NCBI RefSeq assembly: GCF_040529065.1
Contig: NZ_CP132343.1
Coordinates: 4,092,001-4,156,000, forward strand
Length of the DNA: 64,000 bases
Direction of reading: 5' to 3'
Source: Xanthomonas sacchari
Lineage (GTDB): Bacteria; Pseudomonadota; Gammaproteobacteria; Xanthomonadales; Xanthomonadaceae
The notes under the pieces are model-generated. The model did not search any database, was not told where the DNA came from, and worked only from the letters and a program-made list of their open reading frames with translations. Of this stretch, positions 1-64,000 are shown one piece after another. The position numbers were made by a program, and so were the translations under genes. Numbering within the stretch: position 1 is the first letter of the stretch; every line of letters begins with the position of its first letter.

Positions 1-1110
1 GTCCGCCAGCCGCGTGCGCAACTGCGCAGCGCTCTGGCCGCGGTTGCCGCCCAGGCCGGCCAGGTGCCAGGCATCGACCTGCGCGGCCAGGGCGTCCACC
101 ACCCCGGCGGCGTCCTTGTCGGCCAGCGCCGCGAACACCGCGCAGGTGCGGCCGGCGACCGGCTGCGCCTGCAGCGCGGCGGCCAGCTCGCGCGCGGCCT
201 GCGGGTTGTGGCCGACGTCGACCAGCACCTCCACCCCGTCGCGCACGCAGGGCTGCAGGCGCCCGCGCAGGCGCGCGGCGGCGATGCCCTCGGCGTAGGC
301 GTTGCGCGGCAACGACCGGCGCAGCGCGCGCAGGGCGGCGATGGCGGTGGCGGCGTTGGCGCGCTGCACCGGCGCGCGCAACTGCGGCAGCGGCAACTGC
401 AGTTCGGTGCCGACATCGCGCCAGCGCCAGCGTTCGGCGTCGATCGGCTCGTGGAAGAAGTCGCTGCCGGCGCGCAGCGCATTGGCGCCGATCGCATAAG
501 CGCGGCGCAGCACGCTGGAGGGCGGATCGATCTCGCCGAGCACCAGCGGTTTCCACGGCCGCGCGATGCCGGCCTTTTCCGCACCGATCGCTTCGCGGTC
601 GGTGCCGAGCCAGTCGGTGTGGTCGATGTCCACGGTGGTGATGACCGCCACATCGGCATCGACCAAGTTCACCGCATCCAGCCGGCCGCCGAGGCCGACT
701 TCCAGCACGGCCAGGTCCAACTTGGCCTGCTGGAACAGCCACAGCGCCGCCAGCGTGCCGTACTCGAAGTAGGTCAGCGCGGTGTCGCCGCGCGCGGCCT
801 CCACTGCCGCGAAGGCACTCACCAGGTCGGCATCGCTGGCCTCTTCGCCGTCGATGCGTACGCGTTCGTTGTAGCGCAGCAGGTGCGGCGAGGTGTAGCT
901 GCCCACGCGCCAGCCGGCGGCACGCGCGATCGCCTCGACGAAGGCGACAGTCGAGCCCTTGCCGTTGGTGCCGCCGACGGTGATGACGTGCTTGGCCGGC
1001 TTGGTCAGGCCCATGCGCGCTGCCACGGCGCGCACCCGTTCCAGGCCCATGGCGATGTCCTGGGGGTGTTGGCGCTCGATATAGGCGAGCCATTCGGGAA
1101 GGGTGTTCAT
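1..1110 (-). CDS. folC: Bifunctional folylpolyglutamate synthase / dihydrofolate synthase, 3' end outside the window
   Basis: Reading the minus strand from the ATG at 1110 gives 370 codons without a stop, so the C-terminus lies beyond the window. The product is cytoplasmic. It joins dihydropteroate to L-glutamate and adds glutamates to folates, using ATP. The family P-loop GGTNGKGST is at residues 46-54, followed by the Mur-ligase-like segments TSPHL, DIDHTDWLG and VDVGHNPQA (ligand-binding His and substrate-binding regions of FolC). No other ORF in the region explains these motifs. The structured repeat at 1162-1489 lies just upstream of its start. The identity is secure; only the missing end is unknown. 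Confidence 0.95.
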   Translation of the reverse strand, partial: MNTLPEWLAYIERQHPQDIAMGLERVRAVAARMGLTKPAKHVITVGGTNGKGSTVAFVEAIARAAGWRVGSYTSPHLLRYNERVRIDGEEASDADLVSAFAAVEAARGDTALTYFEYGTLAALWLFQQAKLDLAVLEVGLGGRLDAVNLVDADVAVITTVDIDHTDWLGTDREAIGAEKAGIARPWKPLVLGEIDPPSSVLRRAYAIGANALRAGSDFFHEPIDAERWRWRDVGTELQLPLPQLRAPVQRANAATAIAALRALRRSLPRNAYAEGIAAARLRGRLQPCVRDGVEVLVDVGHNPQAARELAAALQAQPVAGRTCAVFAALADKDAAGVVDALAAQVDAWHLAGLGGNRGQSAAQLRTRLAD

Positions 1111-1161
1111 GTGGGTATTTTCAACCTTTCGACGAGAGGTGCGCGCTTGCTCGCTCACCAC

Positions 1162-1489
1162 TCAGGAGCAACAGCTTTCGCGCTGACGCGCGAGTCACTT
1201 TTCTTTGCTTGTGCAAAGAAAAGTAACCAAAAGAAACGCTTCAACACAGCCGAATGGCTGGTCAAGCACACCCGGGCGCCGCGCCCTACGCGCTGCGCGC
1301 TCCGGGTTCGCACTTGGCCTGGGCATTTTTCGACGGCACATCCATGTGCCGGCGAAAAACGGCGCGCTTCCTGCGCGCCGCCCCTTCGGGGTTTTCGCCC
1401 ATGCCAAGTGCCGCGGCTCACGGGATCCCGGAAAGCAAAGCAAAAGCGACAGCAAAAGCACAGCAACGGCAACGGCAACGGCAACGGCC
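1162..1489 (-). repeat. Structured intergenic repeat, copy 1 (terminal hairpin plus stem enclosing three hairpins)
   Basis: Non-coding element of about 328 bp, matching copy 2 at 21481-21781 in opposite orientation. Seen directly: a perfect 12-bp hairpin ACTTTTCTTTGC-TTGT-GCAAAGAAAAGT at 1197-1224; an outer stem pairing 1310-1324 (GCACTTGGCCTGGGC) with 1397-1411 (GCCCATGCCAAGTGC), 14 of 15 paired; and, inside it, hairpins at 1326-1359 (arms of 15 with one mismatch, loop TCCA), 1360-1380 (8-bp stem, loop TTCCT) and 1381-1391 (CCCC-TTC-GGGG). A GGCAAC microsatellite ends the element near 1465-1488. It lies between two minus-strand genes, with the microsatellite nearer the upstream phosphatase gene and the terminal hairpin nearer folC. 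ORFs read through it look spurious, because the conservation follows base pairing. Confidence 0.9.
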
Positions 1490-1566
1490 AAACAAACCGC
1501 ATCGGAAGCGGGACGGATTAACTCGTCGACGAGACGACGCACGCTATACGCGCATCATGATCCGCC

Positions 1567-2211
1567 CTACAGCGCCCGATGCTTCGCCTCGCCAAAGAAC
1601 GGCGTGTGGTGCGCGCAATCGTTCAAGCGCACCACTTCCAGATGCTCCACGTCCGGCCCTTCCAGCAGGTTCAGCGTGGTCGGCGCCTGGCGGAAACTCC
1701 ACAGCCGCGCGATCGGCAGACCCAGCACACGGCACAGGATCACCCGGTTCACCGCATCGTGCGCCACCACCAACAGCGTGTCGTGCTCGCCCAGGCCCTC
1801 GGCGGCGCGGGCCAGGCCGCGCCAGGAGCGCTCCAGCACCTGCCGCAGCGACTCGCCGCCCGGCATCAGCACCGTATCCGGCTCCTCGCGCCAGGCGCGC
1901 AGGCGCGCCGGGTCCTTCTCGTGGATCTCGCTGGCCAACAGGCCTTCCCACTCGCCGTGGGCGATCTCCTGCAGGTCCGGATCGGTCTGCAGCAACGCCT
2001 CGCGCTCAGGGCCCAGCGCGAAGCGCGCGGTGCGCTGCGCGCGGGCCAGCGGCGAGGCCACGGCGCGAGTCAGCGGCACCTCGCGCAGGCGTGCGCCCAG
2101 CGCCTGCGCTTGCGCGTCGCCGACCGGCGACAGCGGGATGTCGATCTGGCCCTGGTAGCGGCCTTCGGCGTTCCACGGGGTTTCGCCATGGCGGGCGAGC
2201 AGAATGCGCAT
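1567..2211 (-). CDS. Histidine phosphatase family protein (phosphoglycerate mutase-like)
   Basis: A 214-residue cytoplasmic protein of the histidine phosphatase branch 1 family. It begins MRILLARHGET, with the phosphorylated His at residue 8. The second catalytic His is in VVAHDAVN (residue 151), and the proton-donor region is the LQEIAHGEWEG segment near residues 80-90. These enzymes dephosphorylate small phosphorylated metabolites; cobC, gpmB and broad-specificity phosphatases share the fold, and the substrate cannot be read from sequence. The ATG at 2211 is chosen because the RHG motif must sit at the N-terminus and AAGGA lies upstream. The longer frame back to 2343 has no family features. 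Confidence 0.85.
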   Translation of the reverse strand: MRILLARHGETPWNAEGRYQGQIDIPLSPVGDAQAQALGARLREVPLTRAVASPLARAQRTARFALGPEREALLQTDPDLQEIAHGEWEGLLASEIHEKDPARLRAWREEPDTVLMPGGESLRQVLERSWRGLARAAEGLGEHDTLLVVAHDAVNRVILCRVLGLPIARLWSFRQAPTTLNLLEGPDVEHLEVVRLNDCAHHTPFFGEAKHRAL

Positions 2212-2380
2212 GCGCTGGAATCCTTGGGGGGAGGAAGGGCCCGTCTCGCAAACGAAAACGGAGCGGCATGATACCCGCTCCGTCGCCGGAAACCCTGCGC
2301 TGCATCCCCGTGCCTCCCCCCCGGCGCACCGGGGCGGACACACAGACGGCGGCCGTGGCCGCCGCCCGCCGGGATCTGGC

Positions 2381-4540
<2,160 letters not shown>

Positions 4541-4653
4541 CGAGCGGTTTCCTTGATGACAGACGTTAGAGTGTAACGGCTGCAACCAATTGCCCGGACC
4601 GTGACCAATGGCACCCTGACCGCGCCGCAACATGGGCGCATCGGCCGGGCGCT

Positions 4654-4659
4654 TATACT
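4654..4659 (+). promoter_or_regulatory. Candidate -10 box of tdh
   Basis: TATACT lies about 45 bases before the tdh start, in the 163-bp gap to the divergent S46 peptidase gene. No good -35 hexamer is visible 17 bp upstream. The same TATACT hexamer is found before typA and rpsH in this window. Confidence 0.5.
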
Positions 4660-4703
4660 GCGCGCCCTCTTCCTATCGAATCTGCACCGACATGGCGCAA
4701 ACA

Positions 4704-5723
4704 ATGAAGGCGCTGGTCAAGCGCGACGCCGCCAAGGGCATCTGGCTGGAACAGGTGCCGGTGCCGGTCCCCGGCCCCAACGAAGTGCTGATCAAGCTGG
4801 AAAAGACCGCGATCTGCGGCACCGACCTGCACATCTATCTGTGGGACGAGTGGAGCCAGCGCACCATCAAGCCCGGCCTGACCATCGGCCACGAATTCGT
4901 CGGCCGCATCGCCCAGCTCGGCTCGGCGGTCACCGGCTACGAGGTCGGCCAGCGCGTCTCGGCCGAAGGCCACATCGTCTGCGGCCACTGCCGCAACTGC
5001 CGCGGCGGGCGTCCGCATCTGTGCCCGAACACGGTCGGCATCGGCGTCAACGTCAACGGCGCCTTCGCCGAGTACATGGTGATGCCGGCCTCCAACCTGT
5101 GGCCGATCCCCGACCAGATCCCGTCCGAGCTGGCCGCGTTCTTCGACCCCTACGGCAACGCCGCGCACTGCGCGCTGGAGTTCGACGTGATCGGCGAGGA
5201 CGTGCTGATCACCGGCGCCGGCCCGATCGGCATCATCGCCGCGGGCATCTGCAAGCACATCGGCGCGCGCAACGTGGTGGTCACCGACGTCAACGACTTC
5301 CGCCTGAAGCTGGCCGCGGACATGGGCGCGACCCGCGTGGTCAACGTCGCCAACACCTCGCTCAAGGACGTGATGGCCGACCTGCACATGGAAGGCTTCG
5401 ACGTGGGCCTGGAGATGAGCGGCAACCCGCGCGCGTTCAACGACATGCTCGACTGCATGTACCACGGCGGCAAGATCGCCATGCTCGGCATCATGCCGCG
5501 CGGCGCCGGCTGCGACTGGGACAAGATCATCTTCAAGGGCCTGACCGTGCAGGGCATCTACGGCCGCAAGATGTACGAGACTTGGTACAAGATGACCCAA
5601 CTGGTGCTGTCCGGCTTCCCGCTGGGCAAGGTCCTCACCCACCAGCTGACCATCGACGAATTCCAGAAGGGCTTCGACCTGATGGAAGAAGGCAAGGCCG
5701 GCAAGGTCGTGCTGAGCTGGTAA
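4704..5723 (+). CDS. tdh: L-threonine 3-dehydrogenase
   Basis: A 339-residue zinc-dependent medium-chain dehydrogenase that oxidises L-threonine to 2-amino-3-oxobutyrate with NAD+. Seen: the catalytic zinc cysteine in [16 protein letters not shown], the GHEFVG segment with its zinc His/Glu, the structural zinc cysteines [15 protein letters not shown], and the Rossmann motif [11 protein letters not shown]. Length and sequence match the usual Tdh from MKALVK onward. An alternative ATG at 4692 would add MAQT; neither start has a strong ribosome binding site. The partner enzyme Kbl is encoded at 11141-12343, not next door as in the E. coli kbl-tdh operon. Confidence 0.97.
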
Positions 5724-5759
5724 TGCGCGCGCCGCGGCAACGCGGCGGTGCTGGAAAAG

Positions 5760-5787
5760 ACGAAGGGCGCCTTGCGGCGCCCTTCGT
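5760..5787. terminator. Bidirectional terminator hairpin between tdh and the porin gene
   Basis: Perfect 12-bp stem ACGAAGGGCGCC-TTGC-GGCGCCCTTCGT between two convergent genes. On the minus strand the stem is followed by CTTTTCC, a short U-rich tail, so it should work best for the porin transcript. On the plus strand the tail CGTTC is weak. Confidence 0.75.
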
Positions 5788-5810
5788 CGTTCATCGCGGC
5801 AGCGACGCGA

Positions 5811-6509
5811 TCAGAACGCGATCGTGCCCGAAACCACCACGCGGTGACCGGCCAGGCGCTCGGTGAAGTTCTCCGGGCCCTTGTTGTCGGTGTCGTAGTA
5901 GCCCACGCTCAGCGCCAGCGGGCCGACCATCTTGCCCACGCTGACGTTGTAGTCGGTGTAGTCCTGGTACGCGGTCAGCGCGCTTTCGTAGGTGGTGCGG
6001 CCGACGTGCGCGCCGACGCTGAAGCCCTGCGGCAGCGACCAGTTTCCGTCCAGCGCGTAGTAGAAGCTGTCCTTGTCCAGGTTGTACACGTTGTCGGTGT
6101 ACGCCACGGTCAGCGTGTAGGTCTTGAGGAACTTGGTCTTGGTGATCAGTTCGTTGTAGTTCAACCGGCCGGCGCCCGGGTAGCCGTAGCGGTTGACCAT
6201 CACGTCGAAGTTCCAGTCCGGCGAGAAATCGACGTTGTAGCCGACGAAGCCGTCCGTTTCCCAATCCGGATCGCCCGCGCCGAAATCGACGTTGGACCCC
6301 CAGGCGCCCACGTACAGGCCGAACGGCGAGGTGTAGGTGAGACCAGCCTGGAACGCCGGACCCTTGTCGGTCTGGGAGACGCCGCGGAACACGTAGTCAC
6401 TGACCACGCCGTAGGAGCCGGTGATCGGCGAGGTGGGCGCGTCCTGGGCCAGGACGGTGAGCGGCGAAGCGGCCAGTGCGACGGCCAGGGCGAGAGTGGT
6501 CTTGTTCAC
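5811..6509 (-). CDS. TorF family putative outer-membrane porin
   Basis: A 232-residue outer-membrane protein of the Gram-negative porin family first recognised by TIGR02001. The signal peptide MNKTTLALAVALAASPLTVLA is cut before QDAPTSP. The mature part starts with the family signature GSYGVVSDYVFRGVSQTDKGPAFQAG and continues as alternating aromatic beta strands, ending in GTIAF with the terminal Phe typical of outer-membrane barrels. The substrate of the family is not established. The ATG at 6509 follows AGGAGAA. It is a single gene with its own terminator at 5760-5787. Confidence 0.85.
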   Translation of the reverse strand: MNKTTLALAVALAASPLTVLAQDAPTSPITGSYGVVSDYVFRGVSQTDKGPAFQAGLTYTSPFGLYVGAWGSNVDFGAGDPDWETDGFVGYNVDFSPDWNFDVMVNRYGYPGAGRLNYNELITKTKFLKTYTLTVAYTDNVYNLDKDSFYYALDGNWSLPQGFSVGAHVGRTTYESALTAYQDYTDYNVSVGKMVGPLALSVGYYDTDNKGPENFTERLAGHRVVVSGTIAF

Positions 6510-6815
6510 CGGTCATTCTCCTGTGGTTGACGAGGGAGGGGGTTGCAGCGCTGGCGCAGAAGCGCCTTCACGGTTTTTTAACCGCTTTGATCTTGCAGCG
6601 CAACAACTTTTCGTCTGCCGCGCGACATGACCGGACACACAGCCGCCAGTCCGGGTCAGGCGCGGACATCCCCGGTCCGTCGATCGCGGTCACGGGCCCG
6701 CCAGACAGGAGGGGCGGCCGGCGCCGTGGTGGTCAGGCCGCGACCGAGCGGACAGCCGCCAGGGGCACCGGCACGCAAGCGTGTCAGCGGCCGCTGAAAA
6801 TGCCGCGATGGCGCC
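6510..6815. other. Intergenic region between the porin gene and cysA
   Basis: 306 bp without a credible gene. It must hold the porin promoter (near 6520-6640, where short AT-rich runs occur, including a TTTTTT tract) and the 3' end of the cys operon. A perfect 14-bp palindrome TCAGCGGCCGCTGA at 6784-6797 lies 19 bp after the cysA stop and could end that transcript, although it has no U run. Confidence 0.6.
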
Positions 6816-7856
6816 TCAATCCGGCCGGGCGAAGACACCGTAGCGGCGCGCGCGCAGGTGCAGCGGCTGGCCCGGCGCATAGTCGGATGCGCCCTCGCCC
6901 GCCGGCAGTTCCACCTCCACCTCGTCGTGGCCATGCGCCAGTTGCGCACGCAGGCGCAGGCGCGGGCCGCTGCGCTGGATCGACAGCACCGTCGCCGCCC
7001 AGCCCTCGCTGCCGGGCGCCAGGTCTTCCGGTCGCACGTACAGTTCGACCGGGCCGGTGGACAGCAGGGTCGACGGCGCCGGCAAGGCCAACCCGCCGAC
7101 CTGCACCGCCCCGTCGTGCAGGCGCGCCGGCAGCCGGTTCACCGCACCGACGAAGCCGTACACGAAGGGCGAGGCCGGCTGCTCATAGACCTGCGCCGGG
7201 CTGCCGACCTGCTCGATCCGTCCGCGGTGGAGGATCGCCACGCGGTCGGCCAGCTCCAGCGCCTCTTCCTGGTCGTGGGTGACGAACACCGTGGTCAGGC
7301 CGGTGCGTTCGTGCAGTTCGCGCAGCCAGCGCCGCAGGTCGCGGCGGACCTGTGCGTCGAGCGCCCCGAACGGTTCGTCGAGCAGCAGCACGCGCGGCTC
7401 GATCGCCAGCGCGCGCGCCAGCGCCACGCGCTGGCGCTGACCACCGGACAGTTGCGCCGGGTAGCGCCGCTCCAAGTCGTGCAACTGCACCAACGCCAGC
7501 AGCTCCTGCACCCGCGCGCGGATACGCGCCTCGGTCCAGCGCGCCTCGCGGCGCACACGCAGGCCGAAGGCGACGTTCTCGTACACGCTCATGTGCTTGA
7601 ACAAGGCGTAGTGCTGGAACACGAAGCCGACCCGGCGCGCCTGCACCGACAGCGCGGTGGCGTCCTCGCCGTGGATCAGCACGCGTCCGCGATCGGCGTG
7701 TTCGAGTCCGGCAATCACCCGCAACAGCGTGGTCTTGCCGGAGCCGGACGGCCCCAGCAACGCCAGCAGTTCGCCCTGGCGGATGTCCAGGCTGATGTCG
7801 TCGAGCGCGGCGAAGTCGCCGAAGCGCTTGCTCAGGTGCTGTACGCGGATGCTCAT
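6816..7856 (-). CDS. cysA: Sulfate/thiosulfate ABC transporter ATP-binding protein
   Basis: A 346-residue cytoplasmic ATPase that powers the sulfate importer encoded by the three genes upstream. Seen: Walker [10 protein letters not shown] (residues 35-43), Q-loop FVFQHYALF, signature LSGGQRQR, Walker [14 protein letters not shown]-loop FVTHDQEEA, and a C-terminal regulatory domain of about 110 residues. It starts 7 bp after the cysW stop and is the last gene of the operon sbp-cysT-cysW-cysA. CysB-type control by sulfur status is known for the family and is not visible here. Confidence 0.95.
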
Positions 7857-7863
7857 TGCAACC

Positions 7864-8820
7864 TCAATGTCGGTGAGTGGCGGCCAGCGCCGCGCCGTGG
7901 CGCCAGTGCAGCCAGGACTTCACGGCGAGCGTCAGCAGCGCGGTCAGCGCCAGCAGGCTCGCGCAGGCGAAGGCAGCGCTGTAGGCGTATTCGTTGTAGA
8001 GGATCTCCACATGCAGCGGCAGCGTGTTGGTGCGCCCGCGGATATGCCCGGATACCACCGACACCGCGCCGAACTCGCCCATCGCCCGCGCACTGCACAG
8101 CAGCACGCCGTACAGCAGGCCCCAGCGGATGTTCGGGAAGGTCACCCGCAGGAACGTCTGCCAGCCGCTGGCGCCCAGGCTCAGCGCTGCCAGTTCCTCG
8201 TCGTCGCCCTGCTGTTCCATCAGCGGCATCAGCTCGCGGGCGATGAACGGGAAGGTGACGAAAGTGGTCGCCAGCACGATGCCCGGCAGCGCGAACACGA
8301 TCCGCGGCAGGTGCAGCAGGACCTCGCCGAACAGCGGCAGGTGCAGGCGCACGCCCTCGTCGATCAGCGGCCAGGCCCAGCCGTTGCGGCCGAAGAGCAG
8401 GATGAACAGCAAGCCGGCGACCACCGGCGACACCGAGAACGGCAGATCGATCAGGCTCACCAGCAGGCGCTTGCCGGGGAAGCGGTGCTTGCTGACCGCC
8501 CACGCCGCAGCCACGCCGAACACCAGGTTCAACGGCACCACGATCGCCGCCACCACCAGGGTCAGGCCAATCGCCGCCAGCGCATCGGGATCGGAGATCG
8601 CACGCCAGAACACGCCGGCGCCGCCGCGCAACGCCTCGACGAACACCAGCAGCAAGGGCAGCAGCAGGAACGCCAGCAGGAAGCCGAGCGCGCCGCCGAT
8701 CAGCAGCCGCCGCACCCAGCGGGGCTCGTCGACCACCGAGGCCTGCACGTGCGCCTGGACGGCGCCCGCACCGGCCTGCCCGGGGCCGCGTGCCGCCAGC
8801 GCGGCCACCACCGACGCCAT
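7864..8820 (-). CDS. cysW: Sulfate ABC transporter permease CysW
   Basis: A 318-residue inner-membrane permease with about six hydrophobic segments. The EAA-type loop for contact with CysA is seen in [20 protein letters not shown]. The family phrases [20 protein letters not shown] and [19 protein letters not shown] are present. The ATG at 8820 overlaps the cysT TGA by one base (TGATG). A GTG one codon upstream would make a 4-base overlap. Either way the two permeases look translationally coupled. Confidence 0.94.
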
Positions 8821-9920
8821 CACGCCACCGCCCGGCCGCGCCGCGCGAACCAGGCCTGCGCCGCGTTGACCAGCAACAACGACAGCAGCGACAACAGCAG
8901 CATCGCCGCGGCGATCGCGCTGGCGCCGCCGTAGTCGAATTCTTCCAGACGAATGGTGATCAGCAACGGCGCGATCTCGGTGGCGTTGGGCAGGTTACCG
9001 GCGATGAAGATCACCGAGCCGTACTCGCCGACGCCGCGCGCGAACGCCAGCGCGAACCCGGTCAGCACCGCCGGCCACAGCGTCGGCAGCAGCACCCGGC
9101 GTACGGTCTGCCAGCGCCCGGCACCGAGCGTGGCCGCCGCCTCTTCCAGCTCGCGCTCGGCCTCGGCCAGCACCGGCTGCACGATCCGCACCACGAACGG
9201 CAGCCCCACGAACACGAGCGCCACGACGATGCCCAGCGGCGTGTAGGCGACCTTGATCCCGCCTGCGCCGCTGCTGTGCATCAGCCCGGCATAGCCGATC
9301 AGCAGGCCACCCACGCCGAGCGCGGCGAGGCTGAGCACCGCGACCGTGCCGAACAGGCGCTGCAGTGCGCGCAGCGGTGCCGGCAGCAGCGGCTGGCTGC
9401 GCCGCAGCAGCGCGTAACCGATGGCCGACAACACCAGCAACAGTGCCAGCCGCGGCCACCACCAGGCCAGCACCGGCAGGCTGGCCGCCAGTGCCTGCGC
9501 CGGCTGCTCCAGCCAACGGCCGATCCAGCCGTTGCTGCCGTACAGCGCGGTCAGGGCGATGCCGGCCACCGCCGTCGGCAGCGCGAACGGCAGGTCGATC
9601 ATCGCGTCGAACAGGCGCTTGCCGGGAAAGCGATAACGCACGAACACCCAGGCCACCCAGGTGCCCATCACCGCATTGAACGCGGCCGCGGCCAGCGCGG
9701 TGCCGAAGCTCAGGCGCAACGCCGCCAGCACCCGCGGCTCGCTCCACACCCGCCACACGCCCTCCCAGCCCAGCCCGCTGGTCTTGAGCAGCAACGCGAG
9801 CAAGGGGATCAGCACCACCAGCCCCAGCCAGGTCAGGGTGATGCCCAGGCTCAACCCCAGGCCGGGCATCACCCGGCGCTGGCGCGGTGCGCGGGGAACG
9901 GCATCGGCGGTCACGGCCAT
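8820..9920 (-). CDS. cysT: Sulfate ABC transporter permease CysT/CysU with an internal insertion
   Basis: A 366-residue inner-membrane permease. The usual CysT is near 280 residues. The N-terminal part ([21 protein letters not shown]) and the C-terminal part ([44 protein letters not shown]) align with the family. Residues of about 138-220 form an extra stretch of two hydrophobic helices joined by an Arg/Pro-rich loop ([20 protein letters not shown]), placed where E. coli CysT goes directly from GEWLA to the IKVTYT segment. The reading frame is intact. The ATG at 9920 lies 4 bp after the sbp stop; an earlier Met at 9962 is inside sbp. Confidence 0.9.
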
Positions 9921-9924
9921 CGCG

Positions 9925-10947
9925 TCACTTGCTCGCCTGGATCTGATCGAACAGGCCGCCATCGTCGAAGTGCGTGGCCTGTGCCTTGGCCCAGGATCCG
10001 AATGCCTGATCGATGGTCACCAGGCGCACCTTCGGCAAGCGCGCCAGGTCGGCGCGGTCGGCATACTCGGGATGGCGCGGCCGGTAGTAGTGCCTGGCCG
10101 CGATCTTCTGTCCTTCCGGCGAGTACAGGTACTTGAGGTATTCCTCGGCCACCGCGCGGGTACCGTGCTTGTCCACGTTCTTGTCGACCAGCGCCACCGA
10201 CGGCTCGGCCAGGATCGACAGCTTCGGCACGACGATCTCGAACTTGTCCTGGCCCAGTTCCTGCTGCGCCAGGAACGCCTCGTTCTCCCAGGCCAGCAGC
10301 ACATCGCCGATGCCGCGCTGGACGAAGGTGGTGGTGGCGCCGCGCGCGCCGGTGTCCAGCACCGGCACGTTGCGGAACAGCGCGCGCATGTAGTTGAGGA
10401 TGCGTTCGCGGTCGCCCTTGAAGATGTGGTCGGCGTAGGCCCACGCGGCCAGGTAGTTCCAGCGCGCGCCGCCGGAGGTCTTCGGATTGGGGGTGATCAC
10501 CGACACGCCGCTGCGCAGCAGATCCGGCCAGTCCTTGATGCCCTTGGGATTGCCCTTGCGCACCAGGAACACGATGGTCGAGGTGTAGGGCGCGCTGTTG
10601 TCGGGCAGGCGCGTGGCCCAGTTCGCATCGATCAGCTTGCTCTTGGCGGCGATCGCGTCGACGTCGTAGGCCAGCGCCAGCGTCACCACGTCGGCCTCGA
10701 CCCCGTCGATCACCGCGCGCGCCTGCTTGCCGGAGCCGCCGTGCGAGGTCTCCACCGCCACCTGCTCGCCGGGATGCAGTTGCGCCCAGTGCTTGGCGAA
10801 GGCGGCGTTGTAGTCCCGGTACAGCTCGCGGGTGGGATCGTAGGACACGTTGAGCAGTTGCGTCTCGGCGGCGGCCGCGGCCCCGGCGAGCGTGCACAAG
10901 GCGAGCGCGAGGAGCAGGCGCCAGCGGCGCGACGGAAGGCTGGACAT
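9925..10947 (-). CDS. sbp: Periplasmic sulfate-binding protein
   Basis: A 340-residue periplasmic receptor that delivers sulfate to CysTWA. The signal peptide runs to about [20 protein letters not shown], and the segment after it is the standard start of mature Sbp. Family motifs [31 protein letters not shown] and RGATTTF are present. The ATG at 10947 follows GGAGAACC. It is the first gene of the operon. The 193-bp gap to the divergent kbl should hold the operon promoter; I could not define a CysB site there. Confidence 0.95.
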
Positions 10948-11140
10948 GGATGGTTCTCCGGGAAACCCACAGGCAAACGCCGCGGCCAATGCCCGCCGCG
11001 GACCATGACGCATGCTGCGCAGCGGCAGGCGACGGGTGAAATGACTTCCGGGCAGCGGCTCATGCCATTTGCGCATGACGACACCGACGCCTGCGGGCAC
11101 CGCGGTAAAATCGCCACTTCTTTCGCCGCGCGTGCCCGTC

Positions 11141-12343
<1,203 letters not shown>

Positions 12344-12344
12344 G

Positions 12345-12737
12345 ATGCGCGCCGCGCTGCGCCAACGGCTGTTGCTGGCGGCGCAGACCGACGCGCAGGC
12401 GCAAACGCTGGAGGACGGCTGGGAGACCCGCTGCCTGCATTGCCGCCGGCGCCTGCGCCTGCGCGCTGATGGCGAACCGCTCGGGCACAGCACGCTGGAA
12501 CACGTAGTGCCGCAGGCCTGGTTCGGGCGCCGCGTCGCCACGGCACTGTGCGCCCAGGTCGGCGACGATCCCAACGATGCCCGCAACCTGGCGCTGGCCT
12601 GTGCCGGCTGCAATCATGCCAAGGGCCGCCACCACGATGCGCGCGGGCCGCAGGACGCGCGCGCCCGTGAGGTAGTCGCCGCCCTGCTCAGCGCGCGGCT
12701 GGCGCGCTGGCGTCCGCCGCCGGCGCCAACGCCGTGA
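12345..12737 (+). CDS. Small HNH endonuclease family protein
   Basis: A 130-residue protein with a full HNH zinc-finger nuclease core: C30xxC33, then E52-H53 in STLEHVVPQAW, then NLALACAGCNHAKG with C86xxC89, N90 and K93. HNH proteins of this size are diverse DNA nucleases; no target or partner can be assigned. Its ATG is one base after the kbl TGA, which suggests a shared mRNA. Its last 50 bases overlap the 3' end of the convergent pseudouridine synthase gene. GC content matches the neighbours, so it is not an obvious recent arrival. Confidence 0.8.
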   Translation: MRAALRQRLLLAAQTDAQAQTLEDGWETRCLHCRRRLRLRADGEPLGHSTLEHVVPQAWFGRRVATALCAQVGDDPNDARNLALACAGCNHAKGRHHDARGPQDARAREVVAALLSARLARWRPPPAPTP

Positions 12738-13527
12738 CTTCGGCGGCGCTGAGTTCGCGCCACGCGCCCTTGCCCAGCTCGCCCAGCGCCAGCTCGCCGA
12801 TCGCCACCCGCACCAGCCGCAGCACGTCCAGGCCCAGCGCGGCGAGCAGCCGCCGAATCTGCCGGTTGCGGCCTTCGTCCAGCACCACTTCCAGCCAGGC
12901 ATGGCGCTCGCCCTGGCGCAACGGGCGCACCTGCTTGGCCCGCAGGGCTTCGCCCTCGGCAACCACGCCGGCGCACATCCGCGCCAGCAGCGCCGCGTCG
13001 GGGATCGCATCCACCTGCACGTGATAGGTCTTGTCCGGACCGCTGACCGGATCGGTCACCCGCGCCGCCCACTGCGGGTCGTTGCTGAACAGCAGCAGGC
13101 CCTCGCTGGCCTTGTCCAGGCGCCCGACCGGGGCCAGCCACGGCAGGCCGGCGCCATCGAAACAGCGGTAGACGGTGTCGCGGCCGCGTTCGTCCTGCGC
13201 GCTGGTGACCAGCCCGCGCGGCTTGTTGAGCATCAGGTACAGGCGCTTGGTATCGGCCAGTGGCGCGCCATCCAGGGCCAGCCGGTGGCGGCCCTGCAGG
13301 ATCGGGAATTCGGGATCGGTGACGATGCGTCCGTCGACGGCGACGCGGCCGGCGGCGATCCAGCGCGCGGCCTCGGTGCGCGAGCACAGGCCCAGCTTGG
13401 ACAGGGTGCGGGCCAGGCCGTGCCGCGGCGCGGCCGGCGTGGCGTCGCGCGCCGGCGGGCGCGGACGCGCGGGCGCCGCCTGGGGCGACGCCGGACGGCG
13501 GGAACGCGGCGGCTTCACCCCTCGCAC
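12688..13527 (-). CDS. RsuA/RluB-family rRNA pseudouridine synthase
   Basis: About 279 residues. An S4 RNA-binding domain (RTLSKLGLCSRTEAARWIAAGRVAVDG) is followed by the catalytic domain, with the Asp motif PVGRLDKASEGLLLFSND and the closing motif DEGRNRQIRRLLAALG. The family isomerises uridines in rRNA; RluB, RluE, RluF and RsuA cannot be told apart safely by eye. The N-terminus is an Arg/Pro/Ala-rich tail and the start is uncertain: GTG codons at 13527 and 13518 fit, because the open frame back to 13659 runs into the same-strand upstream gene. The 3' end overlaps the HNH gene by 50 bp. Confidence 0.85.
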   Translation of the reverse strand: MRGVKPPRSRRPASPQAAPARPRPPARDATPAAPRHGLARTLSKLGLCSRTEAARWIAAGRVAVDGRIVTDPEFPILQGRHRLALDGAPLADTKRLYLMLNKPRGLVTSAQDERGRDTVYRCFDGAGLPWLAPVGRLDKASEGLLLFSNDPQWAARVTDPVSGPDKTYHVQVDAIPDAALLARMCAGVVAEGEALRAKQVRPLRQGERHAWLEVVLDEGRNRQIRRLLAALGLDVLRLVRVAIGELALGELGKGAWRELSAAEVTALAPAADASAPAAR

Positions 13528-13567
13528 GGCGTCGACGGGCGCGGCCGCGGGCGGCCGCGCACCGGAC

Positions 13568-14065
13568 TTACTGCTTGTTGGCCTCGGCCGGAGCCGGTGC
13601 CGGCGCTTCGGCGGCAGCCGGTGCCGGCGCCGGACGCGCCTTGACCACGCGCACGCCACGCGCCTTCATCCAGGCGTCGAACTCCTCGGCGGTCATGCGC
13701 TTGCCGTTCTGGCTCATGTCGAACCGCCAAGGGGTGTTGTCGAACGCGGTGGCCGGCTTGTAGGCGGCCGGATCGTTCGGCTTCACCGCGCCAGGAGTGG
13801 CGTTGGCCAGGCTCTGGCAACCTTCGGCGCGCAACCGCAGCAGCACGCGGTCCAGCGACTGGTCGCTGCTGTAGGACTGGGTCAGCACGCCGCTGGGCAT
13901 GCCCAGCTGCACGTTGCGGCTGAACAGTTCCGAAGCGACCGGCGCGGCGACCGTGGCCGGCAACGCCAGCGGCTTGGGCAGCAGATCGCCGGAGCAATCC
14001 GGTGCGGCGTGGGCCGCAGGAATCAGGGCAAGCGCGAGCAGGCTGGCCGTCACGATACGCAGCAT
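13568..14065 (-). CDS. Small exported protein of unknown function
   Basis: 165 residues. A signal peptide (MLRIVTASLLALALIPAAHA) is followed by a mature part with two cysteines (PDCSGD and EGCQSL) that could form a disulfide, then a C-terminal Pro/Ala-rich tail (PAPAPAAAEAPAPAPAE). I do not recognise a named domain. The ATG at 14065 is preceded by GGAAAAAAACC and starts the signal peptide; the frame continues upstream to 14197 without a ribosome binding site. It is followed on the same strand by the pseudouridine synthase gene. Confidence 0.75.
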   Translation of the reverse strand: MLRIVTASLLALALIPAAHAAPDCSGDLLPKPLALPATVAAPVASELFSRNVQLGMPSGVLTQSYSSDQSLDRVLLRLRAEGCQSLANATPGAVKPNDPAAYKPATAFDNTPWRFDMSQNGKRMTAEEFDAWMKARGVRVVKARPAPAPAAAEAPAPAPAEANKQ

Positions 14066-14202
14066 CGGTTTTTTTCCATTCAGGCGAGTCGACGAGCGAG
14101 TGTAGGCAGGCCCCGGCGTGCTTTCAACTGTTACCGGCACTACATGCGCTAAATAATTGGGATTGCTGAAAAAGTTCAGCTTGAACGCTTTGTGCATCCT
14201 GC

Positions 14203-14263
14203 GGGAGCGGCTTCAGCCGCGACAGGCATTTCCGGGACGTCTGTCGCGGCTGAAGCCGCTCCT
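14203..14263. repeat. Palindromic REP-like repeat
   Basis: Two 23-base arms at 14203-14225 and 14241-14263 pair at 22 of 23 positions around a 15-base loop. Each arm carries the core GAGCGGCTTCAGCCGCGACA, itself internally palindromic (CGGCTTCAGCCG). This core is a common dispersed intergenic repeat in xanthomonads and pseudomonads, as far as I recall. Only this pair occurs in the window. It lies between the ompA-like gene's terminator and the start of the small exported protein gene. Confidence 0.85.
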
Positions 14264-14294
14264 ACAACGACACCGACATACATCCCCACCCCAC

Positions 14295-14325
14295 AAAAAC
14301 AAAGCCCGGCGCGAGGCCGGGCTTT
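14295..14325 (-). terminator. Intrinsic terminator of the OmpA-family gene
   Basis: Stem CAAAGCCCGG/CCGGGCTTTG with a short loop at 14300-14325, followed on the minus strand by GTTTTTG. This is a textbook stem plus U run, 22 bp after the OmpA-family stop codon. Confidence 0.88.
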
Positions 14326-14347
14326 GCTTGAGACTGGAAGCGTCCGA

Positions 14348-15445
14348 TTAGTTCTGGACGTTCAGCTCGGTACGACGGTTCTTGGCGCGGCCTTCCGGAT
14401 TGTCCGAACCATCCGGGTTGGTGTTCGGCGCAATCGGACGGCTCTCGCCGTAGCCGATCGGACCGACCAGACGCGAAGCGTCCACGCCGTTCTTCACCAG
14501 GTAGTCGTACACGACGCGGGCGCGGCGCTCGGACAGCTTCTGGTTGTAGGCTTCGGTACCCTTCGAGTCGGTGTGACCGGCAACCTCGACGCGCAGGTCG
14601 GGGTAACGCTTCAGGATCTCGGTGGCCTCGCCCAGGATCGCCACGGCGTCCGGACGCAGGTTCGCCTTGTTGAAGTCGAAGTTGACGCCCTTCAGGTCGA
14701 TCGACACCGGCACCGGGCAGCCGTCCGGACCGATGGTCTGGCCAGGCTGGGAGTTCGGGCACTTATCGTCGCAGTTGTTGACGCCGTCACCGTCGTCGTC
14801 CAGATCGGCGCAGCTCGGCGCAGCGGCCGGCGGCGGCGGCGGGGCGACCGGGGCGGCCGGCGGCGGGCCCAGCGGGATCACGACGCCGACCGAGGCCAGC
14901 ACGTCGCCGAACCAGTTCTGCGACGGAGCGGCAACGCTCTGGTCGTCGAAGTCAGCGCGGTAGGCCACTTCGGCACGCACGGCAACGCGCTTGTCGAAGG
15001 TGGTCTGCAGACCGACGCCGGCCTTGGCGGCAAAGTTGCCGTCCTTACGCTGGCCCGGGGAGACCGGACCGCCGGTGTCGAACTCTTCTTCCGAGCGCTG
15101 GTAGCCCAGGCCGAACAGCAGGTACGGGTTCCAGCCGCGGCCTTCCTGGATGAAGTGGCGACGCAGGTCGAACGAGATGCCGTACTGGCTCCAGTTCAGG
15201 TCCTGGTTCTTGTCGAAGTTCGGGTTCTGATAGTTCAGCTCACCGTCCAGCGACCAGTTCGGGTTGATGAACTTGCCCAGGCCCAGGGTGACGAAGGGCG
15301 CATCGTTGGTGGTGCGGTCCTTGTCCTGGAAGTTGAAACCAGCCGAACCGGTCAGGTACCAGCGGTCGTCGAATTCCTGCGCGGACGCTGCCTGGGCGAC
15401 GGCCAGACCGCCCAGCAACGCGGCGGTGAGAATTTTCTTGTTCAT
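14348..15445 (-). CDS. OmpA/OprF-family outer-membrane protein
   Basis: 365 residues. Signal peptide MNKKILTAALLGGLAVAQAASA; an N-terminal eight-stranded barrel (EFDDRWYLTGSAGFNFQDKD to about residue 195); a Pro/Ala linker; a calcium-binding thrombospondin type 3-like stretch DLDDDGDGVNNCDDKCP with a cysteine pair; and a C-terminal OmpA peptidoglycan-binding domain with HTDSKGTEAYNQKLSERRA. It ties the outer membrane to the cell wall. The ATG at 15445 follows AAGGAG. It is a single gene with a strong terminator at 14295-14325. Confidence 0.93.
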   Translation of the reverse strand: MNKKILTAALLGGLAVAQAASAQEFDDRWYLTGSAGFNFQDKDRTTNDAPFVTLGLGKFINPNWSLDGELNYQNPNFDKNQDLNWSQYGISFDLRRHFIQEGRGWNPYLLFGLGYQRSEEEFDTGGPVSPGQRKDGNFAAKAGVGLQTTFDKRVAVRAEVAYRADFDDQSVAAPSQNWFGDVLASVGVVIPLGPPPAAPVAPPPPPAAAPSCADLDDDGDGVNNCDDKCPNSQPGQTIGPDGCPVPVSIDLKGVNFDFNKANLRPDAVAILGEATEILKRYPDLRVEVAGHTDSKGTEAYNQKLSERRARVVYDYLVKNGVDASRLVGPIGYGESRPIAPNTNPDGSDNPEGRAKNRRTELNVQN

Positions 15446-15722
15446 TAATACAACTCCTTGTTTCGGGGAGATAGAAACCGGTAGAGGCATGGTTCTGTAC
15501 AGATGTCTCGTCACATCCAGACGGCCGTTTCCGCACGCCATCGCCGCGCACATTATGCGCGGCATAGTGAAGATGGCGTTAACGAGCACGTAACATGTGA
15601 AAGTCAACGCCAGCCGCTGCCAGGCCGTGGATACACCCTATACAGCTTGATGAAATCCCGCAATGCGGCAGGCGCGTGACCGTTTGCGGTCGTAGACAAG
15701 GACCCGCAGGGCGACCGAGGTC

Positions 15723-16634
15723 TCACCCCGGCCGTGCCCACGGCGGCGGGTCGGCCAACTCGACCTGCATGAACTCGACGAAGGCCCGCACCCGTGGCGG
15801 CACCAGCCGCCGCTGCGGCATCACCGCGTAGATGCCGGTCTCGGTCAGCGGGTAGTCGGCCAGCACCTGGCACAGCCGTCCCTGCCGCAGGTCCTCGGCC
15901 ACGTGCCATTCCGAATGCAGGGCGATGCCCTGGCCGTTGACCGCGGCATCGCGCAGCACCTCGCCGAAGTTGGTCTCCAGCGGCCCAGCCACGCGCACCG
16001 CGATCTCGCCGTCGGGTCCCTGCAGCCGCCAGGTGTCCTGCCGGCCGTCGCTGCCGGTCAACAGCAGGCAGGCGTGCGCGGCCAGATCGGCCGGCATGGC
16101 CGGGGTGCCGTGGCGGCGCAGGTAGTCGGGCGAGGCGCAGAGCATGCGTCGATTGCCGGCCAGGCGCCGCGCGACCAGGCTGGAGTCGCGCAGGGTGCCG
16201 ATGCGGATCGCCAAATCGAAACCTTCGCTGACCAGGTCCACGACGTTGTCGCTCAGGTGCACGCTCAGCCGCACCTGCGGATGCAGGGCCATGAAGCGTG
16301 GCAGCACGGGCGAGACATACAGGCGCCCGAACGCGGCTGACATCGTCACACGCAGGGTGCCGGCGGCGCTGGCGCCGGCCTGGCGCAGGCCGCCGGCCAG
16401 CGATTCCAGGTCCTCGACCAGCGGCCGCCCCTGCTCGGCCAGTTGCAGGCCTTCCGGGGTCGGGTGCAGGCGCCGCGTGGTCCGGTGCAGCAGACGCACG
16501 CCGAGCGCGCGTTCCAGCCGCTGCAGCCGCTGGCTGGCGACCGCCACCGACAGGTCCAGGCTGCGCGCGGCGGCACTGATCGAGCCGAGGTCGAGCACGC
16601 GCAGGAACAGGGCGATGTCGCCGATCCGGTCCAT
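15723..16634 (-). CDS. LysR-family transcriptional regulator, divergent from the MFS operon
   Basis: 303 residues. The N-terminal winged helix-turn-helix (ALFLRVLDLGSISAAARSLDLSVAVASQRLQRLERALGVRLLHRTTR) resembles the group that controls efflux and oxidoreductase operons. The rest is a periplasmic-binding-type effector domain (residues of about 90-295). Divergent position and the palindrome at 16648-16662 suggest that it regulates itself and the four genes starting at 16734. The ligand is unknown. Confidence 0.9.
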   Translation of the reverse strand: MDRIGDIALFLRVLDLGSISAAARSLDLSVAVASQRLQRLERALGVRLLHRTTRRLHPTPEGLQLAEQGRPLVEDLESLAGGLRQAGASAAGTLRVTMSAAFGRLYVSPVLPRFMALHPQVRLSVHLSDNVVDLVSEGFDLAIRIGTLRDSSLVARRLAGNRRMLCASPDYLRRHGTPAMPADLAAHACLLLTGSDGRQDTWRLQGPDGEIAVRVAGPLETNFGEVLRDAAVNGQGIALHSEWHVAEDLRQGRLCQVLADYPLTETGIYAVMPQRRLVPPRVRAFVEFMQVELADPPPWARPG

Positions 16635-16647
16635 TGTGTGGATTCCA

Positions 16648-16662
16648 TTGAAAGTCGTTCAA
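16648..16662. promoter_or_regulatory. Candidate LysR operator
   Basis: TTGAA-AGTCG-TTCAA is an inverted repeat in the 99-bp gap between the LysR gene and the MFS gene. It contains the T-N11-A pattern (TGAA-N5-TTCA) typical of LysR-type boxes, 14 bp before the regulator's start codon. Two short T runs (ATTTTTAC, GTTTTTAC) follow. Confidence 0.55.
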
Positions 16663-16733
16663 CATTTTTACTGTTTTTACTGAAGACATGCAGGCCTAGG
16701 CTGCCGTCCTCCCGCCACTTCCGGAGCCGCCGC

Positions 16734-17984
16734 ATGGCCGCCTCGCTCGCTCCACCTCCCCAACAACCCGCTGCAGGGCGCACGCCGCTCGCGCTGTACG
16801 CGCTGACCGCCGGCGCCTTCGGCATCGGCACCACCGAGTTCGTGATCATGGGCCTGCTGCTGCAGGTCGCCGCCGACCTGCGGGTCAGCGTTCCGGCCGC
16901 CGGGCTGCTGATCTCCGGCTATGCGCTGGGCGTGTTCCTCGGCGCGCCGCTGCTGACCGTGGCCAGCCGGCGCTGGCCGCGCAAGCGCGTGCTGCTGGCG
17001 CTGATGCTGGTGTTCACCGCCGGCAACCTGGCCTGCGCGCTGGCGCCGAACTACGCGGCGCTGATGGCGGCGCGGGTGGTGACCTCGCTGGCGCACGGCA
17101 CCTTCTTCGGCGTCGGCGCGGTGGTCGCCACCACCCTGGTGCCGCCGCAGCGCAAGGCCTCGGCGATCTCGACCATGTTCACCGGCCTCACCGTCGCCAC
17201 CCTGCTCGGGGTGCCGGCCGGGGCCTGGCTGGGCCTGCATGACGGCTGGCGTGCCACGTTCTGGGCGGTGGCGGGGATCGGCGCGCTGGCCACCGTGGTG
17301 ATCGCCGCGCTGGTGCCGGCCGACCGCGCCGCACCGGCGACCGTGCCGCTGCGCGAGGAACTGCGCGCGGTCGGCCGCGCGCCGGTGCTGCTCGGCCTGG
17401 CGACGACAGTGCTGGGCTATGCCGGCGTGTTCGCCGTGTACACCTATGTGCAGCCGCTGCTGACCCAGATCACCGGGGTTTCCGAGAGTGCGGTGTCGCC
17501 GCTGCTGCTGGTGTTCGGCGTGGGCATGATCGTCGGCAACGTGCTCGGCGGACGCCTGGCCGACCGCCGCCCGCGGCAGGCGCTGCCGCTGAGCCTGGGC
17601 GTGCTGGCGGTGGTGCTGGCGGCGCTGACCCTCGCCCTGCCCTCGGCGCCGGCGATGGCGTTGGGCATCGGTCTGCTGGGCGTGGCCGCGTTCGCCACGG
17701 TGGCGCCACTGCAGGTGTGGGTGCTGGGCAAGGCCGGCGAGGCCGGCCGGCATCTGGCCTCGAGCCTGAACATCGGTGCGTTCAACCTGGGCAATGCACT
17801 GGGCGCCTGGCTCGGCGGCCTGGTGCTCGGCCATGGCGGCAACCTGTCGCAACTGCCCTGGGTGGCGGCACTGCTGACCCTGGCCGGACTGGCGGTGGCG
17901 CTGGGCGCGCTGCGGCTGTCGCCGGCTGCCGCCACACCCGCCGCCAATCACGGCGCGGGTTGCGCCGCCGGCGGTGCGGCATGA
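16734..17984 (+). CDS. MFS transporter, DHA1/AraJ-like
   Basis: A 416-residue inner-membrane protein with about 12 hydrophobic helices. The N-terminal signature GAFGIGTTEFVIMGLLLQVAADLRVS is characteristic of the AraJ/YdhP-like drug and sugar efflux branch. The loop between helices 2 and 3 carries a degenerate RxxRR motif (SRRWPRKR). The substrate is unknown; an exporter role is the family expectation. The ATG at 16734 follows GGAG. Its stop overlaps the next start (ATGA), so it heads a coupled operon with an esterase and two oxidoreductases. Confidence 0.9.
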   Translation: MAASLAPPPQQPAAGRTPLALYALTAGAFGIGTTEFVIMGLLLQVAADLRVSVPAAGLLISGYALGVFLGAPLLTVASRRWPRKRVLLALMLVFTAGNLACALAPNYAALMAARVVTSLAHGTFFGVGAVVATTLVPPQRKASAISTMFTGLTVATLLGVPAGAWLGLHDGWRATFWAVAGIGALATVVIAALVPADRAAPATVPLREELRAVGRAPVLLGLATTVLGYAGVFAVYTYVQPLLTQITGVSESAVSPLLLVFGVGMIVGNVLGGRLADRRPRQALPLSLGVLAVVLAALTLALPSAPAMALGIGLLGVAAFATVAPLQVWVLGKAGEAGRHLASSLNIGAFNLGNALGAWLGGLVLGHGGNLSQLPWVAALLTLAGLAVALGALRLSPAAATPAANHGAGCAAGGAA

Positions 17985-19276
17985 GCCGGCCGATGGCGAC
18001 GGCCGGGCTGGCGGCGGCGCTGCTGGGCACGGCGATCATGGCGGATGCGGCCCCGCGCGACTGGATCGCGACCTGGCAGGCCAGCCCGCAGCCGCTGTGG
18101 AGCGCGGACTTCCCGTTCCCGACGCAGACGCCGTTCCACCTGTGGCGGCAGACCGTGCGCCAGGTGGCGCGGGTGAGCCTCGGCGGCAGCGAGGTGCGGG
18201 TGGAACTGAGCAACGCCTATGGCGATGCGCCGCTGCACATCGGCGCCGCGTCGCTGGCGCTGGCCGGCGACGGCGCGGCAATCCTGCCCGGCTCGCAGCG
18301 GCCTCTGCGCTTCGGCGGCAGGACCGAGGTGACCGTGCCGCCGGGCGCGCCGGTGCTCAGCGACCCGGTGGCGCTGAGCGTGCCGGACCTGGCCCGGCTC
18401 AGCATCAGTCTGTACCTGCCGCAGCCGACCGCACCGTCCACCTTCCACTGGGAAGGCCTGCAGAGCGCCTGGCTGGCCGAGGGCGAGCGCACCGCCGACG
18501 CCAGCCTGGCCGACGCGACGGCGCTGCCGGTGCGGCTGTTCGTCAGCGGCATCCAGGTGCGCCGGGCCGATGCCATCGGCGCGGTGGTGGCGCTGGGCGA
18601 TTCGATCACCGACGGGGCCGCCTCGACGCCGGGACAGGACAGGCGCTGGCCGGACCAACTGGCCACGCGGCTGGCCGCGCAGCGGGTGGCGGTGCTCAAC
18701 GCTGGCATCTCCGGCGGGCGCGTGCTGCGCGACCGCATGGGCCAGAACGCGCTGGCGCGGCTGGACCGCGACGTGCTGGCGCAGCCCGGCGTGCACACCG
18801 TGATCCTGCTGATGGGCATCAACGACATCAGTTGGTACGGCACGCCGTTCGCGCCGGACGATGCGCCGGTGCCGGCCGAGGACCTGATCGCCGGCTACCG
18901 GCAATTGCTGCAGCGCGCGCAGGCACGCGGCCTGCGGGTGATCGGCGCCACCCTCACCCCGTTCGAGGGCGCGCTGCCGGACTCGCCGATCCCCGGCTAC
19001 TACACCGCGCAGAAGGAGGCCGTGCGCCAGCAGGTCAATGCCTGGCTGCGCGCCGGCAATGGCTTCGACGCGATCCTGGATCTCGATGCGCTACTGCGCG
19101 ATCCCGCGCACCCCACGCGGATGCGTGCGGATTTCGACTCGGGCGATCACCTGCATCCCGGCGATGCCGGCTACGCGGCCATGGCCGAGGCCGCTGCGCA
19201 GTTGCTCGGCGCCACCACGCCCGCTTCCACCTCCGCTGCGACCGCCGCCGTCGACACCGACGCGGCGGCGCGCTGA
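17981..19276 (+). CDS. Exported SGNH/GDSL-family esterase
   Basis: 431 residues with an N-terminal signal sequence (MSRPMATAGLAAALLGTAIMADA). An N-terminal beta domain (to about residue 190) precedes the SGNH hydrolase domain: GDSIT with nucleophile S208, NAGISGGRVL, GINDISWYG, and the C-terminal DHLHPGDAGY with the catalytic Asp-His. The family hydrolyses esters such as acetylated sugars or lipids; the exact substrate is not visible. It overlaps the MFS gene by four bases. The Ser/Thr/Ala-rich tail (residues 410-431) is probably disordered. Confidence 0.9.
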   Translation: MSRPMATAGLAAALLGTAIMADAAPRDWIATWQASPQPLWSADFPFPTQTPFHLWRQTVRQVARVSLGGSEVRVELSNAYGDAPLHIGAASLALAGDGAAILPGSQRPLRFGGRTEVTVPPGAPVLSDPVALSVPDLARLSISLYLPQPTAPSTFHWEGLQSAWLAEGERTADASLADATALPVRLFVSGIQVRRADAIGAVVALGDSITDGAASTPGQDRRWPDQLATRLAAQRVAVLNAGISGGRVLRDRMGQNALARLDRDVLAQPGVHTVILLMGINDISWYGTPFAPDDAPVPAEDLIAGYRQLLQRAQARGLRVIGATLTPFEGALPDSPIPGYYTAQKEAVRQQVNAWLRAGNGFDAILDLDALLRDPAHPTRMRADFDSGDHLHPGDAGYAAMAEAAAQLLGATTPASTSAATAAVDTDAAAR

Positions 19277-19320
19277 CGCCTTCTCCACCCTCACTCCCCC
19301 TTCGCTATCAGGAGTTCTCC

Positions 19321-20355
19321 ATGGAATACCGTCATCTCGGCGCATCCGGCTTCAAGGTTCCCGTGCTCAGCTTCGGCACCGGCACCTTCGCCGGCACCGA
19401 TCCGTTCTTCGCCACCTGGGGCAATTCGGACGTGGACCAGGCGCGGCGCCTGATCGACATCTGCCTGGAAGCCGGCGTCACCCTGTTCGACAGCGCCGAC
19501 GTCTATTCCGGCGGCGCCGCCGAATCGGTGCTGGGCGCGGCGATCAAGGGCCGCCGCGACCAGGTGCTGCTCTCGACCAAGGCCGGTTTCCGCTTCGACC
19601 GCGCGTCGCCCAACAGCGTCGGTTCCTCGCGCTTCCATTTGATCCGTGCAGTGGAGGCGGCGCTGACCCGCCTGGGCACCGACTATCTCGACCTGTTCCA
19701 GTTGCACGGCTTCGACGCGCACACGCCGGTGGAGGAGACCCTGTCCACGCTCGACGACCTGGTGCGTGCCGGCAAGATCCGCTACCTGGGCGTGTCCAAC
19801 TTCTCCGGCTGGCACCTGATGAAGTCGCTGGCGGTGGCCGACCGCCACGGCTGGTCGCGCTATATCGCGCACCAGGCCTATTACTCGCTGATCGGCCGCG
19901 ACTACGAGGAGGAACTGATGCCGCTGGGCCTGGACCAGGGCGTGGGTGCGCTGGTGTGGAGTCCGCTGGGCTGGGGCCGGTTGACCGGCAAGCTGCGTCG
20001 CGGCCAGCCGCTGCCGGCCAGCAGCCGCCTGCACGACAAGGCGGTGACCGAGGCCGGCCCGCCGGTGGAGGACGAGCGCCTGTACCGCGTGATCGACGCG
20101 CTGGAGGCGATCGCCGCGGAGACCGGCAAAAGCGTGCCGCAGATCGCGCTGAACTGGCTGCTGCAGCGGCCGACGGTCAGCAGCGTGATCATCGGCGCAC
20201 GGACCGAGGAGCAGTTGCGGCAGAATCTGGGGGCGGTCGGCTGGACCCTCGATGCCGCGCACCTGCAACAACTGGATGCAGCCAGCGCCGCAGTGCCGGC
20301 GTATCCGTACTGGCACCAGCGCGGCTTCGCCGAGCGCAACCCGCGGCCGGTCTGA
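19321..20355 (+). CDS. Aldo/keto reductase
   Basis: 344 residues, cytoplasmic, NADPH-dependent reduction of carbonyls. The catalytic tetrad is visible as D57 and Y62 in FDSADVYSGG, K87 in LLSTKAGF and H129 in LFQLHGFD. The family C-terminal phrase QIALNWLLQRPTVSSVIIGARTEEQL is complete. The ATG at 19321 follows CAGGAG. It is the third gene of the MFS-esterase-AKR-QOR operon, 44 bp after the esterase gene. Confidence 0.93.
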   Translation: MEYRHLGASGFKVPVLSFGTGTFAGTDPFFATWGNSDVDQARRLIDICLEAGVTLFDSADVYSGGAAESVLGAAIKGRRDQVLLSTKAGFRFDRASPNSVGSSRFHLIRAVEAALTRLGTDYLDLFQLHGFDAHTPVEETLSTLDDLVRAGKIRYLGVSNFSGWHLMKSLAVADRHGWSRYIAHQAYYSLIGRDYEEELMPLGLDQGVGALVWSPLGWGRLTGKLRRGQPLPASSRLHDKAVTEAGPPVEDERLYRVIDALEAIAAETGKSVPQIALNWLLQRPTVSSVIIGARTEEQLRQNLGAVGWTLDAAHLQQLDAASAAVPAYPYWHQRGFAERNPRPV

Positions 20356-20397
20356 GCCGCGGCCGTGCCCTCCTTTCCCTCACGTCCAGGAGCCTCC

Positions 20398-21420
20398 ATG
20401 AAAGCGGTCGCCACCCTCCACCCCCTGCCGATCGACGATCCGCAGTCGCTGCACGACCTCGACCTGCCGGCGCCGCCCGCGCCCGGCGGCCACGACCTGC
20501 TGGTGCGGGTGGAGGCGGTGTCGGTCAATCCAGTGGACACCAAGGTCCGCGCCAAGGGCGCGAGCGACGGCCAGCCCAAGGTGCTGGGCTACGACGCCGC
20601 CGGCGTGGTCGAGGCGGTCGGGCCCGAGGTCGACGGCTTCGAGCCGGGCGACGAGGTCTACTACGCCGGCGACATCACCCGCGCCGGCAGCAACGCGCAG
20701 TACCAACTGGTGGATGCGCGCATCGTCGCGCGCAAGCCGGCCACGCTGGACTTCGCCCAGGCCGCGGCGCTGCCGCTGACCACGCTGACCGCCTGGGAGT
20801 TGTTGTTCCAGCGCATGCCGTTCGACTTCGACGACGCACGCAACCGCGGCCGCCGCCTGCTGGTGATCGGCGGCGCCGGCGGGGTCGGCTCGATCGCGAT
20901 CCAGTTGGCGCGGCATGCCGGCTTCGAGGTGATCGCCACGGCCTCGCGGCCGCAAACCCGCGACTGGTGCCTGCAACTCGGCGCGCACCACGTGATCGAC
21001 CATCGCCGGCCGCTGGCGCCGCAATTGCAGGCGTTGGGCATCGACCAGGTGCAGGCGGCGCTGAACCTGGCCGACACCGACCGCTACTGGCAACCGCTGG
21101 GCGAGCTGCTGGCGCCGCAGGGCCACGTCGGCCTGATCGTCGAACCGAGCGGTCCGCTGCACATCGGCGACCCGTACAAGGCCAAGTGCATCGGCATCCA
21201 CTGGGAAATGATGTTCGCACGCGCCCGGTTCCGCACCGACGACATGATCGAACAGCACCGCATCCTGGCGCGCACCGCCAGCCTGGTGGACGCGGGCGAA
21301 CTGCGCACCACCCTGACCGAGACACTGAGCCCGATCAACGCCACCACCCTGCGCGAGGCGCACCGGCGCCTGGAGTCGGGCAGCACCATCGGCAAACTGG
21401 CCCTGGTCGGCTGGGGCTGA
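20398..21420 (+). CDS. Zinc-type alcohol dehydrogenase-like / quinone oxidoreductase family protein
   Basis: 340 residues of the medium-chain reductase family. The N-terminal GroES-like domain (VRVEAVSVNPVDTKVRAK, GYDAAGVVEAVG) lacks the zinc cysteines, as in quinone oxidoreductases. The NADPH motif GGAGGVGSIAIQLAR is at about residues 158-172. It probably reduces an enone, quinone or aldehyde. The ATG at 20398 follows CCAGGAGCC. It is the last gene of the operon and is followed by structured repeat copy 2. Confidence 0.9.
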   Translation: MKAVATLHPLPIDDPQSLHDLDLPAPPAPGGHDLLVRVEAVSVNPVDTKVRAKGASDGQPKVLGYDAAGVVEAVGPEVDGFEPGDEVYYAGDITRAGSNAQYQLVDARIVARKPATLDFAQAAALPLTTLTAWELLFQRMPFDFDDARNRGRRLLVIGGAGGVGSIAIQLARHAGFEVIATASRPQTRDWCLQLGAHHVIDHRRPLAPQLQALGIDQVQAALNLADTDRYWQPLGELLAPQGHVGLIVEPSGPLHIGDPYKAKCIGIHWEMMFARARFRTDDMIEQHRILARTASLVDAGELRTTLTETLSPINATTLREAHRRLESGSTIGKLALVGWG

Positions 21421-21480
21421 GCGGGCGGCGCAGCGACCAGAACATTGGCGCGATCGCGCCGCCGACCGTAACCGCTCCCG

Positions 21481-21781
21481 CTGGTGCTGGTGCTGGTGCT
21501 GGTGCTGTTGCTGTGCTGTTGCTGTGCTTTCGCTTTGCTTTTGATCTACCGGGTCCCCTCGGCGCGGCAGCCACGGCGGGCGAATACCCGAAGGGCGACG
21601 CGCAGGATGCGCGTCGTTTTCCGCCGGCACATGGATGTGCCGTCGGAAAATGCCCGACGTGGCTGCGAACCTGGAGCGCGTTAGCGCGGAAGGCGCGCTG
21701 CGGGGTGTGCTTTCTTTTGGTTACTTTTCTTTGCACAAGCAAAGAAAAGTGACCCGCGCCAGCGGAAGCTTTTGCTCTTGA
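21481..21781 (+). repeat. Structured intergenic repeat, copy 2
   Basis: About 301 bp, homologous to 1162-1489. In transcription order: a GCTGGT/GCTGTT microsatellite (21481-21525); an outer stem pairing 21567-21581 (GCAGCCACGGCGGGC) with 21652-21666 (GCCCGACGTGGCTGC), 14 of 15 paired; enclosed hairpins CCCGAAGGG at 21587-21595, an 8-bp stem with loop AGGAT at 21596-21616, and 21617-21650; and a terminal perfect 12-bp hairpin ACTTTTCTTTGC-ACAA-GCAAAGAAAAGT at 21723-21750. The outer stem differs from copy 1 in seven of 15 pairs, all compensated. It sits between two plus-strand genes in the same relative orientation as copy 1. The rest of the gap to fadH (21782-21935) shows nothing I can name. 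Confidence 0.9.
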
Positions 21782-21842
21782 TTCAAAGCTTCATGCTTCA
21801 AATCGAAGCGCCAGAACGAGTGCCCCCTCAACGTCACCGTAA

Positions 21843-23984
<2,142 letters not shown>

Positions 23985-24066
23985 GGATGGTCCGCCGGTA
24001 GCCGGGAGGCCGCCGGCCAGGGCAGCGGACTTGGTGCTGTCGCATCGCGCGGATATAAGCCTGGGC

Positions 24067-25395
24067 ATGCCGCGTCCCTCGCCCCTGCCCGTTCTGCCCC
24101 ACCTGCCGCAGGCGGCCCTGGCGGCGTATGCCGGCGCGCATTTCGGCAAGAGCCTGCTGTGGTACGCCGGCGAGCTGCTGCTGATTTATTCGCTGACCGA
24201 ACACGCCGGCCTGCGCGCGATCGCGGCCGGGCTGGTGCTGGCGTTGGGCCTGCTGCTCAGCGCCGCGATCGGCCTCGGCGCCGGCTGGGGCCTGCGCCGG
24301 CGCCTGCGCGACGTGCGCAGCGCCGGGCGCCTGCAATGGCATGGCCTGGCCGCAGCGGCGCTGGCGCTGCTGCTGGTGTTCGCCGCGCCACTGCTGCCGC
24401 CGCCGTGGCGGCTGGGCTACGTGCTGGCGGTGAGCCTGCTGTTCCGGCTGGCCTACGCCGCCTGTGACGTGGCCCAGAACACCTTGCTGAGCCTGGCGCA
24501 GTGGCCCTGGCGCGGCCACGACGGCGCCAGCGCGCTGCGCCTGGCCGGCAGCGGCGCCGCGGCCTTGCTGATCAGCAGCGTGGTCGGCGCCGTGCTGGCG
24601 CGCGGCGCCGATGGCGGCAGCCTGGCGCTGCAGGCCAGCGCGGTGCTGGCGGCCGTGGCGATGCTGTGCGCCTGGCAGTTGCAGCGCGTGCTGCGCCACG
24701 CCGCCGTCCACGCCGCACCCGCCGACACCCAGGCCGTGGCCGCAACCGACCAAGCGCCCTCCTGGCGCGCGATTCCCTGGCAGCCGCTGGCGCTGATCGC
24801 GGCGGTCTCGCTGACCCTGCCCGCGTTCACCAAGCTCGCCCCGTACGTGGCCGCCTACGGCCTGCTCTCGCCCGGTTGGGGCAGTGCGGTCCTGATCGCC
24901 TACGCGCTCGGCACGGTGCTGGTGCAACCGCTGGCCGCGCGCTGGGGCCGGCAGCGCACGCCGACGCAACGGCTAGCTTGGCTCGGCGGCGCCCTGCTGC
25001 TGTGCGCCCCGTTGTTCGCGCTGGCGTTGCCGGCGCAGCCACTGCTGAGCCTGGCCGCGGCCGCCTGCATCGGCGCCATCGGCGGCAGCGGCGGGCAACT
25101 GGTGTGGGCCTGGCATGCGCAGTGCACCGCGACCCGGGCGGTCGCCGAGCACGCACTGTGCTTCGCCGCGCTGACCGCGGCCGCGCAGGTCGCGCTGGCC
25201 GCCGGGGTGGTGCTGATCGGCGTGCTGCTGGATGCGCTGGACTACCGCGACGGGCACTGCCTGCTGCTGTGCTGGGCGATGGCGGCCGGCCCGCTGCTGT
25301 GCGGGGCGTTGTGCCTGCTGCTGGCATGGCTCACCGGGCGTGGCCGATCGCCTCCGCTCGGTGCCGGCCTGGCGGCGCACGCGAGCAGCGGCTGA
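24067..25395 (+). CDS. MFS-type permease, possibly GPH-like
   Basis: 442 residues with about 12 hydrophobic segments, a basic loop (GLRRRLRDVRSAGRLQ) near residues 75-90 and no signal peptide. The layout fits the major facilitator superfamily; the motif DVAQNTLLSLAQWPW in the first half recalls glycoside/pentoside/hexuronide-type carriers, but I would not name a substrate. It begins 82 bp after fadH on the same strand and converges with the ROK regulator gene. The ATG at 24067 is the most likely start. Confidence 0.75.
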   Translation: MPRPSPLPVLPHLPQAALAAYAGAHFGKSLLWYAGELLLIYSLTEHAGLRAIAAGLVLALGLLLSAAIGLGAGWGLRRRLRDVRSAGRLQWHGLAAAALALLLVFAAPLLPPPWRLGYVLAVSLLFRLAYAACDVAQNTLLSLAQWPWRGHDGASALRLAGSGAAALLISSVVGAVLARGADGGSLALQASAVLAAVAMLCAWQLQRVLRHAAVHAAPADTQAVAATDQAPSWRAIPWQPLALIAAVSLTLPAFTKLAPYVAAYGLLSPGWGSAVLIAYALGTVLVQPLAARWGRQRTPTQRLAWLGGALLLCAPLFALALPAQPLLSLAAAACIGAIGGSGGQLVWAWHAQCTATRAVAEHALCFAALTAAAQVALAAGVVLIGVLLDALDYRDGHCLLLCWAMAAGPLLCGALCLLLAWLTGRGRSPPLGAGLAAHASSG

Positions 25396-25497
25396 GACCG
25401 AGGCGCACGGTCGATACCGCCGCGATGCACCGCGAGCGAGCGCCTGGCCAGCAGCATCCGCAGCGCGGCGCGCACACTGCGCCCGCCGCTGCACGCC

Positions 25498-26619
25498 TCA
25501 GGCAAAAAACGCCTGCTGCAGCGGCATCAACGCAGCGCCCAGGGTCACCGCGTCGCCGACGGTGCGCGCAATGCACAACTGCGGCAGCGGCGGCGCCAGG
25601 CCGTGGCGGTTGGGCGCGCGCGGGATGCGGATACGCTCGACCAGGCGCTGCGCGATCGCGGCCGGCAGACGCCCGCCGATCACGATCGCCTGCGGATCCA
25701 GCGCGTAGGCCAGGTAGGCGCACAGCTGCGAGAACGGTGCCTCGGCCATGTCCAGCCAGGCGTCCACGCCCGGCGTGTGCGCGTCGATCGCGCCGAGCAT
25801 CTGCTCGACCCCGGCGTAGTCCTGGCCGGCGGCGCGCACCAGCGACAGCAGCGCGTCCAGGTTCGGATAGGCCATGCCGCCGACGGTCCAGATGCCGCCG
25901 AACTCGCCGGCATTGCCGCGGTAGCCGCGGAACAGCCGGCCATCGGCAATGATGCCGCCGCCGAAACCGTTGGTCAGGTGCAGGTAGACGAAGTCGCGGC
26001 AGTCGCGGCCGACCCCGTACAGGCTTTCGGCCACCGCCGCCGCCGCGCCGTCGTTCTCCAGCGTGACCGCGCCGCCCAGGGCCTCTTCCATGATCGGCAC
26101 CAGGTCCACCTGGGTCCAGTCCTCCAGCGCTGGCGGCCCGGCCATCTGCCGGCCCTGCCCGGTGAAGAACGCCGAGATCGCCATGCCGGTGCCGACCACC
26201 CGCGCCGGGTCCACCCCGCTCTCGGCCAGCAACTCGGCACGGAACCGCTGCAACTGTGCCAGCACCGGCGCGCGGCGCATGTCGGCCAGGCCGATGCGGC
26301 GCTGGCCACGCACGTTGCCGGCGAAATCCACCAGCGCCAGCGCCACCACGTCGCCCATCAGGCCGATGCCGAAGGCATAGGCGTAGTCCGGCGCCAGCCG
26401 CACGTCGACGCTGGGATTGCCGCGGCCCTCGGCGGCACGGGCGCTGAGCTGGACCATGCGGTCCTGCACGAACCCCTGCAGCAGGCGCGCCACGGTGGGC
26501 TGCGACAGGTCCAGGTCGCGGCTCAGCGCCGCCTGGGTCTGCACCCCGGTCTTGAACACACGGTCGAGCAATTGGCGGCCGCCGGCGCTGACGCGCGGCG
26601 GGAAATCGGGATGCGGCAT
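25498..26619 (-). CDS. ROK-family transcriptional regulator
   Basis: 373 residues. The N-terminal helix-turn-helix (QTQAALSRDLDLSQPTVARLLQGFV) is followed by a ROK sugar-kinase-like domain with LTNGFGGGIIADGRLFRGY and NAGEFGG. The zinc-binding Cys cluster (CxCGxxGC) usual after this point in ROK proteins is missing; NLDALLSLV stands there instead. It is divergent from a TonB-dependent receptor, and a 17-bp palindrome (26690-26706) lies between them, so control of that receptor by a sugar-like ligand is inferred. The start could also be the ATG at 26685, which would run close to the palindrome. Confidence 0.85.
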   Translation of the reverse strand: MPHPDFPPRVSAGGRQLLDRVFKTGVQTQAALSRDLDLSQPTVARLLQGFVQDRMVQLSARAAEGRGNPSVDVRLAPDYAYAFGIGLMGDVVALALVDFAGNVRGQRRIGLADMRRAPVLAQLQRFRAELLAESGVDPARVVGTGMAISAFFTGQGRQMAGPPALEDWTQVDLVPIMEEALGGAVTLENDGAAAAVAESLYGVGRDCRDFVYLHLTNGFGGGIIADGRLFRGYRGNAGEFGGIWTVGGMAYPNLDALLSLVRAAGQDYAGVEQMLGAIDAHTPGVDAWLDMAEAPFSQLCAYLAYALDPQAIVIGGRLPAAIAQRLVERIRIPRAPNRHGLAPPLPQLCIARTVGDAVTLGAALMPLQQAFFA

Positions 26620-26689
26620 AGGCAGGCGCAAAGCGTGATGGATGCACGACCGCGACAACCTAGCACGTGGACATGGAAGTTTCATACAT

Positions 26690-26706
26690 GGTAAATACTA
26701 TTAACC
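26690..26706. promoter_or_regulatory. Candidate ROK operator upstream of the TonB-dependent receptor
   Basis: GGTAAATA-C-TATTAACC: two 8-base arms pairing at 7 of 8 positions, 25 bp before the receptor's ATG, inside an AT-rich patch in an otherwise GC-rich gap. Position and symmetry fit a repressor site that overlaps the receptor promoter. Confidence 0.5.
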
Positions 26707-26731
26707 CCACATTCTTTTACTGGGGGTCTTC

Positions 26732-29230
26732 ATGCGTACCGTTCACCCGCACCCGAGCCTGTTGGCACTGGCGCTCGCATCCATCCTCGGCAGCGCCGCC
26801 GCCGTCCACGCCGAGGACGCGCCGGCGCCGCCGGCCGATGCCACCACCACGCTGGACCAGATCGTGGTCACCGGCACGCCGCAGGGCCAATCGCAGAAGG
26901 ACGCCCCCTTCGCGATCAGCGTGGTGTCCAAGGAACGCCTGGAGCGCAGCACCCCGAGCAGCAGCGTGGACATGCTGCGGGCGGTCCCCGGCTTCTCCGC
27001 CGAACCCTCCGGCGGCCAGGGTGGCGGCCAGAACCTCTACGTGCGCGGCCTGCCGGCGGGCGGCTGGTACTACGTGCAATACCAGGAAGACGGCCTGACC
27101 CTGTTCGACGAGCCGCAGGAAAGCTTCTTCAACGTCGACACCCTGTTCGCGCTGGACATGATGACCGAGCGTCTGGAAGTGGTCCGCGGCGGCACCTCGC
27201 CGCTGTTCGCGACCAACGCGCCGGGCGGTACGGTCAACGCCATCACCCGCCACGGCACCGCCACGCCCGAAGGCGCGGTGCGCATGACCGTCGGTAGCGA
27301 CGGCCTGCGCCGCGAGGACGCCTACAGTGCCGGCCCGCTCAGCGAGAACGTGCTGTACAGCATCGGCGGCTACCACCGCAGCGACGACGGCCTGCGCCGC
27401 ACCGGCTACACCGCCGACCAGGGCGGCCAGCTGCGCGGCAACCTGACCTTCCTGATGGGCGACGCGGTACTCGACGTCGACGCCAAGTACCTCAACGACC
27501 GCACCGCCTTCTACAACCCGATCCCGCTGGCCGACCCGCGCAATCCGTCGCAATCGCTGTCGGCGCTGCTCGACCCGCTGGACGGCACGCTGCTGTCCAA
27601 CGACCTGCGCCACACCACGGCGCTGACCTTCGACGGCACTACACCGCTGGCGCGCAACCTGGACCTGGCCGACGGCATCCACAACAAGGTCAAGCAACTC
27701 GGCACGCACCTGGAATGGGACCTGGGCGACGGCCTGACCCTCAACAACCGCATGCGCTTCGTCGATGCGGAGGTGGACTACACCGCGCTGTTCTCCGGCG
27801 CGGCACCCTACGACGCCGGCGCCTACCTCAACACGCAACTCGGCCGTGCACGCAGTGGCTTCGGCGCGCGGGTGGCGCGGGTCGGCTACGTCACCACCCG
27901 CAACGGTGCCGCCTACGATCCCGCCGCGGCCGACGGCCTGGTATTGGAGAGCGGCCTGTGGAATGCGCGCACCCATCTGCGCACGCTGTCCGACGACCTG
28001 CGCCTGAGCAAGGCGTTCGACGACACGGCGCTGGGCCAGCACACGCTCACCGCCGGCCTCGACGTGCAGCACTTCGAGTACCGCCAGGACCGGCTGCAGA
28101 ACACCGTGCTGACCACGCTGCAGAACAACGCGCAGCGGCTGGACGTGCTGGCCTACGACGCCACCGGCAACGTGGTGGGCTCGGTCACCCAGAACGGCTT
28201 CGTGCGCTACGGCAACGGCGTCACCAGCGGTTTCGCCAACGGCACCTACCTGTCGCCGTACCTATGGAATTCGGTGCGCTTCGGCCGCCTCGGCCTGGAT
28301 GCCGGCGTGCGCTACACCCGCTACAACGCCAACGGCGGCGTCGACGCCACCACCACGCGCAATCTCGGCGACCCGACCACCCTGGCCGACGACAACGTCG
28401 GCGGCCTCAGCGGCGCGTTCAGTCCGCGCACCGATCATCGCCACGCCACGCAGTGGACGCTCGGCGCCGAGTTCGCGCTCACCCCGCAGTTGCAGACCTT
28501 CGCCCGCTACACCCAGTCGCAGCGCCTACCGCGGCTGCAGAACGTCTACCAGACCCAGAACGCGGACGTCACCGACATCGACCAGGCCGAGGCCGGCCTG
28601 CGCGGCAGCTTCGGCGACACCTTCTCGTTCTCCACGGTCGGCTTCTGGAGCCGCTTCAACGATCTGTCGATCAGCGCCATCGTGCTCGACGGCAGCGGGG
28701 CGGTGCAGAGCCTGGCGCTGGTCGGCAAGACCCGCACCCTGGGCCTGGAATCGGAGTTCACCTGGCGGCCGCTGCCCATGTTCGGCATCACCGGTTCGGC
28801 CACGCTGCAGGATCCGCAGACGCGTGGCCTGAGCAACGCGACCAGCGGCCTCAGCTACGGCGACCTGGACGGCAAGCAGATCTCGCGCATTCCCAAGTTC
28901 ATGGCCTCGCTCAGCCCGACCCTGTACGTCGACATCGATGGCCGACCGGTCGAACTGTCGGCCACCGCCTATCGCATGGGCCAGCGCTATGTGGACTACA
29001 CCAACGCCACCGCCCTGCCCGCCTACACCGCCTACGACCTGGGCCTGTTCGCGCGGCTGACCGACCACCTGGAACTGCAGCTGCACGCGGCCAACGTCAG
29101 CAACGCGCTCGGCCTGACCGAAGGCAATGCGCGCGTGGACACGCTGTCCGGGCAAGGCACCGCCGACGCGATCTACGCCCGGCCGATCTTCGGCCGCAAC
29201 TACAACGCGTCGCTGACCTGGAGGTGGTGA
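26732..29230 (+). CDS. TonB-dependent outer-membrane receptor
   Basis: 832 residues. Signal peptide to about AAAVHA; TonB box region TLDQIVVTGTP; plug domain with RAVPGFSAEPSGGQGGGQNLYVRG and RLEVVRGGTSPLFATNAPGGTVNAI; then a 22-strand barrel with long loops, ending in SLTWRW with an aromatic last residue. It imports a scarce nutrient across the outer membrane with TonB energy. The neighbours (two glycerophosphodiesterases) suggest a phosphodiester or a product released by them; this is inference. The gene for the first phosphodiesterase starts 2 bp after its stop. Confidence 0.93.
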   Translation: MRTVHPHPSLLALALASILGSAAAVHAEDAPAPPADATTTLDQIVVTGTPQGQSQKDAPFAISVVSKERLERSTPSSSVDMLRAVPGFSAEPSGGQGGGQNLYVRGLPAGGWYYVQYQEDGLTLFDEPQESFFNVDTLFALDMMTERLEVVRGGTSPLFATNAPGGTVNAITRHGTATPEGAVRMTVGSDGLRREDAYSAGPLSENVLYSIGGYHRSDDGLRRTGYTADQGGQLRGNLTFLMGDAVLDVDAKYLNDRTAFYNPIPLADPRNPSQSLSALLDPLDGTLLSNDLRHTTALTFDGTTPLARNLDLADGIHNKVKQLGTHLEWDLGDGLTLNNRMRFVDAEVDYTALFSGAAPYDAGAYLNTQLGRARSGFGARVARVGYVTTRNGAAYDPAAADGLVLESGLWNARTHLRTLSDDLRLSKAFDDTALGQHTLTAGLDVQHFEYRQDRLQNTVLTTLQNNAQRLDVLAYDATGNVVGSVTQNGFVRYGNGVTSGFANGTYLSPYLWNSVRFGRLGLDAGVRYTRYNANGGVDATTTRNLGDPTTLADDNVGGLSGAFSPRTDHRHATQWTLGAEFALTPQLQTFARYTQSQRLPRLQNVYQTQNADVTDIDQAEAGLRGSFGDTFSFSTVGFWSRFNDLSISAIVLDGSGAVQSLALVGKTRTLGLESEFTWRPLPMFGITGSATLQDPQTRGLSNATSGLSYGDLDGKQISRIPKFMASLSPTLYVDIDGRPVELSATAYRMGQRYVDYTNATALPAYTAYDLGLFARLTDHLELQLHAANVSNALGLTEGNARVDTLSGQGTADAIYARPIFGRNYNASLTWRW

Positions 29231-29232
29231 GC

Positions 29233-30150
29233 ATGCGCTGCCGGAGACTGCTGATGAGCGCAGCGCTGTCGGCGCCGATGCTGGCCCTGGCGGCGACACC
29301 GAGCCTGCCCGAGCGCCTGCGCGACCCGCACGGACCGGCGCTGGTGGTGTCGCACCGCGCCTGCTGGACGTTCGCGTCCGAGAACACCCTGGACGGCATC
29401 GCCGCATGCATCGCGCACGGCGTAGACATGGTCGAGATCGACGTGCGCACCAGCCGCGACGGCGCGCTGGTGCTGATGCACGACGACACCGTGGACCGCA
29501 CCACCGACGGGCACGGCGCGGTGGCCGACCTGACGGCGGCGCAGATCGCCGCCTTGCGCGTGCGCAGCCGGGGCGGCGGACGCGACAGCACGCTCACCGC
29601 GCGGCACCCGCCGACGCTGGCGCAGGCACTGGCCGAGGCGCGCGGCAAGGTGCTGGTGAACCTGGACATCAAGGCCGCGGCACTGGACCAGGTGATCGAC
29701 GCGGTGGAGGCCGCCGGCGCGCAACGCGACGTGCTGCTCAACGTGCCGCTGGACGTTCCCGCAGCGGTGCTGCAGCGCGCGCGCAAGGCCGACATCGCGG
29801 TGCAGGCACTGTACCTGCAGCGCGAATCGACGCTGCCGCCCGAGCAGGCCCTGCGCCGCGCCGCCAGCTTGCAGCCGGCGGTGGTGCAGTTGATGTTCGA
29901 CGACCCGGCGGTGCTGGACATCGCGCAGCGCGAACTGACGCCGCACACGCGCCTGTTCGTCAACACCATGACCAACGACATCGCCAGCGGCAGGCCGATG
30001 CGGCTGTCGGCCAACTACACCGACCAGCGCGCGCTGCGCGATCCGGCCGCGGTCTGGGGTGGGCTGCGCAAGCACGGCGTCAGCATGATCCAAACCGACG
30101 AACCGTTGGCATTGCAACGCTACCTGCACGGCACGGACACGCCGCGGTAG
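29233..30150 (+). CDS. Exported glycerophosphodiester phosphodiesterase 1
   Basis: 305 residues with a signal peptide (MRCRRLLMSAALSAPMLALA). The GDPD TIM-barrel active site is complete: H41-R42, E50-N51-T52, E68-I-D70 and H83-D84. The enzyme should release sn-glycerol 3-phosphate and an alcohol from glycerophosphodiesters in the periplasm. The ATG at 29233 is 2 bp after the receptor's stop, so it shares the mRNA. It is distinct from the second GDPD at 30360, with which it shares little beyond the motifs. Confidence 0.9.
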   Translation: MRCRRLLMSAALSAPMLALAATPSLPERLRDPHGPALVVSHRACWTFASENTLDGIAACIAHGVDMVEIDVRTSRDGALVLMHDDTVDRTTDGHGAVADLTAAQIAALRVRSRGGGRDSTLTARHPPTLAQALAEARGKVLVNLDIKAAALDQVIDAVEAAGAQRDVLLNVPLDVPAAVLQRARKADIAVQALYLQRESTLPPEQALRRAASLQPAVVQLMFDDPAVLDIAQRELTPHTRLFVNTMTNDIASGRPMRLSANYTDQRALRDPAAVWGGLRKHGVSMIQTDEPLALQRYLHGTDTPR

Positions 30151-30359
30151 CCGGCTTCGGTCCAAATCCCGGCGACGCCACCCGGTGGCCCACGCGGGGT
30201 GTCGCCAGGAGCTCAGTTTCAGACGGGTGGCATGCAACCCAGGACGATGCCCGTCGCTTCGAGCATTGCGCTGCAGACGACCACGCCCATGCGTCCGTCG
30301 CTTGCAGTGCGCTGCGCCTGCTTCACTTCATTCCATCAACCCCGAACGGAAGAGAGCAC

Positions 30360-31514
30360 ATGAAACTGCCCAAGAAACCCGCCAAGGTTCTCGCCCTGGC
30401 GCTGGCCTGCGCGTCGCTGACGGCGCTGTCCGGCATGGCGTCGGCCGCCAGCAACTGGAACCCGGAACACATCCTCAACGTGATGAAGAATCCCTACCAG
30501 GGGAATCACGCCGACGTCGTGGTGATCTCGCATCGCGGGCTGGTCGGCAACGGCTGCGCCGAGAACTCCACCTGCTCGATCCTCGATACCTACAACGAGA
30601 ACATCGAAGCGATCGAACTGGACGTCAAGCAGGCGTCCGACGGCATCCTCTGGCTGTTCCACGACCAGAACGCCGGCCGCGTCATCGATCACACCCCCGG
30701 TTTCAACATCTTCCAGCCCGCCGCCAATCCGTCGGGTTGGAATCCGGATATCAGCACCCTGAGCAGCCATGATCTGATCAACATGTACCTGCGCGACAAG
30801 AACTTCGCCAAGACCAACGACCATCCGGCCTCGCTGGGCATCGCACTGGACGCGGTGAGCCACTATGCCAACCACATGGTGGTGGTGCTGGACCTGAAGT
30901 CGCTGGATGCGGTGTCGCGCGCGGCCGACCAGGTCAATGCGTTCAAGATGCAGAACCAGGTGGTGCTGAAGTTCAGCGCCTCGCTGCTGCCGAAGACGCC
31001 CAGCGACATCACCCGCTTCACCAAGGGCGTGCCGTTCGCCCCGACCGTCTATGCGGGCGACATGGACAGGATCGCCGACAACTACGTCGGCCTGTGCGGC
31101 TTCACCGCGCCCAACACGCCGCAGTGCCGGGTCAGCGCCTGGATCACCGAAGTACGCAAGCAGAGCGGGTTCGCCTGGCTGGAAATCGGCAACAAGCAGC
31201 CGCGCCGCGGCGACCCGACTGCCGAGCTGCTGGCCGAGAACCAGGCCCAGAAGCAGGCGATCGGTGCGTTCTCGCCGGTGCCCGAGTACCGCCTCAGCAG
31301 CCATGACGGCCAGCACTACGTGCGCAGCAATGGCACCTGCTGTGCGTCGCTGGACGACTACCTGACGCGTACCAAGTACTTCGGCAACGAGACCGCCGAC
31401 GACCGTCCGGACTTCCGCGCGCAGGTCACCGCTGGCTTCACCAGCATCATCACCGACGATCCGCTCGGCGTGATCCGCGCCAACGTGCCGCGCAACACCG
31501 CGCGCTACAACTGA
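30360..31514 (+). CDS. Exported glycerophosphodiester phosphodiesterase family protein 2
   Basis: 384 residues with a signal peptide (to about MASA-ASNW). GDPD-type active-site residues: H58-R59-G60, E69-N70-S71, E86-L-D88 and H101-D102. Extra cysteines (GCAENSTC, LCGFTAPNTPQC, CC) suggest disulfides in an extracytoplasmic enzyme. The insert-rich barrel differs from the first GDPD, and the substrate may be a phospholipid or another phosphodiester. The start at 30360 follows GGAAGAG. A 209-bp gap separates it from the first GDPD gene; I see no terminator or obvious promoter there. Confidence 0.85.
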   Translation: MKLPKKPAKVLALALACASLTALSGMASAASNWNPEHILNVMKNPYQGNHADVVVISHRGLVGNGCAENSTCSILDTYNENIEAIELDVKQASDGILWLFHDQNAGRVIDHTPGFNIFQPAANPSGWNPDISTLSSHDLINMYLRDKNFAKTNDHPASLGIALDAVSHYANHMVVVLDLKSLDAVSRAADQVNAFKMQNQVVLKFSASLLPKTPSDITRFTKGVPFAPTVYAGDMDRIADNYVGLCGFTAPNTPQCRVSAWITEVRKQSGFAWLEIGNKQPRRGDPTAELLAENQAQKQAIGAFSPVPEYRLSSHDGQHYVRSNGTCCASLDDYLTRTKYFGNETADDRPDFRAQVTAGFTSIITDDPLGVIRANVPRNTARYN

Positions 31515-31604
31515 CCACTGGCTGGTCGCGCCGGGGAGCGCGCTCCCCGGCCCTGCACGGCGCCCATGCGCCGTGCAGCCCGTCGCCCGCCATCAGGAGC
31601 TCCC

Positions 31605-33095
31605 ATGCGTTCCGCCCCACGTCCCCGCCATCTGCTTCTCGCGCTGCTGGTCGCCGGCGCCTGCGTGCCGCTGCTGCAACGCGCGGCCACCGCCCACGGC
31701 GCGCAAACCGCAGCGCCGGCCTCCCTCGCAACGCACCCGCATGCCGGTCCGACCGGTGCGCAGACGCCGCCATCCACTGGCGCCGCTTCGATGAACGGTA
31801 GCGCCGTGCCCGGGCCACCTGCGAGTGCGGTGCTGGCCGCGGCGCAGGCGCTGCCGGCCGACTTCCAGGCCGATGTGCTGCTGCGTCTGGCTGCATCCGC
31901 CGATCTGCCAGCCGACGGCGATCGCGCCGCTGCTGCGCAACGGCTGACGCAACAGGCCGTGGCATTGGCCGAGCGCGCACAACGGCGCATGCCTGGTCTG
32001 GCCCGCGTCGGCAGCATCGACGAAGAGCGCGACAACGAATTGCGGACGCTGCGCACCGCCGGCCTGGATCAACTGACGCTGCAGACGCGCGCCGCCCAGC
32101 GTGCCGCCCCGGCGCAGGCGCAGACGGTGTTCGCCGCACTGCCGACGCCGCACGCTGGCAGTTGCGATGCGGACTATCTCGACGATCCCAGCCCGACCTA
32201 TGCGTTGGCCAGCGCACTGCAGCCGGCACAACCGGCAGCGCGCGCCAGCGCAATCGCCGCACGCGTGGACGCGGCGCAACACGAAACCGACACCGCCCCG
32301 GCGCTGAAGATGGCGCTCGCTGCGGCGCCGTTGGACAGCGCGGGGCAGGCACAGCTCGCCGACAGCCTGGTGCGCATGTTCGAGCGCATCCGCGGCGACG
32401 ATGCCGGATTCACTGCCACCGAACTGAGCGTGGCCGGCGACATGCCACTGCTGCTGCAACAAGTGTCCGACCCTGCGCTGCGCGAGCGCCTGCATGGCGC
32501 CTACCGCGGTTATGTCGCCGCGCATCTGGCGCAGACCCGCTGTGCGTCCAGCATGCTCGGCGACCATTGGCTGCTGGAGCAGCGCTTCGTCGCCGACGTG
32601 CCGGCCGAACGCATCATGCCGGCGCCGCCGGTGCCCGCGATGACGGTCGATGCCGATGCGATCTCGCTGATCCGACAGGCCGGCTACAACATCCGCGCGC
32701 AATTGCTGGATCCCACCGCCAGTGCGGGCGATCCCGCCACGGAAAAGGCATCGATGGAATTTCTCGACCAGCTCGACCACGGCGTGCTGCAGCAGGCCGC
32801 AGCCAGCGACGACAGCGGCCGCGTGCAGCGCGCGCGCCTGCGCGAGCTGCTGCGCTATCTCGAGTATGCACCGGCCGGCGCGGCGCGCGACCGCGGCATG
32901 CGCCTGCTTGCCACGTTGCTGAGCGGCCCCTACTACGCACGCGATCACGACACCTGGTTCGGCGATCTGCACGTGCTCGCCGAACAGGCGCAGCGTTGGC
33001 CGGATCGCGACCAACGTCTGGCGCAACTAAGCGGACACGCCGATCCGGTGGTGAAGGTGTACGCGATGCTGATGCAGCGCAAACAATTTCCCTGA
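31605..33095 (+). CDS. Exported alanine-rich helical protein of unknown function
   Basis: 496 residues. An N-terminal signal sequence (PRHLLLALLVAGACVPLLQ) is followed by a Thr/Pro/Ala-rich stretch to about residue 65, then mostly helical sequence with two separated cysteines (GSCDADYLDD and TRCASSML). No catalytic motif or named domain is recognised. The ATG at 31605 has a good ribosome binding site (CAGGAG). It follows the second GDPD gene by 90 bp on the same strand, so it may belong to the same locus. Confidence 0.75.
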   Translation: MRSAPRPRHLLLALLVAGACVPLLQRAATAHGAQTAAPASLATHPHAGPTGAQTPPSTGAASMNGSAVPGPPASAVLAAAQALPADFQADVLLRLAASADLPADGDRAAAAQRLTQQAVALAERAQRRMPGLARVGSIDEERDNELRTLRTAGLDQLTLQTRAAQRAAPAQAQTVFAALPTPHAGSCDADYLDDPSPTYALASALQPAQPAARASAIAARVDAAQHETDTAPALKMALAAAPLDSAGQAQLADSLVRMFERIRGDDAGFTATELSVAGDMPLLLQQVSDPALRERLHGAYRGYVAAHLAQTRCASSMLGDHWLLEQRFVADVPAERIMPAPPVPAMTVDADAISLIRQAGYNIRAQLLDPTASAGDPATEKASMEFLDQLDHGVLQQAAASDDSGRVQRARLRELLRYLEYAPAGAARDRGMRLLATLLSGPYYARDHDTWFGDLHVLAEQAQRWPDRDQRLAQLSGHADPVVKVYAMLMQRKQFP

Positions 33096-33393
33096 GTGTG
33101 ATGTCACCATTGCGGCACTGCACCATGCCGTCGCGCAGCCAGACGCGACGGCATTGCCGCAGAGCGAGATGTGAACCCTGTCAAGGCACGGGGTTCAGTT
33201 GCGATTCGGGAAGCGGCGCCTATTGTGCGCCCCTCTTCCGATCCGCCCATCTTGGCGGGTCCCGCCGGACTTCAGATTGCCGGCACCCGGGCGGCCCGTG
33301 ACAGGCCGCCTCCCCATGACGCCAAGCCGCATCGCTTGCCGCGCCATCCCGGCGCAGCGCCACGACCACGGCCCATACGGAGCAAGGAGTACG
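33096..33393. other. Intergenic region with a hairpin
   Basis: 298 bp between the unknown exported protein and the cell wall hydrolase. A perfect 11-bp stem ATGCCGTCGCG / CGCGACGGCAT (33125-33154, loop of 8) lies 29 bp after the upstream stop and may end that transcript, although no U run follows. An AT-richer patch near 33195-33240 could hold the next promoter. Confidence 0.5.
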
Positions 33394-33855
33394 ATGAAAC
33401 TGGCCTGGATCCTCTGGCTGTCGCAATTGTTGCCGCAACCCGCTGCCGATTCGCTTTGCCTCAGCACCACCGTGTACCTGGAAGCGCGCGACCAGACGCT
33501 GCGCGGACAGCAAGCTGTCGCCGAAGTCGCGCTGCGTCGCCTGGACAGCGGCCTTTGGGGCGATTCCATGTGCGAGGTGGTCACCGCACGCAAGCAGTTC
33601 GCGCCGGGCCTGGTGAAGCCGGGCACCGAACTGAAGAACGACGACGCCTGGGCCGATGCGGTCAAGGTCTCCTTCGACGCCGAGCGCAACTGGGCATTGC
33701 CGCAGGGCCAGCGCAAAGAGATCGTGCCCGGCGCCAGCCACTTCGCCGCGCACGCGATCGCCAGCCCGAGCTGGCGCAATGCCTACCAGGTCGCGACCAT
33801 CGGCGACCACACCTTCTATCGCGTGCAGAAGCTGCGTCCGCGCAACGCGTCGTAA
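33394..33855 (+). CDS. Cell wall hydrolase, SleB-like Hydrolase_2 domain
   Basis: 153 residues. A hydrophobic N-terminus (MKLAWILWLSQLLPQPAA) that may be a signal peptide is followed by the Hydrolase_2 fold: CLSTTVYLEARDQTLRGQQAVAEVALRR with catalytic Glu30, CEVVTARKQFAPG, AWADAVKVS and ASHFAAHAIASPSW. The family cuts glycan strands of peptidoglycan as a lytic transglycosylase. The ATG at 33394 is preceded by GCAAGGAG. The frame is open back to 33199, but the earlier part has no family features. Confidence 0.85.
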   Translation: MKLAWILWLSQLLPQPAADSLCLSTTVYLEARDQTLRGQQAVAEVALRRLDSGLWGDSMCEVVTARKQFAPGLVKPGTELKNDDAWADAVKVSFDAERNWALPQGQRKEIVPGASHFAAHAIASPSWRNAYQVATIGDHTFYRVQKLRPRNAS

Positions 33856-33979
33856 GCGTTCGCCGCGCAGGCACGTCCTGACGCAGGCTCCCGCGCGCCA
33901 CGCATGGCGCGCCATGATCGCCAAGCGCCCCGCGCAGCGGGTACGCTCTGGCGTTCTGACCGATGCGGAGCCGCCTGCC

Positions 33980-34588
33980 ATGAAACTCTATTCCAAGCCC
34001 GGCGCCTGTTCGCTGGCCGATCACATCGCGCTGCGCTGGGCCGGATTGCCGTTCGAGCTGAAGCTGCTCGACGCCGCCGCGATGAAGGCGCCCGCATATC
34101 TGGCGATCAATCCGGCCGGCGCGGTGCCCGCGCTGCAGATGGACGACTGGGTGCTCACCCAGAACTCGGCGATCCTCAACTACATCGCCGATCTCGCGCC
34201 CGACGCACAGCTGGCCGGCGACGGCAGCCCGCGCAGTCGTGCCGAGGTGCAGCGCTGGCTGGCCTTCCTCAACGCCGATCTGCATCCAGCCTTCCATCCG
34301 CTGTTCGGCAGCACCCGCTATCTCGACGATGCCGCGGTGATCGCCCGCACCCAGGAGCATGCGCGCGAGCGCGTGCGCACGCTGTACGCGCGCGTGGAAG
34401 CCGCGCTGGAACAGCAGACCTGGCTGGGCGGCGCGCGCCGTTCCATCGCCGATGCGTACCTGTTCGTCACCCTGCGCTGGGCGCGCGCGCAGCAGATCGC
34501 GCTCGGCCCCAATCTGCAGCTGCATTTCGAACGCATGTGCGCCGATCCGCAGGTGCAGGCGGCGCTGCAGGCCGAAGGGCTGAGCTGA
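33980..34588 (+). CDS. Glutathione S-transferase family protein (beta-like)
   Basis: 202 residues. The N-terminal thioredoxin-like domain begins MKLYSKPGACSLADHIALRWAG, with Cys10 as in bacterial beta-class enzymes, and NPAGAVPALQMDDWVLTQNSAILNYIAD binds glutathione. The C-terminal helical domain has SIADAYLFVTLRWA. Cytoplasmic detoxification or reduction is the general role. It converges with prpE across a strong hairpin. Confidence 0.9.
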   Translation: MKLYSKPGACSLADHIALRWAGLPFELKLLDAAAMKAPAYLAINPAGAVPALQMDDWVLTQNSAILNYIADLAPDAQLAGDGSPRSRAEVQRWLAFLNADLHPAFHPLFGSTRYLDDAAVIARTQEHARERVRTLYARVEAALEQQTWLGGARRSIADAYLFVTLRWARAQQIALGPNLQLHFERMCADPQVQAALQAEGLS

Positions 34589-34600
34589 TCGGCGCAGCGA

Positions 34601-34624
34601 ACGCCGGCGCGTCTGCGCCGGCGT
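34601..34624. terminator. Hairpin between convergent GST and prpE genes
   Basis: Perfect 10-bp stem ACGCCGGCGC-GTCT-GCGCCGGCGT, 12 bp after the GST stop and 6 bp after the prpE stop. No U run on either strand, so intrinsic termination is uncertain. Confidence 0.45.
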
Positions 34625-34630
34625 CGCACG

Positions 34631-36502
34631 TCAACCGCGCAAGGCGCGACGGATTTCCTCCAGCGCGCCGGGATCGTCGAGCGTGGACAGATCGCCCGGA
34701 TCGCGCTGCTCGGCCAGCGCCTGCAGCGAACGCCGCAACAGCTTGCCCGAGCGCGTCTTCGGCAGTGCCTGCACCAGATACACCTGCGCCGGCCGCGCCA
34801 CCGCGCCAAGACGCTCCACCACGCACTGGCGCAGTTCCTCGACCACCGCCGCGGCATCCGGCGCAGCCTGCTTCAGCGTCGCGAACACCACCGGCACCTG
34901 CCCCTTCAACTCGTCGTGCATGCCGATCACCGCCACTTCGGCCACATCGGCGTGGCCAGCGATGGCTTCCTCGATCTCGCGCGTGCCCAGGCGATGCCCG
35001 GCGACGTTGATCACGTCGTCGGTGCGGCCGAGGATGAAGGTGTAGCCGTCCTCGTCGCGGATCGCCCAGTCCAGCGAGCTGTACAGCAGCGTGTCGAAGT
35101 GGCTGAAGTAGCTGCGCAGGAAGCGCGCGTCGTCGTTCCACACCGTAGTCATGCAGCCAGGCGGCAACGGCGGCTCGATCACCAGCACACCCTTGCGTCC
35201 TGCCGGCACCTCGACACCGTGCTCGTCGACGATGCGCGTGCGATAGCCGAGATTGGGAAAGCCCGGCGACCCCGGCTTGACCGGCCGCAGTTCGACGCCC
35301 GGCAACAGGGTCAGCACCGGCCAGCCGGTTTCGGTCTGCCAGTAGTTGTCGATCACCGGCTTGCCCAGCGCCTCGCCGATCCACAGCGCGGTGGGCTCGT
35401 CCAGCGGCTCGCCGGCCAGGAACAGATAGCGCAGCGCGCTCAGGTCGCGCTCGCGCAGGTAACGCGCCGGATGTTTCTTCAGCACGCGGATCGCCGTGGG
35501 CGAGGAAAACATGGTGCGCACCCGGTACTTCTCGCACAGCGCCCACCACACACCCGGATCCGGCTGCACCGGCAGGCCTTCGTACAACAGCGAGGTCGCA
35601 CCGACGATCAGCGGACCGTACACGTTGTACGAATGCCCCACCGCCCAGCCCACGTCGGAGGTGGAGAACATGGTCTGCCCGGGGCCGCAGTCGAACACCG
35701 TGCGCATCGACAGCGCCAGCGCCACCGCATGGCCGCCGACATCGCGCTGCACGCCCTTCGGCTTGCCGGTGGTACCGGAGGTGTACAGCAGGTAGCTGGG
35801 TTCGTTGGATTCCAGCCACACCACCGGCACCTGCGCATCGCCGACGTCGGCACGCAACTCGGCATAGTCGACGTCGCGCCCGGGCACGCGCGGCTGCGCC
35901 GGATCCAGCCCGCGCGCGACGATCAGCACCTTGGGCGGCGGCGCGCTGGCTTCGGCGCACGCCGCATCGACCAGCGGCTTGTAGGGAATGCGCTTGCCGC
36001 CGCGGCTGCCGGCGTCGGCGGCGATCAGCAGCTTGGGCCGCGCATCGTCGATGCGCAGCGCCAGGTTGTGCGCGGCGAAGCCGCCGAACACCACAGAGTG
36101 CACCGCGCCGATGCGCGCGCAGGCCAGCATCGCGTACACCGCCTCGGCCATGTTCGGCATGTAGATGACTACGCGGTCGCCACGCTGCACGTCCAGCCGC
36201 TGCAGCACTGCGGCGAAGGCGTTGACCTCGCGGTGCAGCTGCGCATAGGTGATTTCCTGGGTCTGCCCGGTTTCGCTGGACACCGCCACCAGCGCCAACT
36301 GCGCGGCGCGCGCCGGCAAGTGCCGGTCGACCGCATTGTGGCAAAGATTGGTCAGGCCGCCGGCGAACCAGCGCCGGAACGGCGGCGTGTCGTACTCCAG
36401 GATCGTCTGCGGCGGGCGCTTCCAGTGGATCGCCTTGGCCTGCTCGGCCCAGAACTCTTCGGGCCGCTCGATCGAACGTCGGTACAGCGTCGCGTAGTCC
36501 AT
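34631..36502 (-). CDS. prpE: Propionate-CoA ligase / short-chain acyl-CoA synthetase
   Basis: 623 residues, cytoplasmic. It activates propionate (or another short acid) to its CoA ester through an acyl-AMP. Motifs: YTSGTTGKPKGVQRDVGGHA (AMP-binding P-loop), DVGWAVGHSYNVYGPL, YWQTETGWP, GRTDDVINVAGHR, and the catalytic lysine in LPKTRSGKLLRR. The sequence and length match PrpE more than acetyl-CoA synthetase (about 650 residues). No other prp genes (prpB, prpC) are adjacent, so the pathway context is missing here. Confidence 0.92.
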   Translation of the reverse strand: MDYATLYRRSIERPEEFWAEQAKAIHWKRPPQTILEYDTPPFRRWFAGGLTNLCHNAVDRHLPARAAQLALVAVSSETGQTQEITYAQLHREVNAFAAVLQRLDVQRGDRVVIYMPNMAEAVYAMLACARIGAVHSVVFGGFAAHNLALRIDDARPKLLIAADAGSRGGKRIPYKPLVDAACAEASAPPPKVLIVARGLDPAQPRVPGRDVDYAELRADVGDAQVPVVWLESNEPSYLLYTSGTTGKPKGVQRDVGGHAVALALSMRTVFDCGPGQTMFSTSDVGWAVGHSYNVYGPLIVGATSLLYEGLPVQPDPGVWWALCEKYRVRTMFSSPTAIRVLKKHPARYLRERDLSALRYLFLAGEPLDEPTALWIGEALGKPVIDNYWQTETGWPVLTLLPGVELRPVKPGSPGFPNLGYRTRIVDEHGVEVPAGRKGVLVIEPPLPPGCMTTVWNDDARFLRSYFSHFDTLLYSSLDWAIRDEDGYTFILGRTDDVINVAGHRLGTREIEEAIAGHADVAEVAVIGMHDELKGQVPVVFATLKQAAPDAAAVVEELRQCVVERLGAVARPAQVYLVQALPKTRSGKLLRRSLQALAEQRDPGDLSTLDDPGALEEIRRALRG

Positions 36503-36590
36503 GCCGCCCCTCCCAAGGCCGGTGCACCGGCTCCGAGCATAGTCCTTCGGCGGGGAGGGCGTCGTTCCGACCTTGGTCGAAGGGGCCGAT

Positions 36591-37118
36591 CTATAGCTTT
36601 CCGTCGATGCGCGCCTGAGTGATTAGCCTCTGGTCTGCTCGAAGCTGCTGCCGATCCGCATCATCAGATGCAAGGCATGTTCGGTACTTGTCAGAAAGTT
36701 CAGCGACTTGGCGCTGCAGCTTGTGAACAGTGACTATTCTTGCCTCAAGGTCTCTTTGAGAAAACTTAGAACAGTCTAGATCCAGTCCAGAAGCGCCGGC
36801 GACCAATTGATTAGATTCAGCGAAGTCTATATCCCACTCGGATAGCCAATGGACCATAGCGCCTGATCGGTAACAACCTTGGGCAGCGGCTAGTCTTGTG
36901 TGGGATTTTTTTGCGCGTTCAAGAAGCGGAATTAAACCTTGGATGTCCGATCGCAGTGTGCTCTCCATGCGTCTAAGTTCCACACGGAGATCAAGAGCTT
37001 TGATTTCGCCGGTTCGGCGGAACGCCAGAATTGCGACCACTGCTCCTATAGCGCCAGTCACTCCGCCGACGATGCCTGCAATTGCTCCGGCGTAAGCAAG
37101 CCAACTTTGCTCTGACAT
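36591..37118 (-). CDS. Low-GC small membrane protein of unknown function
   Basis: 175 residues. One N-terminal hydrophobic helix rich in Gly/Ala (YAGAIAGIVGGVTGAIGAVV, residues 9-28) is followed by charged, coiled-coil-like helices (DLRVELRRMESTLRSDIQGL; RDLEARIVTVHKLQRQVAEL). Two or three cysteines, no catalytic motif, no family recognised. Base composition is clearly lower in GC than every neighbour and codons ending in A/T are frequent, which suggests acquisition by transfer. The frame is intact and starts with ATG. It could be a small membrane effector or an orphan of a mobile island; there is no evidence for either. Confidence 0.65.
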   Translation of the reverse strand: MSEQSWLAYAGAIAGIVGGVTGAIGAVVAILAFRRTGEIKALDLRVELRRMESTLRSDIQGLIPLLERAKKSHTRLAAAQGCYRSGAMVHWLSEWDIDFAESNQLVAGASGLDLDCSKFSQRDLEARIVTVHKLQRQVAELSDKYRTCLASDDADRQQLRADQRLITQARIDGKL

Positions 37119-37212
37119 AGCTTAGTCTCGCAAAACATGCGTGTAGTAGCACTGCGTGTAGCAACCTTGCGCCGCAATGCGGCGTCGGCTGGACGAATCG
37201 CCGGAGACGGAC

Positions 37213-37533
37213 CTATTTCCCCGGCACCGTAAACGTCACCACCACATTCCCCGGCGCCTGCTCGAAGCGCGTGGCCACCGAATCCTTGCTGAGTTGCACG
37301 ATCTGCGCCAGTGGCTTGTGCGGCACGCCCTGGAAATTGACCGTGACCTGGACCAGCGAGCCGTTCGCCCAGTTGAAGCCGACCGCGGGCTTGCTGCCGA
37401 CGGATTTCTCCAGGTCGGCAGCTACCTCCTGCGAATGCGCATACGCATACGCATACGCATTCTTCACCGTGTCGACGGCACCGCATGCGGTGAGCGTCAG
37501 CAGCACTGGCGCACAAAGAAAACGCAATTTCAT
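37213..37533 (-). CDS. Small lipoprotein with Ala-Tyr repeats
   Basis: 106 residues. Signal peptide MKLRFLCAPVLLTLTACG with lipobox LTAC, so Cys17 should be lipidated. Just after the anchor is KNAYAYAYAHSQ, encoded by a GCATAC tandem repeat. The rest (VGFNWANGSLVQVTVNFQGV, VVVTFTVPGK) looks like a beta-rich domain of unknown function. It starts 22 bp after the stop of the S9 peptidase gene and is probably cotranscribed with it. Confidence 0.75.
   Translation of the reverse strand: MKLRFLCAPVLLTLTACGAVDTVKNAYAYAYAHSQEVAADLEKSVGSKPAVGFNWANGSLVQVTVNFQGVPHKPLAQIVQLSKDSVATRFEQAPGNVVVTFTVPGK
37437..37460. repeat. Short tandem repeat GCATAC inside the lipoprotein gene
   Basis: Three full GCATAC units (37439-37456) followed by GCAT. 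The 6-bp period keeps the frame, so a change in copy number would lengthen or shorten the Ala-Tyr tract without breaking the gene. Confidence 0.8.
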
Positions 37534-37555
37534 TGTGCGCTCCCAGATCGTCGCG

Positions 37556-40069
37556 TTACTGCTTCTGTGCCGCCGCGGTCGGCGACGTCGCACGCGGCGG
37601 CGCCTGCTTCACATAACGATCGAACCACTCCAGCATTTCCGCCACCACGTCCTCGTTGGACTCGCGCGCGGTGTACCAGTGCGGTTCGAACGGCAGCAGC
37701 ACCAGCCTCGCGGTGCCGCCGAGGCCGCGGATGGCCTGGAACATGCGCGGGGCCTGGGTGGTCTCGGTGCCGGGGTTGGCGTCGTCCATGCCGTGCACCA
37801 GCAGCAGCGGCTCGTTGATCTTGTCGGCGTGGAAGAACGCCGAGGCCTGCGCGTACACCTCCGGCGCGGCCCAGAACGAGCGCCGCTCGTTCTGGAAGCC
37901 GAACGGGGTCAGGGTCTTGTTGTAGCTACCGCTGGTCGCCACGCCGGCGCGGAACAGGTCTGTGTGCGCCAGCAGGTTGGCCGCCATCAGCGCGCCGTGG
38001 CTGTGCCCGGTGACGCCGATGCGGTCGCGGTCGACCACGCCCAACTCCACCGCCTTGTCCACCGCCGCCTGGGCGTTGTCGACCAGTTGCTGCAGATAGG
38101 TGTCGTAGGCGGTCTTGGGATCGCCGACGATCGGGAACGCGGCATCGTCGATGATCGCGTAACCCGCGAGCAACAGCAGCTGGTAGGAATGCAGGCGGGT
38201 GAAGTCGCGGTCGTTGGCGCCGCTGACCTGGCCGGCCTTGGACGCATCGGCGTAGTCCAGCGGATAGGCGTAGAGGATCGCCGGCACCCGCGTGCCTTCC
38301 TTGTAGCCGGGCGGCGTGTACAGGGTGAAGGACAACTCCACGCCGTCCTTGCGCTTGTAGGTCACCAGGCGCTTCTTGATCTGCCGTACCACCGGGGTCG
38401 GGTCGGGGAAGCGGGTCACCGGCGCCAGGGTGGAGGCGACCACCGCCTCGCCGGCTGCCGCGGCCGGTTGCGGCAGGCCCAGCGTGCGCAGGTACACGTT
38501 CGGCGGGTCGCTCGGCGACTGCCGCCAGGTGAGCAGGCGGGCGGCGTCGTCGCCGGCGAACCCGGCGAAGGCCTCGTCCACGTCGGTGCCGCTGCGGAAC
38601 AGGCGCTGGGTCTTGCCGCTCGCCAGGTCGTAGCGGTCCAGGAACGGCCGGTCGCCGGCCGGAGTCGCGCCCTTCCCGCTCAGGAACAGCGCACCGTTGT
38701 CCTCGCGCAGCACGTACTCGCCGTTGGCCAGGCGGCGCAGCTCGGGCGTGCCGGGATCGGCGTACAGATCGTCGGTGGACAGGTCGAACAGCACCCGCCC
38801 GGCACTGCCGGGGCGGTCGGCGTCGAGCAGCGTGGTGCGGCGCCAATGGCGGTTCTCGTCGTCCTCGTCCAGCAGCACCTGGCCCCCCTGCGCGAACCAG
38901 CTCAGGCCGGCGTAGCGCTGGGTCACCTTGGCCAGTTCGCGCGGCTTGCCGGTGAACGGCGCCGCCAGGGTCAGCAGCTTGTCGCGGGCAGGAACGCTGG
39001 TCTTCCAGTCGCCGCCGTCCAGCGCCTCGGCCCACACCAGTGTCGCCGGCTGATTGGCGCGCCAGCTGTAGGCGCGCGGCCCGGTCGGCACGCCATGCAC
39101 CGGCACCCGGTCGGCCACCGGCAGGTTCGCCAGCACCCGCTCGCTGCCGTCGGCCAGGTCCAGCACCGCCACGTCGTGGGCGAAGCGGCCGTAGGTGGTG
39201 ACGTAGGAGTACGGGCGCTGCAGGCGCTCCACGCGCACGTGGCGGCCGTCCGGCGCACCGTCGACCACCGAGTACACCGCCGGCTTGCCGACCGTGCGCA
39301 GCTTGCCGCTGGCGGCGTCCACGGTGACCAGTTGCGAGGTGGCGTAGTAGGTGAACTGCGCCTCGTCCTCGGGGCTGGACAGGGTGTCGCGGGCCTCGTA
39401 GGTGCTGCTCTCGCCCTTGCCGCGGATCGCTTCCTTGACCTCCGGCCCCGGCGGCACCGCCGCCTTCACCGGCGCCGGCCCCAGATCCTGCGGCACCGCG
39501 CGCACCAGCAGCGTGTCGCTGCCGCCCAGCCACTGGATCTCGCCGCCCAGCACCGGATTGAGCTGCACGCCGTCGATGCGGCGCACCGCGCCGGTGGCGA
39601 CGTCGCCCAGCCACAGCTCGACACGGTCGGCGGCGGTGTTGTTGAAGGCGAAGCGGCGCCCGTCCGGCGACCACACCGGCTGCGCCGGGCAGGCGCCGGC
39701 CGGCAGGGTCACCGCGGTCTGCTTGCCACTGGCCACGTCGACCAGGCTGAAGCCGTCCAGGCAGGCGCGGATGCCATAACCGTTGGACATGTCGTGGCGG
39801 GCATGGGTGCGCGGTTCCACGCGCACCCCGGCCAGCTTCAGGTACGGCTCGGCGACGCGCGCGATCGGCGGGTAGGCCTGGCGTTCCACCAGCAACAGGG
39901 TGCGGCCGGTCGGATCCAGCCGCGGCGACGGATTGAGCGGCGCGCGCATCACCCCGAGCAGCGGCTCGGGCGGTTGCCGATACCCGCTGTCGGCGGTGGC
40001 GGCGTGGGCGACGACGGGCAACGCACTGGCGAGCGCCAGCGCGCCGATCCAGCGGAACGGCATGAGCAT
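37556..40069 (-). CDS. Secreted S9-family serine peptidase (glutamyl endopeptidase / DPP-like)
   Basis: 837 residues. Signal peptide (MLMPFRWIGALALASALPVVAHA), a beta-propeller region of about 500 residues (repeats such as PVWSPDGRRFAFNNT and GEIQWLGGSDTLLV), and a C-terminal alpha/beta hydrolase domain with the nucleophile in GHSHGALMAANLLAH, an Asp in LLVHGMDDANPGT and a His in PFEPHWYTA. This architecture fits the S9 prolyl oligopeptidase superfamily, closest by phrase to the S9D glutamyl endopeptidase type. It probably trims peptides in the periplasm. ATG at 40069 or 40063. A lipoprotein gene follows. Confidence 0.9.
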   Translation of the reverse strand: MLMPFRWIGALALASALPVVAHAATADSGYRQPPEPLLGVMRAPLNPSPRLDPTGRTLLLVERQAYPPIARVAEPYLKLAGVRVEPRTHARHDMSNGYGIRACLDGFSLVDVASGKQTAVTLPAGACPAQPVWSPDGRRFAFNNTAADRVELWLGDVATGAVRRIDGVQLNPVLGGEIQWLGGSDTLLVRAVPQDLGPAPVKAAVPPGPEVKEAIRGKGESSTYEARDTLSSPEDEAQFTYYATSQLVTVDAASGKLRTVGKPAVYSVVDGAPDGRHVRVERLQRPYSYVTTYGRFAHDVAVLDLADGSERVLANLPVADRVPVHGVPTGPRAYSWRANQPATLVWAEALDGGDWKTSVPARDKLLTLAAPFTGKPRELAKVTQRYAGLSWFAQGGQVLLDEDDENRHWRRTTLLDADRPGSAGRVLFDLSTDDLYADPGTPELRRLANGEYVLREDNGALFLSGKGATPAGDRPFLDRYDLASGKTQRLFRSGTDVDEAFAGFAGDDAARLLTWRQSPSDPPNVYLRTLGLPQPAAAAGEAVVASTLAPVTRFPDPTPVVRQIKKRLVTYKRKDGVELSFTLYTPPGYKEGTRVPAILYAYPLDYADASKAGQVSGANDRDFTRLHSYQLLLLAGYAIIDDAAFPIVGDPKTAYDTYLQQLVDNAQAAVDKAVELGVVDRDRIGVTGHSHGALMAANLLAHTDLFRAGVATSGSYNKTLTPFGFQNERRSFWAAPEVYAQASAFFHADKINEPLLLVHGMDDANPGTETTQAPRMFQAIRGLGGTARLVLLPFEPHWYTARESNEDVVAEMLEWFDRYVKQAPPRATSPTAAAQKQ

Positions 40070-40167
40070 GGTCGAAATCCCCTTTCGAATGACCCCGGCA
40101 ACCTAGCACGGCCGCCGCGCCGCAGCCGAGCGCCGAAGGTCATGCCCTGCCCGACCGCGCGCCGCGC

Positions 40168-40788
40168 TCAGGCCGGCGCCAACGCCTGCTCGGCGGCCAA
40201 CGCCGCGACCACGCTGGGACGCTGCGCGATGCGTGCGACATAGGCGGCCAACGCCGGATGCGCGTCCAGCGACAGGCCGAACCGCGGCAGCCAGCCGAGC
40301 ACGGTGAACAGATAGGCATCGGCCACGCCGAAGCGCTCGCCCAGCAAGTACGGCTGCGTGCGCAGCGCGGCCTCGGCATGGGCGTAGCGCTGCAGCAGCC
40401 GGGCGGCGACCGCGGTGCGCCGCTCCGGTTCCAGCGCGGCATCGAACAGCGGCACGCTGCCGGCATGCAGTTCGCTGTTGATGAAGGCCAGCCACTCGTA
40501 CAGGCGGTAGAGCGGCAAAGTGTCTGCGTACGCCGGTGGCGCCAGCGCCGCCTGTGGGCAGCGATCGGCCAGATACAGCAGGATCGCGGGCCCTTCGGTC
40601 AGCACCTGGCCGTCGTCCAGCTGCAGCGCGGCCACGTAGCCCTTGGGGTTGATCGCGAGGTAATCCCCGCCCTCGTCGGTGCGCTTGCTGCGGTTGTCCA
40701 CGCGCAGCAGCCGGAACGGCAGCTGCAGTTCGCGCAACACGATGTGCGGCGCCAGGGAACAGGCGCCAGGAGCGGCATAGAGGAGCAT
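40168..40788 (-). CDS. Glutathione S-transferase family protein
   Basis: 206 residues: MLLYAAPGACSLAPHIVLRELQ with the beta-class-like Cys10, NPKGYVAALQLDDGQVLTEGPAILLYLAD for glutathione binding, and a helical C-terminal domain with FGVADAYLFTVLGW. It is a second, divergent GST beside the one at 33980. A LysR gene lies 79 bp upstream on the same strand, so the GST may be cotranscribed with, or controlled by, that regulator. The ATG at 40788 is the only start that fits the family N-terminus. Confidence 0.9.
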   Translation of the reverse strand: MLLYAAPGACSLAPHIVLRELQLPFRLLRVDNRSKRTDEGGDYLAINPKGYVAALQLDDGQVLTEGPAILLYLADRCPQAALAPPAYADTLPLYRLYEWLAFINSELHAGSVPLFDAALEPERRTAVAARLLQRYAHAEAALRTQPYLLGERFGVADAYLFTVLGWLPRFGLSLDAHPALAAYVARIAQRPSVVAALAAEQALAPA

Positions 40789-40867
40789 CGGAACGGTCTC
40801 GCAGGGGCGCCGGACAGTCGGCGCACGCAGTGTGCGCGGCATGGCGGCCTGCAGAGAAACAAGAATG

Positions 40868-41746
40868 TCAGTGCGGGTCAGTAGCGCTGCTGATGGCCTG
40901 CTCCAGGAACTCGCGCAACTGCAGTGCGGCCGACGCCGGTTGCGCAGCGGAGACCAACGCGAAGCGGCGCTGCAGCCGCGGCTGCAAGGGCAGCACCTGC
41001 ACGCCGTCGCGCTCGGCCGGCAGTACCGACGCCGGCAGCAGGCTGGCGCCCGCGCCATCGCGCACCAGCGCCCAGGCGCTGGACCAGTCGCGCACCTGCA
41101 GGCGCAGGTCGGCGATCGCCAGCCCGGCGCGTTCGGCCAGGCGTTGCGCGTGCAGCCAACAGCCGCCGGTGGCCAGCACGAACGGCAGCGCCAGCAGTTC
41201 CGCCAGGGCGATGTCGCGCGCCTGCGGACGCGCCAGCGCCGGCGGCAGCACCGCCAGCCATTCATCGCGGCCGAACACGGTGGCGTCGCGCTCCGGCGCC
41301 GGATCCAGCACCACGCCCAGGTCGACCGTGCCGGCCGCCAGCCAAGCCTCGACCTCCTCGTCGCTGCCTTCCAGCCAGACCACGCTGGCGTCCGGATGCG
41401 CCCGCTCGAACGCACGCAGGCGCGGTGCCAGCCACGGCCGCGACGAGGCGAAGCCGGCCACCCGCAGCGAGGCCGCACCCGCTGCACGTTGCACCCTGGC
41501 CAGGGCCTGGATCTGCCCCAGTTCGGCCAGCATCGCCCGTGCATGTGCCAGCGCCCGCATGCCGAACGGGGTCGGCCGGACCCGCCCGCGCTCGCGCAGC
41601 AGCAGCGCCGCGCCGAGCACGTGTTCCATCTGCGCGATGGCCTGGCTGGCGCCGGACTGGGTGATGCCGCAGCGCGCGGCGGCAGCGCTGATGCTGCCGC
41701 ACTCGACGACGGCGACGTACAGCCGCCAGTGGATCAGATTCATCAT
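40868..41746 (-). CDS. LysR-family transcriptional regulator upstream of the GST gene
   Basis: About 292 residues. Helix-turn-helix at the N-terminus (LYVAVVECGSISAAAARCGITQSGASQAIAQMEHVLGAALLLRERG), followed by an effector-binding domain. The ATG at 41746 has GGAG six bases upstream; the next codon is also ATG. The target is not visible; the GST gene directly downstream is the natural guess. Confidence 0.88.
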   Translation of the reverse strand: MMNLIHWRLYVAVVECGSISAAAARCGITQSGASQAIAQMEHVLGAALLLRERGRVRPTPFGMRALAHARAMLAELGQIQALARVQRAAGAASLRVAGFASSRPWLAPRLRAFERAHPDASVVWLEGSDEEVEAWLAAGTVDLGVVLDPAPERDATVFGRDEWLAVLPPALARPQARDIALAELLALPFVLATGGCWLHAQRLAERAGLAIADLRLQVRDWSSAWALVRDGAGASLLPASVLPAERDGVQVLPLQPRLQRRFALVSAAQPASAALQLREFLEQAISSATDPH

Positions 41747-41766
41747 GTCAGGCTCCCACAACGCGA

Positions 41767-41789
41767 AACGCCGGGCGGGGCCCGGCGTT
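41767..41789 (-). terminator. Terminator hairpin after mdh
   Basis: Stem AACGCCGGG / CCCGGCGTT, 27 bp after the mdh stop on the minus strand. The tail is weak in U, so it could also be only a processing or stability hairpin. Confidence 0.5.
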
Positions 41790-41815
41790 CCGTGACGACG
41801 CGATCGCGTTGGCGA

Positions 41816-42838
<1,023 letters not shown>

Positions 42839-43216
42839 TCAGTAGACGCGATAGCCCAGCGGCTGCAGGTGCAGGTCCAGGGCGGCGGTGTCGTAGCCTT
42901 CGACCACATGCTGGCCGATCACGGTGATCGGCACGCCTTCCAGGCCCAGCGCGGCAGCGGCCTGGCGGCCGGCCTCCTGTTCCACGTCCAGGACCGTGTA
43001 GCGGACCTGGGCGCGGGCGAAATCGGCCTGTTGCCGGCGGCAGTAGCCGCACCAGTCGGCGGCGAGCATGACGATGCCGTCGTCGCCGGTCAGCCGCCGC
43101 GGGTCGCCCGCGGCCAGTGCGGCCGACGGCGCCGAATCCGCGCTGCGCCACCAGGCATGCACGCCGCTGCCGATGGCGAGCAGCAGCAGGCACAACACAA
43201 GGGGGCGCATCGTCAT
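42839..43216 (-). CDS. Membrane-anchored glutaredoxin-like protein
   Basis: 125 residues. One N-terminal hydrophobic helix (PLVLCLLLLAIGSGVHAWW) is followed by a thioredoxin-fold domain with the CxxC site WCGYC (C56, C59) and the cis-Pro segment GVPITVIG. The catalytic domain should face the periplasm and act as a thiol-disulfide oxidoreductase. The mdh gene starts 36 bp downstream on the same strand. Two nearby ATGs (43216, 43210) are possible. Confidence 0.8.
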   Translation of the reverse strand: MTMRPLVLCLLLLAIGSGVHAWWRSADSAPSAALAAGDPRRLTGDDGIVMLAADWCGYCRRQQADFARAQVRYTVLDVEQEAGRQAAAALGLEGVPITVIGQHVVEGYDTAALDLHLQPLGYRVY

Positions 43217-43307
43217 CGGCGGTCGGGTGCGGCAATCGATCAGGAAAATGGTAGCACGCAGGCTCCGCGCGCCCGGCCGCAGGGCCGGTCGCGCGGACAG
43301 CGCCGGA

Positions 43308-43802
43308 TCAGGCGTCGAGGGTGCGGTTCCACTCGGCGACGCGGTCGGCCTTGGCCGCCAGCACCGCGTCGGCATCGCCTTCGATGGTGATCTTGTTGAT
43401 CACGTCGCCCTGGGCGACGCTGTCGACCACGTCCAGGCCCTCGAGCACCTTGCCGAACACGGTGTGCTTGCCGTCCAGCCACGGGGTGGCGGTGTGGGTG
43501 ATGAAGAACTGGCTGCCGTTGGTGCTGGGGCCGGCATTGGCCATGGACAGCACGCCGCGCTCGTGGCGCACGCCGTTGTTGGTCTCGTCCTCGAAACGGT
43601 AGCCCGGGCCACCGCGGCCGGAGCCTTCCGGGCAACCGCCCTGGATCATGAAGTCGGCGATCACGCGGTGGAAGTTCAGCCCGTCGTAGAAGCCGCGCTT
43701 GGCCAGGTTCACGAAGTTGGCCACGGTCAGCGGGGCCTTGTCGGGATACAGCTCGATCTTGATCGGGCCGCGGGCGGTGTCGAAATGGGCGATCAGGGAC
43801 AT
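43308..43802 (-). CDS. ppiB: Cytoplasmic cyclophilin-type peptidyl-prolyl isomerase
   Basis: 164 residues, PpiB-like, without a signal peptide. The active-site stretch FHRVIADFMIQGGCPEG carries the catalytic Arg; FEDETNN, LSMANAGPSTNGSQFFITH, LDGKHTVFGKVLEGLDVV and the other cyclophilin motifs are complete. It speeds proline isomerisation during folding. The ATG at 43802 follows AAGGAATCC. Divergent from typA. Confidence 0.93.
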   Translation of the reverse strand: MSLIAHFDTARGPIKIELYPDKAPLTVANFVNLAKRGFYDGLNFHRVIADFMIQGGCPEGSGRGGPGYRFEDETNNGVRHERGVLSMANAGPSTNGSQFFITHTATPWLDGKHTVFGKVLEGLDVVDSVAQGDVINKITIEGDADAVLAAKADRVAEWNRTLDA

Positions 43803-43948
43803 GGGATTCCTTGGAAACGGGGGCGTCATGAGGGGCGCATAGGATACACGGCGCCTTGTTCAGGCTTCGCCCGCACCCGCCGCCGGCGCCTGAACGGGCC
43901 CGCCCGGCCCACCGCCGCCGGGCGCCGGCAGGCGCCACGGGATCCGGG

Positions 43949-43954
43949 TATACT
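43949..43954 (+). promoter_or_regulatory. Candidate -10 box of typA
   Basis: TATACT 48 bp before the typA start, in the gap to the divergent ppiB gene. The -35 region is not recognisable. Confidence 0.5.
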
Positions 43955-44001
43955 AGGTGGCTTCCTTTCCTTCCTCCTGGCGCCGGCTGGCCCCCTTTCG
44001 C

Positions 44002-45831
44002 ATGTCCATCGAAAATCTTCGCAATATCGCCATCGTCGCCCACGTCGACCATGGCAAGACCACCCTCGTCGACTGCCTGCTGAAGCAGTCCGGCACCCTG
44101 TCCGAGCGCACGGTGCTGGCCGAGCGCGTGATGGACAGCAACGACCAGGAAAAGGAACGCGGCATCACCATCCTGGCCAAGAACACCGCCATCACCTGGC
44201 AGGGCAACCGCATCAACATCGTCGACACCCCCGGACACGCCGACTTCGGCGGCGAGGTGGAGCGCGTGCTGTCGATGGTGGACACCGTGCTGATCCTGGT
44301 CGACGCGATGGACGGCCCGATGCCGCAGACCCGCTTCGTGACCCAGAAGGCGTTCGCAATGGGCTTCAAGCCGATCGTGGTGGTCAACAAGATCGACCGT
44401 CCGGGCGCGCGTCCGGACTGGGTGATCGACCAGGTGTTCGACCTGTTCGACAAGCTCGGCGCCACCAACGAGCAGCTCGACTTCCCGATCGTCTACACCT
44501 CGGCGCTGAACGGCTACGCCTCGCTGGACGACAGCGTGCGCGACGGCGACATGACCCCGCTGTACGAAGCGATCATGCAGCACGCGCCGAAGCCGGACGT
44601 GGACCCGGACGGCCCGTTCCAGATGCGCATCAGCCAGCTGGACTACAACAACTTCGTCGGCGTGATCGGCATCGGCCGCATCCAGCGCGGCGTGCTGAAG
44701 AAGAACATGCCGGTGGCGGTGATCGACCGCGAAGGCAAGAAGCGCCAGGGCAAGGTGCTGCAGGTGCTGGGCTTCCTGGGCCTGGAGCGCATCGAGCAGG
44801 ACAGCGCGCAGGCTGGCGACATCGTCGCCATCTCGGGCATCCAGGAGCTGACCATCTCCGACACCGTGTGCGCGCTGGAAGCCCCCGAGGCGCTGCCGCC
44901 GCTGACCGTGGACGAGCCGACCATCTCGATGACCTTCCAGGTCAACAACTCGCCGTTCGCCGGCAACAAGGACCTGTCCGGCGGCAAGTTCCTGACCAGC
45001 CGCCAGCTCAAGGACCGGCTGGAGCGCGAGACCGTGCACAACGTGGCGCTGAAGGTGCAGCAGCTGGAAGACGCCGACAAGTTCCTGGTCTCCGGCCGCG
45101 GCGAACTGCACCTGTCGGTGCTGATCGAGAACATGCGCCGCGAGGGCTTCGAACTGGCCGTGTCGCGCCCGGAAGTGATCATCAAGGAGATCGACGGGCA
45201 GCTGATGGAGCCGGTCGAGCAGCTGGTGGTGGACATCGAGGAGCAGCACCAGGGCGGCGTCATGGAGAAGCTGGGCATCCGCAAGGGCCAGCTCAAGAAC
45301 ATGGAGCCGGACGGCAAGGGCCGCGTGCGCCTGGACTACATGATCCCGGCGCGTGGCCTGATCGGCTTCCAGAACGAGTTCCGCACCCTGACCCAGGGTT
45401 CGGGCCTGCTGTTCCACGTGTTCGACCACTACGGCCCGAAGGAACAGGGCGCCATCGCCAAGCGCCAGAACGGCGTGATGATCGCCAACGCGCCGGGCGC
45501 CACTCCCGCCTACGCGCTGGGCCCGCTGGAAGAGCGCGGCCGCCTGTTTGCCGCCGAAGGCGACAACGTGTATGAAGGGCAGCTGGTCGGCATCCACTCC
45601 AAGGACAACGACCTGACCGTCAACGCGATCAAGACCAAGCCGCTGACCAACATGCGTGCCTCGGGCAAGGACGATGCGATCAAGCTGACCCCGGCCATCA
45701 AGTACACGCTGGAGCAGGCGCTGGACTTCATCGAGGACGACGAACTGGTCGAAGTCACCCCGAAGGAGATCCGCTTGCGCAAGAAGCACCTGACCGAAAA
45801 CGAGCGCAAGCGCGCCGGCCGCGCGGGCTGA
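44002..45831 (+). CDS. typA: Ribosome-associated GTPase TypA/BipA
   Basis: 609 residues. GTPase motifs: G1 [10 protein letters not shown]2 in RGITI, G3 DTPGHADFG and G4 NKIDRP. The EF-G-like domains and the C-terminal RNA-binding part of the family follow ([21 protein letters not shown]). It binds the ribosome and supports assembly and stress adaptation. Start at ATG 44002, because the conserved [18 protein letters not shown] begins there. Confidence 0.97.
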
Positions 45832-45847
45832 GCGGCAGCGCACGCCC

Positions 45848-46330
45848 ATGGCCGCCGACAAGGCGTACAACCCGGATCCGCATGCGCATCCGGGTCTGCA
45901 CCTGATCGCACTGCTGGAGGCCGGCAAGGGCCTGCTCGCGGTGTTGGCGGCCACGGGGCTGGAACTGATGGGTCCGGCCCCGCTGCGCGCGGGGGTGGAC
46001 CGGTTGATCGTGCGCTTCAGCCTGGACCCGGACCACGGCGCCCTGCCCTCGCTACTGACCATGATCAACCCCGGCGCGGTGCATCTGGCCGCCGCCGGCA
46101 TGCTCGCCTACGGCGTGCTGCACATCATCGAGGCCTGGGGCCTGTGGCGCGCCAAGGCCTGGGCCTCGCTGCTGGGCTGCATCTCCGCGGCCATCTACCT
46201 GCCATTCGACGTCTACGCGATCGTGCGCCACCCCGGCTGGGCCTCGTGGGCGGTACTGGCGATCAACCTCGCCGTGGTCGGCATCCTGGCCCGCGACCTG
46301 GTGCGGCGCCGGCGGCATCCTCCGGCCTGA
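45848..46330 (+). CDS. DUF2127 family membrane protein
   Basis: 160 residues. The start MAADKAYNPDPHAHPGLHLIALLEAGKG and four hydrophobic segments match the DUF2127 family, whose function is not known. It begins 16 bp after typA and may be read through from it, but no ribosome binding site is evident. A perfect 8-bp hairpin follows at 46349-46367. Confidence 0.8.
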   Translation: MAADKAYNPDPHAHPGLHLIALLEAGKGLLAVLAATGLELMGPAPLRAGVDRLIVRFSLDPDHGALPSLLTMINPGAVHLAAAGMLAYGVLHIIEAWGLWRAKAWASLLGCISAAIYLPFDVYAIVRHPGWASWAVLAINLAVVGILARDLVRRRRHPPA

Positions 46331-46669
46331 GCCGCGCCGCATCCCTGCCACGGCGGCCACCGCCGTGACGCCCCAACGGACATCCTCCTGACGACCGCCT
46401 CGCCGCACCACGGGCTCGGCGGGCATCCCGTCTCGGAACGCTGCCATCCTGAGGACAGGGCGCCTCAGCCGACAGCGTGCCCGGCCGTTGGATTTGTGAT
46501 GTCTTCCACCGCACTTATGTGCACAATCCCCGCAACGCGATCGCGCCACAAAATTGTCTACAGAATTGTCCAATCCGGTCGATTCTGACCCTTGACACGG
46601 TCCGGGCACCCCGGAACGCGCGCCATTACCAATCGGCCGATGGCGGAGACCAACACAAGGGAATCAACG
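46331..46669. other. Intergenic region upstream of the metalloprotease gene
   Basis: 339 bp. It holds a hairpin CACGGCGG-CCA-CCGCCGTG at 46349-46367 (possible terminator of the upstream gene, no U run), a direct repeat AATTGTC at 46552-46558 and 46564-46570 (start-to-start spacing 12 bp), and a TTGACA hexamer at 46592-46597 without a clear -10. These may be the promoter and a regulator site of the metalloprotease gene. Confidence 0.5.
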
Positions 46670-48835
46670 ATGCGACTCGCGAACGCGATGGGTTGGAGTG
46701 TGGCAGCGTTACTTTGCGCCGGCCTGAGCGCCTGTGGTGGCGCTATCGATCAAAAACACAGCGCAGCCTCGGGCGGCATGCACGCGTCCGCTGCGGCCAC
46801 CGTCGCGCAGCCAATGGCAGCCACTCAGCGCGCGTCCCTGTTCGACGCGAAGGACAGCGGCGCCCTGATCCGCTACACCAGCCGCACCCCGACCGGACAC
46901 GACGGCGCGTTCGCCCTGTACCCCATCACCCTCAGCGAGGCGCACGCCATCAAGGCCAGCGTCGACGGCACGATGACGGTGCCGACGCCGGACGGGAAGA
47001 ACCTGCAAATCACCTACCAGAGCCGACGCGACGCGAAGCGTGGCATCTGGACCTGGGTCGGCCGGGTGAATGGCCAACCGATGGGCAACGAGACGGTCAT
47101 CAGTTTCGGCAAGGACGCGGTGTTCGGATCGCTGGGCACCATCGATGGCATGACCTACCAGCTCACCACCATCGAGGGAAAGCCTTACATCATGGCGGCC
47201 GCCAGCGCCGACCTGCATTCGGCCGGAAGCCACGCGGATGCGCGGCGCCTGGCAGAGTCGGTCACACAACTGCCGGCAGGCAACACCGCCGAGGGCTATA
47301 TCGCCGGGTACAGCAGCCTCGCGCAGGTCAACGCACAAGCCGGCACCACCTCGACCAACACGATCGACGTGCTGCTCGGCTATACGCCCGGCTACCGCGA
47401 CTATCGCGGCGGGGCAACGGCAATCGACACCGTGCTGACCAATCTGGTGGAAACGGCGAACCAATCCTTCGCCAACGCCAACATCAATGTGCGCTATCGC
47501 CTGGTCGGGACCGTGCAGGTCGACTACCCGGACAACACGCCCAACGACGGCACCCTCAACGAGCTCACCGGCGTCAGCCAGGCCACCGCCGCAGCGCTGG
47601 TGCCGCTGCACGACGCCCGCGACCGATTCGGCGCCGACTTGGTCGGCCTGGTGCGGCGCTTCAACAACTCCCAACAAAGCTGCGGCGTCGCCTGGCAATC
47701 GGGCGGCACGGATTCGCGCTGGGGGTATTCGGTGATCTCCGACGGTGTCGACGGCGGCTACTATTGCACCCGCGGTACCCTCGCCCACGAGTTCGGCCAT
47801 CTGCTCGGCTCCGGGCACCAGCACGAGACCGGCCAGGAGCCGGGCTTCAACTTCGGCCACCGCAGCGACACCGGCAGCTTCCACACCACGATGGCTTACG
47901 CGGTCAATGGACAGAGCGAGATCCTGGTGTATTCGTCGCCGGCGATCAGCACCTGCAACGGGCAATCCTGCGGCGTGCCGGACCAGGCCGACAATGCCCG
48001 CGCCTTCCTCACCACGGTGCCCAACGTGGTCCAGTACCGACAGACCGTGGTGCCATTCGACGATTCCAGTTCCCCCGGACAGATCATGGGTCCGTCCGGC
48101 AAATGCATCGATGTCATCAATGGGGAGACAGGCAACGGCACCCCGATCCAGATGTGGGACTGCAACGGGTTCCGCCAGCAGAAGTGGTCTTTCCAGCGCG
48201 GCAGCCGCAGCCTGCGCGGCCAGGGCACCGACAAGGTCCTCGACATTAGCGCCGTGAGCCGCGCCAACGGTGCACCTATGCAGCTTTATCAATCATTGAA
48301 CACGGCGAACCAGGCTTGGTACTTCACCAACGCTTCGCTCATCGCCACCGGCGGCAAGGTGCTGGACGTAGTGGCTTACGGATCGACCAACGGCATGCCG
48401 CTGCAGCTCTGGGACAACCTCGGTGGTGCCAACCAACGCTGGTCGTTCAACCCCGCAAGCGGCGAAATCCGGGTCTCGACCGGACGTTGCCTGGATGTCG
48501 TGAATTTCAGCACCGCCCCCGGAACGCCGGTGCAGATCTGGGATTGCAACGGCACCCAGAATCAGGCCTGGCAGCTCGGCAAGAACGGCGCGATCGTGGG
48601 GTATGGCGGCAACTGCCTGGAAATAGCGAGTACACCCCAGAACGGCACTTCCATCCGGATGGCGACATGCACCGGCAGCAGCGCACAAGCGTGGCGGATC
48701 CGTGGCCAGATCCGCAGCGAACTACACGGCAAGTGCCTGGACGACTCTGCCGGCGGCACTCTCAATGGCGCACGAGTGCAGATGTGGGAATGCCTGGGCA
48801 ACGTCAATCAGACCTGGGAATTGCAGTCGAACTGA
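46670..48835 (+). CDS. Zinc metalloprotease lipoprotein with two ricin-type beta-trefoil domains
   Basis: 721 residues. Lipobox LSAC predicts lipidation at Cys22. A propeptide-like part (to about residue 225) precedes a metzincin catalytic domain that starts near TIDVLLGYTPGYRDY and carries HEFGHLLGSGH (373-383, three zinc His and the catalytic Glu), with a likely Met-turn at TTMAY (M408). This fits peptidyl-Asp (M72) or reprolysin-like peptidases. The C-terminus (468-721) has six QxW repeats (QQKW, NQAW, NQRW, NQAW, AQAW, NQTW), enough for two beta-trefoil carbohydrate-binding domains. The ATG at 46670 follows AAGGGA. Confidence 0.9.
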   Translation: MRLANAMGWSVAALLCAGLSACGGAIDQKHSAASGGMHASAAATVAQPMAATQRASLFDAKDSGALIRYTSRTPTGHDGAFALYPITLSEAHAIKASVDGTMTVPTPDGKNLQITYQSRRDAKRGIWTWVGRVNGQPMGNETVISFGKDAVFGSLGTIDGMTYQLTTIEGKPYIMAAASADLHSAGSHADARRLAESVTQLPAGNTAEGYIAGYSSLAQVNAQAGTTSTNTIDVLLGYTPGYRDYRGGATAIDTVLTNLVETANQSFANANINVRYRLVGTVQVDYPDNTPNDGTLNELTGVSQATAAALVPLHDARDRFGADLVGLVRRFNNSQQSCGVAWQSGGTDSRWGYSVISDGVDGGYYCTRGTLAHEFGHLLGSGHQHETGQEPGFNFGHRSDTGSFHTTMAYAVNGQSEILVYSSPAISTCNGQSCGVPDQADNARAFLTTVPNVVQYRQTVVPFDDSSSPGQIMGPSGKCIDVINGETGNGTPIQMWDCNGFRQQKWSFQRGSRSLRGQGTDKVLDISAVSRANGAPMQLYQSLNTANQAWYFTNASLIATGGKVLDVVAYGSTNGMPLQLWDNLGGANQRWSFNPASGEIRVSTGRCLDVVNFSTAPGTPVQIWDCNGTQNQAWQLGKNGAIVGYGGNCLEIASTPQNGTSIRMATCTGSSAQAWRIRGQIRSELHGKCLDDSAGGTLNGARVQMWECLGNVNQTWELQSN

Positions 48836-48861
48836 CACGCCTGTCAGCCAGGCAAGACCAT

Positions 48862-48887
48862 CGCCGGCACCGCATCGCGTGCCGGCG
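48862..48887. terminator. Hairpin between convergent metalloprotease and MscS genes
   Basis: Perfect 9-bp stem CGCCGGCAC / GTGCCGGCG with an 8-base loop in the 87-bp gap between convergent genes. No U run, so termination is only suggested by position. Confidence 0.4.
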
Positions 48888-48922
48888 ACGTGCGTTTCGC
48901 GGGACCTGCGTCGCGGCGCCTC

Positions 48923-50080
48923 TTACCCAGTACCGCGCTGCGCAGGAACTGGCGCAGCCGGCACGCCATCCTCGGCGCCAGGCGACCGCATCGCCTCCGA
49001 ATCGCTGGCGCGCACCGGCGGATGCGACACACGTGCTGGCTCCGGCGCGATTTCCGCGCGCAGCAGCGGCAAGGCGTAGGCATGCTCGCGCACCAGGAAA
49101 TCCAGCATGCGCTCGCGCACGATGCAGCGCAGGTCGAAGGCATCGCCGGAGTTGCGTGCGCTGACCAGCAGGCGCACCTGGATCGTGCGTTCGCTGGTGT
49201 CGGTCACCTGGGTCACGCAGACCCGGCCGTCCCAGAGCGGCTCGCTCTTGCAGATGCGCTCCAGTTCGGCTCGCACCTGTGCGATCGGCGTGCGGTAGTC
49301 CAGCCACAGGAATGCGGTGCCGAGCAGGTCGGCGCTGTTGCGCGTCCAGTTCTGGAACGGGTTCTCGATGAACCAGGTCAGCGGCACCACCATGCGCCGC
49401 TCGTCCCAGATCCGCACCACCACGTAGGAGCTGCCGATCTCCTCGATGCGACCCCACTCGCCTTCGACGATGACCACGTCGTCGAGCCGGATCGGCTGGG
49501 TCAGCGCGATCTGCAGGCCGGCGATCAGGTTGCCGAACACCGGCTTGGCGGCGATACCGGCGACCAGGCCGATGATGCCGGCCGAGGCCAGCAAGGTGGT
49601 GCCGATCTGCCGCACCGCCGGGAAGGTCAGCAGCACGATGGAGGTGCCGACCAGGATGATCGTGCCCATCGCCACCCGTGCCAGCACCCGGGTCTGGGTC
49701 TGCACGCGGCGCGCGGTGAGGTTGTCCGCCACCTCGATCGGATGGCTGCGCAGGATCGCCGTTTCCAGCGCCGCCACGCCGCGCACCAGCAACCACGTCA
49801 CGCAACCGATCATGCCGATGTGCAGCAGGTGCTGCAGGTCGGTCAACGCCTTCTCGTCCAGCGGCGTGGATTCGAGCGCGAAGCTGAGCATCAGCATCGG
49901 CAGCAGGAAGGCCACCGGCACGCTGATCACGCGCACGATGCGCGCGCGGCGGTAGTCGCGGCCGCGCATGCGCTGGGCGATGCGCAGCAGCAGCCACCAG
50001 GCCAGGAAACCGAGAATCAGTGCGGCGCCGATCGGCAGCGTATAGGCGCGCCAGGGCACCCAATGAAGATCGAGGGTCAA
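48923..50080 (-). CDS. MscS-family mechanosensitive channel protein
   Basis: 385 residues. Four or so hydrophobic segments, then the MscS pore helix and beta domain (LLASAGIIGLVAGIAAKPVFGNLIAGLQIALTQPIRLDDVV, EGEWGRIEEIGSSYVVVR, and a C-terminal alpha/beta domain). It opens under membrane tension and releases solutes. The start is taken as TTG at 50080, because a strong AAAGGAG lies seven bases upstream and no ATG or GTG is near; the frame is open to 50242 but without features. The C-terminal tail of about 45 residues is Pro/Ala-rich. Confidence 0.88.
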   Translation of the reverse strand: MTLDLHWVPWRAYTLPIGAALILGFLAWWLLLRIAQRMRGRDYRRARIVRVISVPVAFLLPMLMLSFALESTPLDEKALTDLQHLLHIGMIGCVTWLLVRGVAALETAILRSHPIEVADNLTARRVQTQTRVLARVAMGTIILVGTSIVLLTFPAVRQIGTTLLASAGIIGLVAGIAAKPVFGNLIAGLQIALTQPIRLDDVVIVEGEWGRIEEIGSSYVVVRIWDERRMVVPLTWFIENPFQNWTRNSADLLGTAFLWLDYRTPIAQVRAELERICKSEPLWDGRVCVTQVTDTSERTIQVRLLVSARNSGDAFDLRCIVRERMLDFLVREHAYALPLLRAEIAPEPARVSHPPVRASDSEAMRSPGAEDGVPAAPVPAQRGTG

Positions 50081-50314
50081 GATGCGCTCCTTTGTTGGGG
50101 GGAGGAGTCGCGACAGTCTGGCAGCGCGGGGATTAGCGCGATGTCGAGCGGGTGCGGCGGCGCCAGGCGACGGCCGCCATCGCGGAGGGCACCGCGCCTG
50201 TGCACGTTTCAGAAACCAGTTGCGTCCCGACCCGCTGCGCAACGCCGCAGCACAGGTCCTTGCACACTGCCCGCGGCGACGCGCGCTGCGCGCGCCGCCG
50301 GCGACAGCAAGCGA

Positions 50315-51709
<1,395 letters not shown>

Positions 51710-51867
51710 GAAAGGACTCCTTGGCAGTGTGCGATGTTCGCAGAGCCGGGGCGCGCCGCATAGCGCCGCACCCCGGTCACGCTGGCAGCGCCAGGACATG
51801 AACGGCAAGCAACACCACGATGCCACCATGACTTCCGGCCTACGCCGGCGTTTTTGCGAAAGCACAC

Positions 51868-51882
51868 TGTTATTAAGTAACA
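51868..51882. promoter_or_regulatory. Palindrome upstream of the second TonB-dependent receptor, Zur-box-like
   Basis: TGTTATTAAGTAACA: arms pair at 6 of 7 positions around a central A. It lies 27 bp before the receptor's ATG in an AT-rich patch, 158 bp from the aroG-type gene start. The outer TGTTAT / TAACA resembles the Zur consensus TGTTATA-N-TATAACA known from gamma-proteobacteria. The similarity is suggestive only. Confidence 0.45.
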
Positions 51883-51909
51883 ATTCCTTCCCCTTCGGTC
51901 CGCCTCGCC

Positions 51910-54048
51910 ATGACACCTCGCCCCCTCTCCTCCGCCATCGCCCTGGTCCTGCTGCTCGCCCCCGGCCTCGTCTTCGCCGCGGACGCCACCGACAGCACCG
52001 CTGCCGCCGAACCGACCGTCGATCTCGACCCGGTCACCGTCACCGCCAAGCTGGAAGCCGCGCGCAACGCGCTGTCGCCGGACATCGGCAGCAGCCAGTA
52101 CGCGATCAGCGCCGAGGACATCGCGCGCCTGCCGCTGGGCGCCTCCACACCGCTCAACCAGGTGCTGCTGCAGGCGCCGGGCGTGGTACAGGACTCCTAC
52201 GGCGGCGTGCACGTGCGCGGCGACCACGCCAACCTGCAGTACCGCATCAACGGCGTGATGATCCCCGAGTCGATCTCCGGCTTCGGCCAGACCCTGGACC
52301 CGCGCACGATCAAGAACATCCGCCTGCTCGATGGCGCGTTGCCGGCGCAGTTCGGCGACCGCACCGCGGCAGTGGTCGACATCACCACCAAGAACGGGGT
52401 GGAACTGGGCAACGGCGGCAGCGTCGGCATCACCGCCGGCTCCTACGGCACGCTCAACCCCAACGCCTCGTGGTGGGGCAGCGACGGCCGCTTCAGCTGG
52501 TTCGCCAGCGGCAACTACCTGCAGAACCGCATCGGCATGGAGAACCCGACCGACAGCGACAACCCGATCCACGACAAGACCCACCAGGGCAAGGGCTTCG
52601 CCGACCTCAGCTACCTGCTGAACGAGAACACCCGGCTCAGCCTGCTGGTCGGCTACGCCAACAACCGCTTCCAGATCCCCAACAACCCGGGGCAGACGCC
52701 GGCGTTCACCTACCAGGGCACCAATACCTTCGATTCCTCCCAGCTCGACGAGAATCAGCGTGAGAACACCCGCTTCGGCACCCTGGTGCTGCAGGGCGCG
52801 CTCGGCGACACCAGCTACCAGCTGTCGGCCGGCCAGCGCTACAGCAGCGTCGCCTTTTCCCCGGACATCGCCGGCGACCTGATCTTCAACGGCATCGCCT
52901 CGCAGGTGCAGCGCGCCAACCGCGCCAGCACCCTGCAGGCCGACTTCTCCACGCCGTGGGGCAGCACCCACACCCTGCGCTACGGCGTGTACGGCAACTT
53001 CGAACACGCCAACGCCAGCAACAACGCCTATGTGTTCCCGGCCAACGACGACGGCAGCCAGAGCAGCGACGTGCCGCTGTTCATTCCCGACAGCAGCCGC
53101 TTCCACGCCAGCACCTACGCGGTCTACCTGCAGGACGAATGGCAGCCGAGCGACGCCTGGACCATCAACTACGGCGTGCGCGGCGACCGCTACAAGGCCT
53201 TCGGCACCACCGAGGGCCAGCTCAGCCCGCGCCTGGGCATGGTCTGGCACGCCAGCGACAGCACCACCCTGCACGCCGGCTATGCGCGCTACTTCACCCC
53301 GCCGGCCACCGAGCTGATCTCCACCAGCGACATCGCCCTGTACGACGGCACCACCAACCAGCAGTCGCCGAACGGCGCCTCGACCAAGCCGCTGAGCGAG
53401 CGCAGCGACTACTACGACCTCGGCATCTCGCAGATGGTCGGCGATCACCTGACCCTGGGCCTGGACACCTACTACCGCAAGGCCGATCGCCTGCAGGACG
53501 AAGGCCAGTTCGGCGCCGCCTACGTCTACTCCACCTTCAACTACCGCTACGGCCGCATCCGCGGCGCCGAGTTCAGCGCCGACTACAGCAATGGCCCGAT
53601 CAACGCCTACTTCAACGCGGCCTACAGCAAGGCCATGGGCAAGCAGGTGATGACCAGCCTGTACAACTTCGACCCGGATGCGCTGGCCTACGCCAACGAC
53701 CACTGGATCCACCTGGACCACGACCAGAAGCTGACCTCCTCCGGCGGCATCAACTACGCCCTGGCCGACGACAGCCGCATCGGCGCCGACTACCTGTTCG
53801 GCAGCGGCCTGCGCACCGACGCCGACGGCGTGCCCAACGGCGGCGAGCTGCCGGCGTACTTCCAGCTCAACCTCAGCGCCGGCCACGACTTCGCCCTGGC
53901 CAGCAGCCACCCGCTGCACGCGCAACTGGCGGTGCTCAACGTGCTCGACCGCCACTACCAGTTGCGCGACGGCGGCGGCATCGGCGTATTCGCGCCGCAG
54001 TGGGCGCCGCGCCGTGGCGTCTACCTGAGCCTGCAGCAGGACTTCTGA
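51910..54048 (+). CDS. TonB-dependent outer-membrane receptor
   Basis: 712 residues. Signal peptide to about LVFA-ADATD; TonB box VDLDPVTVTAK; plug with NQVLLQAPGVVQDSYGGVHVRGDHANLQYRIN and RLLDGALPAQFGDRTAAVVDI; and a compact barrel ending in YLSLQQDF with the terminal Phe of outer-membrane proteins. The size is typical of metal, cobalamin or small-ligand receptors rather than the large carbohydrate type. A Zur-like palindrome just upstream would make zinc import a fair guess, but no His-rich metal-binding loop stands out. Confidence 0.92.
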   Translation: MTPRPLSSAIALVLLLAPGLVFAADATDSTAAAEPTVDLDPVTVTAKLEAARNALSPDIGSSQYAISAEDIARLPLGASTPLNQVLLQAPGVVQDSYGGVHVRGDHANLQYRINGVMIPESISGFGQTLDPRTIKNIRLLDGALPAQFGDRTAAVVDITTKNGVELGNGGSVGITAGSYGTLNPNASWWGSDGRFSWFASGNYLQNRIGMENPTDSDNPIHDKTHQGKGFADLSYLLNENTRLSLLVGYANNRFQIPNNPGQTPAFTYQGTNTFDSSQLDENQRENTRFGTLVLQGALGDTSYQLSAGQRYSSVAFSPDIAGDLIFNGIASQVQRANRASTLQADFSTPWGSTHTLRYGVYGNFEHANASNNAYVFPANDDGSQSSDVPLFIPDSSRFHASTYAVYLQDEWQPSDAWTINYGVRGDRYKAFGTTEGQLSPRLGMVWHASDSTTLHAGYARYFTPPATELISTSDIALYDGTTNQQSPNGASTKPLSERSDYYDLGISQMVGDHLTLGLDTYYRKADRLQDEGQFGAAYVYSTFNYRYGRIRGAEFSADYSNGPINAYFNAAYSKAMGKQVMTSLYNFDPDALAYANDHWIHLDHDQKLTSSGGINYALADDSRIGADYLFGSGLRTDADGVPNGGELPAYFQLNLSAGHDFALASSHPLHAQLAVLNVLDRHYQLRDGGGIGVFAPQWAPRRGVYLSLQQDF

Positions 54049-54366
54049 GCAAGTGCCTGACGGCGGCCTGCGGCATGTCGATCGACGTGCCGCAGGGCGC
54101 AACACAGTGGACGACGGTGGTTGCGGCGGACTGATGCAGGCGCAGCCACCACCTGGAAGTGGCTCCCGGCCGGTCGAGGGGCCGCCGCCAATCGCCAGGT
54201 AAGATGCATCCGGAATATCCGACCAAGACACGTCCAGCAGTACACGAGGCCGCGCGCCGCGTCGTGGCCGTGGGGTCGCCCAGCGGAGGCAGCGCCACAC
54301 GGCACGCCGATCGCACATGAACCGCCACGACGCATTGCCACGCATCCGTCCAGGCAGGTTTCGCAC
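54049..54366. other. Intergenic region with a 30-bp near-perfect palindrome
   Basis: 318 bp. At 54067-54096 the halves CCTGCGGCATGTCGA and TCGACGTGCCGCAGG pair at 14 of 15 positions; the exception is a G-U in RNA. It lies 19 bp after the receptor's stop and probably ends or protects that mRNA; there is no U run. The remaining DNA up to the hydrolase gene shows no gene or motif that I can support. Confidence 0.6.
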
Positions 54367-55248
54367 ATGCGCAAGTACCTATTCGCCGCCTTCGCGGCCA
54401 CCCTCCTCGCCTGCGCTACGCCGTTGCCGGTGCATGCCGATCGCGTCACGGACTTCCGGATGCCGGTGGTCGTGGAAGGCGTCGACTACGATCTCGCCGC
54501 GCGCATGTATCGCCCCACGGGCCACGGTCCGTTCCCGCTGATCGTCATCCACCACGGCACGCCTGCGGACAAGCGCAAGCTCGCCGACACCCGCCTTGGC
54601 TTCGCCCGCGCCGCGCGCTGGTTCGTCGCCCGCGGCTACATGGTGGTGCTGGCGCTGCGGCCCGGCTACGGCAGCTCCAGCGGCAGCTACCTGGAAGGCG
54701 CAGGCAACTGCCACGACGTCGATTTCGTCGTCACCGGGCACAGGATCGCGGCGGCCGAGGCGGCGATCGTCGACGCCGCCGCGCGTCTTCCCGACGTGGA
54801 CCCGCAGCGCATCGTCGTGGTCGGCCAGTCCGCCGGCGGCCTCGGCGCGGTGGCGCTGGCCGATGCGCCGCCGCCGGGCGTGCGCGGCGTCATCAGCTTC
54901 GCTGGCGGGCGCGGCAGCAACGGCAAGGAGGTCATCTGCGCCGGCGAGGACCGCCTGGTCGAGGCGGAGAAGACCCTGGGCGCGGCCAACACGCTGCCGC
55001 AGCTGTGGCTGTACGCCGAGAACGATCACTTCTTCCGACGCGAACTGGCGCACCGCATGTATGCCGCCTACCGGGCCGGCTCGACGCCGCCGGTAACCTT
55101 CGTCGATCTACCGCCATTCGGCGACGACGGCCACAAGACCTTCGCCCAGGCCGATCCATCGGTGTGGGCCGAACCAGTGGCAGCATTTCTCGCTCAGGTC
55201 ATGGCGCAGCCCGCAAGCGCGCCTGCACCGGCCAGCGCGCCGCGCTGA
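54367..55248 (+). CDS. Exported alpha/beta hydrolase (dienelactone-hydrolase-like)
   Basis: 293 residues. Signal peptide MRKYLFAAFAATLLACATPLPVHA; the Cys within it is probably not a lipobox. Hydrolase core: VIHHGTPADKRK (oxyanion-hole region), nucleophile in VVGQSAGGLGAV, an acid in LYAENDHFF and the His in DDGHKTF. The substrate is unknown; esters or short peptides are usual in this family. The start at 54367 is set by the signal peptide; the frame is open back to 54121 without features. Confidence 0.85.
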   Translation: MRKYLFAAFAATLLACATPLPVHADRVTDFRMPVVVEGVDYDLAARMYRPTGHGPFPLIVIHHGTPADKRKLADTRLGFARAARWFVARGYMVVLALRPGYGSSSGSYLEGAGNCHDVDFVVTGHRIAAAEAAIVDAAARLPDVDPQRIVVVGQSAGGLGAVALADAPPPGVRGVISFAGGRGSNGKEVICAGEDRLVEAEKTLGAANTLPQLWLYAENDHFFRRELAHRMYAAYRAGSTPPVTFVDLPPFGDDGHKTFAQADPSVWAEPVAAFLAQVMAQPASAPAPASAPR

Positions 55249-55416
55249 CGCAGGCCGCATCGCGCGATCAGCGGTGGAGCCGGCGGCCGGACCGTTTGCA
55301 GAACGTGGCTGCGCGGCGGCAGGCGCGGGCGGCCCCGGGGGGTTGCCAAAGGGACGGCCCAGCGGCGCCGCCAGAGGCGGCCAGGCCGAGCGATCAGCGC
55401 GCAGCCAGGGGCACGC

Positions 55417-55929
55417 TCAGATCAGCGTGCGCCGCCGGCTCTTGAAGCCCGCATACAGCGCGAACACCGCCAGCAGCACGAAGCAGATCAGGCACCACAT
55501 CGGCATCGACAGGCCAAGGAAACGCCAGTCGATGTTGCCGCAGTCGCCGGTGCCGGTCAGCACCCGGCGCAGCACCTCGAACGGCCCCATGGTCTCGCGC
55601 AGGAAGCTCAGCGGCGGGCCGCAGGACGCCATCGGATCCGGGAACAGTTGCACCGAGACGTGCTTGGTGGAGATGCCGGCGCCCACGAGCGCGGCCAGGA
55701 ACGCGAGGACGCCGTAGATCTTGCGCCCGCCGGCGCTGCGCGGCCCGTGCAGGGCACCGAGCAGGAACAGCACGCCCAGCGCGGCGAAGGCGATGCGCTG
55801 GAAGATACACAGCGGGCACGGCTCGATGCCCAGCTGCAGCTGCACGAAGATCGCATAGCCCAGCAAGCCGGCGCAGACCAGAAAGCCGAGCAGGAACTGC
55901 GCGCGGAAACCCCAACGTAACGGATTCAT
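55417..55929 (-). CDS. dsbB: Disulfide bond formation protein B
   Basis: 170 residues, four-helix inner-membrane quinone reductase that reoxidises DsbA. The two periplasmic cysteine pairs are present: PCPLC in the first loop, and ASCGPP with GDCGNIDW in the second. The conserved FQR after the first pair is also seen. The start ATG at 55929 gives the usual length. Confidence 0.93.
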   Translation of the reverse strand: MNPLRWGFRAQFLLGFLVCAGLLGYAIFVQLQLGIEPCPLCIFQRIAFAALGVLFLLGALHGPRSAGGRKIYGVLAFLAALVGAGISTKHVSVQLFPDPMASCGPPLSFLRETMGPFEVLRRVLTGTGDCGNIDWRFLGLSMPMWCLICFVLLAVFALYAGFKSRRRTLI

Positions 55930-56080
55930 CGGACTAGAACTCGCATCGACGATCCGCGCATTATCCGCGATCGTGCGCTCCATCACCATGCGCTACGGCG
56001 CTTTTGCAACCGTTCGCCAGCCCGGCGACAACGGCGCTACCAATCCCGAATCCCGACTCCCAAATCCCCGCCCCAAAAGC

Positions 56081-56104
56081 AAAAAAGCCCGGACATGCCG
56101 GGCT
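56081..56104 (-). terminator. Intrinsic terminator of the alpha ribosomal operon
   Basis: On the minus strand: AGCCCGG-CATGT-CCGGGCT followed by TTTTT, 26 bp after the rplQ stop. Clear stem plus U run; ends the rpsM-to-rplQ transcript. Confidence 0.9.
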
Positions 56105-56129
56105 TCTTGCTGCTGCAGGTGCGAACCGA

Positions 56130-56513
56130 TTACTCGGCCACTTCCTCGGCCACGGCCGGGCGGTCGACCAGCTCGACGTACGCCATCGGCGCGTTGTCGC
56201 CGGCGCGGAAGCCGCACTTGAGGATGCGCAGGTAGCCACCCGGGCGCGCCTGGTAGCGCGGGCCCAGCGTGGTGAACAGGGTGCCCACCGCTTCCTTGTC
56301 GCGCAGGCGCGCGAAGGCCAGGCGGCGGTTGGCGACGTTGTCGACCTTGGCCAGGGTGATAAGCGGCTCGGCGACGCGGCGCAGTTCCTTGGCCTTCGGC
56401 AGGGTGGTCTTGATCAGCTCGTGCTTGATCAGCGACGCCGCCATGTTCTTGAACATCGCTTCGCGGTGGGCGCTGGTGCGGCTGAACTTGCGGCCGGATT
56501 TCTGGTGACGCAT
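56130..56513 (-). CDS. rplQ: Large-subunit ribosomal protein L17 (bL17)
   Basis: 127 residues, starting [25 protein letters not shown] as in all bL17 proteins. Last gene of the alpha operon, separated from rpoA by an unusually long 200-bp spacer in which I see no gene. Followed by a strong terminator. Confidence 0.97.
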
Positions 56514-56713
56514 GGGTTGGGATTCCTATGGAAGAGTGGGACTGTTGGAGATCGCTGTCGCCGTCCTGGCGTTGAATGTGGACTGCGGATGGTCCGTGCC
56601 GGCCGTCCCTGACCGGGCGACGCCGCGGGCTTGGCGACCCGTCGACGTGGTGATGCGGATGAAGCGAACGACACGCGGCCGATGCCTTGCGGCACCGGCC
56701 GGATGCGCAACAC

Positions 56714-57712
56714 TCAGCCGAGCATGCCGTGCTGGGCGACGCCGGCCGGCGGCCAGTTCTCCAGCTTCATACCGAGCGACAGGCCACGCTGGGCCAGCAC
56801 TTCCTTGATCTCGGTGAGCGACTTCTTGCCCAGGTTCGGGGTCTTGAGCAGCTCCACTTCGGTCTTCTGGATCAGATCGCCGATGTAGTAGATGCTCTCG
56901 GCCTTCAGGCAGTTGGCCGAACGCACGGTCAGTTCCAGATCGTCGATCGGACGCAGCAGCACCGGATCCACGCCGTTGCTGGCCGGCTTGGCCGCGCCAC
57001 GGTCGCGATGGGTGAAGTCGCCGAACACCGACAGCTGGTCGCTGAGGATGTCGGCGGCGGTGCGCACGGCTTCCTCGGCATCGATCGTGCCGTTGGTTTC
57101 GATGTCCAGGACCAGCTTGTCCAGGTCGGTACGCTGCTCGACGCGGGCCGACTCGACCGCGTAGGCGACGCGGCGCACCGGCGAGAACGAGGCGTCCAGG
57201 ACCAGGCGGCCGATGGTGCGGGTCTCTTCGTCCGGACGGCGACGCGCGGCGGCCGGCTGGTAGCCGAAGCCACGCTCGATCTTCAGACGCATGTTGATCG
57301 CCGTGTCCTTGGTCAGGTGGCAGATCACGTGGTCGTTGTTGAGGATCTCGACGTTGTGGTCGGTCTTGATGTCGGCGGCAGTGACCGTGCCCGGACCCTG
57401 CTTGGACAGCGACAGCGTGGCGCTGTCACCGGTATGCATGCGGATGGCCACGTCCTTGAGGTTCAGCAGGACTTCCAGCACGTCCTCCTGCAGCCCTTCG
57501 ACCGTGGTGTACTCGTGCAGCACGCCGTCGATCTCGACTTCGGTGATCGCGAAGCCGGGAATCGAGGACAGCAGCACGCGACGCAGGGCGTTGCCCAGCG
57601 TATGCCCATACCCGCGCTCCAAGGGCTCGATCACGACCTTGGCGCGGTTGTCGGTAAGGCGTTCGATCTGCGGCCCACGCGGGCGCAGAACCTGGTTGGC
57701 GGTAACCGTCAT
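56714..57712 (-). CDS. rpoA: RNA polymerase alpha subunit
   Basis: 332 residues. N-terminal assembly domain ([21 protein letters not shown], with the conserved dimer and beta-contact segments) and a C-terminal domain that binds promoter UP elements and activators ([44 protein letters not shown]). Fourth gene of the alpha operon after rpsD. Confidence 0.98.
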
Positions 57713-57763
57713 GTTGCGGGTTCTCCTGACGAGCCTCCGTGGACCGGAGGCTCTCCGATGTGA

Positions 57764-58393
57764 TTACTTCGAATACAACTCGACGATCAGCGCTTCGTTG
57801 ATGTCGGCAGGCAGGTCCGCACGGTCCGGCACGGCCTTGAAGATGCCGCTGAACTTCTTCGAATCGACCTCGACCCACGACGGGTTCAGGTCATGCGTTT
57901 CGGCAACGGTCAGCGCTTCCTGCACGCGAAGCTGCTTCTGCGCCTTTTCCGACAGGGCGATCGCGTCGCCGGCCTTGACCTGGTACGAGGCCAGGTTCAC
58001 CGACTTGCCGTTGACCAGCACGCCACGGTGCGACACCAGCTGGCGCGCGGCCGGACGGGTGACGGCGAAGCCCATGCGGTAGACGACGTTGTCCAGGCGG
58101 GTTTCCAGCAGCTGCAGCAGGTTCTCGCCGGTGTTGCCCTTCTTGGTCGAGGCCTTCTTGTAGTAGTTGCGGAACTGACGCTCCAGCAGGCCGTAGATAC
58201 GCTTGACCTTCTGCTTTTCGCGCAGCTGGGTGGCGTAGTCGGACAGCTTGCCCTTGCGGGCGGTCGCGCCGTGCTGGCCGGGCTTCTGCTCCAGCTTGCA
58301 CTTGGAGTCCAGCGCACGCGCCGGGCTCTTGAGGGAAAGATCGGCGCCTTCGCGGCGCGCGAGCTTACAGGTAGGACCGATATAACGAGCCAT
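57764..58393 (-). CDS. rpsD: Small-subunit ribosomal protein S4 (uS4)
   Basis: 209 residues, starting [23 protein letters not shown], with the S4 RNA-binding domain ([34 protein letters not shown]). A primary 16S rRNA binder in 30S assembly. In E. coli S4 represses this operon through the rpsM leader; whether that holds here cannot be seen. Confidence 0.98.
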
Positions 58394-58407
58394 TTCTTAT
58401 CGCTCCT

Positions 58408-58800
58408 TTAGACGCGACGCTTCTTCGGCGGACGGCACCCGTTGTGCGGGATCGGCGTCACGTCGATGATGTTGGTGATCTTGTATCCGACGTTGTTCAA
58501 CGAACGGACGGCGGACTCGCGACCCGGACCCGGGCCCTTGATGCGCACTTCCAGCGACTTCACGCCGTAGTCGAGCGCAGCGCGCCCGGCCTTCTCGGCG
58601 GCCACCTGCGCCGCGAACGGCGTGGACTTGCGCGAACCGCGGAAACCGGCGCCACCGGAGGTCGCCCAGGACAACGCATTGCCCTGACGGTCGGTGATGG
58701 TCACGATGGTGTTGTTGAACGAAGCGTGGACGTGGGCGACGCCGTCGGTGACGACGCGCTTGATCTTCTTCTTGGTCTTTGCTGCTGCGGGCTTAGCCAT
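58408..58800 (-). CDS. rpsK: Small-subunit ribosomal protein S11 (uS11)
   Basis: 130 residues, with the family core [30 protein letters not shown] and the C-terminal [13 protein letters not shown]. Part of the 30S platform. Between rpsM and rpsD with short spacers. Confidence 0.98.
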
Positions 58801-58809
58801 GTCGGTCCC

Positions 58810-59166
58810 TTACTTCTTGATCGCCTTGCGCGGACCCTTGCGGGTGCGGGCGTTGGTACGGGTGCGCTGACCGCGCAGGGGCAGGCCACGGCGGTGACGC
58901 AGGCCGCGGTAGCAGCCCAGGTCCATCAGTCGCTTGATGGCGATGCCGATTTCGCGACGCAGGTCGCCTTCGACGATGTACTTGCCGACTTCGAGACGCA
59001 GGCGCTCGATTTCCGGCTCGGACAGGTCGCGGATCTTGGTGGTCGAGGTCACGCCTGCGGCTTCGCAGACCTTCTTCGAACGGGTACGGCCGATGCCGTA
59101 GATGCTTTGCAACCCGACCCAGACGTGCTTCTGGGCTGGCAGGTTGACGCCTGCAATACGCGCCAT
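58810..59166 (-). CDS. rpsM: Small-subunit ribosomal protein S13 (uS13)
   Basis: 118 residues, [26 protein letters not shown] to the basic tail [18 protein letters not shown]. Sits at the 30S head and contacts tRNA and the 50S subunit. First gene of the alpha operon here, with its own candidate promoter at 59229-59257. The ATG at 59166 is chosen over an upstream in-frame start because the family begins there. Confidence 0.97.
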
Positions 59167-59505
59167 GACGCGGTTCTCCAACTGAGTGATGGCCCGACGG
59201 CGCACCACGGCGCCATCCGGCAGGATGGATCAAAAAGTGAACTTGTAAGTCTAGCAAGGTCTCGGGTTACATGGAAGCCCGCGGAACCGCGAGGTTCCGC
59301 AAGCCCGGCATGGGGAGTGTGCCCATGCTCCGGCGCCGGACGTCGTTGACAGGGAGAAACCTCCGCCCTGCCGCCCGCGCTACTCCAGCGCAGGACCACC
59401 ACGTCTCACCCGCGCACGAGACCGCTGCACGGGCCGCCCTTCAAGTCGGAAGACTGCGCCCGGGAGCCGGGGCGTCTTCGCGGAAGGATTCAAACAGTAT
59501 AGCAA
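59167..59505. other. secY-rpsM intergenic region without rpmJ
   Basis: 339 bp. In many bacteria rpmJ (L36) lies between secY and rpsM; I find no reading frame for it here on either strand. The stretch holds a perfect hairpin GCGGAACC-GCGA-GGTTCCGC at 59281-59300, which may mark the end of the spc transcript, and the candidate alpha-operon promoter. Confidence 0.7.
59229..59257 (-). promoter_or_regulatory. Candidate promoter of the alpha ribosomal operon
   Basis: On the minus strand TTGCTA, a 17-bp spacer and TTTGAT, about 62 bp before rpsM, in the only AT-rich patch of the gap. The resulting leader of roughly 55 bases could carry translational control by S4, which is known in E. coli. Confidence 0.45.
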
Positions 59506-60876
59506 TCAACCGCGGGCAAAACCGCCGCCGCGCGAGCCACCCTTGAGGTTGGCCTTCTTCAACAGGCTTTCGTACTGGTGCGACATCAGGTGCGCCTGGA
59601 TCTGCGCGATGAAGTCCATCACCACCACGACCGCGATCAGCAGCGAGGTGCCGCCGAAGTGGAACGAGGTGCCGAGCTGGGCACGCATCACTTCCGGCAG
59701 CAGGCACACGATCACCAGGTACACCGAACCAGCCGCGGTCAGGCGGGTCAGCACGCCGTCCACGTAATCGGCAGTGGCCTTGCCCGGACGGATGCCCGGA
59801 ATCAGCGCGCCGGACTTCTTCAGGTTGTCCGCAGTTTCCTGCGAGTTGAACACCAGCGCGGTGTAGAAGAACGCGAAGCCGATGATCAGCGCAGCGAACA
59901 CGATCATGTGCACCGGTTCACCCGGGCCGAGCGCATTGGCGATGCGCTGCAGCACGCTGCCGAAGGTGCTGTTGGAGGCAGCCTGGCCCGACCACATCGA
60001 CAGCGTCGCCGGGAAGGCGAGGATGCTCGAGGCGAAGATCGGCGGGATCACGCCGGCCATGTTGAGCTTCAGCGGCAGGAACGAGGTCTGGTTCATGTAC
60101 GCGTTGCGGCCGCCCTGGCGGCGCGCGTAATTCACCGTGATCCGCCGTTGCCCGCGCTCGACGAACACCACGAACAGGGTGAAGGCGAGGATAGTCAGCA
60201 CGATCAGCAGCAGCGCGATGAAGCTCATGTTGCCGTCGCGGAAGGCCTCGACGGTCTGGATCGCCGCCGCCGGCAGGCCGGCGACGATGCCGGCGAAGAT
60301 GATCAGCGAGACGCCGTTGCCGATGCCACGCTCGGTCACCTGCTCGCCGACCCACATCAGGAAGATGGTGCCGGCGGTCAACGCGATCACCGCGGTGAGC
60401 ACGAAGCCCATGCCGGGGGCGTACACCACCGGCGCGCCGCCCGGTGCGGTCTGGTTCTGCAGCGCCAGGGCGATACTGCCGCCCTGCACCACCGCCAGCA
60501 GCACCGCGCCGATGCGCGAATACTGGGTGATCTTGCGCCGGCCCGACTCGCCTTCCTTCTGCATCGCCTTCAGCGACGGAAAGATGTGCGTGGCCAGCTG
60601 GATCACGATCGATGCCGAGATGTACGGCATCACGTTCAGCGCGAAGATGCTGAAACGGTGCAGGGCGCCGCCCGAGAACATGTTGAACATGTCCACGATG
60701 CCGCCGCCCTGCGCCTGCATCAGCGCAAGCATGGCTTCGGGATTGACGCCCGGCACCGGCACATAGCAGCCGATGCGGTAGACGATCAATGCGCCGATGA
60801 CGAACAACAGGCGCTGGCGAAGTTCAGTGAACTTGCCGAGCCCGCCGCCGAGATTCCCCATGCCAGCCTGCGCCAT
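59506..60876 (-). CDS. secY: Protein translocase channel subunit SecY
   Basis: 456 residues, ten membrane-spanning helices; the channel of the general secretion pathway. Typical segments are seen: [33 protein letters not shown], the cytoplasmic [16 protein letters not shown] loop, and [23 protein letters not shown]. The ATG at 60876 is taken because [23 protein letters not shown] is the family start. Last gene of the spc operon here. Confidence 0.97.
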
Positions 60877-60883
60877 CTGCGTG

Positions 60884-61327
60884 TTACTCCTGCACGCTGC
60901 CGCCGGCAGCTTCGATTGCCGCCTTGGCACCGGCGGTCGCGGCAACGCCCTTCAGCACGAACTTCTTGGTCAGTTCGCCCTTCAGGACCACCTTGGCCTT
61001 CTTCGCGGTGCTCGGGACCAGCTTCGCGGCGCGCAGCGCGGCGAAATCGATCTCGCCGGCCGGCAGGTTGTCGAGCTGGTAGGACAGCACTTCGGCGGTG
61101 TCCTTGGCCATCTTCGAACGGAAGCCGATCTTCGGCAGACGGCGCTGCATGGGGGTCTGGCCGCCTTCGAAGCCGGCCTTGATCTTGCCGCCGCCCTTGC
61201 GCGCGAACGAACCCTTGTGGCCGCGGCCGGCGGTCTTGCCCAGGCCGGAACCGATGCCGCGACCGACGCGGGTGCGCTCGGTGCGCGCGCCCGGCGCGGG
61301 CTTCAGATCATTCAGATGCAAAGTCAT
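60884..61327 (-). CDS. rplO: Large-subunit ribosomal protein L15 (uL15)
   Basis: 147 residues, [39 protein letters not shown], the standard L15 N-terminus, with a Gly-rich extension that reaches into 23S rRNA. Seven bases before secY and six after rpmD. Confidence 0.97.
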
Positions 61328-61333
61328 GGTCGA

Positions 61334-61525
61334 TTACTCCTCAACCTGGACGAGGTACTGAACCTTGTTGATCAGGCCGCGCACTTGCGGGCTGTCCTTC
61401 AGTTCGCGCACATCGTTGAGCTTGTTCAGGCCCAGGGCACGCACCGAAAGGCGGTGACGCGACTGGGTACCACGCAGGCCGCGCACCAGGCGCACCTTGA
61501 CGGTCTTGGTGGATTCATTAGCCAT
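61334..61525 (-). CDS. rpmD: Large-subunit ribosomal protein L30 (uL30)
   Basis: 63 residues: [49 protein letters not shown], the whole family core. Its ATG overlaps the end of rpsE by eight bases (the rpsE stop TAA lies inside its third codon region), which implies coupled translation. Confidence 0.97.
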
Positions 61526-62063
61526 GGGTCAGATCCTCCACCTTCTTGCCACGCTTGGCCGCGATGCGGGCCGGCGACTGCATGTCTTCCAGGCCGCGCA
61601 GGGTGGCGCGCACCAGGTTGATCGGGTTGCGCGAGCCGACGGCCTTGGCCAGCACGTTCTTCACGCCCACCGCTTCCAGCACGGCGCGCATCGCGCCGCC
61701 GGCGATCACGCCGGTACCTTCCGAGGCCGGCATCATGAACACGCGCGCCGCACCGTGGCCGGACTTCACCGGGTGCCACAGGGTGCCGTTGTTCAGATCG
61801 ATGTTGAGCATGCCCTTGCGCGCATACTCCATCGACTTCTGGATCGCGACCGGCACTTCGCGCGCCTTGCCGTAACCGAAGCCGATCTTGCCGTTGCCAT
61901 CGCCGACCACGGTCAGCGCGGTGAAGGTGAACTGGCGACCGCCCTTGACCGTCTTGCTGACGCGGTTGACCGCGACCAGCTTCTCGATCATGCCGTCGTC
62001 GACTTTCTCTTCGCGGTTGCGGTCGCGATCACGACCCCGCGGTGCACGCTGTTCTTCAGCCAT
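61518..62063 (-). CDS. rpsE: Small-subunit ribosomal protein S5 (uS5)
   Basis: 181 residues, with the S5 RNA-binding core ([51 protein letters not shown]) and the C-terminal [22 protein letters not shown]. Acts in decoding accuracy. The charged N-terminus ([20 protein letters not shown]) is longer than in E. coli. Overlaps rpmD by eight bases. Confidence 0.98.
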
Positions 62064-62218
62064 TGTGATGTCCTTGATAGAGGAAAAGATTTACGGCTTC
62101 GTTGCCGCTTGTGGTTGTGGTCTGGAGCCGTGTTCCCCGGGCGCGCGCAGAAGGCGCGCCAAGGTCCGATGCAGCCCGCATCGGCGGGACGGGCGCGGCA
62201 TCGCCGCGTCCGCAAGGA

Positions 62219-62578
62219 TCAGAACTGCAGGCCGCCTTCGCGCGCGGCGTCGGCCAGCGCCTTGATGCGGCCGTGGTAGCGGTAGCCCGAACGGTCGAAG
62301 GCGACCTTCTCGACGCCCGCGGCCTTGGCGCGCTCGGCGATCAGCTTGCCGACCTTGGCGGCGGCGTCGCTGTTCTTGCCGTTCTTCAGGCCGTCCTTGA
62401 CGTCGGCCTGCAGGGTGTTCGCCGCGGCGAGGACCTTGGAGCCGTCGGCGGTGAAGACCTGCGCGTACAGGTGCTGGCCGGTGCGCAGCACCGACAGGCG
62501 GGCGACGCCGAGCTCGCGGATGTGGGCGCGGGTCGACTTGGCGCGACGCAGGCGGGCGATGTTCTTGTTGATGCTCAT
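62219..62578 (-). CDS. rplR: Large-subunit ribosomal protein L18 (uL18)
   Basis: 119 residues, ending in [29 protein letters not shown] as in all uL18 proteins; binds 5S rRNA. A 155-bp spacer without visible signals separates it from rpsE. Confidence 0.97.
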
Positions 62579-62668
62579 GGTATGTGTCCTAGGAAAGCTG
62601 AAGGGGAACAGGCTTTTGCATTGAAGAGTCCGGCCATGGAGGCCGGGCTCCTCGCAGAAGGACCTGCC

Positions 62669-63196
62669 TTAGGCCTTCTTGGCTTCCTTGCGAATGATGG
62701 CTTCACCGGCGTACTTCACACCCTTGCCCTTGTAGGGCTCCGGCGGACGGAAACCGCGGATCTTGGCGGCGACTTCGCCGACGCGCTGCTTGTCTGCGCC
62801 CTGCACCAGGATCTCGGTCTGGGTCGGAGCGGCCAGGGTGATGCCTTCCGGCGCGCTGAACACGATCGGGTGCGAGAAACCGAGCGCCAGGCTCAGGTCC
62901 TTGCCCTGCATCGTGGCGCGGTAGCCGACGCCCACCAGCTCGAGCTTGCGCTCGAAGCCCGCGGACACGCCCTGCACCATGTTCGCCAGGATGGCGCGAA
63001 CGGTGCCGGTGATGGCGATGTGCGACGGATCGTTCGCCGACAGCGTGGCGACACCGTTTTCCTGCTTGATTTCGACGCCGGCCGGCTTCGGCAGCGACAG
63101 GGCGCCCTTCGGGCCCTTGACGCTGACCTGATCGGCCTGGACGGTGAGTTCGACGCCCTTCGGGAGGGAGATCGGCTTCTTGGCTACGCGGGACAT
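62669..63196 (-). CDS. rplF: Large-subunit ribosomal protein L6 (uL6)
   Basis: 175 residues, [34 protein letters not shown] to [24 protein letters not shown], the two-domain L6 protein near the factor-binding site. ATG at 63196; an in-frame upstream extension to 63268 lies inside rpsH and has no family match. Confidence 0.97.
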
Positions 63197-63212
63197 GTGA
63201 GTGCTCCTTCCC

Positions 63213-63611
63213 TTAGGCCACGAAGCACAGGACTTCGCCACCGACGCCGGCCTGACGGGCCTGCGCATCGGTCATGATGCCCTTGGACGTGGAAATGATG
63301 GCAACGCCCAGACCGCCGAGAACCTTCGGCAGCTCGGTCTTGCCGCGATACTGACGCAGACCCGAACGCGAAACGCGCTTGAGCGTATCGATGACCGGAC
63401 GGCCCTCGAAATACTTCAGCACGATTTCCAGTTCGGACTTGTTGTTCTCGATCGCGTTGACGCGCAGATCGCTGATATAGCCTTCGGCCTTCAGCACTTC
63501 CGCGATCGCAACCTTGATCTTGGAGGACGGCATCTTCACCGTCGGCTTGCCAACCGCGGCCGCATTCTTGATGCGGACCAGCAGGTCGGCGATGGGATCA
63601 GTCATGCTCAT
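63213..63611 (-). CDS. rpsH: Small-subunit ribosomal protein S8 (uS8)
   Basis: 132 residues, [22 protein letters not shown] to GGEVLCFVA, as in other Xanthomonas S8 proteins. Primary 16S binder and, in E. coli, the repressor of the spc operon. The 252-bp gap upstream, with a terminator and a -10 box, is unusual for this operon. Confidence 0.97.
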
Positions 63612-63757
63612 GGTGTCTACCTTTGAGTGCACCGATATCCGCTTTCGCGAAAATCTTGTGGTGGAGCGGTGGAATGACGCAGGGGGTGAAGCGCGCAGCC
63701 GCCGGAGGAACCCGCGGCGGCTGCCATACCCGTCCCTGCCGCGAGGCAAGGAGCGGG

Positions 63758-63763
63758 AGTATA
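63758..63763 (-). promoter_or_regulatory. Candidate -10 box of an internal spc promoter
   Basis: TATACT on the minus strand, immediately downstream of the terminator at 63768-63791 and about 147 bp before rpsH. The -35 region falls in the terminator stem and is poor (GACGCA). Position suggests that rpsH and the genes after it can be started anew. Confidence 0.45.
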
Positions 63764-63767
63764 CGAC

Positions 63768-63791
63768 AAAAAGTCCGACTTGCGTCGGACT
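63768..63791 (-). terminator. Intrinsic terminator between rpsN and rpsH
   Basis: On the minus strand AGTCCGAC-GCAA-GTCGGACT followed by TTTT: a perfect 8-bp stem, GNRA-type tetraloop and U run, 73 bp after the rpsN stop. This lies inside what is normally one continuous ribosomal transcript. Confidence 0.8.
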
Positions 63792-63863
63792 CGTTGTCTG
63801 AACGACACGCGGGCGGCTGGACCGCCCTGCCCGGCCCCGCGGACGGGACCGGTGCCGCTGGAA

Positions 63864-64000
63864 TTACCAGCTGGCCTTGCGCAGGCCCGGAACGTCGCCG
63901 TTCATGGTCGCCTTGCGCAGCATGTTGCGCCCCAGGCCGAACTTGCCGTACACGCCACGCGGGCGGCCGGACAGTTCGCAACGGGTGCGCTGGCGGCTCG
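63864..64000 (-). CDS. rpsN: Small-subunit ribosomal protein S14 (uS14), 5' part outside the window
   Basis: The last 45 codons are visible on the minus strand: [20 protein letters not shown], then [23 protein letters not shown] and a TAA stop. This is the zinc-free long form of S14, with a single Cys. The start lies beyond the window edge. Confidence 0.95.

Follow-up and report, generated by a model that had tools for sequence, protein, structure and literature searches.

The CsrA/RsmA consensus takes the forms CAGGA(U/A/C)G and (A/U)CANGGANG(U/A). REP and REPIN sequences are short, GTAG-headed palindromes associated with a RAYT transposase, and telomerase RNA possesses an H-type pseudoknot with a major-groove triplex. 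The closest described family to the repeat reported here is TwoAYGGAY (Rfam RF01731, clan CL00106), regarded in 2010 as probably an RNA and found in gut samples, gammaproteobacteria and Clostridiales (PMC2864571, in the part available). RMfam predicts that it is an sRNA bound by CsrA, and the same paper notes tandem G·A pairs (PMC4333381, excerpt); the available portions of PMC7657543, PMC11661157 and PMC11701678 deal with the extension of a helix, the stability of hairpins and two additional covarying pairs. Within such excerpts, the literature naming TwoAYGGAY makes no mention of a 3' pseudoknot or of dispersal, and searches of titles and the openings of abstracts, by sequence and by words, found no publication describing the repeat. 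RsmU, which derives from a 3' UTR, has been reported from Xanthomonas alone, and its authors found no homologue of CsrB or RsmX/Y/Z in that genus (PMC7694677, excerpt).

We analysed a window of 64,000 nucleotides (G000:C1:4092001-4156000, in which G000 denotes the source genome), part of a 4.96-Mb chromosome, for which a first-pass annotation had described two copies of an element conserved in fold and not in sequence. The element is related to TwoAYGGAY, from which it has diverged; it is dispersed, and the pseudoknot at its 3' side obeys a triple-helix code. A covariance model of positions 1-210 (R1), built from 33 copies with distinct outer stems, copy 2 being in the training set, matches both copies and nothing else in the window better than E 8e-6; a weak minus-strand match at 63765-63910 (17.7 bits, E 9e-4) may be a remnant or chance. 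The two copies are not the whole complement: an R1 search of the source genome finds 28 full-length copies, each at E <=1.2e-31, and a separate search lists short pieces consisting of the tail only or the hairpin only. The minimum free energy z-scores of copies 1 and 2 are -6.66 and -6.53 respectively, none of 100 shuffles being equally stable. The parts of the two copies are as follows.

1194-1435, minus: copy 1, whole RNA (cmsearch with R1, 183 bits, E 4.1e-51)
1177-1194, minus: hairpin I, beyond the pseudoknot on the 3' side of the RNA, with a GNNA loop on the minus strand (direct reading)
1194-1227, minus: hairpin II (b/b'), 15 pairs, its loop pairing with 1266-1271
1229-1236, minus: linker, reading UUUCUUUU on the minus strand; it mirrors the purine strand of hairpin II and is a putative third strand (mirror covariation)
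1237-1265, no strand assigned: nested small hairpin insertion, in a minority of copies (4 of 25 rows, alignment A1)
1266-1271, minus: pseudoknot partner of the hairpin II loop (UGU/ACA to CGC/GCG double changes elsewhere; G·U in L010)
1275-1309, minus: hairpin III with a GGA/GGA internal loop (alignment fold and pair counts)
1310-1324, minus: outer stem of copy 1, one arm
1326-1359, minus: hairpin A, loop CAUGGAUG on the minus strand, CsrA/RsmA-type (direct reading and loop class)
1360-1380, minus: hairpin B, loop CAGGAAG on the minus strand, CsrA/RsmA-type (direct reading and loop class)
1381-1391, minus: hairpin C, GNA triloop on the minus strand
1397-1411, minus: outer stem of copy 1, other arm
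1438-1488, no strand assigned: GCAA-rich simple-repeat tail on the RNA 5' side of copy 1 (similar variable tails at other copies)
21545-21753, plus: copy 2, whole RNA (cmsearch with R1, 232.1 bits, E 3.7e-65)
21567-21581, plus: outer stem of copy 2, 5' arm, pairing with 21652-21666
21596-21616, plus: hairpin B of copy 2, loop CAGGAUG (direct reading)
21617-21650, plus: hairpin A of copy 2, loop CAUGGAUG (direct reading)
21652-21666, plus: outer stem of copy 2, 3' arm
21706-21710, plus: pseudoknot partner of copy 2, UGUGC
21711-21718, plus: linker of copy 2, UUUCUUUU, putative major-groove third strand
21720-21753, plus: hairpin II of copy 2
21753-21766, plus: hairpin I of copy 2

Additional sequence accompanies some copies. 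A GCAACA-like simple repeat starts at the RNA 5' side (1438-1488, 21483-21545 and other copies), and similar units flank the opposite side in many. The nested hairpin of about 30 nt, with an CAGCCGAAGGCTG core, is inserted in the linker at 1237-1265 and in L014, L018 and L025, and the same hairpin sits inside hairpin II in L022 and L228, as if it were a smaller palindromic repeat using the element as a target. An extra stem of 80-100 nt is found near the tip of hairpin A, by the CsrA-type loop, in two species (L021 at G000:C1:2514133, and L236 in G657).

Both window copies possess an outer stem enclosing three hairpins, as first annotated, and direct reading of the arms (GCACTTGGCCTGGGC/GCCCATGCCAAGTGC and GCAGCCACGTCGGGC/GCCCGCCGTGGCTGC) agrees that they differ at positions 4-11, with positions 4-9 and 11 compensated. 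The assertion that seven compensated pairs are beyond chance is borne out by 69 distinct arm pairs from 105 parsed copies, 18 copies in one round and 6 in the next having been dropped as falling outside the regular expressions used. Positions 3-12 show a Watson-Crick pairing of 0.829, compared with 0.479 ± 0.019 when the 3' arms are re-dealt (maximum 0.554 in 2000 rounds). Position 10, described as unpaired, is so in both window copies but not in general, since it is A·C or C·A in 32 of these arm pairs, pairs normally in 26 and has some other mismatch in 11. Covariation was also assessed in an alignment of 33 diverged copies, in which 29 of 73 pairs have changed on both sides, including double changes at 11 of the 16 pairs of the outer stem. 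Standard pairs make up 98.5% of 2403 cells (87.5% when shuffled), double-change cells number 290 (91.5 ± 8.1 when shuffled) and the covariation score is 0.338, as against 0.132 ± 0.006 for shuffles and <=0.112 when the partners are slid; further pair types do not rise in these copies (60 versus 64.3 shuffled). Hairpin I occurs with 22 distinct stems and 99 of 101 cells Watson-Crick, under a selection procedure that itself favours pairing. The outcome that the annotation had set against its own claim, namely that most copies are stemless and compensated changes are not in excess, was looked for; instead, the parsed copies keep the outer stem and show a large excess of compensated change, as expected where fold and not sequence is conserved.

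Compensation can also be followed at a single locus. The intergenic region represented by L228-L246, which we take to be folC/cobC, contains orthologous copies in the same orientation that carry GCACTTGG/CCAAGTGC in G000, G653 and G663 and GCACGTGG/CCACGTGC in G655, G649 and G665, a compensated change from T-A to G-C at outer-stem position 5. Since these orthologues differ by compensated changes, compensation happens in place. Comparison of copies shows, on the minus strand, an outer stem that encloses three hairpins and has a middle nearly free in sequence yet kept paired. Two smaller details of the annotation require amendment: the terminal 12-bp hairpin is present, although it does not stand alone but belongs to the pseudoknot, and the reported T-A to C-G swap exists in the first plus-strand hairpin, which is the third on the other strand.

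The strand that had been read is the antisense of the one that folds, as indicated by mismatch asymmetry, GGA loops and the strand of the Rfam matches, and we rejected the plus-strand reading on these three grounds (strands as at copy 1). In the 69 distinct arm pairs, outer-stem mismatches on the plus strand comprise 69 A·C, 4 G·T and 60 others, and without position 10 the ratio of A·C to G·T is 37:4 (p 1e-7). An A·C on the plus strand is a G·U wobble on the minus strand, which points to the minus strand as the folding one. Of 109 Xanthomonas bodies, moreover, 91 fold more stably as minus-strand RNA, as do 83 of 129 copies from other taxa (p 0.0014). Most copies from Selenomonadales fold better on the plus strand within a fixed window of <=285 nt; the element looks shorter there, so flanking sequence may enter that window. 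An apparent exception in the pseudoknot, L010, is U·G on the minus strand, and RF01731 matches distant copies on the same strand as the proposed minus-strand RNA. Some clues are ambiguous as to strand, namely a UNCG loop (hairpin C, plus) and a GNNA loop (hairpin I, minus), and stems other than the outer one contain too few wobbles to separate the strands. To judge from these sequence comparisons, it is most likely the complement of the strand first annotated whose fold is functional.

That annotation was right in that the fold is conserved and missed both the CsrA-type loops and, on the 3' side, a pseudoknot with a triplex code. The loop of hairpin II (12-15 bp) pairs with bases across the linker to form an H-type pseudoknot, that is, two crossing helices, both with covariation support. 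In Xanthomonas, UGU/ACA is swapped as a pair for CGC/GCG; among 33 rows, L010 has U·G at two of three pairs and L336 breaks one pair. Over 87 distinct combinations from many taxa, the longest complement between loop and partner averages 3.83, against 2.65 ± 0.08. The U-rich linker, UUUCUUUU on the minus strand, mirrors in parallel the purine strand of hairpin II, and the lengths of the A-runs match across copies, with 2/2 in 5, 3/3 in 111, 4/4 in 18 and 5/5 in 3, being unequal in 30 of the 167 copies, many of which were fetched by patterns that fix part of both runs. When the pattern was loosened, leaving the stem free from position 3 and the linker from position 5 (39 distinct strings, some related), the identity of linker and stem from position 4 on was 0.85 versus 0.64 ± 0.03, a value that no shuffle out of 2000 reached. 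Both GAGAAAA with AAAAGAG and AAAAAA with AAAAAA occur in a single genome, G403, together with one mismatched combination.

A check that does not depend on the hairpin used 30 loci fetched by RF01731, of which 18, by eye, have the hairpin and a U-rich linker, 11 are without them and one ends at its contig. An automatic rule (run >=5) accepted 12; the 11 distinct cases analysed, which are hence run-selected, have a parallel run averaging 6.9, compared with 5.27 ± 0.31 when shuffled (maximum 6.45) and 2.3 with the linker reversed. Contacts within these matching runs are U·A (64), C·G (10) and G·U (2), the only types allowed, and the two G contacts sit opposite a U-A pair; G·TA is a known triplet type. 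The sequence of the lower stem varies freely (GTTAC, GTCGA, GTCCC, GGTAC, GTGAC, CCTAC). Taken across copies, the alignments show an H-type pseudoknot in which the U-rich linker repeats, in parallel orientation, the purine strand of hairpin II. Such a parallel code is what loop 1 lying in the major groove of stem 2 would produce, and the putative triplex would be a U·A-U / C+·G-C triple helix like that of telomerase RNA, with the linker occupying the major groove, and might cap or protect the RNA. A folded single strand of DNA would satisfy the triplex code too.

On the minus strand, the loops of two of the enclosed hairpins read CAUGGAUG, CAGGAUG, CAGGACG, CAGGAAG, CAAGGAUG, CACGGAUG and similar. 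Counted over 168 copies from a wide range of taxa, with Xanthomonas among them, A(N)GGA falls in a hairpin loop 194 times on the minus strand and 14 times on the plus strand; seven other motifs of the same form occur 10-29 times on the minus strand, and TNGGA and CNGGA, both of which overlap the A(N)GGA motif, 83 and 106 times. Of 111 parsed Xanthomonas copies, 99 carry at least two CA(N)GGA[UAC]G motifs; the other 12 have one, in 9 cases by a change of GGA to CGA. We rejected CsrA loops as a universal feature of the element, many families being without them. Bodies lacking CsrA-type hairpins include L059, L066, L071, L123, L126, L135 and L142; some of the genomes concerned have csrA and others do not, and L059, L066, L071 and L135 have ACTCGC(TTCG/TACG)CTCA-like motifs, equivalent to GC-GNA-GC on the minus strand.

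In the genomes examined, copies with CsrA loops are shown to go with csrA: the gene (PF02599) is present in 33 of 34 genomes with GGA-loop copies, compared with 21 of the 40 whose copies have no GGA hairpins (p 1.1e-5, uncorrected for relatedness), the sole exception being a 2.8-Mb metagenome-assembled genome (MAG). The rule was fixed before batch 2, genomes were classed from the copies in hand only, and batch 2 alone is not significant (22/23 versus 17/22, p 0.096). Where named, the GGA-plus genomes are proteobacteria, nearly all gammaproteobacteria, plus two Selenomonadales or Selenomonadaceae; the lineages compared are not independent, and relatedness confounds the test.

The first-pass annotation knew of no described structure for the repeat, which holds insofar as Rfam does not recognize the Xanthomonas copies tried, although the body is a diverged relative of TwoAYGGAY. 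Searching the window with Rfam 15 gives nothing at gathering score (43 bits for RF01731), and RF01731 finds nothing at E<=1 in five Xanthomonas loci and nothing in G000 under strict filters. It reaches its gathering score in Psychromonas, Pseudomaricurvus and a gammaproteobacterial MAG. Bridging loci were found above (L104, L107) and below (L109, L188) the RF01731 cut-off, where a model of the Xanthomonas body (R2) matches the same places with weak and rough E-values of 0.002-0.043. R2 detects no direct homology to the Psychromonas TwoAYGGAY copies, also missing L149 and L206; the link between Xanthomonas and TwoAYGGAY runs via intermediates. Two other families overlap or adjoin the element: in the Aggregatibacter copy L135, AaHKsRNA22 (RF02902) matches a portion of the body on the minus strand, and Bp1_684 (RF02421) abuts the 3' side of hairpin II on the same strand in the Burkholderia copy L142. 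Bp1_Cand684 is stated to have been validated by RT-PCR (PMC3521395, excerpt).

According to simple reading-frame calls, the copies of the source genome lie between genes. Single copies with co-directional neighbours are in the same sense in 7 cases and antisense in 5; the corresponding numbers are 10 and 10 in other taxa and 17 and 15 combined, the survey of other taxa comprising 49 loci, with 32 classed, 12 at an edge, 4 with far genes and 1 too short. With orientation random, read-through would leave about half of the copies untranscribed. A scan for the sigma-70 consensus found no promoter-like site at copy 1 or 2, and each has two terminator-like sites, not in excess of shuffles (1.3 and 1.2). 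Convergent doublets of copies are common. Between the copies of many doublets lies a palindrome pair of GTAGGAGCGGCTTCAGCCGCGAC type, which we presume to be REPIN-like (L012, L013, L015, L019, L023, L027, L261, L265, L269, L277 and L278); doublets L292, L301 and L090 do not have one.

At the folC locus, 8 of 20 genomes have the element one way and 8 the opposite way, two small genomes have a short spacer with no element, G666 has lost the element body, and no element was detected in the 725-bp spacer of G664. By eye, opposite-orientation spacers are not homologous between species groups, and a target duplication is possible but the sequence is simple. The 85-nt flanks of copies contain other repeats. 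Clustering of flanking proteins gave no neighbouring enzyme shared across loci, and no linked mobility protein was found; the largest cluster was exemplified by a reading frame inside the repeat, and the others inspected were syntenic genes or common families at few loci. Retrotransposition with a simple-repeat tail is not favoured, since the tail lies at the RNA 5' side and the 28 strong matches are full length.

The exact pattern of hairpin plus linker was found in at least 120 stretches, from Gamma-, Beta- and Desulfo-type proteobacteria, Selenomonadales, Clostridia, Lentisphaerae, Bacteroidota and a Nitrospirae MAG. Four clostridial loci (L095, L143, L165, L194) have palindromes of the same core with a loop of 0-4 nt and no obvious body, and may be something else. 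In a survey of the family at E 1e-12, with <=30 scored per genome, copies were present in 42 of 79 genomes and 31 of 53 genera; in even samples of the phylum, the exact linker was present in 7 of 299 genomes. With copy 1 as query, there was no match in 50,697 phage records and one partial match in 72,556 plasmid records, searches in which diverged copies could be missed and from which records near the source genome may be absent.

The best reading of these features, to which we give slightly better than an even chance, is that of a dispersed gene for an RNA decoy of CsrA, encoded on the other strand from that first annotated. An RNA gene would be carried as a dispersed repeat and give a minus-strand transcript, of which one CsrA/RsmA dimer would clamp two hairpins; given such clamping, the RNA would act as a CsrA/RsmA-binding decoy, or use CsrA for its own stability. 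The former is the best-supported function and about as probable as not. Its spread would most plausibly be due to a trans-acting mobility function, of which none was found. That the copies belong to a cross-phylum family of mobile RNA genes, defined by the 3' triple-helix pseudoknot and with a payload that follows the host regulatory protein (often a CsrA-binding module in csrA hosts and another elsewhere), seeding genomes with tens of decoys, is a tentative extension that we think possible rather than probable.

Under another explanation, a selfish repeat of RNA or DNA binds CsrA only to stabilize or chaperone its own transcript, with no benefit to the host. The random orientation, the patchy spread over family genomes and genera and the bodiless state of the folC locus of G666, where the body has been lost, would suit such a repeat, which we nevertheless think unlikely given how strongly the fold is maintained, orthologues included, and that all 28 strong matches are full length, albeit with short tail-only or hairpin-only pieces elsewhere. 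Slightly less likely still is a mobile DNA element of which one strand folds in the manner of attC or a HUH-transposase substrate, the fold being a recombination substrate with no transcript. The dispersal between genes, the lack of orientation bias, the convergent doublets, and the presence, absence and opposite orientation in different species at one locus accord with this, as does the existence of G·T wobbles and of T·A-T, C·G-C and G·T-A triplets in DNA too; a DNA element accounts poorly for the CsrA-type loops and their association with csrA, its relatives RF01731 and RF02902 are filed in Rfam as RNAs, no neighbouring enzyme is common to the loci, and the copy 1 query, within its reach for diverged copies, yielded nothing from phages and a single partial plasmid match.

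Were the element a cis-acting part of untranslated regions, regulating or processing the neighbouring transcript, its position in intergenic gaps (copy 1, for example, adjoins folC) and the Rfam type of RF01731, Cis-reg, would be explained; the random orientation to co-directional genes, 7 to 5 and 10 to 10, and the listing of TwoAYGGAY as probably not cis-regulatory in the available part of PMC2864571 make it very improbable. Least credible is a purely mutational origin of compensation, by which template switching between the arms of a quasi-palindrome perfects the stem without selection. Template switching can yield paired double changes in long inverted repeats, but it would not leave 69 A·C and only 4 G·T mismatches, nor does it explain the parallel third-strand code, the pseudoknot or the conserved loops, and as a sole cause it is already refuted by these features.

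The original observation was right and understated, and the repeat, mentioned there only as a source of spurious Xanthomonas reading frames, ties together three separately filed Rfam entries (RF01731, RF02902 and RF02421). Xanthomonas is reported to be without CsrB or RsmX/Y/Z homologues (PMC7694677, excerpt); the element would be a source of RsmA-type sites, given that almost all of the 28 copies of a single genome carry two such hairpins. The readable triplet code of the pseudoknot constitutes a structural prediction open to point mutation, and the distribution raises the question of how such an RNA spreads over several phyla without an enzyme of its own in sight.

Among known systems, REP, BIME and REPIN sequences resemble the element in being dispersed, intergenic and arranged as inverted doublets, and most doublets seen contain a REPIN-like palindrome pair; in contrast, the element is a multi-branched fold of about 210 nt, with no GTAG head among the inspected copies and no linked transposase in the clustering of proteins flanking element loci. 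CsrB, RsmX/Y/Z and RsmU of X. campestris share the GGA-loop hairpins of CsrA consensus, but have many sites in one gene, whereas the element has two per copy over 28 copies and no promoter was found. AaHKsRNA22 and Bp1_684 are labelled sRNAs filed as separate Rfam families, and their loci (L135, L142) have no CsrA-type hairpins by the loop rule used. TwoAYGGAY is alike in strand, in an outer stem that closes a multi-stem junction, in several copies per genome, and in two adjacent hairpins with ANGGAN loops within the closed multi-stem. The Xanthomonas loops are AUGGAU and AGGAU, the latter frequent, and not two AYGGAY; Xanthomonas copies differ also in a third, GNA hairpin and in hairpin III, whose GGA/GGA internal loop lies in a different helix from the stem with tandem G·A of TwoAYGGAY (PMC4333381, excerpt). 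The RF01731 model ends at the linker, and so the 3' pseudoknot and putative triplex fall outside it. For that part the nearest likeness, as far as the available accounts go, is to the H-type triplex pseudoknots of telomerase RNA and SAM-V, from which the element differs in being repeated and dispersed and in having a triplex deduced only from covariation, and with which it has in common that loop 1 and the purine strand of stem 2 run in parallel, in U·A-U and C·G-C triplets.
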